Positions 1 to 64,000 of a DNA stretch of 64,000 nt are shown piece by piece (position 1 is the first letter of the stretch; every line of letters begins with the position of its first letter). The DNA lies in contig JAFGWM010000081.1 in NCBI GenBank assembly GCA_016937155.1, forward strand, positions 1-64,000, written 5' to 3'. The DNA comes from Deltaproteobacteria bacterium. GTDB lineage: Bacteria; Myxococcota_A; Polyangia; HGW-17. Under the pieces are notes generated by a model that searched no databases, was not told the DNA's origin, and was given only the letters and a program-made list of their open reading frames with translations. A program made the position numbers and the translations under genes.

Positions 1-151
1 CAGAAACCACAAATCCTGGTAGGAAACACATAAATTCAACACCAGAAACATAAAAATAGAGGATAAAAAGCATCAGGGGGGCAAAAATTACTAGAGGGTT
101 GAGCAGGAAAGAAGTAGGAGAAAAAACTAACCCGGGTTCTTTATTTTGATC
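1..151. other. Left-edge sequence with no recognised gene
   Basis: I see no supportable gene here. A T-rich hydrophobic frame on the minus strand stays open to the window edge, but it has no ribosome-binding site and begins inside the U-tract of the tRNA terminator, so it is not called. Confidence 0.5.
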
Positions 152-184
152 AAAAAAAAAGGGATCCACTGGGAATCCCTTTTT
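152..184 (-). terminator. Intrinsic terminator after tRNA-Phe
   Basis: Read on the minus strand, the tRNA 3' end runs directly into A6-GGGAT, a nine-base loop, ATCCC and then T9. The GGGAT/ATCCC stem is extended by A:T pairs and ends in a U-tract, the normal form of a rho-independent terminator. Its position against the CCA end means little trailer needs to be processed. Confidence 0.85.
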
Positions 185-260
<76 letters not shown>

Positions 261-302
261 ACTTATTTCCAAGTGATAAACACTCAAAAACAGACAGGCG
301 AA

Positions 303-331
303 TATATAATTTACCTTGAACCAGTTGTCAA
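303..331 (-). promoter_or_regulatory. Sigma-70 promoter of tRNA-Phe
   Basis: On the minus strand, TTGACA (331-326) is followed by a 17-nt spacer and TATATA (308-303). Transcription would start near 296, about 35 nt before the mature tRNA 5' end. This is a near-consensus housekeeping promoter. Confidence 0.8.
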
Positions 332-400
332 TAAAGATTTACCGGTTTTTAAAGTATTTTTTAATGCTCACTCTACTTTCTTTTAGTGTGGGTTTTCAAG

Positions 401-429
401 TTGCATTTTCCCCTTCAGAATACTATGAT
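401..429 (+). promoter_or_regulatory. Sigma-70 promoter of the EIIA gene
   Basis: TTGCAT (401-406), a 17-nt spacer and TATGAT (424-429) make a good sigma-70 promoter. The predicted start near 436 leaves a leader of about 50 nt that carries AGGAG at 471-475. Confidence 0.65.
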
Positions 430-485
430 CCATGAGTTATCCAGAAAAACGAGGATAATCTAAACATATCAGGAGCGTGGTATTA

Positions 486-929
486 ATGGATTTTATTAAG
501 AAAAATGCTATTTTCCCGGGAATGAAATCCAGAACTGGCGATGGCATTCTCAGAGAACTTGCAGATAACATGTCATCATGCACTGAAGATATTTCATCCA
601 ATGATATTTACGATCTTCTTCAAAAGAGGGAATCTCTCTGTAGTACGGCAATCGACGGAGGGCTTGCTATACCTCATGCAAAAACAAATCTTGTAAAGGG
701 TATTTGTGGAGTTCTTGCCACCAGCAGGGATGGAATTGATTTTGGCTCACCTGATGGAAAACTTACAAAGATATTTTTTGTTCTCCTTTCTCCTGAAAAT
801 TCTACTGGTGATCACCTGAGAGCATTAAGTCAAATATCCAGGTTATTTAAAGACCCTTCTGTCAGGGAAAAAATCATTTCAATGAAAACCAGTGAAGAAA
901 TCTGGCAATTTCTGAATTCCTCAAATTAG
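486..929 (+). CDS. PTS EIIA (fructose/PtsN type) domain protein
   Basis: A single-domain EIIA protein of 147 residues. The family accepts a phosphate from HPr on a conserved histidine. Here that is His64 in the motif GLAIPHA, and the helix after HLRALSQISRLF is also typical. No EIIB or EIIC component is adjacent, so a regulatory (nitrogen-PTS, PtsN-like) role fits better than sugar uptake; that is inference. The start is ATG 486, because AGGAG (471-475) lies 10 nt upstream; the in-frame GTG at 477 is too close to it. It is followed after 59 nt by the PilZ gene on the same strand. A related EIIA domain is fused to the permease at 42643-44487. Confidence 0.88.
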   Translation: MDFIKKNAIFPGMKSRTGDGILRELADNMSSCTEDISSNDIYDLLQKRESLCSTAIDGGLAIPHAKTNLVKGICGVLATSRDGIDFGSPDGKLTKIFFVLLSPENSTGDHLRALSQISRLFKDPSVREKIISMKTSEEIWQFLNSSN

Positions 930-988
930 TTTTTCATTCTCTAATATGTAAATTAAATTTTCCATTTTTTCTGCCGAATATTATCAGC

Positions 989-1693
989 ATGAACAGGCGA
1001 TCTATTCAGGCAGTTATAGGATGGACAGACGAAACAGCTCTCTTGCTTCTCGATGCTTTCAAAGGAAGACTGGATGAGGGTGAACTCGCTATGAGTTCTA
1101 ATACAACCGAACTCTGGCGACTTATAAGACGTCATCATCCAAGACTTCTGGTGATGAACAGCAACATTTCAGGTACGCCACTGGATGAGTTTGTAGCAAT
1201 GATCCGCACTGAAGATAATCTATCATCCACCAGCATCATAGTTATTTTACCCAAAACCCATGAAGAGGAGCGCAGAAAATTTATTTTACTGGGAACAACT
1301 GCGGTATTCTCTTTACCACTTGATTTACAGGAATTTTTCAGTGTTAGTGCCCGTATACTTGGACTTTCCTACCGAAAAACTATTCGATTTCCAGTAATGA
1401 TAAGTGTAACTGTTCATGGAGAAGAGATTTGCTCAGAGTGCTTGTGCCATAATATTTCCCGTAGTGGAATGCTATTATATTCTCAAAATAAGCTCAGTAA
1501 TGCAGGAGAGTTAAGAGTTATTTTTGAACCAAAGGATGGCGAGGGTTCTCTTGAAGTTAAATTCAGGATAATAAGATCATCAGAAAACTCCAGGGCATGG
1601 TATTATGGAGTACAGTTTTTTGATATATCCCCCAATACGATCTATCGACTGGAACGTTATATATCCACACAAGTATCACCAGCTTCCAACTAG
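989..1693 (+). CDS. Degenerate receiver domain plus PilZ domain protein
   Basis: A cytoplasmic protein of 234 residues. Residues 1-125 resemble a response-regulator receiver fold, but the phospho-acceptor region reads LLVMNSNISG, with Asn where Asp is expected, so phosphorylation is doubtful. Residues 128-230 form a PilZ domain with both c-di-GMP-binding elements visible: RKTIR (RxxxR) and NISRSG (D/N-x-S-x-x-G). PilZ proteins transmit c-di-GMP levels to motility, envelope or secretion targets. No target is evident beside it other than the upstream EIIA gene. The Shine-Dalgarno sequence is weak. Confidence 0.85.
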   Translation: MNRRSIQAVIGWTDETALLLLDAFKGRLDEGELAMSSNTTELWRLIRRHHPRLLVMNSNISGTPLDEFVAMIRTEDNLSSTSIIVILPKTHEEERRKFILLGTTAVFSLPLDLQEFFSVSARILGLSYRKTIRFPVMISVTVHGEEICSECLCHNISRSGMLLYSQNKLSNAGELRVIFEPKDGEGSLEVKFRIIRSSENSRAWYYGVQFFDISPNTIYRLERYISTQVSPASN

Positions 1694-1782
1694 GAAATCA
1701 ATCAGGATCAACTTTTTAATTATTCCTTACAATACATTTTTTAAAAAATATTTAATCATAACAACGGATATATTTGCAGAAA

Positions 1783-3042
1783 TTATGGCTGGGGAGCTAC
1801 AGGAGGAAGTGAATGCTGCGTATTGAGTTTTCTCAGATAAGCCGGTTTATTCATTTCACTATCAAGAGGTGTTGCCGCTTTAACTGATTCGAGACTTAAA
1901 TTTGGAAGCTCCTGACTTCTGGTTCTGGTAACCGGCATCTCGCTACTGGAACTTCTTCTGGTTTCCATCTGATCAGTATTTGAAAGCTTATAGTTCATTG
2001 ACATCTGAGCCGGTTTTCTTGAAATACCATGATAGGTCTCTGTGGGTTCGGCTCTGGCAGGTTCAATGATTTCAGATTCTGCCTGCATTTCGAATCCTGT
2101 TGCAATAATTGTTACCCGAACTTCATTATCGAGACTGTCATCAAACACTGTTCCCCAGATTACATTAGCATCTTCATTGGCCATTTCCTCTATCAGCATA
2201 GCTGCTTCATTAATTTCCCAAAGAGGCATAGCACTGTTACATGTTATATTTACAAGCACTCCGGTTGCCCCTTCAATACTGATATCTTCAAGAAGTGGAC
2301 TTGAAATTGCGTTTCTTACGGCTTCAACAGCAGCGTTATCACCCTTGTGTGTACCGATACCCATGAGAGCCCTACCCTTGTCATGCATAACTGTACGTAC
2401 ATCCATAAAATCAACATTAACATATCCACTGTTCACGATAAGATCCGTAATACCCTTTGCTGCATTAAGCAGAACATCATCTGCCCTGCAAAATGCATTC
2501 ATGACGCTGATATTACTGCTAAGGGAAAGTAACCTGTCATTAGGGATAACGATGAGTGCATCGACCTCTGACTGAAGTGCGGTTATTCCGGCATCTGCCT
2601 GTTTCATCCGTCTACGGCCTTCAAATTTGAAAGGTTTTGTCACAACACCAACAGTAAGAGCTCCACTGTCTTTAGCAATTCTGGCTATAACAGGGGCTGC
2701 GCCGGTTCCTGTTCCACCACCCATACCGGCAGCTATAAATATCATATCCGATCCACTGAGCACAGATCTGAGATGCTCTTCACTTTCCTCTGCTGCAACT
2801 TTACCTTTTTCAGGATTAGCACCTGCGCCAAGACCATTCGTAGCTTTTTCACCCAACTGAATTTTCATACTGGCAGGATTCTTATCCAGAGCCTGTTTAT
2901 CAGTATTGGCAATAATGAAATCCACTCCTTCGAGAGAATTTTCAACCATATTTTTTACTGCATTTCCACCAGCTCCACCTACTCCGATTATTTTAATTCT
3001 AGCTTCTCCAGTTGTGTTCACATCTTCCATAGTAAAGGGCAT
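1783..3042 (-). CDS. ftsZ: Cell division protein FtsZ
   Basis: Tubulin-like GTPase that forms the cytokinetic ring; 419 residues. The GTP-binding glycine motif GGGTGTG is intact, as are the N-terminal VGGAGGNAV segment and the T7-loop region. A poorly conserved linker of about 90 residues leads to the C-terminal peptide KPAYLRK, the usual docking site for FtsA. I place the start at 3042: GGAGG (3052-3048) sits 5 nt upstream of that ATG, whereas the ATG at 3060 would put this sequence inside the gene. It is the last gene of murG-murC-ftsQ-ftsA-ftsZ, 90 nt after ftsA. Confidence 0.97.
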
Positions 3043-3132
3043 ATGTTCCTCCAAATCCATCGTGCTCCCCGAAGGGAAATTTTTTTATTCATACGGTATC
3101 AGGCAAGGGTTATAATTATCTGACTTTTACAA

Positions 3133-4413
3133 TCAGTCAAAAAAACTCTCAAAAAGTGAGGCTACCTTATTGAAAAAGCTACCTTTATTGCTTGGCTTTT
3201 CCGCCCCGGAAAAACTCCCAAAAGGCTGGAAATCACTTCCAAGAGCACAGTGCATTAGTGTCCCAACACTTGATGCAAACTGTGGAGCTCTCGCACCATC
3301 AAACATTCCCACAGGAATAGTAGGTATTCCCGTTTCAACTTTCATTTCCATTATGCTTTCAAGGTAATCTCTAATACCATTCAATTTTGCTCCACCGCCT
3401 GTGATAAACACAGTCATAGGAGGTACCAGTTCGCATCCTGCTCCATGCAGAGGCTCAAGTAGCTGTACCAGAATATTGCGTACCCCGTCCTCTATGACTT
3501 CTGCCACATCATGCCAGCTCACATCACCAACGCCCAGGGACGATAATTGAGGTATAATCTCGTGACCATTTTCCACAAGAAAAGGAGCTGCATATCCAAA
3601 CTGCTGTTTAATGGCTTCAGCTTCAGATGGAATACACTTGAATTCCCTTGCAAGTCTGGCTGTTATCTCATTACCCCCTGCACTGACCACATTGCAGTAT
3701 TCAAGATGACCGTTACGGTAAACTGTTATATCAGTGCTCCCGGCACCAAGATCAATTATTGCGCACCCCAGTAAAAGATGACGCTGCAGAGCAACACTCA
3801 GATGTGTGGCATAGGGTGAAAAAATTATTCCGCTCACCGTGGCTCCGGCGAGGGAACAGCTTCTGATTACATCATCTATAACGGATGCAGGAACTGTAAG
3901 AACTCTGGCCTCAACATCCATACGGACTCCCTTCATCCCCAGAGGATTGGGAGTTTCATGCCCATCAACCAGATATTTCATCGGTATAACGTGAACAATC
4001 GTTTCATTTGCCCCAAGAGGTATTGCTCTCGCTGCGCTGTTCAGTTTTCCCAGAGTGAATTCGGAAATTATACCATTTTCCTCCTCCACAGCCACCATCG
4101 CATTGTTAGAATGCAGTTGAAAATCCAGATCCTTCATTCCAACATAAACTTCATCAACCTCATAACCCAGAATTGACCTTGCATCTGATAGCAGCGAGCT
4201 TATAATTCTTGCTACTTCCTCAACATTTACAATCCTGCCGGATTTTACACCGTTTGTCTGGTAATGAATAAGTCCCGAAAGAGAATTAAACTGACCGGTT
4301 GAAATAGTGCCTATACTAAGACTTATCTTGCTTGAACCAATGTCCAGAGCGGCAACCAGCTGTTCAGAATCCTGAGAATGAATTTCCGGAATGGAATTTC
4401 GATTTTTTTCCAT
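3133..4413 (-). CDS. ftsA: Cell division protein FtsA
   Basis: Actin-family protein that anchors FtsZ to the inner membrane; 426 residues. The N-terminal nucleotide-binding motif ALDIGSSKISLSIG, the phosphate-2 segment IDLGAGSTDITVY and the adenosine motif TGGGAKLNGI are all present. The C-terminus, FFNKVASLFESFFD, is an amphipathic helix matching the FtsA membrane-targeting sequence. AGGAG lies 7 nt upstream of the ATG. It follows ftsQ by 84 nt. Confidence 0.97.
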   Translation of the reverse strand: MEKNRNSIPEIHSQDSEQLVAALDIGSSKISLSIGTISTGQFNSLSGLIHYQTNGVKSGRIVNVEEVARIISSLLSDARSILGYEVDEVYVGMKDLDFQLHSNNAMVAVEEENGIISEFTLGKLNSAARAIPLGANETIVHVIPMKYLVDGHETPNPLGMKGVRMDVEARVLTVPASVIDDVIRSCSLAGATVSGIIFSPYATHLSVALQRHLLLGCAIIDLGAGSTDITVYRNGHLEYCNVVSAGGNEITARLAREFKCIPSEAEAIKQQFGYAAPFLVENGHEIIPQLSSLGVGDVSWHDVAEVIEDGVRNILVQLLEPLHGAGCELVPPMTVFITGGGAKLNGIRDYLESIMEMKVETGIPTIPVGMFDGARAPQFASSVGTLMHCALGSDFQPFGSFSGAEKPSNKGSFFNKVASLFESFFD

Positions 4414-4497
4414 AAATCAACTCCTGGAATGTTATCCAACGGAAAAAATTTTTATCAGAGAAGTAATGTAAAAGCCATTTTTTGAGGGTAGTTAATT

Positions 4498-5604
4498 CTA
4501 ACGGTTTGAAGTCAAATACTTATTTCGGGTTTTGGATTGTGAAGGATTTTTTCTGGCCCGTCTGGTATTTTTGGGAAATTTCTTTTTATTACCAGCAGTT
4601 ACTTTTCTAATAACCAGGCTCTGTTTTTTCATTTGAGGCTGTAATTTTTTTGTCTTTGCAAAAAGTTTTTCTGCTTCAGGTTCATTTTTTTCCTGATTAT
4701 CCATAGGTTTTTTTACAGGAATTATAATAACTCTGTTGGGATTTTCTCTGTTGTCCAGATAGATTTTTCTAATATCCTTCAAAGCAATTTCAATATTCGC
4801 AAGAAACTGATCGAAAACAAGAAGCTCAGATTCATAATTTGAGATATCCAGTTGAATACTTGTTCCATGCTTTCTAAGATAAAGACTGGCAGTATCCCCC
4901 TGTACAAACACTTCGCTAACCGCAGGACGGGAATTCAGGGATTCATATTGCTTCATGAGTTTTATTACATTTCCAATCCTGCGCTGGACCAATCCAGGAT
5001 TGGAAGAAAAATTCTTTCTTGAAAAACCGGAAATAATGTATTTTCCCCTGAGGGTTTTCAGATCAGCTTTTTTAAATATTTTACCTTCCTCACTGGCAAG
5101 ATAAAAATCATTCTCGTCCCCATCATCACTGAAAAGTATTCCACAGATGGCTTCTTCCTCTACGATTTCCACAATCACAGTATCGGGTAAAACTCTTGAA
5201 ACAGAGGCTTTTTTTATCCATGGATGCCGTTCAAGCCTCTTTTTTACCTTTCCCGGTTTAATACTGAAGATATTTATTTTTTTATCCAATCCTCCCAGAA
5301 GCAGTATTTCCTTCCTGGACAGATGTTTTGCCGGACCAATTTTGACTGTTTTAAGATTAAAATGCTCTCCATGATAAAGATATTGATATCCTTTAAATAT
5401 TCCACCGAACAAGAGAACAATGAATAATATTCCACCAAGTGCACCATTGATTTTTCTCCATGGAAGTTTTGGAATTTTGATGTTTTTTTTCTTCTTTTCC
5501 ATGGATTTTTCAGGGGATATCTGAGGTGATGATGCCGTAACTACACGCCTGACGCCAGTTATCTTCTTTCCGGGTTTTCTGGACTTTCCGGTGAAAAGTT
5601 TCAT
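4498..5604 (-). CDS. ftsQ: Cell division protein FtsQ with a basic C-terminal tail
   Basis: Bitopic divisome protein of 368 residues. It has a basic cytoplasmic N-terminus (1-54), one membrane helix (about 55-75), then a POTRA domain starting near FNLKTVKIGPAKHLS and the FtsQ beta domain. These recruit FtsB/FtsL in known systems. After the beta domain there is an extra tail of about 65 residues, very rich in Lys and Arg and ending KTRNKYLTSNR, which ordinary FtsQ lacks; it would face the periplasm. The start codon overlaps the murC stop (TGATG), implying translational coupling. Confidence 0.92.
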   Translation of the reverse strand: MKLFTGKSRKPGKKITGVRRVVTASSPQISPEKSMEKKKKNIKIPKLPWRKINGALGGILFIVLLFGGIFKGYQYLYHGEHFNLKTVKIGPAKHLSRKEILLLGGLDKKINIFSIKPGKVKKRLERHPWIKKASVSRVLPDTVIVEIVEEEAICGILFSDDGDENDFYLASEEGKIFKKADLKTLRGKYIISGFSRKNFSSNPGLVQRRIGNVIKLMKQYESLNSRPAVSEVFVQGDTASLYLRKHGTSIQLDISNYESELLVFDQFLANIEIALKDIRKIYLDNRENPNRVIIIPVKKPMDNQEKNEPEAEKLFAKTKKLQPQMKKQSLVIRKVTAGNKKKFPKNTRRARKNPSQSKTRNKYLTSNR

Positions 5605-6992
5605 CAGAGTTCCTCCAGAAGCATTTTACCCAGTCCTGTTATACTGCCAGCCCCAAGTGTAATAACCAGATCCCCTGGCCTTACAGTTTTTTTCAGTAAA
5701 TCCAGAGTGCTTGAAAGATCACCGGATGGCTCACTTTTTCGATGGGAATTTCTGCTGATGGCATCAGCAATTTTCCTCGCGTTAATATTTTCTCTGGGAC
5801 TTTCACCGGCTCCGTAGATTTCAGTCACAAAAACATGATCCGCATTATAAAATGCACCAGCAAACTCCCTGAAAAGTGAAACAACTCTGGAATACCTGTG
5901 AGGCTGGAAAACAGCTATTATCCTCCTCTCAGGATATCCCTGACGGGCTGCATCCAAAGTGGCTACAATCTCTGTGGGATGATGCCCGTAATCGTCAACC
6001 ACAAGTATATTATTTTTTTCACCCTTAATGGTAAACCTCCGGTCAACACCTTCAAAACTGCCAAGGGCTTCTCTGATGATATCAAAAGGAATACCAAGTT
6101 CCAGAGCACAACTGACACATCCAAGAGAATTCATCACATTGTGCCTGCCGGGTATATTTATTGTAATCTCGCCTTTTTCTTCACCGTCTTTCAGAACATT
6201 GTACGTGCTGTAAAGTCCACTTGTATGGATATTTACCGCTCTATAGGCAGCATTTTCAGTCTGACCGTATGTAATAATACGCCTGTGAACACTCATCGCC
6301 ACTTCCATCAGCATTTCATTATCCGCACACACAACATTGAACCCATAAAAAGGAACACTGGACATAAATTTTCCAAAACTGTCTTTCAAATCATCAAGAT
6401 CACTGTAGTTTTCCATGTGTTCAATATCAATATTCGTTACTATGTTCACCAGAGGCCTCAGAAAAAGAAAACTGCGATCACTTTCATCAGCTTCCACAAG
6501 CATCATTTTTCCTGTGCCCGTTTTTGCGTTAGAACCCATGGAGTTCAGTTTGCCACCGATTATAACTGTGGCATCAGTTCCGCCTTTATGAAGAATTTCA
6601 GCCATCATAGAGGTTGATGTAGTTTTTCCGTGTGTACCCGCAACGGCAATTCCATCACTGAATCTCATAAGTTCAGCTAGCATCTCAGCTCTTGGAATAA
6701 CAGGAATTTTTTTACCCCGGGCCATAATAATTTCAGGATTTTCATCTCTGACAGCGCTGGACTTCACAACTACATCCACATTTGAGACATAATCTCCGTT
6801 GTGTCCTTCGAAAACCACTGCGCCCTTGTTCTCAAGACGCTGTGTATTATCATTCTTTCTGAGATCACTTCCACTGACTTCATAGCCGAGATCTATAAGA
6901 ATTTCAGCTATTCCGCTCATTCCTATTCCACCGACACCGATAAAATGAATCTTTTTCACTCTCTCCTTGAAGAGTCTTTTGGGTCTGCTCAT
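5604..6992 (-). CDS. murC: UDP-N-acetylmuramate--L-alanine ligase MurC
   Basis: Cytoplasmic Mur ligase that adds L-Ala to UDP-MurNAc with ATP hydrolysis; 462 residues, normal for the family. The UDP-binding loop GVGGIGMSG (19-27), the ATP P-loop GTHGKTT (119-125), the central DDYGHHPTEI motif and the C-terminal domain are all present. GGAG lies 7 nt before the ATG. It lies 31 nt after murG and overlaps ftsQ by one base. murB and ddl, which commonly follow murC in such clusters, are absent here. Confidence 0.97.
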   Translation of the reverse strand: MSRPKRLFKERVKKIHFIGVGGIGMSGIAEILIDLGYEVSGSDLRKNDNTQRLENKGAVVFEGHNGDYVSNVDVVVKSSAVRDENPEIIMARGKKIPVIPRAEMLAELMRFSDGIAVAGTHGKTTSTSMMAEILHKGGTDATVIIGGKLNSMGSNAKTGTGKMMLVEADESDRSFLFLRPLVNIVTNIDIEHMENYSDLDDLKDSFGKFMSSVPFYGFNVVCADNEMLMEVAMSVHRRIITYGQTENAAYRAVNIHTSGLYSTYNVLKDGEEKGEITINIPGRHNVMNSLGCVSCALELGIPFDIIREALGSFEGVDRRFTIKGEKNNILVVDDYGHHPTEIVATLDAARQGYPERRIIAVFQPHRYSRVVSLFREFAGAFYNADHVFVTEIYGAGESPRENINARKIADAISRNSHRKSEPSGDLSSTLDLLKKTVRPGDLVITLGAGSITGLGKMLLEEL

Positions 6993-7023
6993 TTTTTATC
7001 TCCATTTTCCAGCAGTTGGAAAT

Positions 7024-8124
7024 TTATTTTGCTAAGATTTTAAGCATATCTTCTCTGATCATTTGGGGCGCATCCTTTTTTGCCAGAGTTTTCATATCTT
7101 CAGCCATTTTTTTCCTGAGTTCACTATCATTCACCAGCATCCTGATTTTTTCCGCCAGTATTTCCGTCGTAAGTTCTTTTTCTGTAATACAAAAAGCTCC
7201 ACCGGCTTTTTCACAACTTCTTGCATTCAACTCCTGATGATTATCAGTGGCATAGGGAAAAGGTATAAGAATTGCGCTTTTTCCGGCAATAGCAAGTTCA
7301 GCTAAAGTGGTTGCACCTGCACGGCAGATTATTATATCAGCCCATTTATAGGCATTATGCATATCGTATATAAACTCTGAACTTTCAAAATTCAGACCAC
7401 TTTTCTTCCAGGCATTCTCCACACTCTGCTGATCTTTTGGACCGGTCTGATGTTTTACCTCAAGAGAAAGATCATCTAAAAGCGGAGCCACTTCTGCCAT
7501 TGCGGCATTTATTGCATGAGCACCCTGCGATCCTCCGAAAATCAGCATATGTACCTTACTAGAGGATTCTTCAGATTGCCCGGATTCAATATTTTCAATT
7601 ATTTTTTTTCTTACCGGATTGCCTGAATAAATAAATTTTTTTTCAGGAAAATAATTTTTACTTTCAGGAAATGAAGCATAAATCTTCCTGACAACCTTTC
7701 CAAGAATCCTGTTTGTGATCCCGGGATGGGTATTCTGTTCCAGAATGAAGGATTTATACCGCAAAAGTGCTGCAGTAAAAACAAGTGGCCCTGATGCATA
7801 ACCACCTACACCCACAACAATGTCAGGTTTTATCTTCCTTAGAATTCCGATGGATCTGAAAAATGCTGCAGGCAGTATAAAAAGACCGGCAAGGGTAGCC
7901 CATATTCTTCCACCCTTCAGTCCTCTAACCGGAATAAAATGAAGAGGATAGTTTTCAGATGGAATAACCTTACTCTCAATCCCTCTATGGGTTCCCACAA
8001 AATGTACCTGTGCACCTGTTTCTCTGAAGTGATCTGCTAAAGCAATTCCAGGATAAAGATGACCTCCGGTACCTCCTCCTGCAATTATTACCTTTAGTAT
8101 TTTTTCAGTAATTTTTTCCGGCAT
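7024..8124 (-). CDS. murG: UDP-GlcNAc transferase MurG (lipid II synthase)
   Basis: GT28 glycosyltransferase that converts lipid I to lipid II at the inner face of the membrane; 366 residues. The membrane-associated glycine loop GGGTGGHLYPG (16-26) and the C-terminal UDP-GlcNAc-binding region CRAGATTLAELAIAGKSAI followed by PFPYATDNHQ are classic MurG features. It is the first gene of the division cluster. The region between it and queG (8125-8313) must hold its promoter, but I see no convincing -35/-10 pair on this strand. Confidence 0.96.
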   Translation of the reverse strand: MPEKITEKILKVIIAGGGTGGHLYPGIALADHFRETGAQVHFVGTHRGIESKVIPSENYPLHFIPVRGLKGGRIWATLAGLFILPAAFFRSIGILRKIKPDIVVGVGGYASGPLVFTAALLRYKSFILEQNTHPGITNRILGKVVRKIYASFPESKNYFPEKKFIYSGNPVRKKIIENIESGQSEESSSKVHMLIFGGSQGAHAINAAMAEVAPLLDDLSLEVKHQTGPKDQQSVENAWKKSGLNFESSEFIYDMHNAYKWADIIICRAGATTLAELAIAGKSAILIPFPYATDNHQELNARSCEKAGGAFCITEKELTTEILAEKIRMLVNDSELRKKMAEDMKTLAKKDAPQMIREDMLKILAK

Positions 8125-8261
8125 ATCAATTCACTTTCAATTTTAAATACCATTGAGGATATAACCTGGGTTACTGCAAAACATATAACCTCTATTGATC
8201 CGCAATGGGCAGAATATACTTGAAACATTCCTTTCACAAATTTTGATTTATCATGTTCCTT

Positions 8262-8288
8262 TTGACAATTGCCATGGATCTGTTTTAA
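8262..8288 (+). promoter_or_regulatory. Possible queG promoter
   Basis: A perfect TTGACA (8262-8267) lies upstream of queG, but the best -10 matches (TTTTAA at 8283 or TTTAAG at 8284) are poor and the spacing is 15-16 nt. A weak candidate. Confidence 0.3.
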
Positions 8289-8313
8289 GGATAATTTCAA
8301 TACAGGTAAAATT

Positions 8314-9312
8314 ATGTCACTGATGTCGAAATCTATTTTAAAAATGATCAGCGAACTGGCTGAATCGGAGGGTCTTGATGGATGGGGTGTCAGTACACCG
8401 CCATATGATGTTGAAGGTTTTCTGGAATCATGGGTCAGAAAAGGAAGACATGGAAAACTGAAGTACATGGAAAACAATATTTCCACAAGAAGTAACCCTT
8501 CATTTTTTTTTAATGATCTTCAATCTGTTATCAGTTTTGCTCTTTCATACAGTGTCGGGGAAAATTCAAAATTCGCATCATATGCTCTTGGAACTGATTA
8601 TCATTATTCCCTGGGGGAAAAACTACATAAAATAGCACAAACACTGGAACAGAGTTTTGGAGGAAAATTTTTCGTAGCCGTGGATATTTTTCCCATAGCT
8701 GAAAGGGCTGCTGCTGCAAAAAGCAAAATGGGGTGGATTGGGAAAAGCGGAAATTTCATACTTCCATCAGTGGGGCCAAATGTTTTTCTGGGTGAAATAC
8801 TTACTAGTCACAAACTGGATACAACTGAAAATAAATCTGAATTTATGAACTGTGGTGATTGTACACTATGTATTGATTCATGTCCCACCGGGGCAATATG
8901 TGACGATCAGACTATTGATGTCAGGAAGTGTCTCAGTTATTACACAACTGAGATAAGAGAAGTACCCCCGGAAAATATCAGGGATAAATACGATGGAATT
9001 TTCTGGGGATGTGAAAAATGTGTACTTGTCTGTCCATATCTGCATAAAAATATAATTCAGAATAAAAAAACTCCCCTTTCGGATGATGATTTCGAAAATT
9101 TTCCGTCACTGACAAAGGGGAATTTCAAAAAAACTGTACTGGAAAGGATGTCCAAAAGAAAACTCAGTATCAATTATATTATCAGTGAAACCACCTCAAG
9201 TGATAATACTACATCCTTTACAAACAATTTAAATACCCTGAAAAAACTCTATATGGATGACCCTGAACTTATGGAAATAATAACCTGGGCGGAAAAAAAA
9301 CATGGCCAATAA
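8314..9312 (+). CDS. queG: Epoxyqueuosine reductase QueG
   Basis: Cobalamin- and iron-sulfur-dependent enzyme that reduces epoxyqueuosine to queuosine in tRNA, the last step of the pathway; 332 residues. Two 4Fe-4S clusters are indicated by CGDCTLCIDSCP (Cys180, 183, 186, 190) and CEKCVLVCP (Cys233, 236, 240). The N-terminal part carries the QueG signature around HGKLKYM and a long cobalamin-binding region. It lacks the C-terminal HEAT domain seen in some homologues. The start at 8314 is chosen because AGG at 8304-8306 lies 7 nt upstream; the frame opens at 8269. queF, an earlier step, lies at 45.8 kb. Confidence 0.94.
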   Translation: MSLMSKSILKMISELAESEGLDGWGVSTPPYDVEGFLESWVRKGRHGKLKYMENNISTRSNPSFFFNDLQSVISFALSYSVGENSKFASYALGTDYHYSLGEKLHKIAQTLEQSFGGKFFVAVDIFPIAERAAAAKSKMGWIGKSGNFILPSVGPNVFLGEILTSHKLDTTENKSEFMNCGDCTLCIDSCPTGAICDDQTIDVRKCLSYYTTEIREVPPENIRDKYDGIFWGCEKCVLVCPYLHKNIIQNKKTPLSDDDFENFPSLTKGNFKKTVLERMSKRKLSINYIISETTSSDNTTSFTNNLNTLKKLYMDDPELMEIITWAEKKHGQ

Positions 9313-9317
9313 TTCAA

Positions 9318-12300
9318 TCATTTCGTTAATTTTCCAGTTATAATTTTCATATTATCGGCCAATGATTCCACCAGGTCATAAAGTACGGGGATGAAAACCA
9401 TGGTGAGAAATGTTGCACTTGTCATTCCGCCAATGACAGCTATTGCCAGTGGTGAGAATCTTTCTGCCCCCAGGGCCCATTCCATTGCCAGTGGAATCAT
9501 TCCTGCAATTGTTGACAACGATGTCATCATTATCGGACGGAATCTGGTTTCAACGCTCTCCAGAAGTGCATTTTTTCTCTCCATTCCCTCATTTCTTTTC
9601 TGGCGGATAAACTCAAAAAGTATAATACCATTATTAACCACTGTTCCTGCAAGAAGTATTAGTCCAACCATAACGGGCATTGATAGAGGTTTGCCAGCTA
9701 TCTTAAGTGCCAAAAACACACCTGTTATGGAAAGGGGAATACTGAACATGATAATTAGCGGATGAACAAATGAACGCAGTTGAGAAACCAGGAGCAGATA
9801 TACCAGTAAAAGTGCCATGGAAAGGGCACTTAAAAGCTCACCTTTTGCTTCATCAAGATCTGATTTTTCACCAGTCATCAATACCTTATATCCATTCGGG
9901 ATTGTTATATCCTTAAGTACATCTTCAACATCACGGATTATAAAATTCAGTGGCCTCCCATACGCCGATGCAAGAATGTCAAGAGAAGGAGAAAGATCCT
10001 CTCTTGTAAAAAGCCCCTGGGTATTTTTTGAAGTAATATTTACAAGATATCTCAAAGGTAGAAATGTTCCATCACCCAACATTACGAGATAATTCAATAA
10101 ATCATCCTCAGAAAATCTATCCTTATATCTGACTCTGATATCCACAGGAGAACCTTTATTATCATGAAATTCTCCTGACTTAAGACCACCAGACCCACTG
10201 TTAAGAATTGATGAAATTGTTGCAGAATTAAGACCTGCAGATTTAATTTTTTCCTCGTTCAGTGTCATCTCCTTAAGAAGTTGATCCTTATTCCACCCTC
10301 TTCTTATGTCTGAAATTCCTTTTACTGCAGCAATTTTATCCATAATATCACTTGCAATTTTATCCAGTACAATTGAATTTTCACCGGTAATTCTAATTAT
10401 CACTGGAGCAACTGTTGTTGCTTTTGCAGTTGTTCCGGTTTCAGAAATTGTGAAATTTTTAATTCCCGGCACCTTTGAAATCTTTTCCCTTAAATTCCTC
10501 TGAATTTCCCAGATGGATTCTTTCCGATTTGTCCTGTCAGTCAGGGTAATACTTATACTTCCCTGAGTGGACCCCGATATTCCCGTCCCGGATGGTTTCA
10601 TTCCTTCTTCAAATCCACCCTGAGTCTGAAATTTTAAAATGTCGTTTTCTGTTTTCAGAATTTTTTCGATTTTCCTCATCACATTTTCTGTATGCTTCAG
10701 TGAACTTCCGCTATGTGTTTCCACATTTATTGTAAAACTGCCGCTGTCCATCCTTGGAAGTACTTCCATTCCCAGAGACATCAAACCTTTTGCGGAAAAA
10801 GCAAAACCTGCCAGAAGAATCAGCAATGATAAGAACCGGAATTTCAGCGCAAAATCAAGAAGTGTAACATAAAAGATTTTAATTTTGTCCATGATTACAA
10901 TAAAGGGAACTGTGATTTTTTCAAAAAACTTATCCCATTTAAAGGGTGCACAACTCCAGATTGATAAGACCGGAACAAGAACCAGCGCAACCACAACAGC
11001 ACTTGAAAATGAAAAGACCAGTGTCAAAGCCAAAGGTCCAAACGTTTTTCCAATAAATCCTTCCAGAAACAGAAGAGGTATAAGTACCGCCAGAGTTGTT
11101 CCGCTTCCAGCTAGGACACTGAGCATTACTTCAGAAGTACCCAGAATAACTGCATCCTCTGGCTTCTCTGTATGAGAAAACCTCATTATATTTTCTAGAA
11201 CTACAACAGTTGAATCCACAACCATACCCACCGCAAGAATTACAGCACTTAATGTAACCATATTGAATTCTACATTAAACATATACATAAGAGAAAATGT
11301 CATCAGATATGAAAGCGGCATTGAGACTACGGTAACTAAACTGGATTTGATCCTTCCCAGAAAGAGAAAAATAATTAAGCTTGCAAGTAACAGGGCCTGC
11401 CATATGTTTGAGAAAAGATTTTTTATGGAAGTCTCTGTAAAAGTTGCACTTTCTTCACCTGTGATAAATTGAATTTCAGGATAATCTTTTTTAATCTGTT
11501 TTATCTTTTTATCTACTTTATGAACTACATCTACATTATTTGCATATTTTGTCTTATATACTGAAATAGCAACACTTTTCATGCCATTTATCGAAAAAAA
11601 CGAATCATCGTCAGCACTTTTTCTGGTTACTGCAGCAATTTTATTCAGGGGAATAAACATTCCGCCATCCACAGGAATCATCAACTTACTTAATTCGTCC
11701 AGACTTGAAACTCTGGAATTAAGACGGTACATTATTCTGCTCGAAGCATTTCGTATCTGACCTGCAGGAACAGCAATATTTGACCCGGAAATTATACCCG
11801 ATATTTTTTGAACATTCAGGTTGTGAATTCTTGCGGCATGTAAATCAACATCAACAATAATATTTTCATCATTGCCACCAAATACATCAACACTTGCAAC
11901 CCCATCAATTCTTTGAAGTACCGGAGCTAGTTTGTCCTTTGCGAATCTCCTGATATTCATAAGATCTTTTCCCGCTAATCCAATTGTAATCACACTTTTA
12001 TCTGCAGTGGAAAATTTTAGTATAACAGGTTCAGAAATTCCTTTTGGGAGAGTGTCGCGAATTCTGGAAACCGCATTCTGAACATCAACAGCAGCCATAT
12101 CCACATTTGTTTTGTAACTGAATTCAATACTGGTTATGGACATATTATCCTGTGATGATGATTTAATTTTTTTAACTCCTTCAAGAGTTGAAAATTCTTC
12201 CTCTAAAACTCTGGTCAGGTTTTCATTTACATCAGAAGCAGCAGCTCCCGGCCAGGATGTAACAACATTTATCATTGGAGGTGCGGTATCAGGAAACAGT

Positions 12301-12404
12301 TGAATTGGAATTTTCAGATACGAACGAATTCCAAAAATAGAAATGCCTATTGCCAGAGCCCAGACAAAGTACCTGTTACCCAGAATGAGTTTAATAATGT
12401 TCAT
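9318..12404 (-). CDS. RND efflux pump, inner-membrane transporter (system 1)
   Basis: Proton-driven RND transporter of the HAE/AcrB superfamily; 1028 residues. It shows a first membrane helix at the N-terminus, a large periplasmic pore domain opening with LKIPIQLFPDTAPPMI, the central helix block containing the proton-relay motif VGMVVDSTVVVLENI, and a duplicated second half with GTVVNNGIILFEFI. The ATG at 12404 is preceded by GAGGGAG at 6 nt; the upstream in-frame ATG at 12419 would place that site inside the gene. It overlaps the end of the fusion-protein gene by 14 nt. No outer-membrane factor is encoded in this operon. It ends 5 nt from queG in convergent orientation. Confidence 0.95.
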   Translation of the reverse strand: MNIIKLILGNRYFVWALAIGISIFGIRSYLKIPIQLFPDTAPPMINVVTSWPGAAASDVNENLTRVLEEEFSTLEGVKKIKSSSQDNMSITSIEFSYKTNVDMAAVDVQNAVSRIRDTLPKGISEPVILKFSTADKSVITIGLAGKDLMNIRRFAKDKLAPVLQRIDGVASVDVFGGNDENIIVDVDLHAARIHNLNVQKISGIISGSNIAVPAGQIRNASSRIMYRLNSRVSSLDELSKLMIPVDGGMFIPLNKIAAVTRKSADDDSFFSINGMKSVAISVYKTKYANNVDVVHKVDKKIKQIKKDYPEIQFITGEESATFTETSIKNLFSNIWQALLLASLIIFLFLGRIKSSLVTVVSMPLSYLMTFSLMYMFNVEFNMVTLSAVILAVGMVVDSTVVVLENIMRFSHTEKPEDAVILGTSEVMLSVLAGSGTTLAVLIPLLFLEGFIGKTFGPLALTLVFSFSSAVVVALVLVPVLSIWSCAPFKWDKFFEKITVPFIVIMDKIKIFYVTLLDFALKFRFLSLLILLAGFAFSAKGLMSLGMEVLPRMDSGSFTINVETHSGSSLKHTENVMRKIEKILKTENDILKFQTQGGFEEGMKPSGTGISGSTQGSISITLTDRTNRKESIWEIQRNLREKISKVPGIKNFTISETGTTAKATTVAPVIIRITGENSIVLDKIASDIMDKIAAVKGISDIRRGWNKDQLLKEMTLNEEKIKSAGLNSATISSILNSGSGGLKSGEFHDNKGSPVDIRVRYKDRFSEDDLLNYLVMLGDGTFLPLRYLVNITSKNTQGLFTREDLSPSLDILASAYGRPLNFIIRDVEDVLKDITIPNGYKVLMTGEKSDLDEAKGELLSALSMALLLVYLLLVSQLRSFVHPLIIMFSIPLSITGVFLALKIAGKPLSMPVMVGLILLAGTVVNNGIILFEFIRQKRNEGMERKNALLESVETRFRPIMMTSLSTIAGMIPLAMEWALGAERFSPLAIAVIGGMTSATFLTMVFIPVLYDLVESLADNMKIITGKLTK

Positions 12405-13503
12405 TTTTTTCTCCCTCATATACCGGATAAACTTTTAAATTTTCAGATAACTGTGAATCTTTTCCCCTGATTATAAAACTATCAGTAGATAAATTTCCTT
12501 TTATTCCCACTTGATTATCAGTCCGAACTGAAACCTTAATTTCAATCCACTTCAGAGTATCTTTTTGAAGTAAATAAACACCTGGTTTACCGTTTTTATA
12601 AAACAAAGAATCTTCATCAACTATAAATAATTTTTTAAATTCCTCTGTTATAATTTCGACTTTCATGCTCATTCCATGGAGAAATCTCTTTTCATTTTTG
12701 AGTGGTAGTTTTATTTCCACCATTCTGGATTTTCCAGTCGCAAGATTACCAACGGATTTAACTTTAGTAACAATACTCTCACCACCCGGTCCTGTTACTA
12801 TTGCTTTCATTCCCACTCTTATTCCCTTTGAAACATCTGATTCATGGAAATTAGCTCTTACCTCCATTTTGTCATTTCCAACCAGTATTACCGGTTTTCC
12901 AGGAACTACATTTTCTCCGGGTCTTTGATACCATTTGATTATTTTTCCTTTAACAGGAGACCTTTCAACTCTTTTCGATGCAAGATGATAAAGTTCAGTT
13001 ATCGCACTTCTACTGGTGGCTAGAGATTTTTTCCATATATCGCATTGAAGAATTGATGAATCATACTGTACTTTTGTAATTGCTCCTTTTTTATAAAGCT
13101 CTTTTTCTCTGATGGCTTGCGAACAGTAGAATTCCTTTTGCGATTCAACCCTTGATCTCTCAGTTAGTTGCTTTGAAATTCTGTCAGTCATCTCAGGAGC
13201 TGTAATTTTTAGAATTACATTGCCTTTCTTCACTTTTTCTCCCTCATTGAATGGAATAGAAAATATTTTTCCCGCAATGGCGGAATAAACAACAATTTCA
13301 TCTGTACTATGTACTGTTCCGGTTGATATTACCGAATTATTAACATTATCTGATTTAATTTTAGTAACTACCACGGCTCTTGGGGAGACCTTTCTATTAA
13401 AAGATTCTTTTTTCGAACAGGAGGAAGAAATTAAAATCAATAGTAAGTAAGTACTTACTTCTGTTATAAAAAACACACGTTTATTTGTTGTGGTATTTTT
13501 CAT
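12391..13503 (-). CDS. RND membrane fusion protein (system 1)
   Basis: Periplasmic adaptor (HlyD/AcrA type) of 370 residues. The N-terminus has a signal with a plausible lipobox before Cys (LISSSC), so it is probably a lipoprotein. Then follow a biotinyl-lipoyl-like half (VYSAIAGKIFSIPFNEGEKVKKG), a helical hairpin and the matching second half SPVKGKIIKWYQRPGE, then beta-barrel domains. AGGGG 5 nt upstream of the ATG overlaps the tetR stop. The signal-peptide coding region contains a perfect 16-bp palindrome (13445-13460) identical at 15 of 16 positions to the operator before tetR. Confidence 0.92.
   Translation of the reverse strand: MKNTTTNKRVFFITEVSTYLLLILISSSCSKKESFNRKVSPRAVVVTKIKSDNVNNSVISTGTVHSTDEIVVYSAIAGKIFSIPFNEGEKVKKGNVILKITAPEMTDRISKQLTERSRVESQKEFYCSQAIREKELYKKGAITKVQYDSSILQCDIWKKSLATSRSAITELYHLASKRVERSPVKGKIIKWYQRPGENVVPGKPVILVGNDKMEVRANFHESDVSKGIRVGMKAIVTGPGGESIVTKVKSVGNLATGKSRMVEIKLPLKNEKRFLHGMSMKVEIITEEFKKLFIVDEDSLFYKNGKPGVYLLQKDTLKWIEIKVSVRTDNQVGIKGNLSTDSFIIRGKDSQLSENLKVYPVYEGEKNEHY
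13445..13460. promoter_or_regulatory. Perfect palindromic TetR-type operator inside the adaptor gene
   Basis: AAGTAAGTACTTACTT is a perfect 16-bp palindrome located about 45-60 nt into the fusion-protein coding sequence. The tetR promoter carries the same sequence with one base changed. Two copies flanking the tetR gene suggest a second repressor site, perhaps acting as a roadblock or looping site. That role is inference. Confidence 0.7.
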
Positions 13504-13504
13504 T

Positions 13505-14095
13505 TTATCCCCTTATGAGTTTAACTAGTTGTTTCAGTACTGCCTGATTTAATTCATCTGATGATTTTTGATGAGAAAAATTAGAACTCACCTGATTTGA
13601 AGCACTTAGTAAAGTTCCTGTTATTATCACCGTCAGTGCATCCACATCAGTATTTTCCCGTAGGAAACCTTTCTCTGATGCATCAATAAGATTAGTTCTT
13701 ATAAATTCAAAAGTATGTCTTTGAAGAGAACGGAGTTTTTCACTGCTTTGGGGACTTGTAACCAGTTCGAGTTGACCTGAAAATATTATCTTTATTATAC
13801 CGGGATATTCTGAAATAAACTTTAGTGGTTTTAATAAAAATAATTCAATATTTTCAATAGGATCATCTGAAATATTAACTGCCTGACCTGAGAGTCTGAA
13901 ATACACTTTTTCTACTATAAAATCAGCAATTTCTGTGATGGTATCAAAATGCCTGAAAATGGCACCGGATGATAATCCAACCTCTTTTGCCAAAGCACTG
14001 CTGGTAAATTTTTTAGACCCTTTTTCTGAAAGAATTTTAATAGCCGCCGCTGTTATTTCTTCTTTACGTTCCTCAGATGTTTTACGTTCTATCAT
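13505..14095 (-). CDS. TetR-family repressor of the RND operon
   Basis: One-component regulator of 196 residues. The helix-turn-helix lies at about 28-55 (FTSSALAKEVGLSSGAIFRHF), followed by a ligand-binding domain with the C-terminal helices of the family. I choose the ATG at 14095 because AGGA lies 9 nt upstream; the ATG at 14113 has no ribosome-binding site and sits next to the operator. One nucleotide separates its stop from the adaptor gene, so tetR-adaptor-pump form one operon. The operator at 14119-14134 overlaps its own promoter, indicating autorepression relieved by a pump substrate. Confidence 0.93.
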   Translation of the reverse strand: MIERKTSEERKEEITAAAIKILSEKGSKKFTSSALAKEVGLSSGAIFRHFDTITEIADFIVEKVYFRLSGQAVNISDDPIENIELFLLKPLKFISEYPGIIKIIFSGQLELVTSPQSSEKLRSLQRHTFEFIRTNLIDASEKGFLRENTDVDALTVIITGTLLSASNQVSSNFSHQKSSDELNQAVLKQLVKLIRG

Positions 14096-14118
14096 AATTA
14101 CACATCCTGACATAATGT

Positions 14119-14134
14119 AAGTAACTACTTACTT
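14119..14134. promoter_or_regulatory. TetR operator over the efflux promoter
   Basis: AAGTAACTACTTACTT is palindromic except for one central position, and the outer bases T/A extend the symmetry to 18 bp. It covers the last bases of the -10 element and the expected transcription start, a standard repression geometry. The matching site is at 13445-13460. Confidence 0.8.
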
Positions 14135-14161
14135 ATTAGCTGGAGCCGTCTCAAATATCAA
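14133..14161 (-). promoter_or_regulatory. Promoter of the tetR-RND operon
   Basis: On the minus strand, TTGATA (14161-14156), a 17-nt spacer and TAATAA (14138-14133) form a near-consensus promoter immediately upstream of, and partly under, the operator. Confidence 0.75.
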
Positions 14162-14219
14162 GTTGTTTTTTTATTATTTTCTATTTATCTCAGGAAAAAT
14201 AGAGCAAGGCAGAGCCTAT

Positions 14220-16574
14220 TCAGTCCTTATATTCTGAGGAATGTTCATTATGATCCTTTTCAGAAATATCATCAGAATTTTCTGTTTTTTCCTCATTTTC
14301 AATGGAAGCATCTTCTTTCTCATCCTCATCCAGCAGGAAAATTTCCTGTCCTTCAGAACATACAAAAATAGCATCCCTGAGTTTATCAAACTTCGTAAAC
14401 ACTTTTGTACCGAATTTCAGGAACTGTTCACGGGTAAAACTGGTCATAACGAGATCAGCTTCCCCGGATGTTCTGGTAACAAGTTCTTCATATGAAGACC
14501 AGGAGGTATATGGCAGAACCTGAATATTCTGGGGAGAAATTGGCAGCCTTCCTTTGTGTATGAGATCACGCAGGAATTGTCCTCTTTTTTCAAGCATATC
14601 TTCGGGTATTGCAGCAAAAACACTGATCTCCCCATGAGACCAATCAGGATGTCCCATCATAATATAGGCTAAAAGAATCATCAGATTTGAATTACCCAGT
14701 TCTTCCTGAGTCAACCATATATGGATTCTGGATCTGAACCCGCACCTGTAATCTGATGATCTGAATACACAGATATTGAAATCACATTCAAGAGCAAGTG
14801 AAACACCGTTTTTTATATCAGTCATCGTTTCATTACTGGAACTTTCATCATTTGAAAATTCAAGGATAAGACCATTGTTATCCATTCCTGCAACCCCGGG
14901 AACCTGAATAATCTGTGCAATCGAAGTTGTAAATGAAGGAGAAACGATTGTATCTGCATAAATACCAGCTTCAGAATCTCCAGTGAGTTTTATGATTTTT
15001 TCAAGTTCCTTTTTAGCTCTCTGATTTGTTTCCCATGTTAAGAACCCCTTAATATAGTGAAAATACGTTCCAAATCCTTGGCGGTGCCCAAGCCACCTCA
15101 GAAGATCAAATGCTGTAAGCCTGGTAAAAGTTGACCCGCTGACAGCAATGAATGAAGGCCTCCACTCTGCACCCCTGATAGGAGTACGATTTTTCTGAAG
15201 CCATATCTGAAGTCTCCTTACCATCTGCTGTACCGCACCTTTAAAAAGTATGGCAATTCCCTGTTCATTTTTATGTGTTCTTCTCATGCTCACATAAATC
15301 ACTGTCATGAATAAAACAGCCACAATTGAGGCAATAACACCACTGACAAACATCATTATTATGGAACCAACTGCTCCTGTAAGTGAAATCCACCACCTAG
15401 ATCTGAAGGATGGTCTATAGGATGGATTTGCCGCAAAATGCTCCATTACAGAAATAAGGCAAATAGCACCATAAGTCACCAGAAAGAATTGTGAAACAAC
15501 AGTTGCAACAGCGTTAACGTCTCCAAGAACAATAAATACTATTGTAATCACCATTGTAAGAATTGTTCCATTGAGTGGTTCATTTGCTTTTCCCACACCA
15601 CTTGAAAATAGTTTGTTCAACTTTTCCCATGGAAACAACTGATCCCCAGCCAGAGCCTGCATTGTTCTCGGAGCCACCAGAAGGGAACCAATAGCCGAGG
15701 AAAGAGTTGCAGCAGCAAGACCAAGGGGAATAATGGGACCCCACAGGGCAACTTTTGACATATAAAGTTCATCAGAAGCAAGTTCCGCAGGGGTTCCGTT
15801 AAGTCCAAGTTTTATCACAGTGAGAACGTATATAACTATTCCCACAATTGTTGCGATCATTGTTCCAAGAGGAATGGATCTTCGTGGGTTTTTAAGATCA
15901 CCACTGAGACCAACACCGGCAATAATACCGGTGAATGCCGGAAAACAGACAGCAAACACAAAAGCCCACGAATGATTATTCGCAATTGGAGCACTGGTTT
16001 TCCCAAGATTTCCAAAATCCCATCCACCACCCACAAAAAATGCCAGAAGACTGATAAACAGTACAGCAACAACCATATAAAGAACCATCATTCCCATGGA
16101 TGCGCCTTTTTTGAATACCAGAACAGCTAAAATAAGTCCCACAGGTAAGGAAATCATTCTTGGATCGGGGGTAAACCCAAAACTGGACTGAATCAGTGCA
16201 AAAAGAGGAGTAAAACTCTGTGCAAATGCGATAAGATAAAATGCCACAGAGATGGCCTGTGACAGGTAGAGACTTACACCAATAGCAGCCCCGATATTTG
16301 TACCAAAGGATCTGGAAATAATATAATAAGCACCACCACCTTCAATTTTTCTGTTTGTAGCTATCTCTGAAACTGCCAGAGCAGTAGGAATTGTAATTAT
16401 GTGACCGACCACAATTATTAATAATGCCCCCCAAATACCCTGATGTCCCACAGCCCAACCGAAACGCAAAAAAAGTACGGCACCTAAAATTGTACTGATT
16501 GCCGTCAGAAATACCGGCATCATACCAAAACCGTATCCCTGCTGACTTTCAGTATTTGAAGTATTTTCCGTCAT
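14220..16574 (-). CDS. APC-superfamily transporter resembling SLC12 cation-chloride cotransporters
   Basis: Integral membrane protein of 784 residues. Residues 20-420 hold about 12 helices of the APC fold, opening with the motif TISTILGAVLFLRFGWAVG typical of the SLC12 (Na-K-Cl) branch and continuing through GGGAYYIISRSFG. The last 330 residues are a soluble cytoplasmic domain with an acidic tail, comparable in position to the SLC12 C-terminal domain. Substrate cannot be read from sequence; chloride/cation or amino-acid transport are both possible. The ATG at 16574 has GGAG 6 nt upstream. It stands alone, 60 nt beyond the tetR promoter. Confidence 0.85.
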   Translation of the reverse strand: MTENTSNTESQQGYGFGMMPVFLTAISTILGAVLFLRFGWAVGHQGIWGALLIIVVGHIITIPTALAVSEIATNRKIEGGGAYYIISRSFGTNIGAAIGVSLYLSQAISVAFYLIAFAQSFTPLFALIQSSFGFTPDPRMISLPVGLILAVLVFKKGASMGMMVLYMVVAVLFISLLAFFVGGGWDFGNLGKTSAPIANNHSWAFVFAVCFPAFTGIIAGVGLSGDLKNPRRSIPLGTMIATIVGIVIYVLTVIKLGLNGTPAELASDELYMSKVALWGPIIPLGLAAATLSSAIGSLLVAPRTMQALAGDQLFPWEKLNKLFSSGVGKANEPLNGTILTMVITIVFIVLGDVNAVATVVSQFFLVTYGAICLISVMEHFAANPSYRPSFRSRWWISLTGAVGSIIMMFVSGVIASIVAVLFMTVIYVSMRRTHKNEQGIAILFKGAVQQMVRRLQIWLQKNRTPIRGAEWRPSFIAVSGSTFTRLTAFDLLRWLGHRQGFGTYFHYIKGFLTWETNQRAKKELEKIIKLTGDSEAGIYADTIVSPSFTTSIAQIIQVPGVAGMDNNGLILEFSNDESSSNETMTDIKNGVSLALECDFNICVFRSSDYRCGFRSRIHIWLTQEELGNSNLMILLAYIMMGHPDWSHGEISVFAAIPEDMLEKRGQFLRDLIHKGRLPISPQNIQVLPYTSWSSYEELVTRTSGEADLVMTSFTREQFLKFGTKVFTKFDKLRDAIFVCSEGQEIFLLDEDEKEDASIENEEKTENSDDISEKDHNEHSSEYKD

Positions 16575-16870
16575 TAAAATCTCCGTATGAATCCTCATGA
16601 CAAAGGATAAATAGTTTTTTTCAGGATGTAATTACCAGTCACCTTCTTTTTGATAATGCCTGAACTATGATTTATACACCGTTAAATAATTCAATGTCTA
16701 CAAATATTGCCAGTTATCCCAGAAGTGATGGCACCTGAAATATTTTTCGTACCAAAACAACGGATGAATGTCTTTTTGGAAGGATGAAAAGTATGTATAG
16801 AGCAGATAATTTCTGAATTAAAATTTTATTGTGAACTGATTTAAGAAAGTGAAGGATAAAATATCTATAA
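16575..16870. other. Intergenic region, nothing clear
   Basis: About 300 bases of AT-rich sequence between the SLC12-like gene, whose promoter must lie here, and the end of the AgmX-domain lipoprotein gene. I find no convincing promoter, hairpin terminator, RNA gene or small reading frame with a ribosome-binding site. Confidence 0.5.
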
Positions 16871-17716
16871 CTATTTAGTCTTTTTTACTTTTTTAGTTTT
16901 TTTAACAGGCTTTTTCTTTTTAACGACTTTAGCTTTACGGACTTTTACTTTTTTTGCTTTCTTAACCTTTTTTACCGGTTTCTTTATGGTGCAGCCCATA
17001 AGTGGTTTACTGATAATATTAAAGGAAACCCCATAATTTGCAGTGAAATCTCTTTCAGTTTTCCCGAAAACAAGTTTTTTCATACTGTTTTTAAGACATC
17101 TGAGAGCAGCCCCATTCATCTTGTATTTATGTGAAACCACAGGGTTTGTGGCTTTGCCGTTTTTACCCACTGAAAATGAAAACTCAAAGTGAGAAGTGGA
17201 ATTTTTCCGGGCTCTGAGGTTAGCCTTCAGATAACAGTCAGAGATTATTTTTCCAGAATTAAGAAGTATAGGTTTGATTGTTTTTTCCAGACTTTTATCT
17301 GTACGCATTTCCATCATGTTTGGAGCCACACGGAACACACTTCTGGGAGCAAATTTTACAAAGGCTCTTACTTCAGTACATTTTTTCTGATCCTGATTAT
17401 TTGAAGTTGAACCAAATGAGCAAATTTTCGGAGCGGCACTCATCATTCTGGAAAGTTCACCTCTGATCCTTACTGATTCACGTGTAAGTTCAGCGATTTT
17501 TTTATTGCTGGAGTCAGAATCTCTCTGAAGAGTTCCATTTTCACTTTTTAATGATGCCAGTTGCTTTTCTGTGTCCTGAAGTTTTTTCTCCAGTTCTGCA
17601 GCCCTGCTTTCTGCGGTTTTTGTTTTGAGAACCTGTGCATTGTATGTTCCCTGGGGAACTCCACCACATGCACCCAGTGCAAATATTGAAACCATAACAA
17701 GTATTGATTTTTTCAT
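16871..17716 (-). CDS. Lipoprotein with coiled coil, AgmX-type domain and lysine-rich tail
   Basis: An exported lipoprotein of 281 residues with an intact lipobox (ALGAC). Residues about 35-95 are a coiled coil rich in E, K and L. Residues about 140-235 match the AgmX/PglI C-terminal domain pattern: a conserved Cys near SDCYLKA, then SFSVGKNGKATNPVV, then a second Cys in ALRCLKN. The final 45 residues are almost only K, V, A, P and R, like histone H1 or bacterial DNA- and polyanion-binding tails. GGAGG lies 5 nt upstream of ATG 17716; the longer frame from 17791 has no such site. Function unknown; the tail suggests binding to acidic polymers in the periplasm. Confidence 0.85.
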   Translation of the reverse strand: MKKSILVMVSIFALGACGGVPQGTYNAQVLKTKTAESRAAELEKKLQDTEKQLASLKSENGTLQRDSDSSNKKIAELTRESVRIRGELSRMMSAAPKICSFGSTSNNQDQKKCTEVRAFVKFAPRSVFRVAPNMMEMRTDKSLEKTIKPILLNSGKIISDCYLKANLRARKNSTSHFEFSFSVGKNGKATNPVVSHKYKMNGAALRCLKNSMKKLVFGKTERDFTANYGVSFNIISKPLMGCTIKKPVKKVKKAKKVKVRKAKVVKKKKPVKKTKKVKKTK

Positions 17717-17942
17717 TCTTTCCTCCAAATTGCCGGGCACTTCAGCCCGCAGAATGTTCCGGACACATGCATCCGGGGACAATTTTTTCATTTTAGTGAA
17801 CTTGGATCATCTTGATGAACAGATGACCTCGAACCCAGCAAAAACTATATTTAAATAATATTTCCGCTGAATTTCTGAATACGGAATGCTACATGAAAAA
17901 CAAAAACAGAAAACAAAAAAATGATAGTCAATCTTCAAAAAG

Positions 17943-18245
17943 TTAATGGGACTGAACCCAGGACCATATCCCTATAAAAATAAAAAATAAAATTCCAAAA
18001 AGAGAAATATATAAAAGCACGGGATCAATACCTGTTCTGGAAAGCAATTCCTTTGCAGCTTTTTGATCATATTCTGAAAATTCAGAATCAGACACTATTC
18101 GAGTTGAAATTTCTCTCACTTTTTTGAAATTTCCATTGTTAAAAAAGGATACTGCTTTCATGAGCTCTTCACTACACTCGGAAGAAACTTCTATAATTCC
18201 CTCCGACAGGTTTTTAAACAAACTTATATCTTCTTTTTTTTTCAT
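17943..18245 (-). CDS. Small tail-anchored membrane protein
   Basis: A 100-residue protein. The first 70 residues are helical and charged, resembling one and a half TPR-like helix pairs (AVSFFNNGNFKKVREIS). One membrane helix (about 76-95, LLYISLFGILFFIFIGIWSW) follows near the C-terminus. Start ATG 18245 is preferred over GTG 18254, since AGGTG lies 9 nt before the ATG. It follows the 18251-18922 gene by 5 nt and so belongs to the rplU-rpmA-obg transcription unit. No family recognised. Confidence 0.7.
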   Translation of the reverse strand: MKKKEDISLFKNLSEGIIEVSSECSEELMKAVSFFNNGNFKKVREISTRIVSDSEFSEYDQKAAKELLSRTGIDPVLLYISLFGILFFIFIGIWSWVQSH

Positions 18246-18250
18246 TGCTT

Positions 18251-18922
18251 TCACCTAGGCATCATAAATGGAGCAGGTTTTTCATTTATTCTACTTCTTG
18301 CCCCTAGACCCTGTCCTGTAAGCTCCATTTCAAATTTAGAATCTGAAAATTTAAGCATACCCCATAATTTAACATTCTTATGGTGATACATCTCAACAAT
18401 GTTACCATCGGCATCAACACCTTTTACTTTCAGAGCACCTGGAAAAATACCAGCGCTGGTTCTCACATCCATTTTTCCAACAACTTTAGGTTTTTTCAAA
18501 GGTTTTCTAAAAAGAACAGGAACAATCGAGTCGGGATGCTTCGCCGTGGGAAGTCTCATTGCGTACATTTTTCCGAATTTAACTATTGTTTCCTCGGGAT
18601 CACCCATCTGCTGTCCCGGTTTTCCTTTGAAAAGCATTTTAAGATATATGGTTTTACCTATTCCCTTGAGAGTGACTTCAATCCATGTTTTTCTTCCGGC
18701 ATCCTCACGACCAACAAAAGCAATCCGAATGGAATATTTTTTATTTTTTCTGAGATCTCTGATCTGGTAACTTACCCAGCTACCTATTTTAATTGTTTTT
18801 TCAGGAATTGAACTGAGAATTTTTGTATTATTGGGAACCGGTATCTGTGAAGGCAACGGACCGGATTTACTGCCATATGATACACCCGGGAGAATCAGGA
18901 AAATAACCATCATACGAAACAT
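18251..18922 (-). CDS. Exported protein of unknown function
   Basis: A 223-residue protein with an N-terminal signal peptide (MFRMMVIFLILPGVSYG, cleavage likely after YG; no lipobox). The mature part is predicted mostly beta and is rich in basic residues, with a repeated pattern of short strands, and contains no cysteine. I do not recognise the family. AGGA lies about 7 nt before the ATG. It begins 29 nt after obg on the same strand, and the tail-anchored protein follows 5 nt later, so the two may work together in the envelope. Confidence 0.75.
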   Translation of the reverse strand: MFRMMVIFLILPGVSYGSKSGPLPSQIPVPNNTKILSSIPEKTIKIGSWVSYQIRDLRKNKKYSIRIAFVGREDAGRKTWIEVTLKGIGKTIYLKMLFKGKPGQQMGDPEETIVKFGKMYAMRLPTAKHPDSIVPVLFRKPLKKPKVVGKMDVRTSAGIFPGALKVKGVDADGNIVEMYHHKNVKLWGMLKFSDSKFEMELTGQGLGARSRINEKPAPFMMPR

Positions 18923-18951
18923 TGTGAAATCCTTTCATTCAAGAAAAGCAA

Positions 18952-20004
<1,053 letters not shown>

Positions 20005-20050
20005 CTAAACGGTTTCAATGATATTTCAAAGGGGAAAATTTAAGGATAAA

Positions 20051-20308
20051 TCAGGCGGCGGGTTCCACATGGACTCTTTTTTTATTTTGTCCATAGGATT
20101 CAAAAACTACTGTTCCATCAATAAGTGCAAACAGTGTGTAATCTTTTCCAAGTCCAACATTTCTGCCGGGGTGGATTTTTGTTCCCAATTGTCTGACGAT
20201 AATATTTCCAGCTCTTGCGGCCTGACCACCGAAAAGTTTAATACCTCTTCTTTGACCAGCACTATCACGACCGTTTCTGGTAGAGCCTTGTCCTTTCTTA
20301 TGAGCCAT
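20051..20308 (-). CDS. rpmA: 50S ribosomal protein L27
   Basis: An 85-residue basic protein beginning [16 protein letters not shown], the universal L27 N-terminus that reaches the peptidyl-transferase centre, with the conserved [27 protein letters not shown] compressed in its middle and end. No cleavable N-terminal extension of the Firmicutes type is present. It follows rplU by 13 nt. Confidence 0.97.
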
Positions 20309-20321
20309 AATTCATTCCTCC

Positions 20322-20633
20322 TCAGGCTTTGATACCTGTGATCTGCAGTTCAGTAAAGAGTTGACGATGTCCTTTCTTACTGGCTGAGTCTTTTCTTCTA
20401 CGGTATTTATAAATTATTATCTTACGATCTTTTCCCTGTCTGACGATACGTGCAGAAACACTGGCACCGTTAATTGAGGGTTTCCCTATTTTGATTTCTT
20501 CGCCATTGGAATAAAGAAGAACGTCATCAAGAGTGATCTCACTTCCAGCTTCACCATTAATTTTATTCACACGAACAAAACTGCCGGGCTCAACTTTATA
20601 CTGTCTACCACCGGTTCTAATTACTGCAAACAT
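20322..20633 (-). CDS. rplU: 50S ribosomal protein L21
   Basis: A 103-residue protein with the L21 signature MFAVIRTGGRQYKVEPGSF at the start and KYRRRKDSASKKGHRQLFT near the end, which binds 23S rRNA. Translation starts at 20633, where AAGGAG lies 6 nt upstream; the frame stays open further upstream through the leader. It is the first gene of rplU-rpmA-obg plus two envelope genes. Confidence 0.97.
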   Translation of the reverse strand: MFAVIRTGGRQYKVEPGSFVRVNKINGEAGSEITLDDVLLYSNGEEIKIGKPSINGASVSARIVRQGKDRKIIIYKYRRRKDSASKKGHRQLFTELQITGIKA

Positions 20634-20640
20634 TTGAAAC

Positions 20641-20710
20641 TCCTTATTATTCCGGATACAGGGCCCGAAAGGGGACTTTGTGAACCATATGTTCCCAATA
20701 CCGGATACGG
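20641..20710 (-). promoter_or_regulatory. rplU leader with direct repeat (candidate ribosomal leader)
   Basis: The predicted untranslated leader of about 75 nt carries two copies of GTATCCGG (minus strand, at 20708-20701 and 20659-20652) and a short CCC/GGG hairpin between them. L21 leaders that bind their own product are known in other bacteria, but I cannot fold this one confidently. Confidence 0.3.
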
Positions 20711-20716
20711 AGGAAG

Positions 20717-20744
20717 AGAATAGTGATATTGAGAAAAGTGTCAA
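20717..20744 (-). promoter_or_regulatory. Promoter of rplU-rpmA-obg
   Basis: On the minus strand, TTGACA (20744-20739) is followed after 16 nt by TATTCT (20722-20717). It lies only 18 nt beyond the stop codon of the upstream giant lipoprotein gene. Confidence 0.65.
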
Positions 20745-20762
20745 GAGATCAGTATAATTAAA

Positions 20763-23700
20763 TTAAATTTCTTTTTTCTTTTCAGGAATTTTATCTTCTT
20801 CTTCCTTTAAAAGAGTAAATTTTCCATCACGGGTGTACGAATAAAAATAAGTGACCCCATGCTTTAGTTTCAATGGAACTGATGCAACACTGAAATTTTT
20901 CCTCCATAGATCATTGACTATTTTGAGCGATGCAACAGCATCGGGTTCCAGTGGAGCAGTACCTGTTTTAAGAATTCTAACTCTGTAAATCATATCAACA
21001 CGATCGGTTTTTAAAGGAAACATGAACAGACCCAGAGAGCTCTGAGCAACACCGGGGTTATCCCAGCTTAAAACCGGAAGGTCTTCAGGTTTCACTTTTT
21101 TCCGAACAGCCTCATGATAACTGGCGTAGTCCTCTTTATTGGTACTTTGAATAAAAACAGTCCCACGATTTACTTCAAGTACAACATATGATGATCCTTC
21201 CTCTTCAAGAAGGCCATTACGTCTGACCCTTGCTCTTATATGGGATATGTTTTTACCTTTTTTAAGGTACTGATCCTGAATCATGGCAAGGTTCAGTATA
21301 AGCAAGTGCCTTGCAAGAGAATCTCCATTTGAAAGCATAAGTTTTTCAAAAATTCTTAATCCCAGTTCAGTCTCCCCTCTTTTTATTCTGGTCTGTGCTA
21401 ATAGCACTTCGGGTGTGATCTGTCTCGGTAATAGCCATTTCAGTACTTTATAATCACTTAGAGCATCTTCAAAAAGACCATGTCCATAGAAAAAATCTCC
21501 CAGTTTTTTTCTGGTAAGAGGATCATATGGAGCCAGTTCCACCAGAGTGGAAATAACCAGCTTGGATTCATTATCCATTTTGTTTTCCATTAGATATTCA
21601 GCTAAATTGACTCTCTGGCCACTTGTCAGATCTTTTCTCCAAAGCAATCCCTGAACAAGTGAAGAGGAAAGATCTTTTCTGGAAGCCTTTGAAGTTGCCT
21701 GAATATACATGAGAGTCAATTCAACACTGTCTTTTTCAAGTCTGTGGAATTTTGCTATGAGTTCCATGCGTTTCAGACTTTTTTCCTGAGTATTTAACTT
21801 TTTGAATTCTTTATCATTATCTAGTTTAACAAGCTCTTTTTTAACAGCACCTACAAGAGCACTTCCCCCAAGATTAAAGTGTCTTGCCACCAGAAAAGAG
21901 TCCTGAACTGATTTAATACTTCTGAATATCTTTTCCTTCACATAATTTTTAACAACCCATCCCTGATCAGATATAAGAGATGCAAAGGCAAGCCTGTTAG
22001 ACATATTGAGTTTGTCCAATATAACGTCCAGTAAAGCTTTTTTGGATATCCAGTCACTGATTTCACAGGCATTAAGTGCTTTTCTGAATACCTGTTCGGC
22101 AGTGTAACTTCTTGGACTGTATCCAAGAGCTGATAACCAGGATCTTCTTCTGACTTCAATGTATGATCTGGAAATTTTGCTGCATTTTACCGGAACAATC
22201 TGTCCGGTACTTTTAAAACTGTATATATGACGAAAAACAAGGTTTTCATTTCCGGATGGCATTGCCACCAGATCAGGCATTAGTTTCAATGCTCTGTCTA
22301 TACACTTTAAAACATCCTGATCTGTAATGGTTGTTGAGTAAAGTTTAAACTGCTTAATTCTTCCTGATGGCTCCACCTCAAATTCATAAGTGGCACTTCC
22401 ACCTGCACTGGGCATAAAAAGTGCTTTCCTGTTATAACAATCAACAACAGCTTCTTTTCTGCTTTTTTCATTCAAAAGTCTGCTGTAATAAAATGACATA
22501 TTGAAAATACCTGAGTTTGCCTGAATATCAGGAAGTGAAAGTCCGGTTATCTCTGAAGGAGGACGATTCTGAATCATTCTGAAGTGGAATGCCCTCACTG
22601 ATGGCAACTCGCTGAAAAGTGCACTGGAGAGTCTTATGGAAGATCCCACAACACCGGTTGTAACAAAATGCATGGCTGTCAGAGGCGTAACCAGCTTATT
22701 TTCCATTGCAAAGGATGAAACACTGAGTTTCCCGCTACCCTGGGAGATAAGATCATCCACTCTGGAATAAGCCCACATTCTTTCAATAATTTCACTGTCA
22801 CTGCTGTGACTGATTTTCAGAGGAAGCCGCGTGCTGAATTTTTTACCCTTTATCCATCCCTGAATCTCAAAATCCTTGGGAACCGGTTTGGAAATAAATC
22901 CACTTACATAATGGGTCTGATTTATTCCGAGTGTAGGATTAACCACAGGTGTAATTTTGGAGGCTTTATTTCCTAGTAGAACTCTTACTTCCTTGAAGCT
23001 TGATGCAGCTGTTTCCTCAATAACTCCATTTATAATACCGGTCATTTTTCTAACTGTTGATGCAGTATAGACTTTTCCAAGAACATCAAGAGAAGTGCCA
23101 CCATGATTTTCACCAAGAATAATTCCTCTGAAAACCGGTGGAGGATCAGTTATTGACATAAACGTTTTTAAATCTTCACCGAGCATGGCGCCCCTTGAGG
23201 GATTACCATCACCGATATATAGAATTGTTCCTTCTCCGCCGGGTATAACAACTGCTGCTTTTTCCAGAGCTTTTCCAAGATCTGTTGCACCACCCGGTAC
23301 CATTCTTGATAGATTTTCAGAAAGTTTTTTTATTCTTTCGGAACTTACAGATGCAAGTCCAGCACCATCAAGAGGTATTATGTCATTTCTTAAAACGTAT
23401 ACTGCAAGTTTATCGGAGGATCTGAACTTTTCCAGAACACTTGCAAATCCAGTTTTTAGCATCTGGATTTTTCCGCTGTCCAGTGATGCACTCAGATCAA
23501 GAAGCATCACCATATTCACTCCATCATTGGAAACATTTCCCACATTAAGTTTAGAGGCAATCTGGGACATCGGTATACTCAGCATAAAGGGAACTTTATC
23601 CTTACCTTTTCGGGGTAGTTCCATAAGAACCTGAGACTGCTCATCCGGGTAGATTTCAGCTACAAAATCACTGCCCGGTGTGAAATCATTACGTCGGATG

Positions 23701-24842
23701 ATCATACGTCTCTTTTCAAATATTCCCCCCCAGCCGCTTCTAAGTTTTGCACCAGTTTCCTCAATCCTCATAGAAAGCTCAAAATCACCTGATCTCTGCC
23801 CCCCCTTCATCAGGTAGGAATATAGTCGTCTGCCCTTCTCCTCCGGAAGCTTCTGTGCGTACTTAATAGTTAGTTCCACTTCTGAACTTGGTGGAAGTGA
23901 TTTAAGTTCAGCACCGAAATTACCACCCCCAAGCATATAAAAACTTTCATCAGTATAGCCGTTGGTTTCTTCCTGCACCTGACTGAGATATCCACTGCTT
24001 ACAGTACTTCCCTTGCGAAGTTCAACTTCCAGAATTGAAGCATCAACTGGAAGCTGTACCCTGTATTCACCATCCCTCGTGTAACTCACCGGATTAAAAA
24101 ATGTCTGCTTTATTTCGGTGATGGCAACCCTTTTCTTTATTCTCACACTTACTGAATGCTTCCTTAGAATCAACGCATTGACTCCAACATTTCCTGAATT
24201 TTTCCCTTTTAAAATACCGTATCCTGCACCACTCACCATAGGTCTTGAAAAACCACCAGTCCAATCAACCCACAGTTCATTTTCCACTTTTAAGGGTCCC
24301 TTGTCGGTAAGTTCAAAAGTACCACCCTTAAGTTGAACAGGTTTTTTGGCCATTACATTCACCTCACCACGAAGGTGATGAATGAAATATCTTCCTTTTC
24401 TTATTTCAACATCAAATGCGCCATTTCTTGACTCAAGCAGATAGGAACCGGCTCTGATTTTTATATTTTTGTCGCGTTTGACTTCCAGCCATATACGTCC
24501 TGATTTAAGTGAAACACTGTCAGTGTCAGCAATAATGGATGTTTGATTATCGAGAAGTATATTTCCCCCATCATCAAGTCTCAGCCAACCGTGAGCTGTT
24601 GTTGAAATAACAGTTTTTTCACCAACCCTTGAAATACTGTCCGTATTAAAATTTCCAATTCTGGCATTCACACCCATGGGATCAAAAGTTGCGATGCTTT
24701 TTTCAAACCTGACTCTCGGAGCATTGGCAACAGATGATTTTGAACGGTTTACTTCGTTATCAGGCAGTTTTCCACAACTTAATGTGGTTGCAGCCATAAA
24801 AAAAGTTGCCAGCAGTGTATTTTTCATAGTGGCCTCTTTCAT
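20763..24842 (-). CDS. Giant FecR/VIT/vWA/AgmX-like lipoprotein (paralogue B)
   Basis: A 1359-residue lipoprotein (lipobox TTLSC, Cys23). In order I see a FecR-like beta domain (about 70-165), a VIT domain (about 220-330, ITEIKQTFFNPVSYTRDGEY), a vWA domain (about 440-600) with an intact metal site DLSAS (449-453) and a later G-G-A-T-D-L stretch, an AgmX/PglI-like domain (about 795-875, two Cys, EFEVEPSGRIKQF), a helical-repeat region (about 900-1230) and a beta-rich C-terminal segment. VIT-vWA proteins usually bind other proteins at the surface. The start overlaps the upstream paralogue stop (ATGA) and has AGGTG 7 nt before it; ATG 24827 with GAGG is an alternative. Function unknown. Confidence 0.88.
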   Translation of the reverse strand: MKEATMKNTLLATFFMAATTLSCGKLPDNEVNRSKSSVANAPRVRFEKSIATFDPMGVNARIGNFNTDSISRVGEKTVISTTAHGWLRLDDGGNILLDNQTSIIADTDSVSLKSGRIWLEVKRDKNIKIRAGSYLLESRNGAFDVEIRKGRYFIHHLRGEVNVMAKKPVQLKGGTFELTDKGPLKVENELWVDWTGGFSRPMVSGAGYGILKGKNSGNVGVNALILRKHSVSVRIKKRVAITEIKQTFFNPVSYTRDGEYRVQLPVDASILEVELRKGSTVSSGYLSQVQEETNGYTDESFYMLGGGNFGAELKSLPPSSEVELTIKYAQKLPEEKGRRLYSYLMKGGQRSGDFELSMRIEETGAKLRSGWGGIFEKRRMIIRRNDFTPGSDFVAEIYPDEQSQVLMELPRKGKDKVPFMLSIPMSQIASKLNVGNVSNDGVNMVMLLDLSASLDSGKIQMLKTGFASVLEKFRSSDKLAVYVLRNDIIPLDGAGLASVSSERIKKLSENLSRMVPGGATDLGKALEKAAVVIPGGEGTILYIGDGNPSRGAMLGEDLKTFMSITDPPPVFRGIILGENHGGTSLDVLGKVYTASTVRKMTGIINGVIEETAASSFKEVRVLLGNKASKITPVVNPTLGINQTHYVSGFISKPVPKDFEIQGWIKGKKFSTRLPLKISHSSDSEIIERMWAYSRVDDLISQGSGKLSVSSFAMENKLVTPLTAMHFVTTGVVGSSIRLSSALFSELPSVRAFHFRMIQNRPPSEITGLSLPDIQANSGIFNMSFYYSRLLNEKSRKEAVVDCYNRKALFMPSAGGSATYEFEVEPSGRIKQFKLYSTTITDQDVLKCIDRALKLMPDLVAMPSGNENLVFRHIYSFKSTGQIVPVKCSKISRSYIEVRRRSWLSALGYSPRSYTAEQVFRKALNACEISDWISKKALLDVILDKLNMSNRLAFASLISDQGWVVKNYVKEKIFRSIKSVQDSFLVARHFNLGGSALVGAVKKELVKLDNDKEFKKLNTQEKSLKRMELIAKFHRLEKDSVELTLMYIQATSKASRKDLSSSLVQGLLWRKDLTSGQRVNLAEYLMENKMDNESKLVISTLVELAPYDPLTRKKLGDFFYGHGLFEDALSDYKVLKWLLPRQITPEVLLAQTRIKRGETELGLRIFEKLMLSNGDSLARHLLILNLAMIQDQYLKKGKNISHIRARVRRNGLLEEEGSSYVVLEVNRGTVFIQSTNKEDYASYHEAVRKKVKPEDLPVLSWDNPGVAQSSLGLFMFPLKTDRVDMIYRVRILKTGTAPLEPDAVASLKIVNDLWRKNFSVASVPLKLKHGVTYFYSYTRDGKFTLLKEEEDKIPEKKKEI

Positions 24843-27800
24843 TTCAATTCACCTTTGGTAAGTGTAAGTTTATATTCCGATTTAGCAGAATCAAATTTAA
24901 GTTGACGAATAATAATCTTCTCAGTTGGTTTCCCTTCGTTTAAAATTATGGTCAACTGTGCGTTCACAGGATTTCTAGCGGTTTTAGAAGTTCTGCTAAC
25001 CCTGAGATGTATAACATCCGGAAGTTTTGATGAAATAACACCCTCTACTCCCCAGCCCGGTTTAAGGAATGGAACCCTTAACATGTTCTCTTCTGAAATA
25101 CCCCAAGTGAATTCCAGATCACTTCTTGGATGCAGATAACTTAAAATAATTTTCTGGGATTCATCATTACGATACAGTGCCATTGAAGTACCCCTGTCAT
25201 GAATTCCAGAGTGATTTTTATTTTTTCCAGCTAAAAGCATACCCGCAAGATGCCTTGATGCAACTATTCTAGCTGTTTTCACGATATCACTTCCGGGCTC
25301 ACTCTTTGTCAGAATTTCTTCTATCAGCCCCAGAGATTTCTCGTGTTCTCCACTGTATTCATATGCCATTGCAAGCAGCAGTTTTGATTCACTTGAACCG
25401 GCACTGAGACTCATCAGAGATGTTAATTCTCTAACAGCGAGTTTGTACCACCCATAAGCCATATAGAGAGTACCAAGAATCCTTCTGCGCTGAGGATTTG
25501 AAGGTGCAAATTCAACAAGTTCACTTAAAAGCCTTCTGGCATTCTTTGTGTCACCGTTTCTTATGAGATATTCAGCAGTTTCCAGTCTTAACTCTTCATC
25601 AAGCATTGGATTTCCATAAAATTCAGAAATCAGGTTCTTTGCTCTGATCTTCATTTTTTTGTCTTCGAAAATATTCAATAGAAGAATTTTCAGCCAGCTG
25701 TCGCTCTTGTTGGATTTAATTAATTTTTTTAGAACCATTATTTTTTTCTCGGCTGAAGTTTCCTTTTCAAGAATATCCATTATTTTGGTTCTTGAAGTGG
25801 TCTGACTAAGCCCAAGGGATGCTCTGACTTTAAGAAGTTCCTGAACTGTTTTAATTCTTGCAAGAATTGCACTTTTCAAAAATGCACTGTATCCATATGA
25901 AGGCACGAATCTTCTGTAAAATCTTAAAAGATTATTCACATCAGGCAGCATTGAAATACTAAGCCTGAGAAAAACCATTTTTGAATGAGGACTGGGGAGT
26001 TCACATAGTTTTCTGGCGTCATTATAAACTTCTATAATAGAATTGATCCCCCTCGCTCCAATTCTTTCCTTCCATAAATTTCTGCGTTGCCATAAAGGAA
26101 GTTTTGAAGCAGCACTACAGGGATCAGGCTTTCTCTGAAAATTACAGTCTCTGCAGAAAAAGAGATTGTATGTATTATATGTATTTCCTCTGGAAGTCGG
26201 GAAAATCTGTGAACCAGAACCACCAAAGCCTGTAACAGCGGGTGAAACTGATTTTGCATAGCCTGTCACTTTTTTTGTATTGGAAAACATCCACAACTGA
26301 GTCATTCGAACTTTCCCTTTTTCCGGTCGGGGATACTTCCACGTCATCGCTCTGGAACATATACAGTTACCAAGTTTTTTGTGAAAACTCATAAATGGCT
26401 TACAACTTATCACTCTGCCCCTTGCAAGTACCATTTTAACACCGACACTACCCGCTAATAATTCATTTTCCATCAGAACTTTCTGATAACAGTGATGAAC
26501 CTCTCTGCGATGTGCTCTTGTAACAGCCCATACTTCATTCCTGTCAATTTTTCCAATCACTGTTGGCGGCATGCTTCTCACTCTGACATTGAAGTTATAT
26601 CCTCCCATTGAACCAAATCGTCCACCAAGACCCCCACCGCCGCCAATTCCAATACCAGAATCAGCACTCATGACTGATCTGTCATCAATTTTCAGGGATG
26701 AAGATGGTTTTTTCGTTCTGGCATTGAATTTTGCGGCAGGAATTTCAGCAGGCATATTTTTGTTATCAAATACACCCGATAATTTTCCTCCCTTTTGCTG
26801 ACCATATCCCTGTCCGGATGATGTCGAATCTGAGTAGACTCTGGAAGTTCCTCTGTGCGATCTTCGGGGACTTCTCTTTGCCTTCTTCTCCGACTTGTAG
26901 ATACTTCCTCCACTGGATAAAGTACCTGTGGGTGCTGCACCTTCATTTTCCTGGGAAAAACTTTTCAGCAATTTCTCTCTACGAACTGATTTGTCTCTTT
27001 TGGGTTCAGCAGCAAAATCCTTGTTTTTCTCTGTCAGGGCTACAGATTTTTCTTCATCCTTTTCGAGATTTCTGGAATCATCCTCTTTATCCTCAAGATT
27101 AAGCCCCATTTCCTGTGCTTCCTTTAATGTTGGGACATAAAGACTGGTATAGGGTGTCACTATTTCAAAACGCATACCGAGATCAAGAATCTCTTCACCA
27201 CTGGCCCCTGCGAGCTGCAGAGCCTTAAGTTCTTCATTAGCCCATCTTCTGGCTATTTCACGAACATCAGTAAATCTATTCCATTCAACACTGAAGGTCC
27301 TGCTCCATGGTCTGGAATCCTTCTCACCCTTCAGAATTATAGATGAGGGAAGTTTGCCACCAGTCATTTTACCGCTTACATTTAAAACTTTCCCTGCTTC
27401 ATACAGAATTTCATCCTTGGGGAAAAATTTGCCGACATTGCCGTTCAGTGAAACCGAAAGATTATGTATCCTCGGTTTTCTGAAATCATTAATGAAAGAT
27501 GGCAGCTCTCTTAATACCCCAACTTCACTGAGTAAAAGAGGGGAAACATCCTGACTGAGACGTTTTAATACTTCAAGTCCCTCACCATCAGAAGTTGCAA
27601 TAGCTCTGAAACCTATATTGTAAGGCAGTTGATGCCACTTTTCTGCAAGACTTTCAGGTTTTAACTCCCCAACGGTGGGTTTACCATTCCCGATATAAAG
27701 CAGTATCCCTGCTCTTGCCTGATTTTCAGATGGAAAAAGTTTTCCCGCCTGAGTGATAAGTTCCAGTATATCAGTAGCTCCACCCTTTTTCTCACGGGCA

Positions 27801-29371
27801 AGTTTTTCCAAAATACCTACTGGATCCGATTTGCCTGCCTCCAGAAACTGTATATTTGATTCCCTCAACCCGAGATCTCCGCTGACTATTGCCATTCGAT
27901 CCCCTTTTCTCAGTGTTGACACAGCCGTTTCAACAGCCAGTCTGGCCAGTGATATCTGACTTCTGGTTGTGTCAGCACTGAAGTCAACCACCATAAGAAG
28001 ATCAACATTTCTGGACTTTTCTTCTGAAACACTCAGGGGATAAAGTCTCGCGAAGAAATAATCTCCACGTTTGATGGAATCACCCTTCCTCCCAGCGGGT
28101 CTTGTATACCAGCCCGAAGAGGTGGTACCCTCCATCCCATCATCCTCCAGTTGCAGATTGAAATCACTTGTACTGATAAAATCAGTTGCCTTAAGCTCAA
28201 GTAAAGTACCATCAGGAGTCACCCCCAGATTAGCTTTGGCAAATCTCGCACGGCTCTGACTGAGATCAACTGTGAGATCAAGTTCTCCGTATTCTGGTGA
28301 GCGGTTGTCATTTCCCACAAGTGGAAGATGGTATGATCTGTGGTTTCTTGTTTCTCCACTGCGTTCCATCCATGTTGTATAGCGAATAAGAACTTTTCTT
28401 TTTTCCCCTGCTTTTATCGGATAAATAAATGCTCTGTACCTGCGGCCTTCCTCATGTTCCAGCAATGCAGGATCTTCAGTGGAACCGGCATATACATTAC
28501 TCTGATACTGTATTTTTGCGAGGGTTTTACCTTTAATGATTCCATAAACAAGTTTACCCTGACGATCAACAGCAAACCCGTTTATCATAGCCCCTTTAGG
28601 TGCTTCAAAACGATATATACCTTCAAGAGTATCTCTAGTGGGATTGTAAAATTCCTGAGTAATTGTTGTAACTGCAAGATCCCCAACAACTTCCACATTT
28701 ATTTTCATGGAATTAATCAGAAGAGGCAAATGTGCCTTACCTTTTGTTCCTGCCCTTCTTGCCCCTAAAACCCCCTGTCCGGGCACAAGATTATTCTCAT
28801 CATCTTCTTCCCACTGACTTTCACCGTTACCCGGCTCCCACCATTTAATAGGCTTGATACTGGGAGAAGGTAGTAAAAACAGTGCATTTCCTTCTTTTAC
28901 AAGAAATCGTTTTCCATCCTTTTCAGCTAAAAGTTCACCTCTGAAAACATTCATGGAAGATCGTTCGCCATTGACCAATTGAATGCTACTGCCCTTGGCA
29001 CGAAGCTTCCAGCCTTTCCATGATGTTTCACCCATAAACGAAGCGGGAAAATCAATTACGGCACTTCCCCCTGTAATTACCGCCATATCTTTTTTTATCA
29101 GGGTTTTGGAAACACTATCAAGGTGAATAACCACACCATTTTCATGTGTAATTTCAGCCTCGCCATCACCTGTACTTACTATTTCCCCGTCAACTGACAA
29201 CCATCTGCCGGTGATTGCTTTCACAGGATTTCCGCGAAAAACATCTCCTCTCAAAACCCTTACCGAAGAGTAAGTCCTTGAAAAATTTTCCAGATTAAAG
29301 TTACTTCCCTCTTTTTCCTGAGAACACCCAGCAAAAAAAAGTATGGATAAAAGCAGTGTCAATCTTCTCAT
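24839..29371 (-). CDS. Giant FecR/VIT/vWA/AgmX/TPR lipoprotein (paralogue A)
   Basis: A 1510-residue lipoprotein (lipobox FAGC). It has the same architecture as its neighbour: FecR-like domain (about 45-160), VIT domain (about 210-340, TTITQEFYNPTRDTLEG), vWA domain (about 455-630), a long low-complexity basic and Gly-rich linker (about 770-940), an AgmX-like domain (about 955-1030), a CRDC-containing segment and TPR-like helices (about 1240-1360). The vWA metal motif reads DFSAD, with Asp replacing the last Ser of DxSxS. GGAGG lies 5 nt before ATG 29371. It is translationally coupled to paralogue B, so the pair is probably made in a fixed ratio. The sequences have diverged well beyond a recent duplication. 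Confidence 0.88.
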   Translation of the reverse strand: MRRLTLLLSILFFAGCSQEKEGSNFNLENFSRTYSSVRVLRGDVFRGNPVKAITGRWLSVDGEIVSTGDGEAEITHENGVVIHLDSVSKTLIKKDMAVITGGSAVIDFPASFMGETSWKGWKLRAKGSSIQLVNGERSSMNVFRGELLAEKDGKRFLVKEGNALFLLPSPSIKPIKWWEPGNGESQWEEDDENNLVPGQGVLGARRAGTKGKAHLPLLINSMKINVEVVGDLAVTTITQEFYNPTRDTLEGIYRFEAPKGAMINGFAVDRQGKLVYGIIKGKTLAKIQYQSNVYAGSTEDPALLEHEEGRRYRAFIYPIKAGEKRKVLIRYTTWMERSGETRNHRSYHLPLVGNDNRSPEYGELDLTVDLSQSRARFAKANLGVTPDGTLLELKATDFISTSDFNLQLEDDGMEGTTSSGWYTRPAGRKGDSIKRGDYFFARLYPLSVSEEKSRNVDLLMVVDFSADTTRSQISLARLAVETAVSTLRKGDRMAIVSGDLGLRESNIQFLEAGKSDPVGILEKLAREKKGGATDILELITQAGKLFPSENQARAGILLYIGNGKPTVGELKPESLAEKWHQLPYNIGFRAIATSDGEGLEVLKRLSQDVSPLLLSEVGVLRELPSFINDFRKPRIHNLSVSLNGNVGKFFPKDEILYEAGKVLNVSGKMTGGKLPSSIILKGEKDSRPWSRTFSVEWNRFTDVREIARRWANEELKALQLAGASGEEILDLGMRFEIVTPYTSLYVPTLKEAQEMGLNLEDKEDDSRNLEKDEEKSVALTEKNKDFAAEPKRDKSVRREKLLKSFSQENEGAAPTGTLSSGGSIYKSEKKAKRSPRRSHRGTSRVYSDSTSSGQGYGQQKGGKLSGVFDNKNMPAEIPAAKFNARTKKPSSSLKIDDRSVMSADSGIGIGGGGGLGGRFGSMGGYNFNVRVRSMPPTVIGKIDRNEVWAVTRAHRREVHHCYQKVLMENELLAGSVGVKMVLARGRVISCKPFMSFHKKLGNCICSRAMTWKYPRPEKGKVRMTQLWMFSNTKKVTGYAKSVSPAVTGFGGSGSQIFPTSRGNTYNTYNLFFCRDCNFQRKPDPCSAASKLPLWQRRNLWKERIGARGINSIIEVYNDARKLCELPSPHSKMVFLRLSISMLPDVNNLLRFYRRFVPSYGYSAFLKSAILARIKTVQELLKVRASLGLSQTTSRTKIMDILEKETSAEKKIMVLKKLIKSNKSDSWLKILLLNIFEDKKMKIRAKNLISEFYGNPMLDEELRLETAEYLIRNGDTKNARRLLSELVEFAPSNPQRRRILGTLYMAYGWYKLAVRELTSLMSLSAGSSESKLLLAMAYEYSGEHEKSLGLIEEILTKSEPGSDIVKTARIVASRHLAGMLLAGKNKNHSGIHDRGTSMALYRNDESQKIILSYLHPRSDLEFTWGISEENMLRVPFLKPGWGVEGVISSKLPDVIHLRVSRTSKTARNPVNAQLTIILNEGKPTEKIIIRQLKFDSAKSEYKLTLTKGELK

Positions 29372-29560
29372 ATCAGCCTCCCACGGCATTACTCAAATCA
29401 GTGTTATACAGACGGCATTGTATTATCATTGTTATTCATATTCAACTGCAATATTCAAAAGTTCTGCTCTATTGGGTATACTCATGTATTCCATGCGGCA
29501 AAACCGTACGAAACTTCAGTACTCCCCGGTATACATTATCAGCGAAACTAAAAAACCATC

Positions 29561-29589
29561 TTCAACCATGTTGAAATATGAATTATACT
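29561..29589 (+). promoter_or_regulatory. Promoter of the TIGR02757 gene
   Basis: TTCAAC (29561-29566), a 17-nt spacer and TATACT (29584-29589). A transcript beginning near 29596 would exclude the upstream in-frame starts and supports translation from 29616. Confidence 0.55.
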
Positions 29590-29615
29590 CCAGCAAAAGG
29601 AGTTTTTATCCAAAT

Positions 29616-30419
29616 ATGAATCACATTTATTCAGAGACTCTCGATAATTTTCTGACATATGTATACGACAAAATACATATTCGTAGATATGTGTCTCCGG
29701 ATCCTTTGCAGATGCTTTATAATTATGATGATCCTCAGGATGTGGAGGTTGTTGCACTTATATCATCCTCCTATGCCTATGGTAGAGTGGCTCAGATTTT
29801 AAATACCCTTGAAAAAATACTTACACCAATGGGAAAACATCCGGCTGAGTTTCTCATAAATTCAGAAAGAAAAGATCTTGAAATACTTTTTTCAGGCATT
29901 AAACATCGCTTCACCACTACTGAAGAAACAATTGAATTCCTATATGCAACAGGTGAATTATTGAGAAAATATAATTCCATGGAAAATATCTTATGTTCAG
30001 ATAAATCCACCACCCTTAGACAAAAACAGAAAAAGCTCGTGGATACCATTTTATCCTGTGGCTCCTTCAATGCCAGGACCCTTCTTCCGGATCCTGGTCA
30101 GACAAGTGCAATGAAAAGACTTAATCTTATGTTCAGGTGGCTTGTAAGAAAAGATGATGTGGATGTCGGTATCTGGAGTTGCATAAAGCCATCTGAACTT
30201 GAAGTTCCTCTGGATACTCATTTATTCAGGGTTACAAAAATTCTTGGACTGACCAGTAATAATCAGGCAAATCATAAAACCGCCATTGAAATTACCGAAA
30301 ATCTAAAAAAATATGATCCTGAGGATCCAGTAAAATTTGATTTTTCACTCACCAGATTTGGAATTAATCCAGGTTTTAATTATGTTGATTTTATGAATGA
30401 ACTGGATAGATTTCAGTAA
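29616..30419 (+). CDS. TIGR02757 (DUF2400) family protein
   Basis: A 267-residue soluble protein of an uncharacterised family found sporadically in bacteria. Family features visible are YVSPDPLQMLYNYDDPQDVE near the start, the AYGRVAQIL helix, and the C-terminal VPLDTHLFRVTKILGL followed by DPVKFDFSLTRFGI. The latter resembles the helix-hairpin-helix GPD DNA glycosylase fold, so a nucleic-acid role is possible but unproven. The open frame extends to 29343 and overlaps the divergent lipoprotein gene. I set the start at 29616 since AGGAG (29598-29602) and a promoter lie just upstream; the 13-nt spacing is long. Confidence 0.82.
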   Translation: MNHIYSETLDNFLTYVYDKIHIRRYVSPDPLQMLYNYDDPQDVEVVALISSSYAYGRVAQILNTLEKILTPMGKHPAEFLINSERKDLEILFSGIKHRFTTTEETIEFLYATGELLRKYNSMENILCSDKSTTLRQKQKKLVDTILSCGSFNARTLLPDPGQTSAMKRLNLMFRWLVRKDDVDVGIWSCIKPSELEVPLDTHLFRVTKILGLTSNNQANHKTAIEITENLKKYDPEDPVKFDFSLTRFGINPGFNYVDFMNELDRFQ

Positions 30420-30521
30420 GATCTGTTATGATTTAATAATCATATCATACTGTTTTCACAGATTTTTTCTCAATTAATGTTTTCCTTAAAAAGTTCGATG
30501 ATAAGGGGCAGGTGTAGTGAA

Positions 30522-31316
30522 ATGTCAATAATAAAACAATTTACCGGCTATGGATATGACCGGACAAAATTTCAGAAGGAAGCATCAAAAAGTATAACAA
30601 GAGAGCTCTTAAGGACATATTCCAGAACTGATCTAAGAGAGCTTCCATCAGTTACAATCCACCAGTACAAAACAGATATAAATTCCACTGTATCAATCAA
30701 CAATACATCCAGAAAACTCAATGATTATCTTCGTCAGGGTAATGATAAACTTTCAGGGCTGCAGACAGCTCAACAGGCTTTGGACAGTATAGAAGAAAAA
30801 CTCAGTACTATGCTGAAATATATGTCGTCGGAAAACGCCGATCCTGAAGTATTTTCAAAAATTACATCAGAAGGTTTTCAGGAGATTGATAATATTCTCA
30901 GGGAATCATCTTATAATGGTCAAGTCGTTTTTCAGAAAGAAATTCAAGGCAGTGAACCGCTGATAGCAAATCGCGTTGAACTGTTTTCTTCAGATGAATT
31001 CAGCATTGAAGCAAAAAACGGTCTTTCCATGGATTCTGTGAAGGATCAGATACATTCCAGAGCTGTCATACAGCAGGCTATAGAAAAAATAAACGGGGAA
31101 AGACAGAATTTAAATACCAGTATTGATTCAGTTTCCAGTAAACTGAGTGAGGTACTGGTAAGAAATGAGGCCATGTTTGGGGCATCAATGGATCATTTCG
31201 ATCTGCAACTGATGAGTCAAAACTACGAGGCGGCAAAATTCCAGATTCTGTCAAATCCAGGAAATCTTGTTGAAATCCACAATTTTTCAACACAGGCTCT
31301 AGATTCTCTTGTATGA
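30522..31316 (+). CDS. Flagellin-like protein, divergent and isolated
   Basis: A 264-residue protein built like a short flagellin. The middle of the N-terminal half, GLQTAQQALDSIEEKL followed by EIDNILRESSYNGQVVF, matches the flagellin D1 helix and the NxTxFNG region. The C-terminal half contains AIEKINGERQNLNTSI and a long helix, like the flagellin C-terminal D0/D1. The extreme ends are poorly conserved: no LGLL-type terminus, and the first 40 residues are atypical. No other flagellar gene is in the window. AGGTG lies 7 nt before ATG 30522. It could be a hook-junction or filament-like protein of another function, or a decaying flagellin. Confidence 0.68.
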   Translation: MSIIKQFTGYGYDRTKFQKEASKSITRELLRTYSRTDLRELPSVTIHQYKTDINSTVSINNTSRKLNDYLRQGNDKLSGLQTAQQALDSIEEKLSTMLKYMSSENADPEVFSKITSEGFQEIDNILRESSYNGQVVFQKEIQGSEPLIANRVELFSSDEFSIEAKNGLSMDSVKDQIHSRAVIQQAIEKINGERQNLNTSIDSVSSKLSEVLVRNEAMFGASMDHFDLQLMSQNYEAAKFQILSNPGNLVEIHNFSTQALDSLV

Positions 31317-31326
31317 TTAATAAAAA

Positions 31327-33261
31327 TTAAAACGGTGCAATATCAAAAGATTCAGACCAATCGATAAAAACAGTATCTTCATAGCTTTCAGTAACTCTGA
31401 AAACCATGCCTGATTCAACCAGATCGCATCCACTGCAGCTTGTAATCCTTGCAACATCAGTGGAATCCGTTGTGTAAAGACCTGTGGCAACTGGTAAGTC
31501 TTCATCTGAAGCATCTGCAGCGTATACTGCGAACTGTGCATCGGTTAAATCCTCCAGAGAACCATCTGATACGGTCAAAAGGAAATCAGCCCCGTCAGGT
31601 ATAAATGTATTAATTTCGTATTCTGCTGGAGAAGCCCACCAGTTGTAACCGTAGTGCAGCCATCTGGTGTCTGAGAGAAACAGAATATATTCCTCAGGAT
31701 ATTCTGTGATATAGGTAATATTCCATTTTCCACCGGGAGGAGGCGCTGCCATCCCAAGCAGAATATCTCCAGCAGTGAAATCACCACTTGAATCAGTATC
31801 CGTGTAATAAACAGGAAGTATAAGCACCTGACGTATTACATTTCCACTTCCCAGATCTATGACCTGAGCCCAATCGGAAATTGTCTGTTCATCGAGAACA
31901 TCACCCAGATCCGGAATTTCATTTTCCCATGCAGGTGTTGCCCCGGATTCCACATCAGATATCATCTGACTTGATGATGAATCCAGGAGAACAAGGAAAG
32001 GATTCCCGGATTCGGCAGCCGTTATCAAATCAGGGAAACTGACAGCGTAAAAACCAATTCTTTTTCCGGAGTGCTGAGTATCATTTACAGTTCCAGAAAC
32101 TGTCATATTTCTAACTGGAGCATTTAATACCATCATATCAAGAGACAAAGAATTTTCTTCCCAGTCAATAAATACCGGTGAATCTGATAGCTCTTCCATA
32201 AGACTCCAACCACTGACAGGCGCATTTTCAGGATCGTCCGGTCCAATAAACACTGGAGTTCCCCCTGTTGTCTTGGCAGCAACATAATATTCTCCATCGG
32301 AAAAAATTCCATCTTCATTCAGATCATCAAAAACAAGGGGAATCATTACTGTAGCTGTACCCCCGTCTATATCAAAACGCCAGTTTTCAGGGCTTACAAC
32401 CGGCAGATAAAGAGACCACGTATCACTATCATCTGAAAAATCTACGGGATCGATATTATCTAGATATCCAAGTACATCCAAAGCACCCGTACCTATATTT
32501 ATCGCTACTGCGGTAACAGTGGGATGCAGCATATAAGCAAAACTTTCGTCCAGATTTATACTTCCACCTATTTCAGGACCAGCATTCAAAAAACTCACAG
32601 AAAACTGTTCGAAAATGCCTGTAACTTCTACATTTATGTCCATATATCCGGTGTAGGAACTCTGAGCCGATGTTATTACAATACCTTCAGAGTCAGTGGT
32701 CAGTTCAGTGTCATTCAGGGTTAAATCGTTTTCTGTTGAAAGGATTACTTCAGCTCCTTCAACAGCGCCTTCAGAATCACTGATAAGTATTGAAATATTA
32801 AAGGTTGCTCCTGTGACGTCAAACTCCTTTTCAGAAATTTCCATACTGACAGAGAGATTAAATGAAACAGTAACATTATTTTCAAGTTGAATACTGTTCT
32901 CTGTTATTCCACCCTCGGTGCTGGAAACAAAGGCATCAAAAGTCACATCTGCAATATGCTGCGAATATACCCTTATGGCAGCTTTACCTTCAATATCTGT
33001 TGCCACATCATCTGAAAATTCCACGCTGGTTGCATCCGAAGTCTGAAGACTCACATATCTTCCTGCAAGAGGATTACCATCCTCGTCATTTACAGTTACA
33101 GTAATATCTGTGTAGAGTTTTTGCTCATTAACATCGAATAAAACACCTGTTGATTCAATAGTTGATTCAGAAGGACTCACCTTGGCACTGCTCGAACTCG
33201 TCGAATCATCGCATGCAAGAGCTGTAAAAAGAACTACAAATAAAAGTATATATTTCCTCAT
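31327..33261 (-). CDS. Surface lipoprotein with bacterial Ig-like repeats
   Basis: A 644-residue lipoprotein (lipobox LTALAC, followed by DDSTSSSS). The N-terminal 220 residues contain two Big_1/invasin-like Ig modules with the characteristic VNDEDGNPLAGRYVSLQT and DSEGAVEGAEVILST turns. The remaining 400 residues are acidic, beta-rich and aromatic, with no recognised domain. Asp after the lipid Cys may affect sorting under the E. coli +2 rule, but the rule differs between lineages. GAGGAG lies 9 nt upstream. It converges with the flagellin-like gene with 10 nt between stops. Likely an envelope adhesin or structural protein. Confidence 0.82.
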   Translation of the reverse strand: MRKYILLFVVLFTALACDDSTSSSSAKVSPSESTIESTGVLFDVNEQKLYTDITVTVNDEDGNPLAGRYVSLQTSDATSVEFSDDVATDIEGKAAIRVYSQHIADVTFDAFVSSTEGGITENSIQLENNVTVSFNLSVSMEISEKEFDVTGATFNISILISDSEGAVEGAEVILSTENDLTLNDTELTTDSEGIVITSAQSSYTGYMDINVEVTGIFEQFSVSFLNAGPEIGGSINLDESFAYMLHPTVTAVAINIGTGALDVLGYLDNIDPVDFSDDSDTWSLYLPVVSPENWRFDIDGGTATVMIPLVFDDLNEDGIFSDGEYYVAAKTTGGTPVFIGPDDPENAPVSGWSLMEELSDSPVFIDWEENSLSLDMMVLNAPVRNMTVSGTVNDTQHSGKRIGFYAVSFPDLITAAESGNPFLVLLDSSSSQMISDVESGATPAWENEIPDLGDVLDEQTISDWAQVIDLGSGNVIRQVLILPVYYTDTDSSGDFTAGDILLGMAAPPPGGKWNITYITEYPEEYILFLSDTRWLHYGYNWWASPAEYEINTFIPDGADFLLTVSDGSLEDLTDAQFAVYAADASDEDLPVATGLYTTDSTDVARITSCSGCDLVESGMVFRVTESYEDTVFIDWSESFDIAPF

Positions 33262-33410
33262 TTTTCATTTCTCCTCTTTGTCCTCTTTTTAGCACATATC
33301 TTCAGTTAAACAAGAACAGGAAATTAATCAGAATGTTTATAAACTCTTCATTACAGAAAATTCCAGAAGAACAATCTGTATAAACCATGAGAAACAGAAA
33401 AAATCACAAA

Positions 33411-35447
33411 TCAGTATTTTGCAACTCTGAAACCCATTGAGTTATATTTTGTTTCGGGAGTCACGTAAAACTGATGAGCCGGTGCGCACATGTTTGCGTC
33501 GTTGTCATATGGTCCTCCCTTAACTTTTCTGTAGTATCCTGATACAGGACCTCTGTAATCATTCAAAGTTCCTGAAGGATAAGTGGCATGATAATCCCAG
33601 ATGAATTCCATTATATTTCCGCTCATATCATAAATACCAATCTGGTTGGGCAGCTTACTTTTGACACTAGCAGTTTTGTATTCGCTGTTCATATTATAGA
33701 CAGCATAATCACCAATTGAGTTTGTTCCATCGTAGCCGGCAAATGGTTTGAAAATATCATCTTCTTCTCCAAGCGCAGCCCATATCCACTCCATCTCAGT
33801 CGGAAGACGATAACCATCTGCATTCCAGTTTGCTGACACAGCATTCCATGTGGAGTTCGAGGTGGTGGGGATATCTCCATATGTCAGAGTTGAAAAATCA
33901 ACTCCACTTATGGAGTACACAGGGGTGAGCCCTTCATGGATACTTAATTTATTACAAAACGCGATTGCATGATACCAGTTTACCATCTGGACCGGATCAG
34001 TAATACCATTGGAAACTGAAGTATTTGATGGATCAGTGCCAAAGATAAAACTAAACTGTTCACGTGTGATTTCTGTTTCACTTATTTTAAATGCAGAAAC
34101 CACACTTACATTAGCCGGTTCGGAATCCCTTTGAAATGATCCCCCATTCACATCAATCATGGTTAGGAGATAATTACATCCGTTGTATTCCAGCGTACAA
34201 CTTCCTGAACATGCAAGATTTCCATTAAAATAACCGAAATCAGAACAGTTCATCCCTCCCATATTTGATAAGTCACATTCTTCATAGGAAGTTTGAATAT
34301 CACCATCACCACAGTATCCGATTCCCTCACAGTTACTCTCATCAAAACTACAGTCTTCATTACAACCTAAGTTTCCTGTATAAAAACCAAGATCCATGCA
34401 ACTGGTTCCATTGAGGTTTGTTCCTTCACATTCCTCATAAGAAGTCTGCAGTATTCCATCTCCGCATCTTCCTTCTTCCACACAATTACTCAAATCTATT
34501 TCACATGAATTACAGATGAGATCGCCACCGTGATATCCGAAATCCCCACAGGTCTGACCCTGAAAATCAGTATTATCACACTCTTCATTATAACTAACCT
34601 GTACTACGCCATCTCCACAGATTCCTTCACTCATACAGTCACTCAAATCAAATTTGCAGACTGAATTACATCCAAGTTCTCCACCATGATATCCCAAATC
34701 TCCACAGGTCTTATTGGATAAATTCAAACCGTCACATTCTTCGCTGTAGGTAGATTGGATTTCACCATCTCCACAAATTCCTACACAACCTGATATATCA
34801 AGATGACAGTTGGTACACTTGAGCATTCCACTGTAATATCCTTCGGATAAACATGTATTATCACCCAGATTACCTATTTCACAATCTTCACCTTCTTCCA
34901 CCACCCCGTTTCCACAACTTATCAGGACACATTCAGAAAGATCATATTTACAGGAGTCAGTACAACCGACATGTTCACCGACATTAAAACCATCAAACAT
35001 ACCACAGTTGGTTTTTCCACCGAGATCTTCCCCGTCACATTCTTCACCTTCATCTATCTCGCCATTACCACATACCTTCTCACACATGGATAAATCATAG
35101 CGACAGGAAGAGCCGCAACTGACCTGTGCATCACCGGTATATCCCGTGTGATCACCGCATACCGGGGAATCACCTAAATTATTGGTGTCACATTCTTCAC
35201 TTCCCTGAATAATACCGTCTCCACAGATTCCTTCACACTGAGAATAATCTATTTTGCAGCTATCACTGCAAAGCGTCAGGGAATTACCATAATATCCCTC
35301 TTCGGCACAACTGGGCATTACTCCAGCTGCGGGATCACATTCCTCGCCAATATCAATCGTCCCATTTCCACAGTTGTTATCTGTTCCGCCATCATCACAG
35401 GAAATCACAGCAACAGACAATAAAATACAGATAAGCAGTTTTTTCAT
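33411..35447 (-). CDS. Lipoprotein with eight disulfide repeats and an FGE-sulfatase domain
   Basis: A 678-residue exported lipoprotein (VISC). After the signal come eight Cys-rich repeats of about 45-50 residues with the pattern CGDG-x(4-8)-EECD, then G-Y/F-x-G, C-x2-3-C and D-x-S-x-C, the type common in myxobacteria. The C-terminal about 230 residues are a formylglycine-generating-enzyme-like (SUMF1) fold: ISETEITREQFSFIFG, VNWYHAIAFCNKLS, YRLPTEMEWIWAAL, GIYDMSGNIMEFIWD and GFRVAKY. In bacteria this fold is often a binding module rather than an enzyme, and the active-site Cys pair is not clear here. The start at 35447 has a GGAGGGG Shine-Dalgarno; the frame from 35540 runs through the promoter. 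Confidence 0.9.
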   Translation of the reverse strand: MKKLLICILLSVAVISCDDGGTDNNCGNGTIDIGEECDPAAGVMPSCAEEGYYGNSLTLCSDSCKIDYSQCEGICGDGIIQGSEECDTNNLGDSPVCGDHTGYTGDAQVSCGSSCRYDLSMCEKVCGNGEIDEGEECDGEDLGGKTNCGMFDGFNVGEHVGCTDSCKYDLSECVLISCGNGVVEEGEDCEIGNLGDNTCLSEGYYSGMLKCTNCHLDISGCVGICGDGEIQSTYSEECDGLNLSNKTCGDLGYHGGELGCNSVCKFDLSDCMSEGICGDGVVQVSYNEECDNTDFQGQTCGDFGYHGGDLICNSCEIDLSNCVEEGRCGDGILQTSYEECEGTNLNGTSCMDLGFYTGNLGCNEDCSFDESNCEGIGYCGDGDIQTSYEECDLSNMGGMNCSDFGYFNGNLACSGSCTLEYNGCNYLLTMIDVNGGSFQRDSEPANVSVVSAFKISETEITREQFSFIFGTDPSNTSVSNGITDPVQMVNWYHAIAFCNKLSIHEGLTPVYSISGVDFSTLTYGDIPTTSNSTWNAVSANWNADGYRLPTEMEWIWAALGEEDDIFKPFAGYDGTNSIGDYAVYNMNSEYKTASVKSKLPNQIGIYDMSGNIMEFIWDYHATYPSGTLNDYRGPVSGYYRKVKGGPYDNDANMCAPAHQFYVTPETKYNSMGFRVAKY

Positions 35448-35495
35448 AATACCCCTCCATATACCCCGAAATGAGTTAGAGCCCGATAGAATGGT

Positions 35496-35524
35496 ATTGT
35501 AGCTTACACTAATAATATTAGCAA
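35496..35524 (-). promoter_or_regulatory. Promoter of the disulfide-repeat lipoprotein
   Basis: On the minus strand, TTGCTA (35524-35519), a 17-nt spacer and TACAAT (35501-35496). Transcription would begin near 35489, leaving a leader of about 42 nt before ATG 35447 and ruling out the upstream in-frame start. Confidence 0.7.
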
Positions 35525-35575
35525 AGAGTTTTTCTTCCACTTCCGGAGAAACTAATTAATTGAATAATCATTAAT

Positions 35576-38500
35576 TTAATCCAGAAGAGATCTTATTTTT
35601 CGATAAATATTTGTTACATCACTTGCAGCAACATAAAGAGAGGGAACTATCACCAGTGTAATAAAAGTCGCAAAAACAAGTCCAAAACCAAGACTTAAAC
35701 CCATCGGGATGAGAAATCTTGCACTTCTGTCCGTTTCAAAAATCATCGGAAACAAACCTCCAAAAGTGGTAACTGTAGTAAGAAAAATTGCCCTGAAACG
35801 GCTTACAGCAGCATCATGAACAGCATCAATGTGTTTTTTTCCTTTTTTTAACTGTCGATTTGCAAAATCAATCATAACAAGGGAATCGTTGACCACCACA
35901 CCACTGAGAGCGACAATTCCGAAAATGGATGGCAGTGACAATGTATACCCCATGATATAATGACCCAGGAAAGCACCTATAATTCCAAATGGAATTGATA
36001 TCATTACTATAAATGGCTGAATATAACTTCTGAAAAGTATTGCCAGAAGAAGGTAAATCCCCATAAGTGCTATAGAAAACGTGGTTTTCAGACTATTGAG
36101 ACTCTCACGCATATCAGCCCTGTGACCTTCTACACTGTATCTAAGCCCCTGGTATCGTGATAAAAATCCCGGCATCACTTTTTCTGTCAGGTCCTTGAGT
36201 ATTTCTTCAGCTTTTGCTCTTGGCTGAACATCTGCACTTACCTGAACTACTCTTCTGCCATTTCTTCTGACAATAGTTGTAAAACTTCGCGAATATGAAA
36301 TATCCGCAACCTGAACCAGGGGAATAAAACCTCCTGCAGGAAGCTTAACCATAAAATTTTCCAGAGTGGCTGTTTTTTCACGATCCTTTCGTGGCAGTCT
36401 GACCATAATTTTTAATTCATTTCGCCCCCTGATCTGTCTCAATACTTCACTTCCATAAAAAGAATTTCTCAATTGCTTACCAATGGTGGATGCATTGAGA
36501 CCGAGAAAAGTCCCGGTTTTCTTCATAGTGATATTGTACTGAACCTTACCCTCCTCGAAACCATCATCAAGATCCTTTGTCTGGGGATACTGCGAAATTA
36601 ATGCAGACAGTTCAGCAGCAGCTTTCTTTAGTACCGTCAAATCCCTGTGAGAGAGTTCCATTGTAAGTGGTCGTCCCCTTCCACCGGGACCCCCAGTATC
36701 TGAGGCAAATCTAAGATACTCAACTCCGGGAACTTCACCTGTGAGTTTTCTCCATTTTCTTGTAAACTCCTCAGTGGTAACAATTCCTTTTCTTTTTGAA
36801 GGAGGAGCCAGATTAACCCTTATTCTTCCATTGTGCCCCCCTCCTCTGCCAACATCCATGGTTATACTTCTGACAACTCCCGGGTCACTTAACTGACTTT
36901 TTACCTTTTGTGCAGCTGAGAGCATTTTTCTGAGTACTTTTTCTGTCTTTTCAACAGGGGTACCAAATGGAAGCACAAGGGTTCCCTCGGAAAAATCGCT
37001 TTCTATTTTAGGAAACAGATGAAAACCCATTCTTCCTGAAGAACTGTATGCAAGGGACATCATTAAAAGCCCCACAGCCAGAGAAACCATTACGTATCTG
37101 GCTTTAAGAGTAAACTTAAGAAAAGAGCCATAGACAACTTTGACCCATACGCTGAAACCTCTTGAGAATTTTTGCTGAAATTTTTCAAAAAAAGCCATGA
37201 TAGGATTGACTTTACTCATATCCCTGTGACCAAGATGAGATGGCAGAATAAAAAGAGACTCAAACAGGGAAATCAGAAAAACAATGATTACAACCACAGG
37301 AATCACATTGAATATTTTTCCCATTCTTCCAGGAATCAGGTATATAGGAATAAAAGTGATTATATTAGTAAGTACACTGAATGTAACAGGCATTGCAACA
37401 TCACGAACACCCTTTATTGCACTTTTACCCCAGGCCATTCCGCTTTGTCTGTATGAATAGACCTGCTCACCAACTACTATGGCATCATCCACAACAATTC
37501 CCAGAGCAATTATACATGCAAAAGTGCTCATCATATTGATGCTGATTCCCAGTATAGGCATAATTATAAAAGCTCCCATAAAGGAAACGGGGATACCCAT
37601 GGCCACCCAGAATGCCAGTCTGGCTTCCAAAAACAGACCCAAAAGCAGTAACACCAGGACCAGTCCCATAAATCCGTTTTTCAGAATGAGATTTATCCGC
37701 TGCCTATAGGTCACACTGCGGTTTCGGACAATGGATGTATTAACCCCTTCAGGAAGAGATGAACTCATTTTTTCAATCACTTCCTTTACCGCTGCTGCAA
37801 CTCCAACAGGGGTCTGCTCACCTTCTCTGAAAACCTCGAGTTTAACCGCCGCATGACCGTTCATTCGTGAATACTCATCGGTTTCCCTGAAATTATCCGA
37901 TATTATTGCAATATGTCTAAGCAGTACTGAAGTTCCGTTTCCAGAATCAATAATTGGAATATCAGCCAGTTGAGTTCCAAAATCCTTTCTTTCGTTAACA
38001 CGAACAAGTATTTCCCCTTTGGCTGTTTTAATGCTTCCCGAAGGCACATCCTTGCTGAAGGATTTGATTCTGGCCGCAACATCATCAATGGATAATTTAT
38101 ATTTTCTCAGTTCATTCTGTGAAATTTCCACACTTATCTCAAGAGGGGGAATTCCCTCTATTTCAACAACAGTAATTCCCGGATGATTAATCAGTTCATC
38201 ACGATAAAGTTCAGCTAAATGATGCAGAACTTTCATATCCACATCACCATAAAGCACAAGTCCCAGAACCGGCCTTCTTCTGGAAACAACACTGACTGTT
38301 GGTCTTTCTATTTCCTGGGGAAATGTGACTATTCTGTCAACAGCACTTTTAACATCCTGTGCCACATCCTGTGGCTTCCTCCCACCAACCACTTCCATTG
38401 TAACCTGACCACCACCTTCAACTGCTGTACTTTTAACTTCTGTGATTCCATCTATCCCGCTGACACTGTTTTCAATGGCTCTGATTATGCTTTTTTCCAC

Positions 38501-38689
38501 ATCACTTGGACTCGCCCCGGGATATTCCACAGTGACACTTACCATATCAATTTCAAACTCAGGAAAAACTTCCTGTCTGATATAACCCAGAGAAATGATT
38601 CCCCCGGCGAGAATCATCAGCATAATCAAATTACTGCCTACATTATGCCCTGCCATCCAGGCAAGTGGGCCACGGGATTTATCACTCAT
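35576..38689 (-). CDS. RND efflux pump, inner-membrane transporter (system 2)
   Basis: A 1037-residue RND transporter with the standard duplicated layout: helix at 17-37, porter loop beginning RQEVFPEFEIDMVSVTVEYP, central helix block with GIVVDDAIVVGEQV carrying the paired Asp of the proton relay, second porter loop, and a C-terminal block with GVVVNDSLVMIDFA. It differs clearly in sequence from the transporter at 9.3 kb. It overlaps the adaptor gene by 4 nt (ATGA) and is the last gene of a complete outer-membrane-factor, adaptor, pump operon. The substrate cannot be read from sequence. Confidence 0.95.
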   Translation of the reverse strand: MSDKSRGPLAWMAGHNVGSNLIMLMILAGGIISLGYIRQEVFPEFEIDMVSVTVEYPGASPSDVEKSIIRAIENSVSGIDGITEVKSTAVEGGGQVTMEVVGGRKPQDVAQDVKSAVDRIVTFPQEIERPTVSVVSRRRPVLGLVLYGDVDMKVLHHLAELYRDELINHPGITVVEIEGIPPLEISVEISQNELRKYKLSIDDVAARIKSFSKDVPSGSIKTAKGEILVRVNERKDFGTQLADIPIIDSGNGTSVLLRHIAIISDNFRETDEYSRMNGHAAVKLEVFREGEQTPVGVAAAVKEVIEKMSSSLPEGVNTSIVRNRSVTYRQRINLILKNGFMGLVLVLLLLGLFLEARLAFWVAMGIPVSFMGAFIIMPILGISINMMSTFACIIALGIVVDDAIVVGEQVYSYRQSGMAWGKSAIKGVRDVAMPVTFSVLTNIITFIPIYLIPGRMGKIFNVIPVVVIIVFLISLFESLFILPSHLGHRDMSKVNPIMAFFEKFQQKFSRGFSVWVKVVYGSFLKFTLKARYVMVSLAVGLLMMSLAYSSSGRMGFHLFPKIESDFSEGTLVLPFGTPVEKTEKVLRKMLSAAQKVKSQLSDPGVVRSITMDVGRGGGHNGRIRVNLAPPSKRKGIVTTEEFTRKWRKLTGEVPGVEYLRFASDTGGPGGRGRPLTMELSHRDLTVLKKAAAELSALISQYPQTKDLDDGFEEGKVQYNITMKKTGTFLGLNASTIGKQLRNSFYGSEVLRQIRGRNELKIMVRLPRKDREKTATLENFMVKLPAGGFIPLVQVADISYSRSFTTIVRRNGRRVVQVSADVQPRAKAEEILKDLTEKVMPGFLSRYQGLRYSVEGHRADMRESLNSLKTTFSIALMGIYLLLAILFRSYIQPFIVMISIPFGIIGAFLGHYIMGYTLSLPSIFGIVALSGVVVNDSLVMIDFANRQLKKGKKHIDAVHDAAVSRFRAIFLTTVTTFGGLFPMIFETDRSARFLIPMGLSLGFGLVFATFITLVIVPSLYVAASDVTNIYRKIRSLLD

Positions 38690-39891
38690 TTTGAACCACC
38701 TGATGTTTCAGGGTTTTTCGTCCTGATTTTCATTTTATCAACTGCATTACCAAGATTTGTCAGAATAAGTTTTTCCCCATCCCTGAGATTATTTCTTACA
38801 AAAATACTATCTGAATTTCTCCATACTGATTTAACTTTTCGGATTTCCAGTCTGCCATTAAGTGCAAGCCACACTTTATCCTCATGTACTGCAGTTCTGG
38901 GAATTTCATAAACATTGTTTAATTTTCTTCCTCTAATAAGTGTTGTCACAACACTTTGTGCAAGAAGAGGTTTTCTTAGCTTTACAGATTTTTTAAGATC
39001 AAGGGGATCCAGTACCTCAATAAGAATTTTTACCTGTTTGCTTTCGGATTCAAGCTCAGGAAGCAGTTTTATAACTCTTCCTTTTCTGTGAACTCCTTTT
39101 CCCCACGCCGTTTCGTCATATATTTCCACTTCAGAACCAGGATTTTTCCCATCGGGTAACACAATGTTTTTCAATTCACTTCCGGGAATCAGTGTTTCAA
39201 TCCAGAATCTGTCGATTCCAGCATAAGTAACACAGACTGTAGATGTTCCAACTGTAGAACCCTTATCAACATATTTCTCCACAATCATTCCATAAAACGG
39301 GGCATTTATATTTGTTCTGTTAATATTCAGATATGCCTGATTAACCTGAGCTTTAGCACTACTAATAACTGCTCTTGCCTGTTTTTCCTGTGGTTTTCTT
39401 AACAGAAGGGTTTTGTCTCCGGGTTTAATTCTGTCACTAATAAGACCATACTGTTTTTCTGCGGCGGTCTGCTTCCCCAGCTCCAGTTTTAAATCAGCCT
39501 GAGCCTTAACAACATCACTCTTCCTTGATTTAAGTGCATAAAAATACTCACTTGCTCCAATTTTCAAAAGTCTTTCATTCTCGCTAAAAACTTCCCCTGG
39601 AACAAGTCTTGGATTAACCCAGTTTATTTTCCCTCCCACAAGAGGAGTTATACTGATTTTCCGACTGGCTTTTACGGTTCCTAAGGAAAAAATCTCTATA
39701 TCTCTGTCATGTTTTTTCAGTTCAACAACTGAAACCAGTGGAGAGGCAAATCCCGGTCTCTTTCTTCTTGCTTTCGGTGGATTTGAAATCCACTTCCAGG
39801 CAACAAATGTACTCCCTCCCAAAAAAGCTGCAATTACAGCCAGTTGAATCACGTGAAATATCCATTTTAAACCAACTTTTCCAGTTGTCAT
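38686..39891 (-). CDS. RND membrane fusion protein (system 2)
   Basis: A 401-residue periplasmic adaptor with an N-terminal membrane anchor (about 13-31, IQLAVIAAFLGGSTFVAWKW) and no lipobox. The lipoyl-like halves (ISITPLVGGKINWVNPRLVPGE and NINAPFYGMIVEKYVDKGS in shortened form) flank a helical hairpin of average length, followed by barrel and membrane-proximal domains. It links the pump to the TolC-type channel. It overlaps both neighbours by 1 nt and 4 nt, so the three proteins are translationally coupled. Confidence 0.93.
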   Translation of the reverse strand: MTTGKVGLKWIFHVIQLAVIAAFLGGSTFVAWKWISNPPKARRKRPGFASPLVSVVELKKHDRDIEIFSLGTVKASRKISITPLVGGKINWVNPRLVPGEVFSENERLLKIGASEYFYALKSRKSDVVKAQADLKLELGKQTAAEKQYGLISDRIKPGDKTLLLRKPQEKQARAVISSAKAQVNQAYLNINRTNINAPFYGMIVEKYVDKGSTVGTSTVCVTYAGIDRFWIETLIPGSELKNIVLPDGKNPGSEVEIYDETAWGKGVHRKGRVIKLLPELESESKQVKILIEVLDPLDLKKSVKLRKPLLAQSVVTTLIRGRKLNNVYEIPRTAVHEDKVWLALNGRLEIRKVKSVWRNSDSIFVRNNLRDGEKLILTNLGNAVDKMKIRTKNPETSGGSK

Positions 39892-41303
39892 TACTTCCTC
39901 TGTTTCAAATTAACCAGATTGAAATCCGCAGCTGCTAAAGCCTTGGCAAGACCTCCTCTGATCTTAATCAGTTCCCCTCTGGCACTTATCAGTGATAATT
40001 CCAGATTCTGCCGGGAAATAAGTGCGTTAAGATAAACACTGAACTCCGTAACACCATTTTTATATCTAATTTCAAGATCCCTGACAGCCAATTTTGAAAA
40101 TTCAATCTGTTTTAAAACACTTTCTATGTATTTTTTCTGATGAACTTCTCGGGAAAGATATATTTCAATTTCATTAATGGCATTCAATATGACTTTATGA
40201 AGATTAACTGTCATTTCAGTTATATAAGCCCTGCTTCTTTCTATTTCAGCAGAAATTTCTCCACCTTTCCAGATGGGTGCAGTCACGTTAAGAACAATGT
40301 TCCATAGCCAGTTTTTCATAATATCAGAGAATTTAGAAACTGAATCAGATACCGAAAATGATAGTGAAAATCTTGGCAGCCGCTCTCTGACAGCCACCGC
40401 TAATTGTGCATCTGCACTTCGTAAAAGATTGAGAGCCTTCATCACATCGGGTCTTTTTGATACCGTTTTAAGAGGAACTCCGGTTTTTGGAATATCTGGT
40501 AATTCTGGAAATTCTTTAGGAAATTCTAATTTTACATCAGTAACTATTTTTCCTGACAAAACAGCAAGATTATTTTTTTCAATTGAGATCTGGGACTTCA
40601 CATCCACGAGTTGGCCATCCAGAGAAGCAAGATTTTGATTCTGAAGTATTAAATCCACAGACTCAAGGGAGCCAGCTTCATACATCATCTTCTGGCTGAA
40701 ATAATATTTTTCAGCTGTAGCTTTTAGTTCAGTTAAAACATCAGCTCTGCGGTTCAGTATCATGATGTTTAAATATGAATTAACCAGTTGTCCTGTCATA
40801 GTCATAAAAGTGGCTAGAACTTCATATTCAGTGGCTCTCACATCATAAAGAGCACTTTTTCTTGAACTCTGAAGTCTTCCCCATACATCAATCTCCCAAC
40901 TGACTTCAAAACCTGCATTAAAAGCACTGGCTGGTTTTTCATTGAATTTTCCACCTGCTGACACACCCGCCGTGGCACTTAAGGAAGGATAAGAGAGAGC
41001 ATGCTTCTTCTTCAGTACTGCAATACTCTGTTTTAGTCTTGAAACAGCAATTTTCAAATCAGGGGCGGTCAGTAAAACACTATCAACAAGTCTGTTCAAC
41101 TGTTTGATACCAAGATGATTCCACCATTTAACCGGTACAGCTTTTTTTCCGGTTTTACTGAAATTTTCAACCGGCACTTTTATTTGTCTGAGCGGTTCAG
41201 TGGTTTTGACCGTTCCACAATTTGACAAAGCAAATAAAATAAAAACTGGAAGAACCCTGATTATCACAGCCCTTGCTTTATTATTTTCAATAAAAAAAAG
41301 CAT
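39891..41303 (-). CDS. TolC/NodT-type outer-membrane efflux lipoprotein
   Basis: A 470-residue outer-membrane factor with a lipobox (FALSNC) and two repeated outer-membrane-efflux halves. Typical segments are LNRLVDSVLLTAPDLKIAV, the GGKFNEKPASAFNAGFEVSWEIDVWGRL strand-helix junction, KRPDVMKALNLLRSADAQL and APIWKGGEI. It forms the trimeric exit duct for the adaptor and pump encoded downstream. GGAGTG lies 5 nt before the ATG. Possibly it also serves the system-1 pump, which lacks its own channel gene. Confidence 0.93.
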   Translation of the reverse strand: MLFFIENNKARAVIIRVLPVFILFALSNCGTVKTTEPLRQIKVPVENFSKTGKKAVPVKWWNHLGIKQLNRLVDSVLLTAPDLKIAVSRLKQSIAVLKKKHALSYPSLSATAGVSAGGKFNEKPASAFNAGFEVSWEIDVWGRLQSSRKSALYDVRATEYEVLATFMTMTGQLVNSYLNIMILNRRADVLTELKATAEKYYFSQKMMYEAGSLESVDLILQNQNLASLDGQLVDVKSQISIEKNNLAVLSGKIVTDVKLEFPKEFPELPDIPKTGVPLKTVSKRPDVMKALNLLRSADAQLAVAVRERLPRFSLSFSVSDSVSKFSDIMKNWLWNIVLNVTAPIWKGGEISAEIERSRAYITEMTVNLHKVILNAINEIEIYLSREVHQKKYIESVLKQIEFSKLAVRDLEIRYKNGVTEFSVYLNALISRQNLELSLISARGELIKIRGGLAKALAAADFNLVNLKQRK

Positions 41304-41460
41304 GTCACTCCAAACTGGTTCATCGTTTGACCCATGGGATAGTCCATCAGTTTCGATTTTTTTTGAATAAAAATATTTGAATGAAATAAAACCCGGTAAT
41401 AATTAATGAAATTGTTTTCAAAACATGTAATGCTGGTCAGAATGTGGAGAAAATTTCAGA

Positions 41461-42696
41461 ATGGACAAAATTACAGTTCAAACTGACAGCTACTCAAGAA
41501 TGTGGATTACATTTTTTCTGGTGGTCTTTTCATCGATTTTTTTGTTGCTGACAGGTGCCAATATGGTCTGGCACAGTAAAAATATTTACTGGCTTATTTC
41601 AGGAGTATTTCTGGGACTGATGGGTATTCAGTTATTTGCAATGTCTTTTCTTTTCAGACGAAAAATCGTAAAATACGGTACAATTCTGGTTTCAAAGGAC
41701 GCACTTATTTACAAAAACAATAATGAATCATTCAGAATGAATGATCCATGGCGTGGTTTTTTCACCCTGAATTCTGATGTAACCAACGGAAATATTCCAT
41801 CAGGGACAAAACTTGTGGTTTTCCATGAACCCAACACCGGAAAAACCGTCTCGATCATGTGCAATAAATGTCCGCTCAGAAATGACTCCAGTTATGTACC
41901 TTTTTATGACTTCCCCAGAAAGGATATTGCCCCGGATGTATTCAAATATCCTCTAAGAAAAACCATTCTGGTGGAGGCAGTGAGTTTTGGTACATCATGG
42001 GTTGAAAGTCATTTCAAATCGTTGCATCCCGGAAAATCAGATAATCTTAAAAACCCTGTATTCTCTTTTAGTTCTGGATTACTGAATTTTGTTGGTTCTG
42101 ATGAAAATGAAAACAAATTCTGGTTTGTAAATATCAGTATGACTTCGGAATACAAATCAGAATTTATTAAAGTATGGATAAAAACACCTCCGGACCTTTC
42201 AGTTTATGAGGCACTCAATTTTGATCCTGAAGAAATGTTTCTTATCAGTGAAACTGTTAACATTCCAGATAAAATCAAACTGTTTAAGTATTTTCATGGT
42301 GATATTTACAGATGGAATACACGTGGTCTTCAACATTTAAGCAAACTCGAACGAATTTATGAAAATACCAACTTTACTGAGTTTCTTCCTGATTCCCCCA
42401 AAAATGATACAGAACCTCAACTTCAGGAACAAATTAAACTTATTTCGGATGAAAACAGGTTTTTCAGGAACTGGCTAAAAATCAGATTTGGTGTAAAAAC
42501 TGAATCAGAGTTCAACAAATCCGATTCTTTTGTAGACAACCTTATAATTTTCCATGACCTTCATAGACATCTTTCTTTATACCTTTCACACTGTAGTAAT
42601 AAAAAAGATAAAAAGGCGCTGGCGTGGCTGGTGCAAAATATATCACTGATGTGTTCCCAGCCTTTTACGCCCGCTGAGAAGAATCAGATCTCTTAG
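41461..42696 (+). CDS. Membrane protein of unknown function
   Basis: A 411-residue protein with two adjacent N-terminal membrane helices (about 14-35 and 43-63), then a soluble domain of roughly 340 residues with alternating strands and a helical C-terminal third. The soluble part contains an MCNKCP motif (two Cys) and many aromatic residues. I do not recognise the family. GGAG lies about 10 nt upstream. The last 54 bp overlap the 3' end of the convergent permease-EIIA gene, so both protein C-termini are encoded by the same DNA. It is the only plus-strand gene between 31.3 and 49.5 kb. Confidence 0.8.
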   Translation: MDKITVQTDSYSRMWITFFLVVFSSIFLLLTGANMVWHSKNIYWLISGVFLGLMGIQLFAMSFLFRRKIVKYGTILVSKDALIYKNNNESFRMNDPWRGFFTLNSDVTNGNIPSGTKLVVFHEPNTGKTVSIMCNKCPLRNDSSYVPFYDFPRKDIAPDVFKYPLRKTILVEAVSFGTSWVESHFKSLHPGKSDNLKNPVFSFSSGLLNFVGSDENENKFWFVNISMTSEYKSEFIKVWIKTPPDLSVYEALNFDPEEMFLISETVNIPDKIKLFKYFHGDIYRWNTRGLQHLSKLERIYENTNFTEFLPDSPKNDTEPQLQEQIKLISDENRFFRNWLKIRFGVKTESEFNKSDSFVDNLIIFHDLHRHLSLYLSHCSNKKDKKALAWLVQNISLMCSQPFTPAEKNQIS

Positions 42697-44487
42697 TTGA
42701 TTAATTCCTGTTGAAGACATCCATTTCTCTTCAAAATCCTTTTCACTCACAGTTTGCGAAATTGCAGCAAGTGCACGAAGATGCATCAGCCTGGTATTCT
42801 TTGAACCGGCAATAATAAAAACTGCTTTTATATCTGATGCATCCTCAGAGAATGAAATTCCCTCTTTCGCTCTGGCAACCATCATTAAAAATTCATCCTC
42901 ACACTCCAGGACAATATGTGGTATAGCAACAAATTCAGTTACTGCAGTTGAACTTTCAGATTCTCTTTCCTCAAGCAGAGTTGATATTTCCTCAGACGAA
43001 ATCGTTGTCAGATCAGCAAAATCCCTGCTGACCATTGAAAAAAAATCCTGACGTGTCATTGGAGATTCAATATCAAATATTGTACATTTCTTGATTATCT
43101 CATCAAACTCATCATGAGATACATCATCTCTTTCGTGTATGATTTCTCTTAATTCTGTTTCCAGATGTCTTGATTTTATTTTTCTATTGGTGATTCTTGC
43201 GATGATATGAAGAAAAGCATAGTCTCTGGATTCTCTTTTTCTTCCATACAGAAAGTAAATCACAAGAGCAAAAATCAACAGTCCACTGCTTATCTCTATT
43301 GTGCTGATACCCATGTCTATGATGAAAAATCCAAACAGTATTATACTTGCCAACTGAAGCCAGGGATAAAAAGGTGCTTTGAATGTAGGTCTGTAGTTCT
43401 GTATACGACTTTCACGAAGGATAATTACTGCTGCATTTGCAAATAAATTAGCAGTAAGGATGACTGTAGAAGCAGCCTTCACTAAAACATCCAGAGGCAG
43501 TAAAAGAGTAACCGCGATAAAAATACCGGTTGCTAAAATCGAAACAAACGGAGTTTTATCTTTTCCTGCAACTTTTGAAAAAAATTCAGGTAAAAGACCA
43601 TCTCTGGCCAGGGCAAGCGGGAACCGTGAAGCTGACATAATTCCTGAAATAGCTGTTGTTATAAAAGCCAGTGCTGCAGCAACAGTAATTGCAGTATATC
43701 CACCCTTACCGGAAAATATACGTGCACTGTCAGCTATGGGAGTCACACTTGAACCAAATTTCTCAGGAGACAAAACCCCCACAGTGACCATAAGAAGAAA
43801 ACCGTATATCACTGTCACCACTAAAAGTGCACTAATAAGCCCCAGAGGAATATTTCTTGTGGGGTTATTCACTTCTTCAGAAACACTTGCAACACTTACA
43901 AGACCTCCGAATGAAACAAACACAAATCCAGCAGTTATAACTATTGAGTTGAACCCGTGGGGTGCAATGTTTTCAAAACGTCTTACATCCATATGTCCAA
44001 AGCCGACAATAATGTATGCTGTCATAATCAGGAGAAGTATAAAAACAAGAATAGTTTCAAGATTTGCTGTTTCCTTTACACCATAAAGATTCATTCCAAC
44101 AAAAGCAGCGGTCATTACCATGGAAACAGGAACAAGACTCAACCCGGTAAGAACATGAACGACTTCGGAAATTCCAAAAATTGCAAAGGCACTTTTCAGA
44201 GAAACAGCAACCCAACTGAAAATACCGGAAACAGTACCACTCAATGGCCCCATGGCTCTGGTAACAAAATAATATACTCCACCGGCTCTGGGCATTGCGG
44301 TTGCCAGTTCAATCACGCTGAATGTACCCAAAAGTGCCATAAATCCTGCCAGAATATAACTTATAAATACGCCAGGACCAGTTCTGGCAAAGGCAAGACC
44401 GGGAAGAATGAAAATTCCACTGCTGATCATTGCTCCCGTTGCAATACTGAATACATCTATCAGTGATAATTTTTTTTCTAATGCCAT
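42643..44487 (-). CDS. APC amino-acid permease fused to a C-terminal PTS EIIA domain
   Basis: A 614-residue protein. Residues 1-430 contain 12 membrane helices of the APC fold, with SIATGAMISSGIFILPGLAF as the unwound first-helix motif and AMPRAGGVYYFVTRAMG after it. The last 150 residues form a fructose-type EIIA domain with phospho-acceptor His524 in VAIPHIV and the HLRALAAISQ helix. This implies control of amino-acid uptake by PTS phosphorylation, which is inference. The start at 44487 has AGGA at 8 nt; the longer frame to 44523 lacks a site. It resembles the free EIIA at 486-929 only at domain level. Confidence 0.92.
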   Translation of the reverse strand: MALEKKLSLIDVFSIATGAMISSGIFILPGLAFARTGPGVFISYILAGFMALLGTFSVIELATAMPRAGGVYYFVTRAMGPLSGTVSGIFSWVAVSLKSAFAIFGISEVVHVLTGLSLVPVSMVMTAAFVGMNLYGVKETANLETILVFILLLIMTAYIIVGFGHMDVRRFENIAPHGFNSIVITAGFVFVSFGGLVSVASVSEEVNNPTRNIPLGLISALLVVTVIYGFLLMVTVGVLSPEKFGSSVTPIADSARIFSGKGGYTAITVAAALAFITTAISGIMSASRFPLALARDGLLPEFFSKVAGKDKTPFVSILATGIFIAVTLLLPLDVLVKAASTVILTANLFANAAVIILRESRIQNYRPTFKAPFYPWLQLASIILFGFFIIDMGISTIEISSGLLIFALVIYFLYGRKRESRDYAFLHIIARITNRKIKSRHLETELREIIHERDDVSHDEFDEIIKKCTIFDIESPMTRQDFFSMVSRDFADLTTISSEEISTLLEERESESSTAVTEFVAIPHIVLECEDEFLMMVARAKEGISFSEDASDIKAVFIIAGSKNTRLMHLRALAAISQTVSEKDFEEKWMSSTGINQLRDLILLSGRKRLGTHQ

Positions 44488-44596
44488 ACGCTTTTTCCTG
44501 AATCTCTTTAAACGAAAACGCAATACTATCAGTAAGCCAAAAACTCAACGGAAATAATAAAAACACTAAAGTGATATTATGAATTCTTCTGAAAAA

Positions 44597-45655
44597 TCAA
44601 TCCTTCTGGACATCTTCTACGGGCGGAAGTTTTTCAACGTTGTTTTTATCACTGTTTTTTGAAACGTTCTTCTTTCCTGAGGACGGATTCAAATCCCCGG
44701 GCCTTCGGGGAAGGGGATATCTTAGAATTTTCTTATGAGTATAAGTGGAAAGTCTGGCTCTTTTTGAACGTCCTGCATACCGTCCTCTGTACCATTTTTC
44801 ACCCGGCTGAGGCCCACTTACATGAAAATGATTTCTATGGGCATAATCTGCATCAGGAGTCAGTATTCTCCTGAATATAGGATATTTTTCCAGCTCGCAA
44901 ATGAGAGAACGTGCATTTCTTGCTTCCCCTGCGGGAAGCGGACCTATGCAGTCTTTTTCATCCCCGTAATGTCTTATCCAGTCTCTTTCCACAACAAATA
45001 TTTTCCCGTTTTTTCCACGCAGAGCCATTATATCAATTGCATCAGCTGCCGCATGTCTGGAAAGTCGTCTGGTTCCGCTTACATAAGTATATCTATACAT
45101 TGAAGTATAAAGAACCTCATCATAACCGTGTTTTAGAAATACGGGACCCGCAAGATAAAGCGCCAGGGCAAAATGACACTCCATGAAAAAATCTTTTTTG
45201 TTTCCCCACATCCAGTTGTAATAAACACCGTTTATTCTTTTATTCAACAGGGTTACAGGATTTCTAATCCCTCTTTTTCTCGGACCGGTCACATAGTGTA
45301 TCCCAAGACTTTTAAGAACAGCAAGACACTTCCCTGAATCAAGGGATTTGGATACACTGTATATCTTTTTCCCCTTAATATCACCGTACTGAAGCATACG
45401 GATATTTTTCATAATATCCTTGCCGGATATTACTGGAATCATCAGTGATTTGGCTTTAGGGGACTTTCCAGGTGAAAGTGAAGATTTTCCGGGTGTAGTG
45501 GTTCTTACAGCTCCTGTCCATGCCGGATGTAAAACCCCACTTTTGGATGATATTTTTGAATCTCTGACTCCCAGCCAGTTTTTTCTGAATCTTTCTGTCA
45601 TTCCGCTTGAAAGTTGAGTAAAAAAAAGAGTTAGGACTATAGAGTAAACAGACAT
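44597..45655 (-). CDS. Extensin-like / M15-fold zinc peptidase, exported
   Basis: A 352-residue exported protein with an N-terminal signal. Its central region (about 95-260) matches the extensin-like C-terminal family, a relative of D-Ala-D-Ala carboxypeptidases: GTRRLSRHAAADAIDI supplies a His and an Asp ligand, VVERDW follows, and HRNHFHVSGP supplies the last His ligands. The C-terminal 90 residues are basic and low-complexity. Peptidoglycan is a plausible substrate. I prefer ATG 45655 over GTG 45664 because GGTGA is then well spaced. Confidence 0.85.
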   Translation of the reverse strand: MSVYSIVLTLFFTQLSSGMTERFRKNWLGVRDSKISSKSGVLHPAWTGAVRTTTPGKSSLSPGKSPKAKSLMIPVISGKDIMKNIRMLQYGDIKGKKIYSVSKSLDSGKCLAVLKSLGIHYVTGPRKRGIRNPVTLLNKRINGVYYNWMWGNKKDFFMECHFALALYLAGPVFLKHGYDEVLYTSMYRYTYVSGTRRLSRHAAADAIDIMALRGKNGKIFVVERDWIRHYGDEKDCIGPLPAGEARNARSLICELEKYPIFRRILTPDADYAHRNHFHVSGPQPGEKWYRGRYAGRSKRARLSTYTHKKILRYPLPRRPGDLNPSSGKKNVSKNSDKNNVEKLPPVEDVQKD

Positions 45656-45752
45656 CTGAATCACCGTTTCGACATGGAGTATAGTCCATACGAAAAATAT
45701 TACAAACTTTGAGGATTTTTAAAATAAGACAGGAAAAGAAGTTTACCCGGGA

Positions 45753-46115
45753 TTATTTATTTCTGAAATCTTTCTCAACAGTTACCACAGTATGAACGCC
45801 TCCACGGATATTAAAATCACCTGTGACTTTGATATAAAGCGGACTCAGTGCATCTGTAATATCATCACAGATTCTATTTGTAACGTCCTCATGGAATGCA
45901 CCCTCATTTCGATATGACCAGAAATAAAGTTTAAGACTTTTAAGCTCAACACACAGTTTATCCGGAATATAGTCAAGATTAATGGTGGCAAAATCAGGCT
46001 GACCTGTTACCGGACACAGTGCTGTAAATTCATCTGTATCAATACTTATTGTATATTCTCTGCCAATTCTTGGATTTGGAAATGTTACAAGTTCTTTTGT
46101 TGGTTCAGTGGACAT
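45753..46115 (-). CDS. queF: NADPH-dependent preQ0 reductase QueF (short form)
   Basis: A 120-residue tunnel-fold enzyme that reduces preQ0 to preQ1 in queuosine synthesis. The catalytic Cys34 and Asp41 lie in TALCPVTGQPDFATI, and the QueF motif ELKSLKLYFWSYR follows, as does the GGVHTVV segment. It is the unimodular type. GGAGG lies 6 nt before ATG 46115. The leader is only about 15-25 nt if the TTGACA at 46162-46157 is the -35, so there is no space for a preQ1 riboswitch. queG is at 8.3 kb. Confidence 0.96.
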   Translation of the reverse strand: MSTEPTKELVTFPNPRIGREYTISIDTDEFTALCPVTGQPDFATINLDYIPDKLCVELKSLKLYFWSYRNEGAFHEDVTNRICDDITDALSPLYIKVTGDFNIRGGVHTVVTVEKDFRNK

Positions 46116-46222
46116 ATCTAACCTCCGGCGGCCAACTATTATCACAAATCTCTCATTGTCAAGATTTTATCCTGGGTGAATTTGCTGATATTTGAAACAA
46201 ACCTTTATTAAATACGCAGCAT

Positions 46223-47728
46223 TCAGTATTTTCCGGATTTCAACTGATTCAACCTTGATGAAGCTTTCTCCCTTTGCAATGACGAAGGGTAAATTTTTAA
46301 AAATTTATTTAACTCAATAATTTCCATAGATTTTTTACCAAGCACCCGAAGACCCCTGATAATTCCCCAGTGAGCTTCCTGAGCAAGAGAAGATCCATTT
46401 AATGAAATATATTTTCTGAATGATTTAACTGCTTCAGATGGTCTGTTAAGTTTATTGAGTAATAAATTTCCTCTTACTACAAGAGCGACTTTTGCCAGAG
46501 AATTTTCAGGATATCTCGTAATAAGATCCAGATAAACTTTTTCAGATTCACTCCATCTTGATTTTATACGCAGATTCCTTGCCTCACGGAATAATTCAGA
46601 TGGAGTTTTTTTCACGGGGGATATTTTTATTTCTGATGGTTCCGTTTTTGAATTTTCATTTATCTTTTTGTTATCCTTTATGTGTACAGTCGTATTTTTA
46701 ATAACTGATTCAGATTCTTTTGGAGACACCGTTTTGTGGAGTTTTTTTGATGAAACTGCTTTTTTGTCTCCAGGGGAATTCACAGGTGCAGAAACATTCT
46801 TTTTATCCACTGCAATTATTTTTGCAATTTTCCTTTCGCTCTTATCAGCATATTCTGCAGACAAATCACTCACTATCAGTTTAGAAAATGCTGCCAGCCT
46901 TGATTTAATTTCAGAATTTGTATCCACTTTGTTTTTTAAGCCGGAGTACCATGTTTTACCGGATTCAACATACATCCCGGAGTCACCCGCCAAATTTGTA
47001 ACCTGAACTTTACCCCTTAAAACGGTAACTTCCTTTTGATTATCACTGTACTGGGTGGAAAAAATCGTTCCCTTAACCTTAATTCTGGAATTTTTCATTA
47101 TAACCTCATACTGAGGATCATCATTCTCTCTGTTCACCATGTGAAGCGCACCACCTTTTTCCATCCTGAACACAATATTCTCTGAATTCCTCTCAACAAG
47201 TCTGATAGCGCTCTCCTTGAAAAGTACAATTCTGAATTGTTTCCCAAGAGAAAAAACAAGGGGGTGATCTCCGGTTTTAATCAAAGTGTTTTCTTCAATT
47301 ACCCCTGGAGTATTAATCGAAAATCCAATATCAGATATCAAATTGATACCCTTAAAATCATCCAGCATTCTATCTGAAAGATGATGTTTAGAATTTTTTA
47401 TGGAGGTAAGAATGAAAACACCTGCGAGAACTATCAAAACTGAAGCAGCCAGAAATGCATATTTTTTATAACTGACGGTACTTCCAGATTTTTTTAATGA
47501 ACTCAATTTTTCAGAATTTAAAAGTGATAAAGTGTTGTTTATTATTCTTTGAGTGGAAATATCATCAAGAGGCTCCAGAAGATTTTCCGGTTCGTTAACG
47601 TTCAATTCATTGAAAAGTTTCTGTTCAATACAACAGCTTTCGCATTCGCTCAAATGCTGTTTTTGTTGTAAAGACCGTTGTTCATATAAATTTACATCTT
47701 CAATAAGTGTGCATTTACCGGTATTCAT
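46223..47728 (-). CDS. Anti-sigma factor with FecR domain and TPR repeats
   Basis: A 501-residue membrane protein directly after an ECF sigma gene, with one nucleotide between stop and start. A short N-terminal zinc-finger-like motif HLSECESC (H-x3-C-x2-C) typifies anti-sigma domains. One membrane helix (about 90-110) is followed by a FecR domain (about 145-270, KVKGTIFSTQYSDNQKEVTVLRG), a Lys/Ser-rich linker and C-terminal TPR-like repeats (about 370-495). It probably holds the sigma factor until a periplasmic signal is sensed. AGGTG precedes ATG 47728. Confidence 0.87.
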   Translation of the reverse strand: MNTGKCTLIEDVNLYEQRSLQQKQHLSECESCCIEQKLFNELNVNEPENLLEPLDDISTQRIINNTLSLLNSEKLSSLKKSGSTVSYKKYAFLAASVLIVLAGVFILTSIKNSKHHLSDRMLDDFKGINLISDIGFSINTPGVIEENTLIKTGDHPLVFSLGKQFRIVLFKESAIRLVERNSENIVFRMEKGGALHMVNRENDDPQYEVIMKNSRIKVKGTIFSTQYSDNQKEVTVLRGKVQVTNLAGDSGMYVESGKTWYSGLKNKVDTNSEIKSRLAAFSKLIVSDLSAEYADKSERKIAKIIAVDKKNVSAPVNSPGDKKAVSSKKLHKTVSPKESESVIKNTTVHIKDNKKINENSKTEPSEIKISPVKKTPSELFREARNLRIKSRWSESEKVYLDLITRYPENSLAKVALVVRGNLLLNKLNRPSEAVKSFRKYISLNGSSLAQEAHWGIIRGLRVLGKKSMEIIELNKFLKIYPSSLQREKASSRLNQLKSGKY

Positions 47729-47729
47729 G

Positions 47730-48365
47730 CTATTCACCTGTAATCCAGTCCGATAGATTCGGATTTTCATTAATCATTGATGAAATTCTTTTTCTTCCAA
47801 CCCTCAACTGATCTCGCACAGTATTTAAGGGTGTGTCGGTCATTTCAGATATTTCACTTATGCTATATCCTTCAACAATTCTTAAAACACAAACCACCCT
47901 CTGTTTCTCAGGGAGCTGCCTTAGAATAAATCTTATACTGTCACGGATTTCACTGCGGCAATGAAATTGAACACTATCCTGAGAAGGAATGCCTGAAATA
48001 TCGTCAGTATATAATATTACTGATTTCCTGCGTTTTTTAAAAAACCGCATTGCTGTTCGGACCACAATTGTATCAGCCCAGCTTTCCAGAGAACTTTCAC
48101 CCCTGAATGTGTGAATCGAACGAAGAATTTCCAGAAGAGCACTCTGAACTATATCATCCATTTCCTGGTCATTACCGGCCAGGTACCAGACCTCATTTCT
48201 CACCCTCTCAAAAACTCTTGCAGCAAGCTTTCTTGAACTTGATTCATCACCCATGGCAGCACTTTCTGCCAACTCAAGATCCTGTTTCCACATTTCAGGT
48301 TTCAGTTCAGTACTGCCCAACATACACCCTCTGTGTGATCCATAAGTAAAAAAAGATGGGTCCAT
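47730..48365 (-). CDS. ECF RNA polymerase sigma factor
   Basis: A 211-residue ECF-type sigma-70 protein. Region 2 spans about 35-105 (DQEMDDIVQSALLEILRSIHTFRGESSLESWADTI in shortened form, with the RFFKKRR DNA-contact stretch) and region 4 about 145-200 (LPEKQRVVCVLRIVEGYSIS and the helix-turn-helix TPLNTVRDQLRVGRKRI). The ATG at 48365 overlaps the previous stop (TGATG). An internal ATG at 48323 preceded by AGAGGG is an alternative start. It is co-transcribed with the barrel-like gene before it and the FecR anti-sigma after it. Confidence 0.93.
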   Translation of the reverse strand: MDPSFFTYGSHRGCMLGSTELKPEMWKQDLELAESAAMGDESSSRKLAARVFERVRNEVWYLAGNDQEMDDIVQSALLEILRSIHTFRGESSLESWADTIVVRTAMRFFKKRRKSVILYTDDISGIPSQDSVQFHCRSEIRDSIRFILRQLPEKQRVVCVLRIVEGYSISEISEMTDTPLNTVRDQLRVGRKRISSMINENPNLSDWITGE

Positions 48366-49477
48366 CAGAAAAATTTAACACTGATACCTGCAGAAAAGTC
48401 AACACCGTAGGAAAAGGATCTCCCATACTCCTCCTCACGGTAAGTGCCACTGCTGTCAAGACCTGCAGCTGTATAATATTTACGCATAATCAGAAACTCG
48501 GAGCCTGATTGCAAAAACAATCTGATTCTAGAATTCAGTTCATACTGAAGCCGAATACCTAAAACTCCGGTAATGCCCAACTGACCTTTGGGAGAGAGAC
48601 TTTCAATCCATGGACTCAATGGTGTGATATTTGTTGTCATAAAATCAAGTGTAATCCCGGCATATGGCAACAGGGAAAAAATACCAGTGACAAACCTGTA
48701 AAACCATCGAAAAGTAAAAGGATGTCGCTTGACAGATATTTTCAGAAGATTGCCCTCATCGAAAATTGTTCCTGTAAAATCATAGGAAAACAGTAAACCT
48801 GAATTTTTTAAAAATCGACTATAAAAACCAATCGACAATGCTGGTACAAAATAGTTCTGAGAATTGTAGGAAAATACTTTCAGTCCCGAAAAAACACCAG
48901 TATCCCGATCTGATTCTGATGTTTTTTCAAAGTTAAAATTCATTTTTACAGATTTCATACCCGTGAATTTTTCAAGAAGTTCTGTTTTCCCAGAATTAAG
49001 CACTTTCAGTATCTGTTCAACAATAACTACTGAAATTTCCAGGTATTCATCCGGTGTTGAACCCTGAATTTCTCTTTTTAAATATCTGTTTTTTTTTGGT
49101 GTGGACGCATAAAGATGCAGTACTGCTTTAGGAGTTGTACTTATAAAGATTCCAGGATTACAAACTCCTTTGTTATTCTTAAAAAATATTTCAGCAGTTT
49201 TTTCCGGAGTATTTGCCTTTTCACTTTTTATCCATATTGCTTTTACCGGAATTTTTCCTGATTCAAAATATTCACTTATCCATTTAACAATTAAGGTATA
49301 ATCCTTTGGCTGTTCCCTGAGAGCTAAAACACACAGATACTTTCCAGAAGGTGGTTTTTTCTGTTCGATGACTGCTTCAGGAAAAACAGCGCTTATTATC
49401 CGGAGAAAAATTATCAGAAACAAAATACCTCCACCCATTGTTTGGAAAGAGAAAAACTGAGAATAGAAAATTTTCAC
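48365..49477 (-). CDS. Exported protein with beta-barrel-like C-terminus
   Basis: A protein of about 370 residues beginning with a hydrophobic signal segment. The first mature 140 residues look like a mixed alpha/beta soluble domain (ISVVIVEQILKVLNSG). From about 190 on, alternating strands such as FVPALSIGFYSRF and LFLQSGSEFLIMRKYY and the terminal phenylalanine (SAGISVKFF) suggest an outer-membrane barrel. The start is uncertain: GTG 49477, TTG 49480 or ATG 49438, none with a good Shine-Dalgarno. It is the first gene of the sigma/anti-sigma operon and may be the signal sensor or a target. Family not recognised. Confidence 0.7.
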   Translation of the reverse strand: MKIFYSQFFSFQTMGGGILFLIIFLRIISAVFPEAVIEQKKPPSGKYLCVLALREQPKDYTLIVKWISEYFESGKIPVKAIWIKSEKANTPEKTAEIFFKNNKGVCNPGIFISTTPKAVLHLYASTPKKNRYLKREIQGSTPDEYLEISVVIVEQILKVLNSGKTELLEKFTGMKSVKMNFNFEKTSESDRDTGVFSGLKVFSYNSQNYFVPALSIGFYSRFLKNSGLLFSYDFTGTIFDEGNLLKISVKRHPFTFRWFYRFVTGIFSLLPYAGITLDFMTTNITPLSPWIESLSPKGQLGITGVLGIRLQYELNSRIRLFLQSGSEFLIMRKYYTAAGLDSSGTYREEEYGRSFSYGVDFSAGISVKFF

Positions 49478-49504
49478 CAAACAGACAACAAGTTCTCATG
49501 CTTA

Positions 49505-49532
49505 TTGACAAGTCTTTGAAACTGTATAAATT
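49505..49532 (+). promoter_or_regulatory. Promoter directly before the macro-domain gene
   Basis: TTGACA (49505-49510), a 16-nt spacer and TAATT-like TAAATT (49527-49532). The expected start, about 49539-49541, coincides with the ATG at 49541, suggesting a leaderless mRNA. Confidence 0.5.
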
Positions 49533-49540
49533 AATGCCCC

Positions 49541-50068
49541 ATGAGCAACAGAACTCCATTTACCGTAGAATTACATTTTAAACATGGTTCACTTCTTGAT
49601 TTAAATGTGGATGCAATATGCTGCCCCACATCAAGTCAGGGATATATGTCTCAGGGTCCTGGACTTTTCATAAAAGAAAACTCAAATGAAAGTATTGAAG
49701 AGGAAATTCTTGATATTGCACCACTGGCCATTGGTAGTGCTGCTGTAACATCATCGGGAAATCTCACAAACACTAAATTACTTATCCATTGCCCCAACAG
49801 ACTTGAAGACAAGGCCAAGGCTAAAATAGAGCACATCAGACTCAGTGTTAGAGCTGCACTGGTGGCTGGACATCATAAAAAAGTTGAGACCATAGCAATC
49901 CCAGCCCCGGGAAAATGTGCAAAATCAATTACTATGAAAGAAATCGCAAGAGCGATGATTGACGAGATAAGAAACTACAAAGATACACCGCCCATGACAG
50001 TTTATCTTGTAGATCCTGATATTGAGATGATCAAATCCTGGGAAGGTTACGCTTTCCCCCAGAAATAA
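49541..50068 (+). CDS. Macro-domain-like protein
   Basis: A 175-residue soluble protein with the macro (ADP-ribose-binding) layout: first strand and loop GSLLDLNVDAICCPTS in place of the usual G-D-I-T...D-A-I-V-N-A-A-N, then IGSAAVTSSGNLTNTKLLIHCPN, then VETIAIPAPGKCAKSITMKEIARAMIDEI matching the IAFPAISTG-type loop. The catalytic Asn of the NAAN motif is replaced (CCPTS), so ADP-ribose hydrolysis is doubtful and binding may be altered. No Shine-Dalgarno precedes the ATG. It is divergent from the sigma operon, and its 3' end abuts the small lipoprotein gene. Confidence 0.75.
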   Translation: MSNRTPFTVELHFKHGSLLDLNVDAICCPTSSQGYMSQGPGLFIKENSNESIEEEILDIAPLAIGSAAVTSSGNLTNTKLLIHCPNRLEDKAKAKIEHIRLSVRAALVAGHHKKVETIAIPAPGKCAKSITMKEIARAMIDEIRNYKDTPPMTVYLVDPDIEMIKSWEGYAFPQK

Positions 50069-50070
50069 AA

Positions 50071-50271
50071 CTATTTATAAAAAGCAGTGCCTTTTTTCTT
50101 TTGCGGTTCGCCACTGGGTCCCATCACTGTGGGTACAACCGGAACTTCTCTTGGGTTTTCAACAACTTTTCTGGGTGGAGGAGTATTAACCGGTTCACTC
50201 TCACTGGATGCAACCTGAAAGCATCCGTATAAAAACATTAGTGATATACCTGAGACAATAAATTTTTTCAT
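50071..50271 (-). CDS. Small proline-rich lipoprotein
   Basis: A 66-residue lipoprotein with a clear signal and lipobox (FLYGC), then a short mature part rich in Pro, Val and Glu (NTPPPRKVVENPREVPVVP) with a basic end (KKKGTAFYK). No family recognised. It starts one nucleotide after the stop of the EnvC-like gene, so it is the last gene of ftsE-ftsX-envC. It could anchor or adapt the divisome hydrolase complex at the outer membrane; this is inference from position only. Confidence 0.75.
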   Translation of the reverse strand: MKKFIVSGISLMFLYGCFQVASSESEPVNTPPPRKVVENPREVPVVPTVMGPSGEPQKKKGTAFYK

Positions 50272-50272
50272 T

Positions 50273-51295
50273 TTAATTCAACCAGAGCCTGGCATTAAGA
50301 AATCTGGTTCCTTTCCTGATTTCGTAGTATACAGGAACATATGGTGCTCTTGCAAGTGGAGCTACTCTGGCTATGATATGCCCACGCTTCACTGCCTGTT
50401 TTTCCTTAACACTTATCTCATGAAGTTTTCCAATCAGCGAGAAATATCCATCCCTGTGTTCAATTACCACAACCTGACCATATCCGGAAACATGGCCGGT
50501 AAATTTAACAACACCATCTTCCGGTGAAAAAACTTTATCCCCCGGTCTGGCACTTATGAAAACTCCATTGGAAATACCTTTGTCCCGCATAAAAGCCCCA
50601 CTTACAGGCCGGAGCAAAACACCTCTTTTCAGACGGAAAGGATTATGCTTCTCAAAAACAGTTTTGTGAATTTTTCTGATTTCTGAGTGAATTTTCCATA
50701 TTACCGCATCATAATATTCCTTACCTATTTTCTCACGCTTTGTATGTGCAGTATCATAAGCAAACTTAAGTCTGGCCAGTTCCGACTCATTTTCATTGAG
50801 TCTCAGGCGCAGGTTTACAACCAGATTTTCAATCTGAACTATTGATTTTTCAAGTTGATGTTTCCTTTTCTCAAGGGACAGTACATCCGTTTTCAATGAC
50901 ATGAGTTCATTAATTTCTCTGAGGAGGATTTTTCTTAATCCATATCTTCCATCAGAAGGAACTGTAACTGTATCACCTGAAAAAAATGGTCTACCCCACG
51001 ATGACTGGTGTAATTTTGACAGAGCAGCAGTGAGTTTCTTTATTCTGGATTGTTTTTTTAAAATACTTCTTTCAAATCCTCGAATTCTTATCACTGTGGT
51101 GTCTTTGCGTTTAATAAGGGATGCTCTTTCAGCATTTGAAACTGAAATCGCCAGTGAAAGATTTTTATTTTCTTTCCATATTTCCAGATATTTCTTGATG
51201 GATTTCTGCTCAATTCTGATATTTTCAGTCAGAATTTTATACTTCCCGATGCTTCCGGTCATTACAAGGGATATTATGAGAAATAAATCAATCAT
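50273..51295 (-). CDS. EnvC-like murein hydrolase activator (degenerate LytM)
   Basis: A 340-residue exported protein: signal peptide MIDLFLIISLVMTGSIG, a long coiled coil (about 25-215) and a C-terminal LytM/M23 domain (about 240-335). The zinc ligands are lost: the usual H-x-G-x-D region reads SNGVFISARPGD and the usual Y-G-H-L reads FSLIGKLHE. This matches EnvC-type activators that bind FtsX and switch on amidases instead of cutting themselves. ATG 51295 is chosen, 30 nt after ftsX; the frame extends upstream into ftsX, but those starts would precede the signal peptide. Confidence 0.87.
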   Translation of the reverse strand: MIDLFLIISLVMTGSIGKYKILTENIRIEQKSIKKYLEIWKENKNLSLAISVSNAERASLIKRKDTTVIRIRGFERSILKKQSRIKKLTAALSKLHQSSWGRPFFSGDTVTVPSDGRYGLRKILLREINELMSLKTDVLSLEKRKHQLEKSIVQIENLVVNLRLRLNENESELARLKFAYDTAHTKREKIGKEYYDAVIWKIHSEIRKIHKTVFEKHNPFRLKRGVLLRPVSGAFMRDKGISNGVFISARPGDKVFSPEDGVVKFTGHVSGYGQVVVIEHRDGYFSLIGKLHEISVKEKQAVKRGHIIARVAPLARAPYVPVYYEIRKGTRFLNARLWLN

Positions 51296-51324
51296 TTTAA
51301 ACAGATTCCAATATTTTTTTCCGT

Positions 51325-52221
51325 TCAGGTTCTTACAGAAGACAGAGCTAGTTTTCCGCTGATCATTCCTGTCACAGCGCCCAGAAGACAGACCCACATG
51401 AGATACTGAAGTGAAAAATAATCCTCAATTGAAACAAGCATTATAGATTCACCAATTATTCTTGAAAGAGCATCCATCCCCATATACCCACCTAAAGCCA
51501 GTAATCCGGTTGAAATAAGACTCCCTGCCAGACCTAATATAATTCCTTCTATAACAACAGGGGCTCCCACAAAAGTTCCTGAAGCACCCAGTAACTGAAT
51601 AATCTTCATTTCTCCTGATCTGTTTTCTACACTTAATCTGGTGGTCACCATTATTACATATCCTGAAGTAATAAGAACCAGAAGAAGGAGAAGAAGACCG
51701 ATAAGATATGCTATATCCAGCACACCACCGATTTTTCTGTTCCATGTATGAACATCTCTTACATCAATAATCCCAGGAACAATCCCCTTGGTTTTTCTAA
51801 TTTTTTCAACAGTGGAACCAACAGTTTCAATATCACCCTGAATAACGACTTCTATACTGACAGGAAAAAACTCATTCTCCACAGATTTGATAAGTGAAGC
51901 GTCTCCCTCAAGACTCTGTATCAAACGCTTACGGGAAAGTTCCCTGGTTATTACTCTGGTTTTTCTGACTCCATCAAATTCTCTCAACTTTTCCCTGATG
52001 GATTCAACACCTGCTGTGGTGGTGCTGTCTGACATATAAACAGCAACCATGGCACCACTTCCCCATTTTTCACTTGCAGTTTTCATCACGTGAGCCAACA
52101 GTGTAACCCCACCTGCCAGAGTCAATGCCAGTGTTATACTTCCCAGAGTAAAAAAATGGCTTAAAGGTCTTTTCCTGAACTCACTTAACGCCTGAATAAA
52201 ATAGTAAAACAAGTTTTTCAT
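51325..52221 (-). CDS. ftsX: Cell division protein FtsX
   Basis: A 298-residue membrane protein with the FtsX arrangement: helix at about 22-45, an extracytoplasmic loop of about 120 residues (MVAVYMSDSTTTAGVESI, typical of the FtsX ECD start), then three helices (about 168-190, 220-240 and 262-285). With FtsE it transmits an ATP-dependent signal across the membrane to EnvC. It overlaps ftsE by 4 nt (ATGA). Confidence 0.94.
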   Translation of the reverse strand: MKNLFYYFIQALSEFRKRPLSHFFTLGSITLALTLAGGVTLLAHVMKTASEKWGSGAMVAVYMSDSTTTAGVESIREKLREFDGVRKTRVITRELSRKRLIQSLEGDASLIKSVENEFFPVSIEVVIQGDIETVGSTVEKIRKTKGIVPGIIDVRDVHTWNRKIGGVLDIAYLIGLLLLLLVLITSGYVIMVTTRLSVENRSGEMKIIQLLGASGTFVGAPVVIEGIILGLAGSLISTGLLALGGYMGMDALSRIIGESIMLVSIEDYFSLQYLMWVCLLGAVTGMISGKLALSSVRT

Positions 52222-52913
52222 AACCAGCAGTCCGTAGTATCTATTTCATTTCTTGATAATTTTACTTTTTTATCTTTTATTTCATATATATATGGATCAG
52301 GATATTTTGAGAGTTCAGACAAATCATGGGTTGCCCAAAGTACTGTCAAATCTTCAGTCTCATTAATGTTACATAAAAAATCTGTAAGTTTCCCTCTACT
52401 TTTGGAATCAAGTCCGTTTAACGGCTCGTCTAACAGAAGTACTGATGGAGAAAATGCTATAGCCCTTGCAATACTTACATAGCGTCTTTCGCCTCCACTC
52501 AGAACTCCACAACTCACAAATGCCTTTTCCTCCAGATCAAACTTTTCCAGAAGTTCATAAACTCTCTCCCTGAGTTTGGCTCCATGAATGCCATTTATTC
52601 TGAGAGGAAGCGCAATATTCTCAATAACAGTTCGCTCATCAATAAGTTTCCCTTCCTGATAAACCATTGAAACACTTCTAAAAAGTCTCTTCTTACTTGC
52701 GGATCTCAGTCGGGAAACATCCTTTCCGGCAATTTTAACGGTGCCAGCATCCGGTATAATCTCACCCCTTATCAGTTTAAGAAGAGTTGTTTTTCCTGAA
52801 CCGGATAACCCCGTAACTATGTTTATTGTTTTGGGATTAATTGTTAAGGATACTCTTTCAAACAATACTGTTTTTTCGGAAAATTTCTTATGAATATTTT
52901 CAAGCACTATCAT
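52218..52913 (-). CDS. ftsE: Cell division ATP-binding protein FtsE
   Basis: A 231-residue ABC ATPase. Walker A GLSGSGKTT, Q-loop region MVYQEGKLIDERTVIENI (the FtsE-like KL-DRTV pattern), signature LSGGERRYVSIARAI, Walker B VLLLDEPLNGLD and the switch His in WATHD are present. GLSGSGKTT and LLLDEPLNGLD differ slightly from the usual FtsE GxSGAGKST and DEPTGNLD, but the coupled ftsX and envC genes settle identity. ATG 52913 has AGGA 8 nt upstream. Confidence 0.93.
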   Translation of the reverse strand: MIVLENIHKKFSEKTVLFERVSLTINPKTINIVTGLSGSGKTTLLKLIRGEIIPDAGTVKIAGKDVSRLRSASKKRLFRSVSMVYQEGKLIDERTVIENIALPLRINGIHGAKLRERVYELLEKFDLEEKAFVSCGVLSGGERRYVSIARAIAFSPSVLLLDEPLNGLDSKSRGKLTDFLCNINETEDLTVLWATHDLSELSKYPDPYIYEIKDKKVKLSRNEIDTTDCWL

Positions 52914-53139
52914 GAACTGATTCCTAACATGCTTTGTTTTTAATCTCAAAATTTTGAATATTTCCGAACCGGCAAAAGATGAGTTGAAAAACCGGATATG
53001 GATTTAAATAACCAGATACGGTTAATTTCAAGAAATAACTGAAAATTCCTGATTTATAACATCTTGTTTATATTAAAATTTTACCCACAAGGATCTTGGC
53101 ATATGGATTGCTGATTACTCAATACAAGGAGGTTTTGTT

Positions 53140-54690
53140 ATGAAATTTTTTATACTATTATCACTTCTCTTTCATGGATGCATTTCATCCCCAAAAATCA
53201 GCGAGCAGTATCTCCACATCGTGGATTATGAATCGGTAATATCACCTGAAGGATTCTTCACAATGGTTTTGGATTCACCCCCCGGAAAAACTCAGCAAGG
53301 AATTTATCTTTTTGAATCATTATTTTCAGGGGAGTGTAATCCTCTGTGTCCTGGTATATGTCATAACGGCAAATGCATGACGTCTATAGTGGATGAAAAT
53401 TATCTTGAAGATGCATCAGATGGTGTTTTATCCAAATCAAGAGAATCAAAATCCATTTCTATTGCCATTACAGTTGAAGATAATCAGTTAAAACTTAAAA
53501 TTCCTGATAAATCATTCAAACCAAATACAATATATGAACTGCTCATTACTCCTGGTCTGAAAAATATTAATGGATTTCCAATTGTTTCTCCTCTTGAAGA
53601 AAAAAAACCATTTGTAATTCTGTTTGAAACAACCTCTTCATCCTTTGAAGCGGCTCCCCTTAAAATTATTTGGCCACAAAATTATCAGAAGGAAACTCCA
53701 CAGAATCTTGGCTGGATTCTGGTTGAAACTGATGAAGATATTCACTCAAGTGCGAATGCAGGAGATTTTTATCTTGAAAGCTCTGAAGGTCGAATAATTG
53801 AACTTGTTCCGGAGCAAAAATCCCGTCAATGCACATCATGGTGTAAACTATTCTGGGTTGGTGATTTCCTTGATTCTAAAACTGAATATGCACTAATGGC
53901 CAGAGAAAACACTTTTGTACCTTCAGGAAAAATAATTCCATCATGGAAACCACTGGCACACTTTACAACAGGGGATCTTCAGTGGAGCTGGTCTCCTGAA
54001 TTTTCTGAAATTCAAACACAAGCGGTTACAGGATGTATGCATCTGAACGGAAAAATTTCAGGTGAGGCCCTTTTATGGATCGATAACATGAAAGGAATGA
54101 TGCTTCCATCATCACTTTTCAGGGACAGTATTTTTGAACTTGCTGCACCGGAAAGTGGATTATGGCGGATAAACTGGCTTTCAGCAGGAGGTGAATCAGG
54201 AATTATTGATACTGTAGAAGTTCAGTCTTCAGAATACTTCAAAAAGAGTGTTGCTATTACAGGAATCTATCCCAATGCCATTGGTCCGGAACCAGCCAAT
54301 GAATTTATTATCATTGAGAATGTAAGTTCATCCATAGTTAATCTGGAAAACTGGCGCATAACAGATTCTCTTGAGAAAACAGGAGATCTTCTGCCTGATT
54401 ACAGTCTTCTTCCTGGAGACGAAATTTATATCACAGGTGATGGATTTGACCTTGAGTCTGCCGATGGAGAATTAATAGGGAGTAATGCCACAATAATTTC
54501 AGTCAGAGGAACTCTTCTTTCCAGTGGAATGACTAATACCGGAGAAACTGTATATCTCTTTAATGATGAAGATCAAATTGTCAGCCGTTACGGTGGATGG
54601 ATAGATGCCAGTGAAAAACCCGGTATTGAGATTCAAAGAATTTTTCCGGATGGTTGTGACGTAAAATACAACTGGAAGATCCTTGAATAA
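53140..54690 (+). CDS. Surface lipoprotein with C-terminal lamin-tail domain
   Basis: A 516-residue lipoprotein (LFHGC). The first part resembles Ig-like strands of myxobacterial surface proteins (KSFKPNTIYELLITPGLKNIN, a Big_5-like pattern) and contains a compact Cys cluster CNPLCPGICHNGKC. The C-terminal about 130 residues form a lamin-tail (LTD) domain: NEFIIIENVSSSIVNLENWRITD and DEIYITGDG. LTDs often target proteins to the cell surface or to DNA/nucleases. A strong AAGGAGG lies 7 nt before the ATG. It converges with trxB. Confidence 0.87.
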   Translation: MKFFILLSLLFHGCISSPKISEQYLHIVDYESVISPEGFFTMVLDSPPGKTQQGIYLFESLFSGECNPLCPGICHNGKCMTSIVDENYLEDASDGVLSKSRESKSISIAITVEDNQLKLKIPDKSFKPNTIYELLITPGLKNINGFPIVSPLEEKKPFVILFETTSSSFEAAPLKIIWPQNYQKETPQNLGWILVETDEDIHSSANAGDFYLESSEGRIIELVPEQKSRQCTSWCKLFWVGDFLDSKTEYALMARENTFVPSGKIIPSWKPLAHFTTGDLQWSWSPEFSEIQTQAVTGCMHLNGKISGEALLWIDNMKGMMLPSSLFRDSIFELAAPESGLWRINWLSAGGESGIIDTVEVQSSEYFKKSVAITGIYPNAIGPEPANEFIIIENVSSSIVNLENWRITDSLEKTGDLLPDYSLLPGDEIYITGDGFDLESADGELIGSNATIISVRGTLLSSGMTNTGETVYLFNDEDQIVSRYGGWIDASEKPGIEIQRIFPDGCDVKYNWKILE

Positions 54691-54726
54691 ATTCATTCTT
54701 CAATGCGGATTGTCATGATTCTTTCA

Positions 54727-55716
54727 TCAGGCATAATTTTCAATAAGCCACTTTTCAGCATCAAGAGCAGCTTTACAACCGCTTGCAGCAGCTGTTATTG
54801 CCTGTTTATATCTTGGATCCATAACATCTCCGGCAGCAAATACACCATTCATATTTGTGATGGAAGTGGCACCTTCAGTGCTGATAAACCCCATTTTGTC
54901 CAACTTAATCTGATCAGAAAATCTTCCGGTGTTTGGATCATGACCAATAGCCACGAAGAAACCTGTTGCACTGATTTCGGTTTTCTCACCGGTTTTTACA
55001 TTTCTTACTATAACACCTGTGAGACCTTCCTTATCAGGTTCTCCAATAAGATCATCAACTACACTATCCCAGATTACGGATATTTTAGGATTTTCCAGAG
55101 CCCTTTTAGCCATAATTCGGGAAGCCCTGAATTCATTTCTGCGATGAATAATTTTAACGGTTTCAGCGTGCTTGGTAAGGAAAAGTGCATCTTCAAGTGC
55201 ACTGTCTCCGCCACCAACAACTACAACTTCCTGTCCCCGGTAGAAAAACCCGTCGCAAACAGCACATGCACTTACACCATAACCCTTAAGCTTGGTTTCG
55301 TTTTCAAGACCAAGATATCTTGCACTAGCACCTGTTGCAAGAATTACAGCCCTGGCTCGGATTTCCCTTTTATCTTCAAGAGTGAGAACTTTCTCACTTC
55401 CGGTAAGATCAAACTTTACGACTTCACTGGAGATTATTCTTGTGCCAAACCTGATGGACTGTTCTCTTATATCATTAATCAGTTCAGGACCCTTAACTGC
55501 TTCAGGATAACCAGGGAAATTTTCAACATCGGTTGTATCCATAAGTTGACCTCCACTTGGGAAACCTTCAATGAGGAGGGGTTCAAGATTTGCTCTGGAT
55601 GCATAAATTGCAGCAGTAAGTCCAGCAGGCCCACTACCGACAATAACTATATTTTCAAGTTCTTTTACTTCAACATCACCATCACTGGTGCTCATGGATA
55701 TGGAAAAATCACTCAT
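54727..55716 (-). CDS. trxB: Thioredoxin reductase TrxB
   Basis: A 329-residue FAD/NADPH flavoenzyme that keeps thioredoxin reduced. The FAD motif GSGPAG (27-32), the redox-active pair Cys151/Cys154 in ACAVCDG, the NADPH motif GGGDSALEDALFL and the C-terminal FAD motif FAAGDVMDPRYKQ are all intact. About 18 residues precede the Rossmann strand, slightly longer than usual. AAGGAG lies 6 nt before the ATG. It is monocistronic here. Confidence 0.96.
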   Translation of the reverse strand: MSDFSISMSTSDGDVEVKELENIVIVGSGPAGLTAAIYASRANLEPLLIEGFPSGGQLMDTTDVENFPGYPEAVKGPELINDIREQSIRFGTRIISSEVVKFDLTGSEKVLTLEDKREIRARAVILATGASARYLGLENETKLKGYGVSACAVCDGFFYRGQEVVVVGGGDSALEDALFLTKHAETVKIIHRRNEFRASRIMAKRALENPKISVIWDSVVDDLIGEPDKEGLTGVIVRNVKTGEKTEISATGFFVAIGHDPNTGRFSDQIKLDKMGFISTEGATSITNMNGVFAAGDVMDPRYKQAITAAASGCKAALDAEKWLIENYA

Positions 55717-55838
55717 TTCAGTCTCCTTGGTAATACTGTTTTTGTAAAATCAATATTAAGCAGATTAAATAAAAAGTATCCGCCCACAGTTATATGGTTA
55801 CGCTCAAGTGGTTTGTCAAGGGAAGCGGGGGGCCAATA

Positions 55839-56174
55839 ATGAAATTTATTTTCATGTTATTTATTTCACTTGTTTCATGTTCTTCATATACTAAGTACTG
55901 TAATTTCAATACTTCAGATGATGCTGTACTTTTTATGCAACTGGAAGAGTTTGACCAAAAAATTATCACTCTTAGAAGAAAAATTTATGGCAAATGCCAT
56001 AAAAAAGAACAGGTTTCCCTTTTCAGGAAATTAAAGGAAATAAAAATCATGTGTATTTCTGAACTCCAGAAAATCCCTTCTTCCAACAGTGTAATCAAAA
56101 CAGTGACAGAAGAAATTATTGAACTGCTCAACACCCCGGTGAATTGCAGGGAAAAAATTATTTGTACTCTTTGA
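55839..56174 (+). CDS. Small lipoprotein of unknown function
   Basis: A 111-residue lipoprotein (lipobox SLVSC). The mature part is helical and contains five further Cys residues (for example YCNF, GKCHK, IMCI, NCRE, IICTL), suggesting disulfides. I do not recognise the family. The frame extends back to 55794, but the signal peptide begins at 55839; the Shine-Dalgarno is a G-rich stretch of poor match. It is 57 nt before the HEAT-repeat lipoprotein on the same strand, and the two may be co-transcribed. Confidence 0.7.
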   Translation: MKFIFMLFISLVSCSSYTKYCNFNTSDDAVLFMQLEEFDQKIITLRRKIYGKCHKKEQVSLFRKLKEIKIMCISELQKIPSSNSVIKTVTEEIIELLNTPVNCREKIICTL

Positions 56175-56231
56175 AAAAAAAATACATATTTTTACCGGCG
56201 ATAATGCCACTAAAGATATCAGGGTGATGTC

Positions 56232-57221
56232 ATGAAATATATAATACTGATAATAGTTACTGTTACCTGTTCACTGCCAGCATGTAAAAAAGAAACTGAA
56301 CATGCAGAAAAAACACAGAAAAATAAAAAAATAAAAAAACGTTCAACTTCAAAATTTCAAAAAAACGGAAAACTTATCAAAAACAGCAAAATTCAAACTG
56401 ATATCAAGAATGCTCCCAAAGAAGATTTTTCAAAAATGACCACTGATGAACTTTTTGAAATTCTAAAATCCTCCAGAGTAACCGACCTCAAAAAAATATA
56501 TTCAGAACTTTTAAAAAGGAAAGATGGCATTATTGAAAAAGCAATGTCACGAACACAAAGTGCAAATAACTTCGAACGATTAAACGCCGTTAAACTTCTG
56601 GGACACGCAAATTTAAAAAGTCCAAAGATAGCATCTCATCTGGCTAAATTGATGCTTAAAGAGCAGAGATTCCAGATCCGTGTTATGATTGTGGATTCTA
56701 TTGCACTCAATGGACTTTATGATGCCTCAACTGTCAATGCATTCAAAACCGGTTTGTCTGATTCTGTTCCACTTGTAAAATGGCAGACCGTGAAAAGCAT
56801 CGGCACTTTTGGGACAAAAGCCATAGAATTTAAAAATCTGATAATTCCCCTGCTAAAAGATGAAAAATACTGGATGCGGCATGCCAGTGCACTCTCCTTA
56901 TGGAAAATCTCCCCCGGTGAAAAAATAGGAGCCACTGCTCTGGCTCAGGAATCCGGTGCGAAAGGACGAAAGGAAATGATGGCCCTTGTTAAAGCTCTGG
57001 GGCAGATCAAAAACCACCCTGAAATTGTTGTTCCTGCACTTGTTAAACTTTTAAATTCAAAAAACAAATCAATTGCACGTACTGCTGCCATAAGTCTTGG
57101 CAATCTGGGAAAAGGAGCATCAGGAGCTATAAAATCACTGGAAGCAGCAACAAAATCTAAGGACTACAGCATCTCAAAACATGCCTCGGATGCTATCAAA
57201 AAGATAAAGGAATCACAATAA
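56232..57221 (+). CDS. Lipoprotein with HEAT repeats
   Basis: A 329-residue lipoprotein (LPAC). After a basic, Lys-rich stretch of about 50 residues comes a run of HEAT-like helical repeats from about 75 to the end, each with the pattern of a proline or aspartate turn and conserved Ala/Leu positions (VNAFKTGLSDSVPLVKWQTV, KNKSIARTAAISLGNLGKGA). Such repeats bind proteins, and no catalytic motif is visible. GGGTG lies just before the ATG. Its stop is 2 nt from the stop of the convergent membrane-protein gene. Confidence 0.83.
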   Translation: MKYIILIIVTVTCSLPACKKETEHAEKTQKNKKIKKRSTSKFQKNGKLIKNSKIQTDIKNAPKEDFSKMTTDELFEILKSSRVTDLKKIYSELLKRKDGIIEKAMSRTQSANNFERLNAVKLLGHANLKSPKIASHLAKLMLKEQRFQIRVMIVDSIALNGLYDASTVNAFKTGLSDSVPLVKWQTVKSIGTFGTKAIEFKNLIIPLLKDEKYWMRHASALSLWKISPGEKIGATALAQESGAKGRKEMMALVKALGQIKNHPEIVVPALVKLLNSKNKSIARTAAISLGNLGKGASGAIKSLEAATKSKDYSISKHASDAIKKIKESQ

Positions 57222-57223
57222 AA

Positions 57224-57589
57224 TCAACTCTTCCTTAATTTAATATCAACTTTTCCCAGTCTGTAATCTATCTCATTCGAAATGCCGTACCACCTCTGAA
57301 CACCGTTTTCCAGATGAAAGTAATGAATGAGATAGGCACTTTCAAGGACCAGAAGAATCAGTGACAGTGCAGTTCCTGTGAAAGTCCTTATAACCATTGA
57401 AAAACCCAGGGCAAGCATAAGAAAAAGAGCAATAAAAAGAGTCACAATCAGATGTATAAATCGTTCATGCTGCATATATCCAATCTGATTTTCATGATAA
57501 TTCCTGAGTTCAATCAGTTCTTCAACTGATAAATCCCCGGACAGCTTTTCATTCATAAACTTTTCATGTCTATTAAGATATTTCCACAC
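57224..57589 (-). CDS. Small two-helix membrane protein
   Basis: A protein of up to 121 residues with two membrane helices (about 46-68 and 72-92) and charged ends. No family recognised. The start is uncertain: GTG 57589 with a weak GGAA, or ATG 57556 (110 residues). It begins 13 nt after the Ser/Thr kinase gene and is probably the last gene of that operon. Confidence 0.7.
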   Translation of the reverse strand: MWKYLNRHEKFMNEKLSGDLSVEELIELRNYHENQIGYMQHERFIHLIVTLFIALFLMLALGFSMVIRTFTGTALSLILLVLESAYLIHYFHLENGVQRWYGISNEIDYRLGKVDIKLRKS

Positions 57590-57602
57590 TGCTTATTTTC
57601 CG

Positions 57603-58913
57603 CTATCTGTTGAATAACAGCCAGATGGTTGTGGCTGCAAATATAACTGAAAGAGCCAGAAGTACCCATGTAACGGGGTTTGTTTTTCCATCATCATTCA
57701 CTGATTGTTCAGTTTTCATAACTTCATGATTTTTAATATTTTCAGGTTCTCCCAGTTCAACTTCTTCTTCATTTTCGACAGTTTCAGGCGCAGGAGTGGA
57801 TTTTTTTATGGATTTAAAAAATTCCTGAGCCTTATCAGGATTACCCATTATTTCAAAATAAGTCTCATCATCCAGATCATCACCAAAATCCGGTGGAATT
57901 ACCGCAACTACAAGATGATCATCCTGAAAATCATCCCAGAAACTCTCATCCAGATCGAAATCATCCTCGGGCTGTTCAACTTCTTTTACCGGAGATATTC
58001 TGAAAAGTTCCTTGATGTACCGGGAAAGAGCATACTTACCCAGAGAAATTTTATTTTTGAGACAGTATGATTCAATATCACTGACAAGTTCTCTTGCGCT
58101 TGAGTATCTGTAATCCGGATCCTTTTCAAGACATTTTAAAATTATCAATTCCAGTTCAGGATCCATATCATTTTTTGCTGCAGTTGGCAGTGGTACAGGT
58201 GAATTCAGAATAATTCTTGATACCTCATCCGGTGAACCCTTAAAAAGACGACGACCAACAGCAAGTTCATAAAACATTACTCCCAGACTGAAGATATCAG
58301 CTCTTTTATCAGGTTTATGACCCTCAATGAGTTCAGGAGCCATGTAATTCATTTTTCCGGGTATAATACCATCTCCAGGACTTAGATCTTCACCACTTAC
58401 GGCTGCAACACCAAAATCCACAAGTTTGGCAGTTCCTTCAAGCGTTACTATTATATTTGAGGGAGTAACATCCCTGTGAACCAGATGCAGTGAATCACCC
58501 GAATCATCCTTGAGAGAATGAACGTAATCCAGACCTTCTCCAATCTGAGCAATGATATTGAGTGCATGCTCAAGAGGAATAAATGACTTGAGTTTAATGG
58601 ACTGTCTGACAATGGACATCAGATCTCTTCCGAGAATATACTCCATTATCATAAATAAACCCTGTTCATCTGCACCAACATCATAGACATGAATAATGTT
58701 TGGATGATCAAATTTTCCTGAGATTACCGCTTCCTGAATGAAGAAATCCCGATGAACTGTCTCACTGCACAATTCCTCATGCAGCCTTTTTATTACAACT
58801 TTTCTCTGGAAACCGAAATCACCAAGCTGTCTTGCAAGAAAAATCTCACCCATACCTCCGGTTGCCAGCTTCTTCTCTATCTCATACCTGGAAGCAACTA
58901 ATGTTTTATCCAT
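57603..58913 (-). CDS. Serine/threonine protein kinase, tail-anchored
   Basis: A 436-residue Hanks-type kinase. The kinase domain (1-270) has the glycine loop LATGGMGEIF, catalytic Lys42, HRDVTPSN (Asp148) and DFG (166-168), so it should be active. A linker of about 140 acidic residues follows, then one helix at 413-433 close to the C-terminus. There is no extracellular sensor domain: the whole protein up to the tail is cytoplasmic, unlike PASTA kinases. GAGG lies 7 nt before the ATG. Its 9-nt distance to nagZ suggests a shared transcript with wall-recycling genes. Confidence 0.94.
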   Translation of the reverse strand: MDKTLVASRYEIEKKLATGGMGEIFLARQLGDFGFQRKVVIKRLHEELCSETVHRDFFIQEAVISGKFDHPNIIHVYDVGADEQGLFMIMEYILGRDLMSIVRQSIKLKSFIPLEHALNIIAQIGEGLDYVHSLKDDSGDSLHLVHRDVTPSNIIVTLEGTAKLVDFGVAAVSGEDLSPGDGIIPGKMNYMAPELIEGHKPDKRADIFSLGVMFYELAVGRRLFKGSPDEVSRIILNSPVPLPTAAKNDMDPELELIILKCLEKDPDYRYSSARELVSDIESYCLKNKISLGKYALSRYIKELFRISPVKEVEQPEDDFDLDESFWDDFQDDHLVVAVIPPDFGDDLDDETYFEIMGNPDKAQEFFKSIKKSTPAPETVENEEEVELGEPENIKNHEVMKTEQSVNDDGKTNPVTWVLLALSVIFAATTIWLLFNR

Positions 58914-58922
58914 TCATTTTCC

Positions 58923-59966
58923 TCAACTAAGCAGTTTTTCAAGCATAAAATTATTATCACTAATCATATTAGTGTAATTTTCAGTTGAAAAATCTCTGTA
59001 ACTTTCAGTTAATCTTCCACGCCACTTTACTACTTTTTCAGTAAGTTTCATAAGTTTTTCCGAAGTATCACTGTTGGATTCAAAAACAGAATTCAAGGCA
59101 GAAATAACCTTCGATAACATTGTTTCACTTCTACAGATTATGAGAGACTCCATTCCTGACTTGAGGCTTCTGAAGGCTATTTCACCGGCGTCGAATTCTC
59201 TAAGTGCACCCATTTCAAGATCATCTGACATGAGAATCCCTTCATAACCCCATTGGGCTGGAAGAGAAAGAATTTTGGAACTGAAAGTTGCAACTCTGTC
59301 GGAATCAAGACCCCTGTACAGAACATGTGCAACCATAATAATATCAAGTTTGGAGTGCAGTCTTTCAAAAGGATAAAGATGAGATTGCATATCACTGAAA
59401 GGAAGATCACAGACAGGTTTTTCCTCATGTGAATCCTGATGTACACATCCATGACCGGGGAAATGCTTTCCACAGACACTCAGACCTGTGCTTTTAGCTC
59501 CATCAATCCATGCTTCAGCTTTTTCTACCACTAATTTTTCATCTTGAGAAAAACACCTGTCTCCAAGAACCTTTGATGCAGGATTATGCAGATCAAGCAC
59601 CGGAGCAAAATCCACATTCATCCCCAGGGTCAGTAATTCCTCCGCCATCGCTGCTCCAATGTGAAAAATATCATTGGAATCTTCTATCGTGGACATGGAA
59701 TAAGCGCTGGGCCAGTTTACCCATGATAATCTTCTGACTCTTCCACCTTCCTGATCGATAGCTATGGGAAGAACTCCTTCGCCATTCCATAGAGATCTCA
59801 ATTCATCAGTCAAATTTCTGAGAGACAGTGCTGTTGTAAAATTCCTGCTGAAAAGTACAATTCCACCTAAATTACCATTTTTTAAATGATTTTTCATATA
59901 TTCCGGGACAGTTGTTCCTTCAAATCCTGCCCAGACAAGATTACCTGGTGAAATTACACTGCTCAT
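58923..59966 (-). CDS. nagZ: Family 3 beta-N-acetylhexosaminidase NagZ
   Basis: A 347-residue GH3 enzyme that removes N-acetylglucosamine from recycled muropeptides. The NagZ signature KHFPGHG with the following D-S-H-E loop carries the His of the catalytic dyad, and the nucleophile Asp lies in MSDDLEMGA. No signal peptide is present, so it is cytoplasmic as expected. GGAGG precedes ATG 59966, which overlaps the ROK stop codon (ATGA), so synthesis is coupled. Confidence 0.94.
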   Translation of the reverse strand: MSSVISPGNLVWAGFEGTTVPEYMKNHLKNGNLGGIVLFSRNFTTALSLRNLTDELRSLWNGEGVLPIAIDQEGGRVRRLSWVNWPSAYSMSTIEDSNDIFHIGAAMAEELLTLGMNVDFAPVLDLHNPASKVLGDRCFSQDEKLVVEKAEAWIDGAKSTGLSVCGKHFPGHGCVHQDSHEEKPVCDLPFSDMQSHLYPFERLHSKLDIIMVAHVLYRGLDSDRVATFSSKILSLPAQWGYEGILMSDDLEMGALREFDAGEIAFRSLKSGMESLIICRSETMLSKVISALNSVFESNSDTSEKLMKLTEKVVKWRGRLTESYRDFSTENYTNMISDNNFMLEKLLS

Positions 59967-60934
59967 GAATTCACCTCCATCATATGAAGCCACGCTCTGT
60001 GAGCTGCACCATAAAGACCTGCCTTATCTCCAAGAACACTTTCCACAACCATTGCTCTGGCAGGCTCGTTTACAAGTTCATTATAATAGCCCAGCACCTG
60101 TTTTCTCAGAAATGGACAGTTTTCCCATACAGTTCCACCCATAAGAAGCACATCACAGTCAACAATTGTCACAGCATTGGCAAGTACCAGCCCCAGAGCA
60201 GCACTCAATTCACTCCATAAACTCAGGGCAAGTTCATCACCGGCTGCAGCTGCTTCATCAATATGTCCTGCATGAATTACTGAATCAGTAATTTCACTCA
60301 GTCTGGATGGTAACCCATCCCAGCTTTCAATTACTTCACCTATCCATGATGAAAGATTCTTTCCTCCAAGATAAGCTTCGATACATCCAGATTTACCACA
60401 TCCGCACATACGGGCATTTTTGGAAGTAATGGCTTTAACATGACCTATTTCAGCTGCAACCCCATGTGAACCCTGCACAAGTTTACCATCAAGTATTAAA
60501 CCGCCACCTATTCCTGTCCCCATAAAAACAGCCAGTACCCCGGAATATTTCTTTTCCAGACCAAAAATATATTCTCCCCAGGCTATGGCATTAACATCAT
60601 TCAGTACCTGAGCAGGACAACCAAGAGCAGCAGACACCTTTTCTTTTAGAGGAAAATCTGTCCAGTCAAGATTTGGGGCTCTAATCACCATCTGATCGTC
60701 AGCCCTTATCATTGCTGCAACACCTATTCCAATTCCGGAAATTTTTCGTTCACCGGACAGTTCATTCACTGTTTCAACGATAAATTCCACAACTTTTTCA
60801 GGATCTCTATCTTTGAGGTTATGCTTGAGAAAACTTACCGGTTCAATACTCCTGCCATTACAGCGGAAAAGAGCAGTTCTCAGGTTGGTTCCGCCAAGAT
60901 CTATTCCAACAAAATACTCTGACACCACAGGCAT
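59963..60934 (-). CDS. ROK-family sugar kinase
   Basis: A 323-residue kinase with the ROK pattern: ATP-binding GIDLGGTNLRTALF, catalytic Asp in NDVNAIAWGE, the phosphate loop GTGIGGGLI, and the zinc site with Gly-rich CGCGKSGCIEAY plus the His of EIGH. Glucokinase and N-acetylglucosamine kinase look alike here; translational coupling to nagZ favours an N-acetylglucosamine kinase acting on the NagZ product, which is inference. AGGAGG lies 4 nt before the ATG. Confidence 0.92.
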   Translation of the reverse strand: MPVVSEYFVGIDLGGTNLRTALFRCNGRSIEPVSFLKHNLKDRDPEKVVEFIVETVNELSGERKISGIGIGVAAMIRADDQMVIRAPNLDWTDFPLKEKVSAALGCPAQVLNDVNAIAWGEYIFGLEKKYSGVLAVFMGTGIGGGLILDGKLVQGSHGVAAEIGHVKAITSKNARMCGCGKSGCIEAYLGGKNLSSWIGEVIESWDGLPSRLSEITDSVIHAGHIDEAAAAGDELALSLWSELSAALGLVLANAVTIVDCDVLLMGGTVWENCPFLRKQVLGYYNELVNEPARAMVVESVLGDKAGLYGAAHRAWLHMMEVNS

Positions 60935-60945
60935 GGATCCTCCTG

Positions 60946-61146
60946 TTATCTCATTTCAAAATCTTTACAGAAAATTATCTCAGGGGTTGAAATCTTTGAT
61001 ACGGTTTCCTCCCGATGATCATTATTTGGCCAGTACAGACTACACTTTTTGGTGTCACCCTTAAAGTGAATACATTCCTCACAAGTGCACATAAAATGTA
61101 ACTTCCTGTACTGTTCCTGAAAATCAGGACTGTTTTCCAGTTTCAT
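60946..61146 (-). CDS. Small Cys-rich protein
   Basis: A 66-residue soluble protein with four Cys in two groups: CTCEECIHFKGDTKKC and IIFCKDFE near the end. The pattern CxCxxC...C...FCKxFE suggests a metal or iron-sulfur site. No family name recognised. Starts at 61146 (GAAAG upstream) and 61191 are both possible; neither has a good ribosome-binding site. Its stop is 11 nt before the ROK kinase start, consistent with one operon. Confidence 0.68.
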   Translation of the reverse strand: MKLENSPDFQEQYRKLHFMCTCEECIHFKGDTKKCSLYWPNNDHREETVSKISTPEIIFCKDFEMR

Positions 61147-61252
61147 ATCGCTATTCTTTCGGGGTGGGCTTTCACCCAATTTCCGAAGCATTTAACGGGA
61201 AAACTTCCATCATTGCAACAACAGTTTATAACATACTGTATTCCTTATGTAT

Positions 61253-61339
61253 CTAGGATTCTTTTTTCAGGTTAATGGTTGCATATAAAAGTGCGACACT
61301 GATGGCCATAATTATCAGATTTCCATAGACAGCTACCAT
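61253..61339 (-). CDS. 28-residue membrane peptide
   Basis: A 28-codon frame on the minus strand: MVAVYGNLIIMAISVALLYA followed by TINLKKES. One hydrophobic segment of about 20 residues and a basic end make a single-span membrane peptide. A perfect GGAGG (61349-61345) lies 5 nt before the ATG, the strongest argument that it is translated. It resembles the small accessory subunits of membrane complexes (CydX or KdpF style) in size and layout, but I see no partner complex. It lies between comM and the Cys-rich protein gene. Confidence 0.62.
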   Translation of the reverse strand: MVAVYGNLIIMAISVALLYATINLKKES

Positions 61340-61373
61340 AATATCCTCCACTTTCTGGATGCTACAACACCCC

Positions 61374-61408
61374 ACATGTATTACATTGAACTACAATATA
61401 TTACATGT
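61374..61408. repeat. 35-bp imperfect inverted repeat
   Basis: Left arm ACATGTATTACATTG (61374-61388), 5-nt loop, right arm CAATATATTACATGT (61394-61408): 13 of 15 positions pair. It lies just after the comM stop and before the 28-residue peptide gene, with TTGACA (61411-61406, minus strand) overlapping its edge. With no T-tract after it, an operator or a stabilising hairpin is more likely than a terminator. Confidence 0.55.
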
Positions 61409-61419
61409 CAAGTTTTAAG

Positions 61420-62943
61420 TCAGATTATTTTTTCTGATTCAATTTCCCGGTATGTGACAGCCTCTTTAAGGTGTTCGAACTGAATATTCTCACTATTGTC
61501 AAGATCCGCCACGGTACGGGCAATTTTAAGAATTTTATCGATACTTCGCACACTCATCGAATTATTTTCAACGGCATTTTCGAGAAATGATTCAGTTTCT
61601 GTATCCAAAGTGCAGTATTTTTTTATCATACTCCCAGTCATATGTGCGTTATCCATTGAGGTGGATGGACCAAAACGCAGTAACTGTTTTTTCCAGCCAT
61701 TTAAAACCATTTTCCTGAGTTCAGAAGTTGAAAGAGAAGCTGATCTCTGGGCTCGAATTTCTGAAAATGACATTGAGCCAACATGTACCTGAATATCAAT
61801 CCTGTCCATCAACGGACCACTGAGTCGGTTTCTATAATTCATGATGGTCTTCTGGGAACAGATACACTCCCGTTTTTTATCACCAAAATGTCCGCATGGA
61901 CATGGGTTCATTGCGGCAACAAGTTGAAATTTTGCCGGAAAATTAATACTTCCCCTTGCTCTTGTGATAGTCACATTTCCATCCTCAAGAGGCTGCCGTA
62001 ATGTTTCAAGTGTATTTCTCGAAAACTCCAGAATTTCATCGAGAAATAAAACTCCGTTATGTGCAAGACTTATTTCACCGGGTCTTGGACCTGGCCCTCC
62101 TCCCACAAGACCTGCACTGGTAACAGTGTGATGAGGCGCTCTGAAAGGACGTCTGGTTATAAGACCCGTTTTTGATAATGCTCCCGCTACACTATAAATT
62201 GTAGTGCATTCAATGCTTCCTGTCTGATTCATTGGAGGAAGTATCCCCGGAAGTCTTCTGGCCAGCATTGATTTTCCAGAACCCGGAGGCCCCACCATAA
62301 GAATATTATGTCCACCACTTGCTGCAACAGTCATTGCTCTTATGGCTTTTTTCTGACCGACAACATCAGCAAAGTCAGGTATTTCCATATCATCCTCTTC
62401 AAATTGATCAGAAACAGCATTATCCCAGTCCAGTAAACCATTTAAACATCCCATCACCTGACTTAGAGTGTCAGCTATTTTGATGTCAATTCCATCAATC
62501 AATGCAGCTTCCCTCGCATTTTCTCTTGGTACAACTATGGCCTTATAACCCAGATTTCGGGCAGCTACAGTTATAGGCAGAACTCCTCTTACAGGCCTTA
62601 TGGTCCCATCAAGTCCCAGTTCACCTATAAAGAGAATATTTCTAAAAATTTCCGATGAAAGGGATGAATCCACTGCAATCACTCCAATGGCAATTGGAAG
62701 ATCAAAGGCTGTGGTATCCTTTCTGATCTCTGCGGGGGCAAGATTAACGGTTACTTTTTTTGATTTCAGATGAAATCCGCTGTTTTCAATTGCTGTTCTG
62801 ATTCTGACACGCCCCTCAGTAACAGCTACAGAAGCCATTCCCACAAGATGAAATCCCGGCATTCCAACCCTTGAGTCCACTTCAACTACGATTTCATATG
62901 CATCAATTCCAATAAAGTCTGCTGTATAAATTTCGGTAATCAT
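61420..62943 (-). CDS. comM: ComM/YifB-family AAA ATPase (Mg-chelatase-like)
   Basis: A 507-residue protein. The N-terminal Lon-protease-like fold (1-180, VDSRVGMPGFHLVGMAS, with a D-L-P-I-A-I motif but no protease dyad role) precedes an AAA+ module with Walker A GPPGSGKS, Walker B VLFLDEILEF and sensor motifs, then a C-terminal YifB segment containing CPCGHFGDKKRECIC. In naturally competent bacteria ComM is a helicase that drives branch migration during transformation. A GGGG stretch lies very near the ATG. It is the only gene of its kind here. Confidence 0.94.
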   Translation of the reverse strand: MITEIYTADFIGIDAYEIVVEVDSRVGMPGFHLVGMASVAVTEGRVRIRTAIENSGFHLKSKKVTVNLAPAEIRKDTTAFDLPIAIGVIAVDSSLSSEIFRNILFIGELGLDGTIRPVRGVLPITVAARNLGYKAIVVPRENAREAALIDGIDIKIADTLSQVMGCLNGLLDWDNAVSDQFEEDDMEIPDFADVVGQKKAIRAMTVAASGGHNILMVGPPGSGKSMLARRLPGILPPMNQTGSIECTTIYSVAGALSKTGLITRRPFRAPHHTVTSAGLVGGGPGPRPGEISLAHNGVLFLDEILEFSRNTLETLRQPLEDGNVTITRARGSINFPAKFQLVAAMNPCPCGHFGDKKRECICSQKTIMNYRNRLSGPLMDRIDIQVHVGSMSFSEIRAQRSASLSTSELRKMVLNGWKKQLLRFGPSTSMDNAHMTGSMIKKYCTLDTETESFLENAVENNSMSVRSIDKILKIARTVADLDNSENIQFEHLKEAVTYREIESEKII

Positions 62944-63150
62944 ACCCCTTTACTGTATACAAAATACATGCCGTTTTTGTTTGATTGATTTTATTATCAT
63001 TTTTTTAACATCTGATACTGGGATTACCCGGATAAGAACACCAGTAACCATATATGAACTTTTTTTTTTACTGATAACATGCTATTGCTTCCACAGATTA
63101 AGGTGGTGTTCTTTTCAGCTAAGACACTTGAAAAACTAAGGAGTAATCTC

Positions 63151-63978
63151 ATGGAAAAAGTGATAATTACCGCGGCGATCACCGGTGCCGAAACAACCAG
63201 AGAGCAGCAGAGTGCTCTTCCTGTTACACCTGATGAAATAGCAAGAGAGGCTGCCGCATGTGAAAAAGCAGGTGCCAGTATTATCCATCTTCACGTAAGA
63301 GATGACGATGGTACCCCTACTGCCAGTGTCGAGAGATTTGAGGAATGCCTTCATGCAATCCGGAAAGTTTCCAACATCGTAGTGGAATTCACCACAGGTG
63401 GTGCCATTGGAATGTCTGATGAGGAAAGACTGGAACCAGTTTCCCTGAACCCTGAAATGGCCAGTCTGGACTGTGGAAGTGTTAATTTTGCTGATGAAAT
63501 TCTCCCTAACTCTCTACCAAGCATGAGAACATTTGCCATGAAGATGAGAGAACTGGGAGTTAAACCAACCCTTGAATGTTTTGATGTGGGACATGTATAC
63601 AATGCAGGAATTCTTATCAGAGAAGGTCTTTTAGTTCCTCCATTCCATTTCACATTCGTTTTGGGAGTTCCCGGTGCAATGCCTGCAACGGTTGAATCGC
63701 TGCTTATGATGAAACGGGCTTTGCCTGATGCAGATCTCGAATGGACAGGAATAGGTATCGGTGGAAAAGGAAGTACACTTATTCCTCCAGTCAGTGCTCT
63801 GATGGGTGGTCATGCCAGAGTGGGTTTTGAGGATAATATTTACTTCAAAAAAGGCGTCTTGGCTGAGAGTAATGCACAGATGGTGGAACGCATTGCTTCA
63901 ATGGTTGACATGTTTGGTAAAAAACTTGCCACACCTGATGATGTAAGAAATCGTTTCAATCTGAAAGCAGGTTCATGA
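63151..63978 (+). CDS. BKACE-family beta-keto acid cleavage enzyme
   Basis: A 275-residue DUF849/BKACE enzyme, which uses acetyl-CoA and a zinc ion to cleave a beta-keto acid. The zinc ligands His46 and His48 in IIHLHVRD and the acid in RVGFEDNIY are intact, as are VVEFTTGG and GVPGAMPA. The founding member cleaves 3-keto-5-aminohexanoate in lysine fermentation, but the family has many substrates and no other lysine-pathway gene is visible, so the substrate is left open. AAGGAG lies 7 nt before ATG 63151; the frame opens at 63079. It overlaps the next gene start. Confidence 0.93.
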   Translation: MEKVIITAAITGAETTREQQSALPVTPDEIAREAAACEKAGASIIHLHVRDDDGTPTASVERFEECLHAIRKVSNIVVEFTTGGAIGMSDEERLEPVSLNPEMASLDCGSVNFADEILPNSLPSMRTFAMKMRELGVKPTLECFDVGHVYNAGILIREGLLVPPFHFTFVLGVPGAMPATVESLLMMKRALPDADLEWTGIGIGGKGSTLIPPVSALMGGHARVGFEDNIYFKKGVLAESNAQMVERIASMVDMFGKKLATPDDVRNRFNLKAGS

Positions 63979-64000
63979 TGAAAATTCTTATTACAGGCGG
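63975..64000 (+). CDS. Start of a Rossmann-fold gene, cut by window end
   Basis: Overlapping the BKACE stop (ATGA), a frame begins MMKILITGG and runs off the window. The ILITGG start is typical of the NAD(P)-binding strand of short-chain or epimerase-type dehydrogenases. The start may be ATG 63975 or 63978. Eight codons cannot name a family. Confidence 0.5.

Follow-up and report, generated by a model that had tools for sequence, protein, structure and literature searches.

Inter-alpha-inhibitor bears two homologous heavy chains, and dimers of its human heavy chain 1 (ITIH1, or HC1), a blood-matrix protein, are Mg2+- and MIDAS-dependent, with a metal-filled MIDAS (PMC7170535). In the ITIH1 structures (6fpy, 6fpz) a VIT-containing beta sandwich, a hybrid domain, an inserted vWA, and return helices and strands make up a single fold. 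In the gliding machine of Myxococcus, GltG/PglI and GltJ/AgmX carry the AgmX/PglI C-terminal (TonB_C-like) domain (NF033768) at the end of a membrane-spanning protein whose cytoplasmic part is of the FHA or zinc-finger kind. The tandem genes described here, P1 and P2, lie in a window of 64,000 nucleotides (the whole stretch of DNA that was analysed), from a bacterium related to the myxobacteria, and encode lipoproteins in which an AgmX-like domain sits mid-protein, alongside VIT-vWA and a solenoid. Neither Pfam and NCBIfam nor literature searches yielded a curated family or paper on the pair, which appears in no system described so far, as the sequence-only reading had claimed.

Both open reading frames are intact (P1, 24839-29389; P2, 20763-24842; both on the minus strand). 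The likely start of P1 is ATG 29371, with GGAGG upstream, giving 1510 residues, and that of P2 is ATG 24827, with AAGAGG upstream, giving 1354. A second in-frame ATG of P2, at 24842, overlaps the P1 stop codon (ATGA), so that the genes are separated by 11 nt or, with that start, share 4 nt, and translational coupling is plausible. The features are as follows.

24839..29371, minus strand: P1, 1510-residue lipoprotein, upstream gene of the pair
28838..29272, minus strand: P1 N-terminal FecR-like region (about residues 34-178), all-beta in the model
28379..28717, minus strand: P1 VIT (residues 219-331), with motif DPALLE; Pfam VIT 2.6e-21
27512..27997, minus strand: P1 vWA (about residues 459-620), fold match 6fpy
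27971-27985, minus strand: P1 MIDAS-like motif DFSAD, without the second serine
26285..26548, minus strand: P1 AgmX/PglI (TonB_C-like) domain (residues 942-1029), NF033768
25232..26128, minus strand: P1 helical/TPR solenoid with two conserved cysteines, the family signature region; limits approximate
24842..25162, minus strand: P1 C-terminal domain with HPxxDLEL motif, from the alignment; limits approximate
20763..24827, minus strand: P2, 1354-residue lipoprotein, downstream gene of the pair; alternative start 24842
24360..24605, minus strand: P2 FecR (residues 75-156), Pfam FecR 26.7 bits, cut-off 24
23859..24167, minus strand: P2 VIT (residues 221-323), DPALLE lost; Pfam VIT 34.2 bits
23028..23516, minus strand: P2 vWA (about residues 438-600), fold match 6fpy
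23484-23498, minus strand: P2 start of MIDAS, DLSAS, intact
22215..22499, minus strand: P2 AgmX/TonB_C-like domain (about residues 777-871), alpha-alpha-beta-beta-alpha-beta in the model; NF033768 and model
21201..22178, minus strand: P2 helical solenoid (about residues 884-1209), model pLDDT mostly 80-93
20796..21191, minus strand: P2 C-terminal beta-rich domain (about residues 1213-1344), from the model

The two proteins share the order FecR-like, VIT, vWA, AgmX/TonB_C-like, helical solenoid and C-terminal beta domain; the FecR-VIT-vWA-AgmX-helical succession proposed from the letters of the DNA is upheld by Pfam/NCBIfam matches, homologues and structure models. Profile scans gave VIT E values of 2.6e-21 in P1 and 3.2e-8 in P2 and a TPR match over its cut-off in P1. 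FecR exceeded its cut-off in P2 only, P1 falling below threshold, vWA was under its cut-off in both proteins, and the AgmX/PglI tail (NF033768, cut-off 40) scored 48.3 bits in P1 and, under the cut-off, 35.6 bits in P2. These weak calls were settled by the structure models together with a scan of 31 homologues, of which 31 carried VIT, 25 AgmX and 21 FecR (8 of 16 P1 homologues and 13 of 15 P2s by Pfam). A suspicion, raised by its motif, that the C-terminal domain is DUF2135 was dropped when full-length scans returned no such Pfam match.

Overlooked in the sequence-only reading is the fold of the core, which in AlphaFold models of both proteins is a complete inter-alpha-inhibitor heavy-chain-like fold; in the half that follows FecR, the VIT-containing sandwich and the hybrid domain, with the vWA inserted, form a single unit. 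Foldseek aligned about 590 columns of either model to human heavy chain 1 (6fpy), with E 4.1e-29 and TMt 0.60 for P1 and E 6.0e-25 and TMt 0.62 for P2. Identity to ITIH1 is 13-15%, however, and the bacterial proteins differ in adding FecR, TonB_C-like, solenoid and C-terminal beta domains and a membrane anchor, in having no bikunin or hyaluronan system and, for P1, in lacking a canonical MIDAS. The second fold match, the ArnAB complex (8s05), archaeal counterpart of the Sec23/24 core, is likewise a two-protein complex with a vWA and beta-sandwich core, but it is cytoplasmic and smaller, and only about 355 columns align. Matches of the P2 model to aminopeptidase N (TM about 0.1) were dismissed as noise. 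The VIT-vWA family TIGR03788 (marine proteobacterial sortase target) matched the VIT region in all 31 scanned members, but P1 scored 69.2 and P2 36.9 bits against its cut-off of 551.65, and a sortase signal was not noted.

P1 and P2 align over 568 columns with 23% identity (E 3e-18) and are paralogues. In a tree of 115 homologue rows the upstream and downstream genes form separate clans (SH-aLRT 88-90), which occur together at 42 loci. P1 lies upstream in all 48 P2s with readable upstream DNA, and P2 lies downstream of 45 of 47 P1s, the other two P1s having no P2; a phylum scan found both copies, 3.9-4.2 kb apart, in 21 genomes of six families, and two further families outside that set also have the pair. 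Recurrence of the tandem is far beyond chance, and conserved pairing, on which the sequence-only reading had staked its proposal, came out strongly positive. Gene order and tree together demonstrate a fixed tandem order and a single old duplication, P1 and P2 presumably being diverged copies of one ancestral protein with FecR, heavy-chain-like (VIT-vWA) and solenoid parts. Members of the family come largely from the class to which the window belongs, apparently Polyangia, with one positive genome among those sampled from other classes. The pair is missing from many genomes of its own class and therefore cannot be a general requirement of the envelope.

As judged from aligned motifs and domains, the two copies are shown to have specialised in opposite ways after the duplication. 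The VIT motif DPALLE, present in 53 of 54 P1s and in 11 of 11 unpaired relatives, is lost in P2. The second MIDAS serine is found in none of the 54 P1s and in 23 of the 50 P2s, so that more than half of the latter (27) are without it. The window's P2 has all MIDAS positions (DxSxS, T, D) by sequence, as DLSAS, T and D; its P1 has DFSAD, and N replaces the last D. An AgmX-like domain occurs in 27 of 54 P1s, in none of the 11 unpaired relatives and in 50 of 50 P2s by a model trained on those same P2s, the independent NCBIfam model (NF033768, E<0.01) matching 15 of 15 P2 homologues. The AgmX domain claimed as common to both proteins is present in this P1 and P2 but not throughout the P1 family. 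The copy in the window's P1 shares 52% identity with the domain of a GltG-like paralogue in the same genome, from which it was probably acquired. MIDAS-partner covariation between P1 and P2 was also tabulated and is confounded by phylogeny.

The lipoprotein nature ascribed to both proteins is supported by their lipoboxes, FAGC in P1 and TLSC in P2. On inspection, the lipobox Cys is present in 51 of 51 readable P1s. In 15 of the 48 P2s that could be read, the N-terminus holds a hydrophobic segment and no Cys; these P2s belong to one Polyangiaceae-rich clade, and all 15 possess the second MIDAS serine. The apparent membrane helix of this clade points to the periplasm, which is favoured over the cell surface, the other location first suggested, an assignment made from N-terminal sequence for a class of proteins, lipoproteins, that can be surface-exposed. 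A TonB/TolA-type motor-binding motif (SHLS/His), again by inspection, was not common to the 15 helix-anchored P2s, and P1 and the window's P2, both being lipoproteins, do not have the membrane helix of the TonB/TolA type.

Our preferred reading, held tentatively, is that P1 and P2 form, as its two subunits, an envelope complex of Polyangia that is anchored in the membrane and lies mainly in the periplasm. A putative P1-P2 heteromer is a reasonable inference, in which the subunits would bind through the heavy-chain-like heads, the solenoids or both, with the MIDAS of P2 as one possible contact, as the metal-filled MIDAS of the human HC1 dimer suggests. Since 27 of 50 P2s are without the second serine, contact through a canonical MIDAS cannot apply to every pair, and the two P1s without P2 imply that P1 is able to function by itself or together with a partner supplied in trans. 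One side would be held by the lipid anchor of P1; P2, lipid- or helix-anchored and with its constant TonB_C-like domain, would dock to a second envelope layer or to a partner, and the whole would serve, with no motor, as an adhesive or sensing scaffold that ties envelope layers together or captures a ligand. A narrower version appears unlikely: an integrin-like heterodimer of MIDAS-defective and MIDAS-competent heavy-chain-like subunits bridging the inner and outer membranes, in which the P2 MIDAS would close either on P1 or on a ligand common to both. If the envelope complex is real, a whole class of bacteria with social and predatory habits possesses a two-subunit assembly, so far undescribed, that is built on the inter-alpha-inhibitor heavy-chain fold and resembles integrin beta chains; a TonB_C-like domain would also be able to function within a lipoprotein. 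Minicystis rosea, a named species with a complete genome, provides a concrete gene pair for the study of bacterial VIT-vWA proteins.

The pair might instead be an extracytoplasmic sensor whose FecR/VIT/vWA region binds an envelope or extracellular ligand and signals a cytoplasmic regulator through a putative partner, in the manner of FecR proteins and anti-sigma factors. The FecR domain of most P2s fits such a role, as do relatives of about 1280 residues in seven genomes (L037, L121, L122, L123, L124, L126, L127; about 25% identity to P1), in which a homologous FecR-VIT-vWA module is joined to an N-terminal membrane segment and adjoins an ECF sigma factor gene. Six of them, those with an N-terminus readable as one frame, have a zinc-anti-sigma-like motif, HxxxCxxC; these unpaired proteins, missed by the earlier reading, are predicted anti-sigma factors. 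P1 and P2, in contrast, have no cytoplasmic domain when lipid-anchored and no linked ECF sigma gene among their neighbours, sigma or regulator genes are not a repeated feature next to them across homologue loci, and the window's genome has no anti-sigma relative, all of which leaves the sensor improbable.

Two readings place the pair at the cell surface. Lipoproteins exposed at the surface and acting independently, as adhesins or to capture a ligand such as prey, matrix or mineral, would suit the vWA/VIT modules, mostly adhesive in secreted proteins, and the window's other lipoproteins with Ig-like and DUF4215 repeats. Surface adhesins are expected to turn over rapidly, however, and this pair is strongly conserved; its obligate pairing and the helix-anchored P2s also make mutually independent adhesins distinctly improbable. 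The least probable of the readings weighed here assigns the pair to a gliding machine, or another proton-driven one at the surface, where the vWA would be the adhesin, like that of CglB, and the AgmX-like domain would couple force, like that of GltG/GltJ. This reading draws on the AgmX-like domain of every P2 and half of the P1s and on proteins of the genome that resemble GltG (236 and 152 bits) and GltJ (139 bits), but these scores lie far under the curated cut-offs (650 and 450), and the pair's own GltG equivalog match reaches 51.7 bits against 650 and is limited to the AgmX-like domain. No motor genes are linked to the pair, the P2 membrane helices share no TonB-type motif, and the family is nearly absent from the other sampled classes. 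The hint of motility that the sequence-only reading drew from AgmX is further weakened by the domain's absence from half of the P1 homologues and all unpaired relatives, and by its apparently late arrival in the window's P1.

In the neighbourhoods of the homologue loci no third gene is conserved beyond local clades, and the lack of such a hint to a pathway speaks against the complex. The genes rplU-rpmA-obgE lie downstream of the pair in the window's family and not elsewhere. A promoter-like site (TTGACA-16-TATTCT), of a kind overall not above the background rate, precedes rplU; with the linkage limited to one family, a shared operon function with the ribosomal genes was set aside.

The two tandem genes encode an intact, conserved and ordered pair of paralogous envelope proteins which share a heavy-chain-like core and have specialized in opposite directions; the parts are known, while the assembly is undescribed. 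Judged by sequence, the paralogy extends along most of their length. Both reading frames are uninterrupted and preceded by plausible Shine-Dalgarno sequences:

24839-29371, minus strand, P1, the upstream gene, 1510 aa
20763-24827, minus strand, P2, the downstream gene, 1354 aa (alternative start 24842)

The sequence-only reading, which proposed two giant FecR-VIT-vWA-AgmX lipoproteins of 1510 and 1359 residues, stands for the frames, the lipoprotein nature (both proteins carry lipobox cysteines), the VIT domains and the first length, with 1354 residues from the preferred start in the second protein. Domain scans placed the AgmX/PglI tail above the cut-off in P1 only (slightly below it in P2), found FecR in P2 only and TPR in P1, and gave weak vWA matches in both.

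Related-locus and whole-genome searches yielded 115 homologues longer than 1000 aa, nearly all from Myxococcota, including Polyangiaceae, Sandaracinaceae, further lineages and the complete genome of Minicystis rosea. Relatives from the window's class include Nannocystaceae-type proteins, which suggests that this class is Polyangia, and the same-genus relative is the MAG 'Old_saline.mb.39', to which two entries with identical ORFs (L043 and G001 contig C183) belong. When 284 Myxococcota genomes were scanned with a profile built on the signature solenoid region, 31 by our count matched strongly (E < 1e-28), and 30 of these belong to the window's class; the remaining matches, all with E > 1e-7, are most likely TPR noise.

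In a tree of the 115 sequences (SH-aLRT 88-90 by a quick method, unrooted, and with the placement of some long sequences unsure), the upstream genes form one clan (n = 54) and the downstream genes group together (n = 50), with the unpaired relatives, among them those of Nannocystaceae, joining the upstream side. The conserved pairing on which the original proposal depended was borne out: wherever the DNA upstream of a P2 could be read, a P1 adjoins it (48 of 48), a P2 partner was found for 45 of the 47 upstream genes with room downstream, and the phylum scan located both copies, 3.9-4.2 kb apart, in 21 genomes from six families. Both exceptions are P1-type genes in genomes holding the pair's components elsewhere, either as a further P1 plus a P2, both away from the gene's own contig (L027:7037-11656), or as a pair on another contig, L087 (L057:2176-6702). 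This pattern is the expected look of an obligate two-gene unit.

The first Asp and first Ser of the MIDAS, the metal-site motif of vWA, are invariant in 115/115 homologues. Beyond these, the VIT motif DPALLE is kept in 53 of 54 P1s and lost in P2, while the second MIDAS serine never occurs in P1 and is present in 23/50 P2s; in the window, P2 has an intact DLSAS and P1 has DFSAD plus Asn at the expected later-Asp position. Anchors also vary. By inspection, all 51 P1s with a readable N-terminus have a lipobox cysteine (39 by strict pattern), as do 33 of 48 readable P2s. The other 15, a single Polyangiaceae-rich clade that includes Minicystis rosea, carry a cysteine-free hydrophobic N-terminal segment, read as a putative inner-membrane anchor; each of these has the MIDAS serine, compared with 8/35 other P2s, although one clade does not represent independent events. 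Since lipid anchor and membrane helix appear interchangeable in P2, a periplasmic role for it makes best sense.

AlphaFold2 models, built from alignments of 51 (P1) and 43 (P2) sequences, reached mean pLDDT values of 85.2 (P1 residues 34-753) and 84.5 (P2 residues 193-1354). The top structural match of both is human inter-alpha-inhibitor heavy chain 1 (HC1); next come archaeal ArnAB and, in the case of P1, integrin beta chains. The P1 model begins with an all-beta FecR-like domain; in that of P2, the heavy-chain-like core is followed by an AgmX-like domain of alpha/beta type and then by a long solenoid of helices, and the C-terminal domain is rich in beta structure. Because HC1 dimerizes through its metal-filled MIDAS and has a homologous heavy chain as its neighbour in inter-alpha-inhibitor (PMC7170535), a P1-P2 heteromer may be proposed by analogy, and we infer a periplasmic complex with a scaffold or adhesive role.

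The main rival is that the FecR-VIT-vWA module is of sensor origin, which is possible because relatives of ~1280 aa with the same module adjoin ECF sigma factor genes in seven genomes (L037:5749-10138; L121, L122, L123, L124, L126, L127) and, in every case where a single frame covers the N-terminus, show an HxxxCxxC motif resembling that of zinc anti-sigma factors (in L123 a frame change splits the N-terminus off). These relatives, which also have an N-terminal membrane segment, are possibly giant anti-sigma sensors; a search of the window's genome found none. A gliding or surface machine, as hinted at earlier by way of the AgmX-like domain, is not supported. That domain occurs in 50/50 P2s by a model trained on P2s (15/15 by an independent NCBIfam model), in half of the P1s and in no unpaired relative. 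In the window's P1 (26285-26548, minus strand) it is 52% identical to the corresponding domain of a GltG-like protein encoded elsewhere in this genome (L116:6386-8557), and the P1 of the sister genus, 59% identical in its remainder, yields no significant match to it. These results suggest that the domain was replaced recently; it therefore says little about the function of the pair.

Among the neighbours compared, no neighbourhood beyond P1-P2 is conserved between families. Within the window's family, rplU, rpmA, obgE and genes for a 223-aa secreted protein and a ~100-aa protein (16871-20633, minus strand, in the window) come after the pair in three genomes (L023, L025 and the window); in L023 and the window these are joined by a coiled-coil lipoprotein whose tail weakly resembles AgmX (24 bits), and L026 retains rplU, rpmA and obgE. 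On the other side lie a 279-aa protein (30477-31316, plus strand) that weakly resembles the flagellin N-terminus, at 21 bits against a cut-off of 26.6, and two more putative lipoproteins (31327-35540, minus strand), one with Ig-like Big_1/invasin repeats, the other combining DUF4215 repeats with an FGE-sulfatase domain. Elsewhere in the genome, a GltJ-like gene (139 bits, cut-off 450) is found near pilM, pilN, pilO and pilP (G000:C85; L115:7573-14102).
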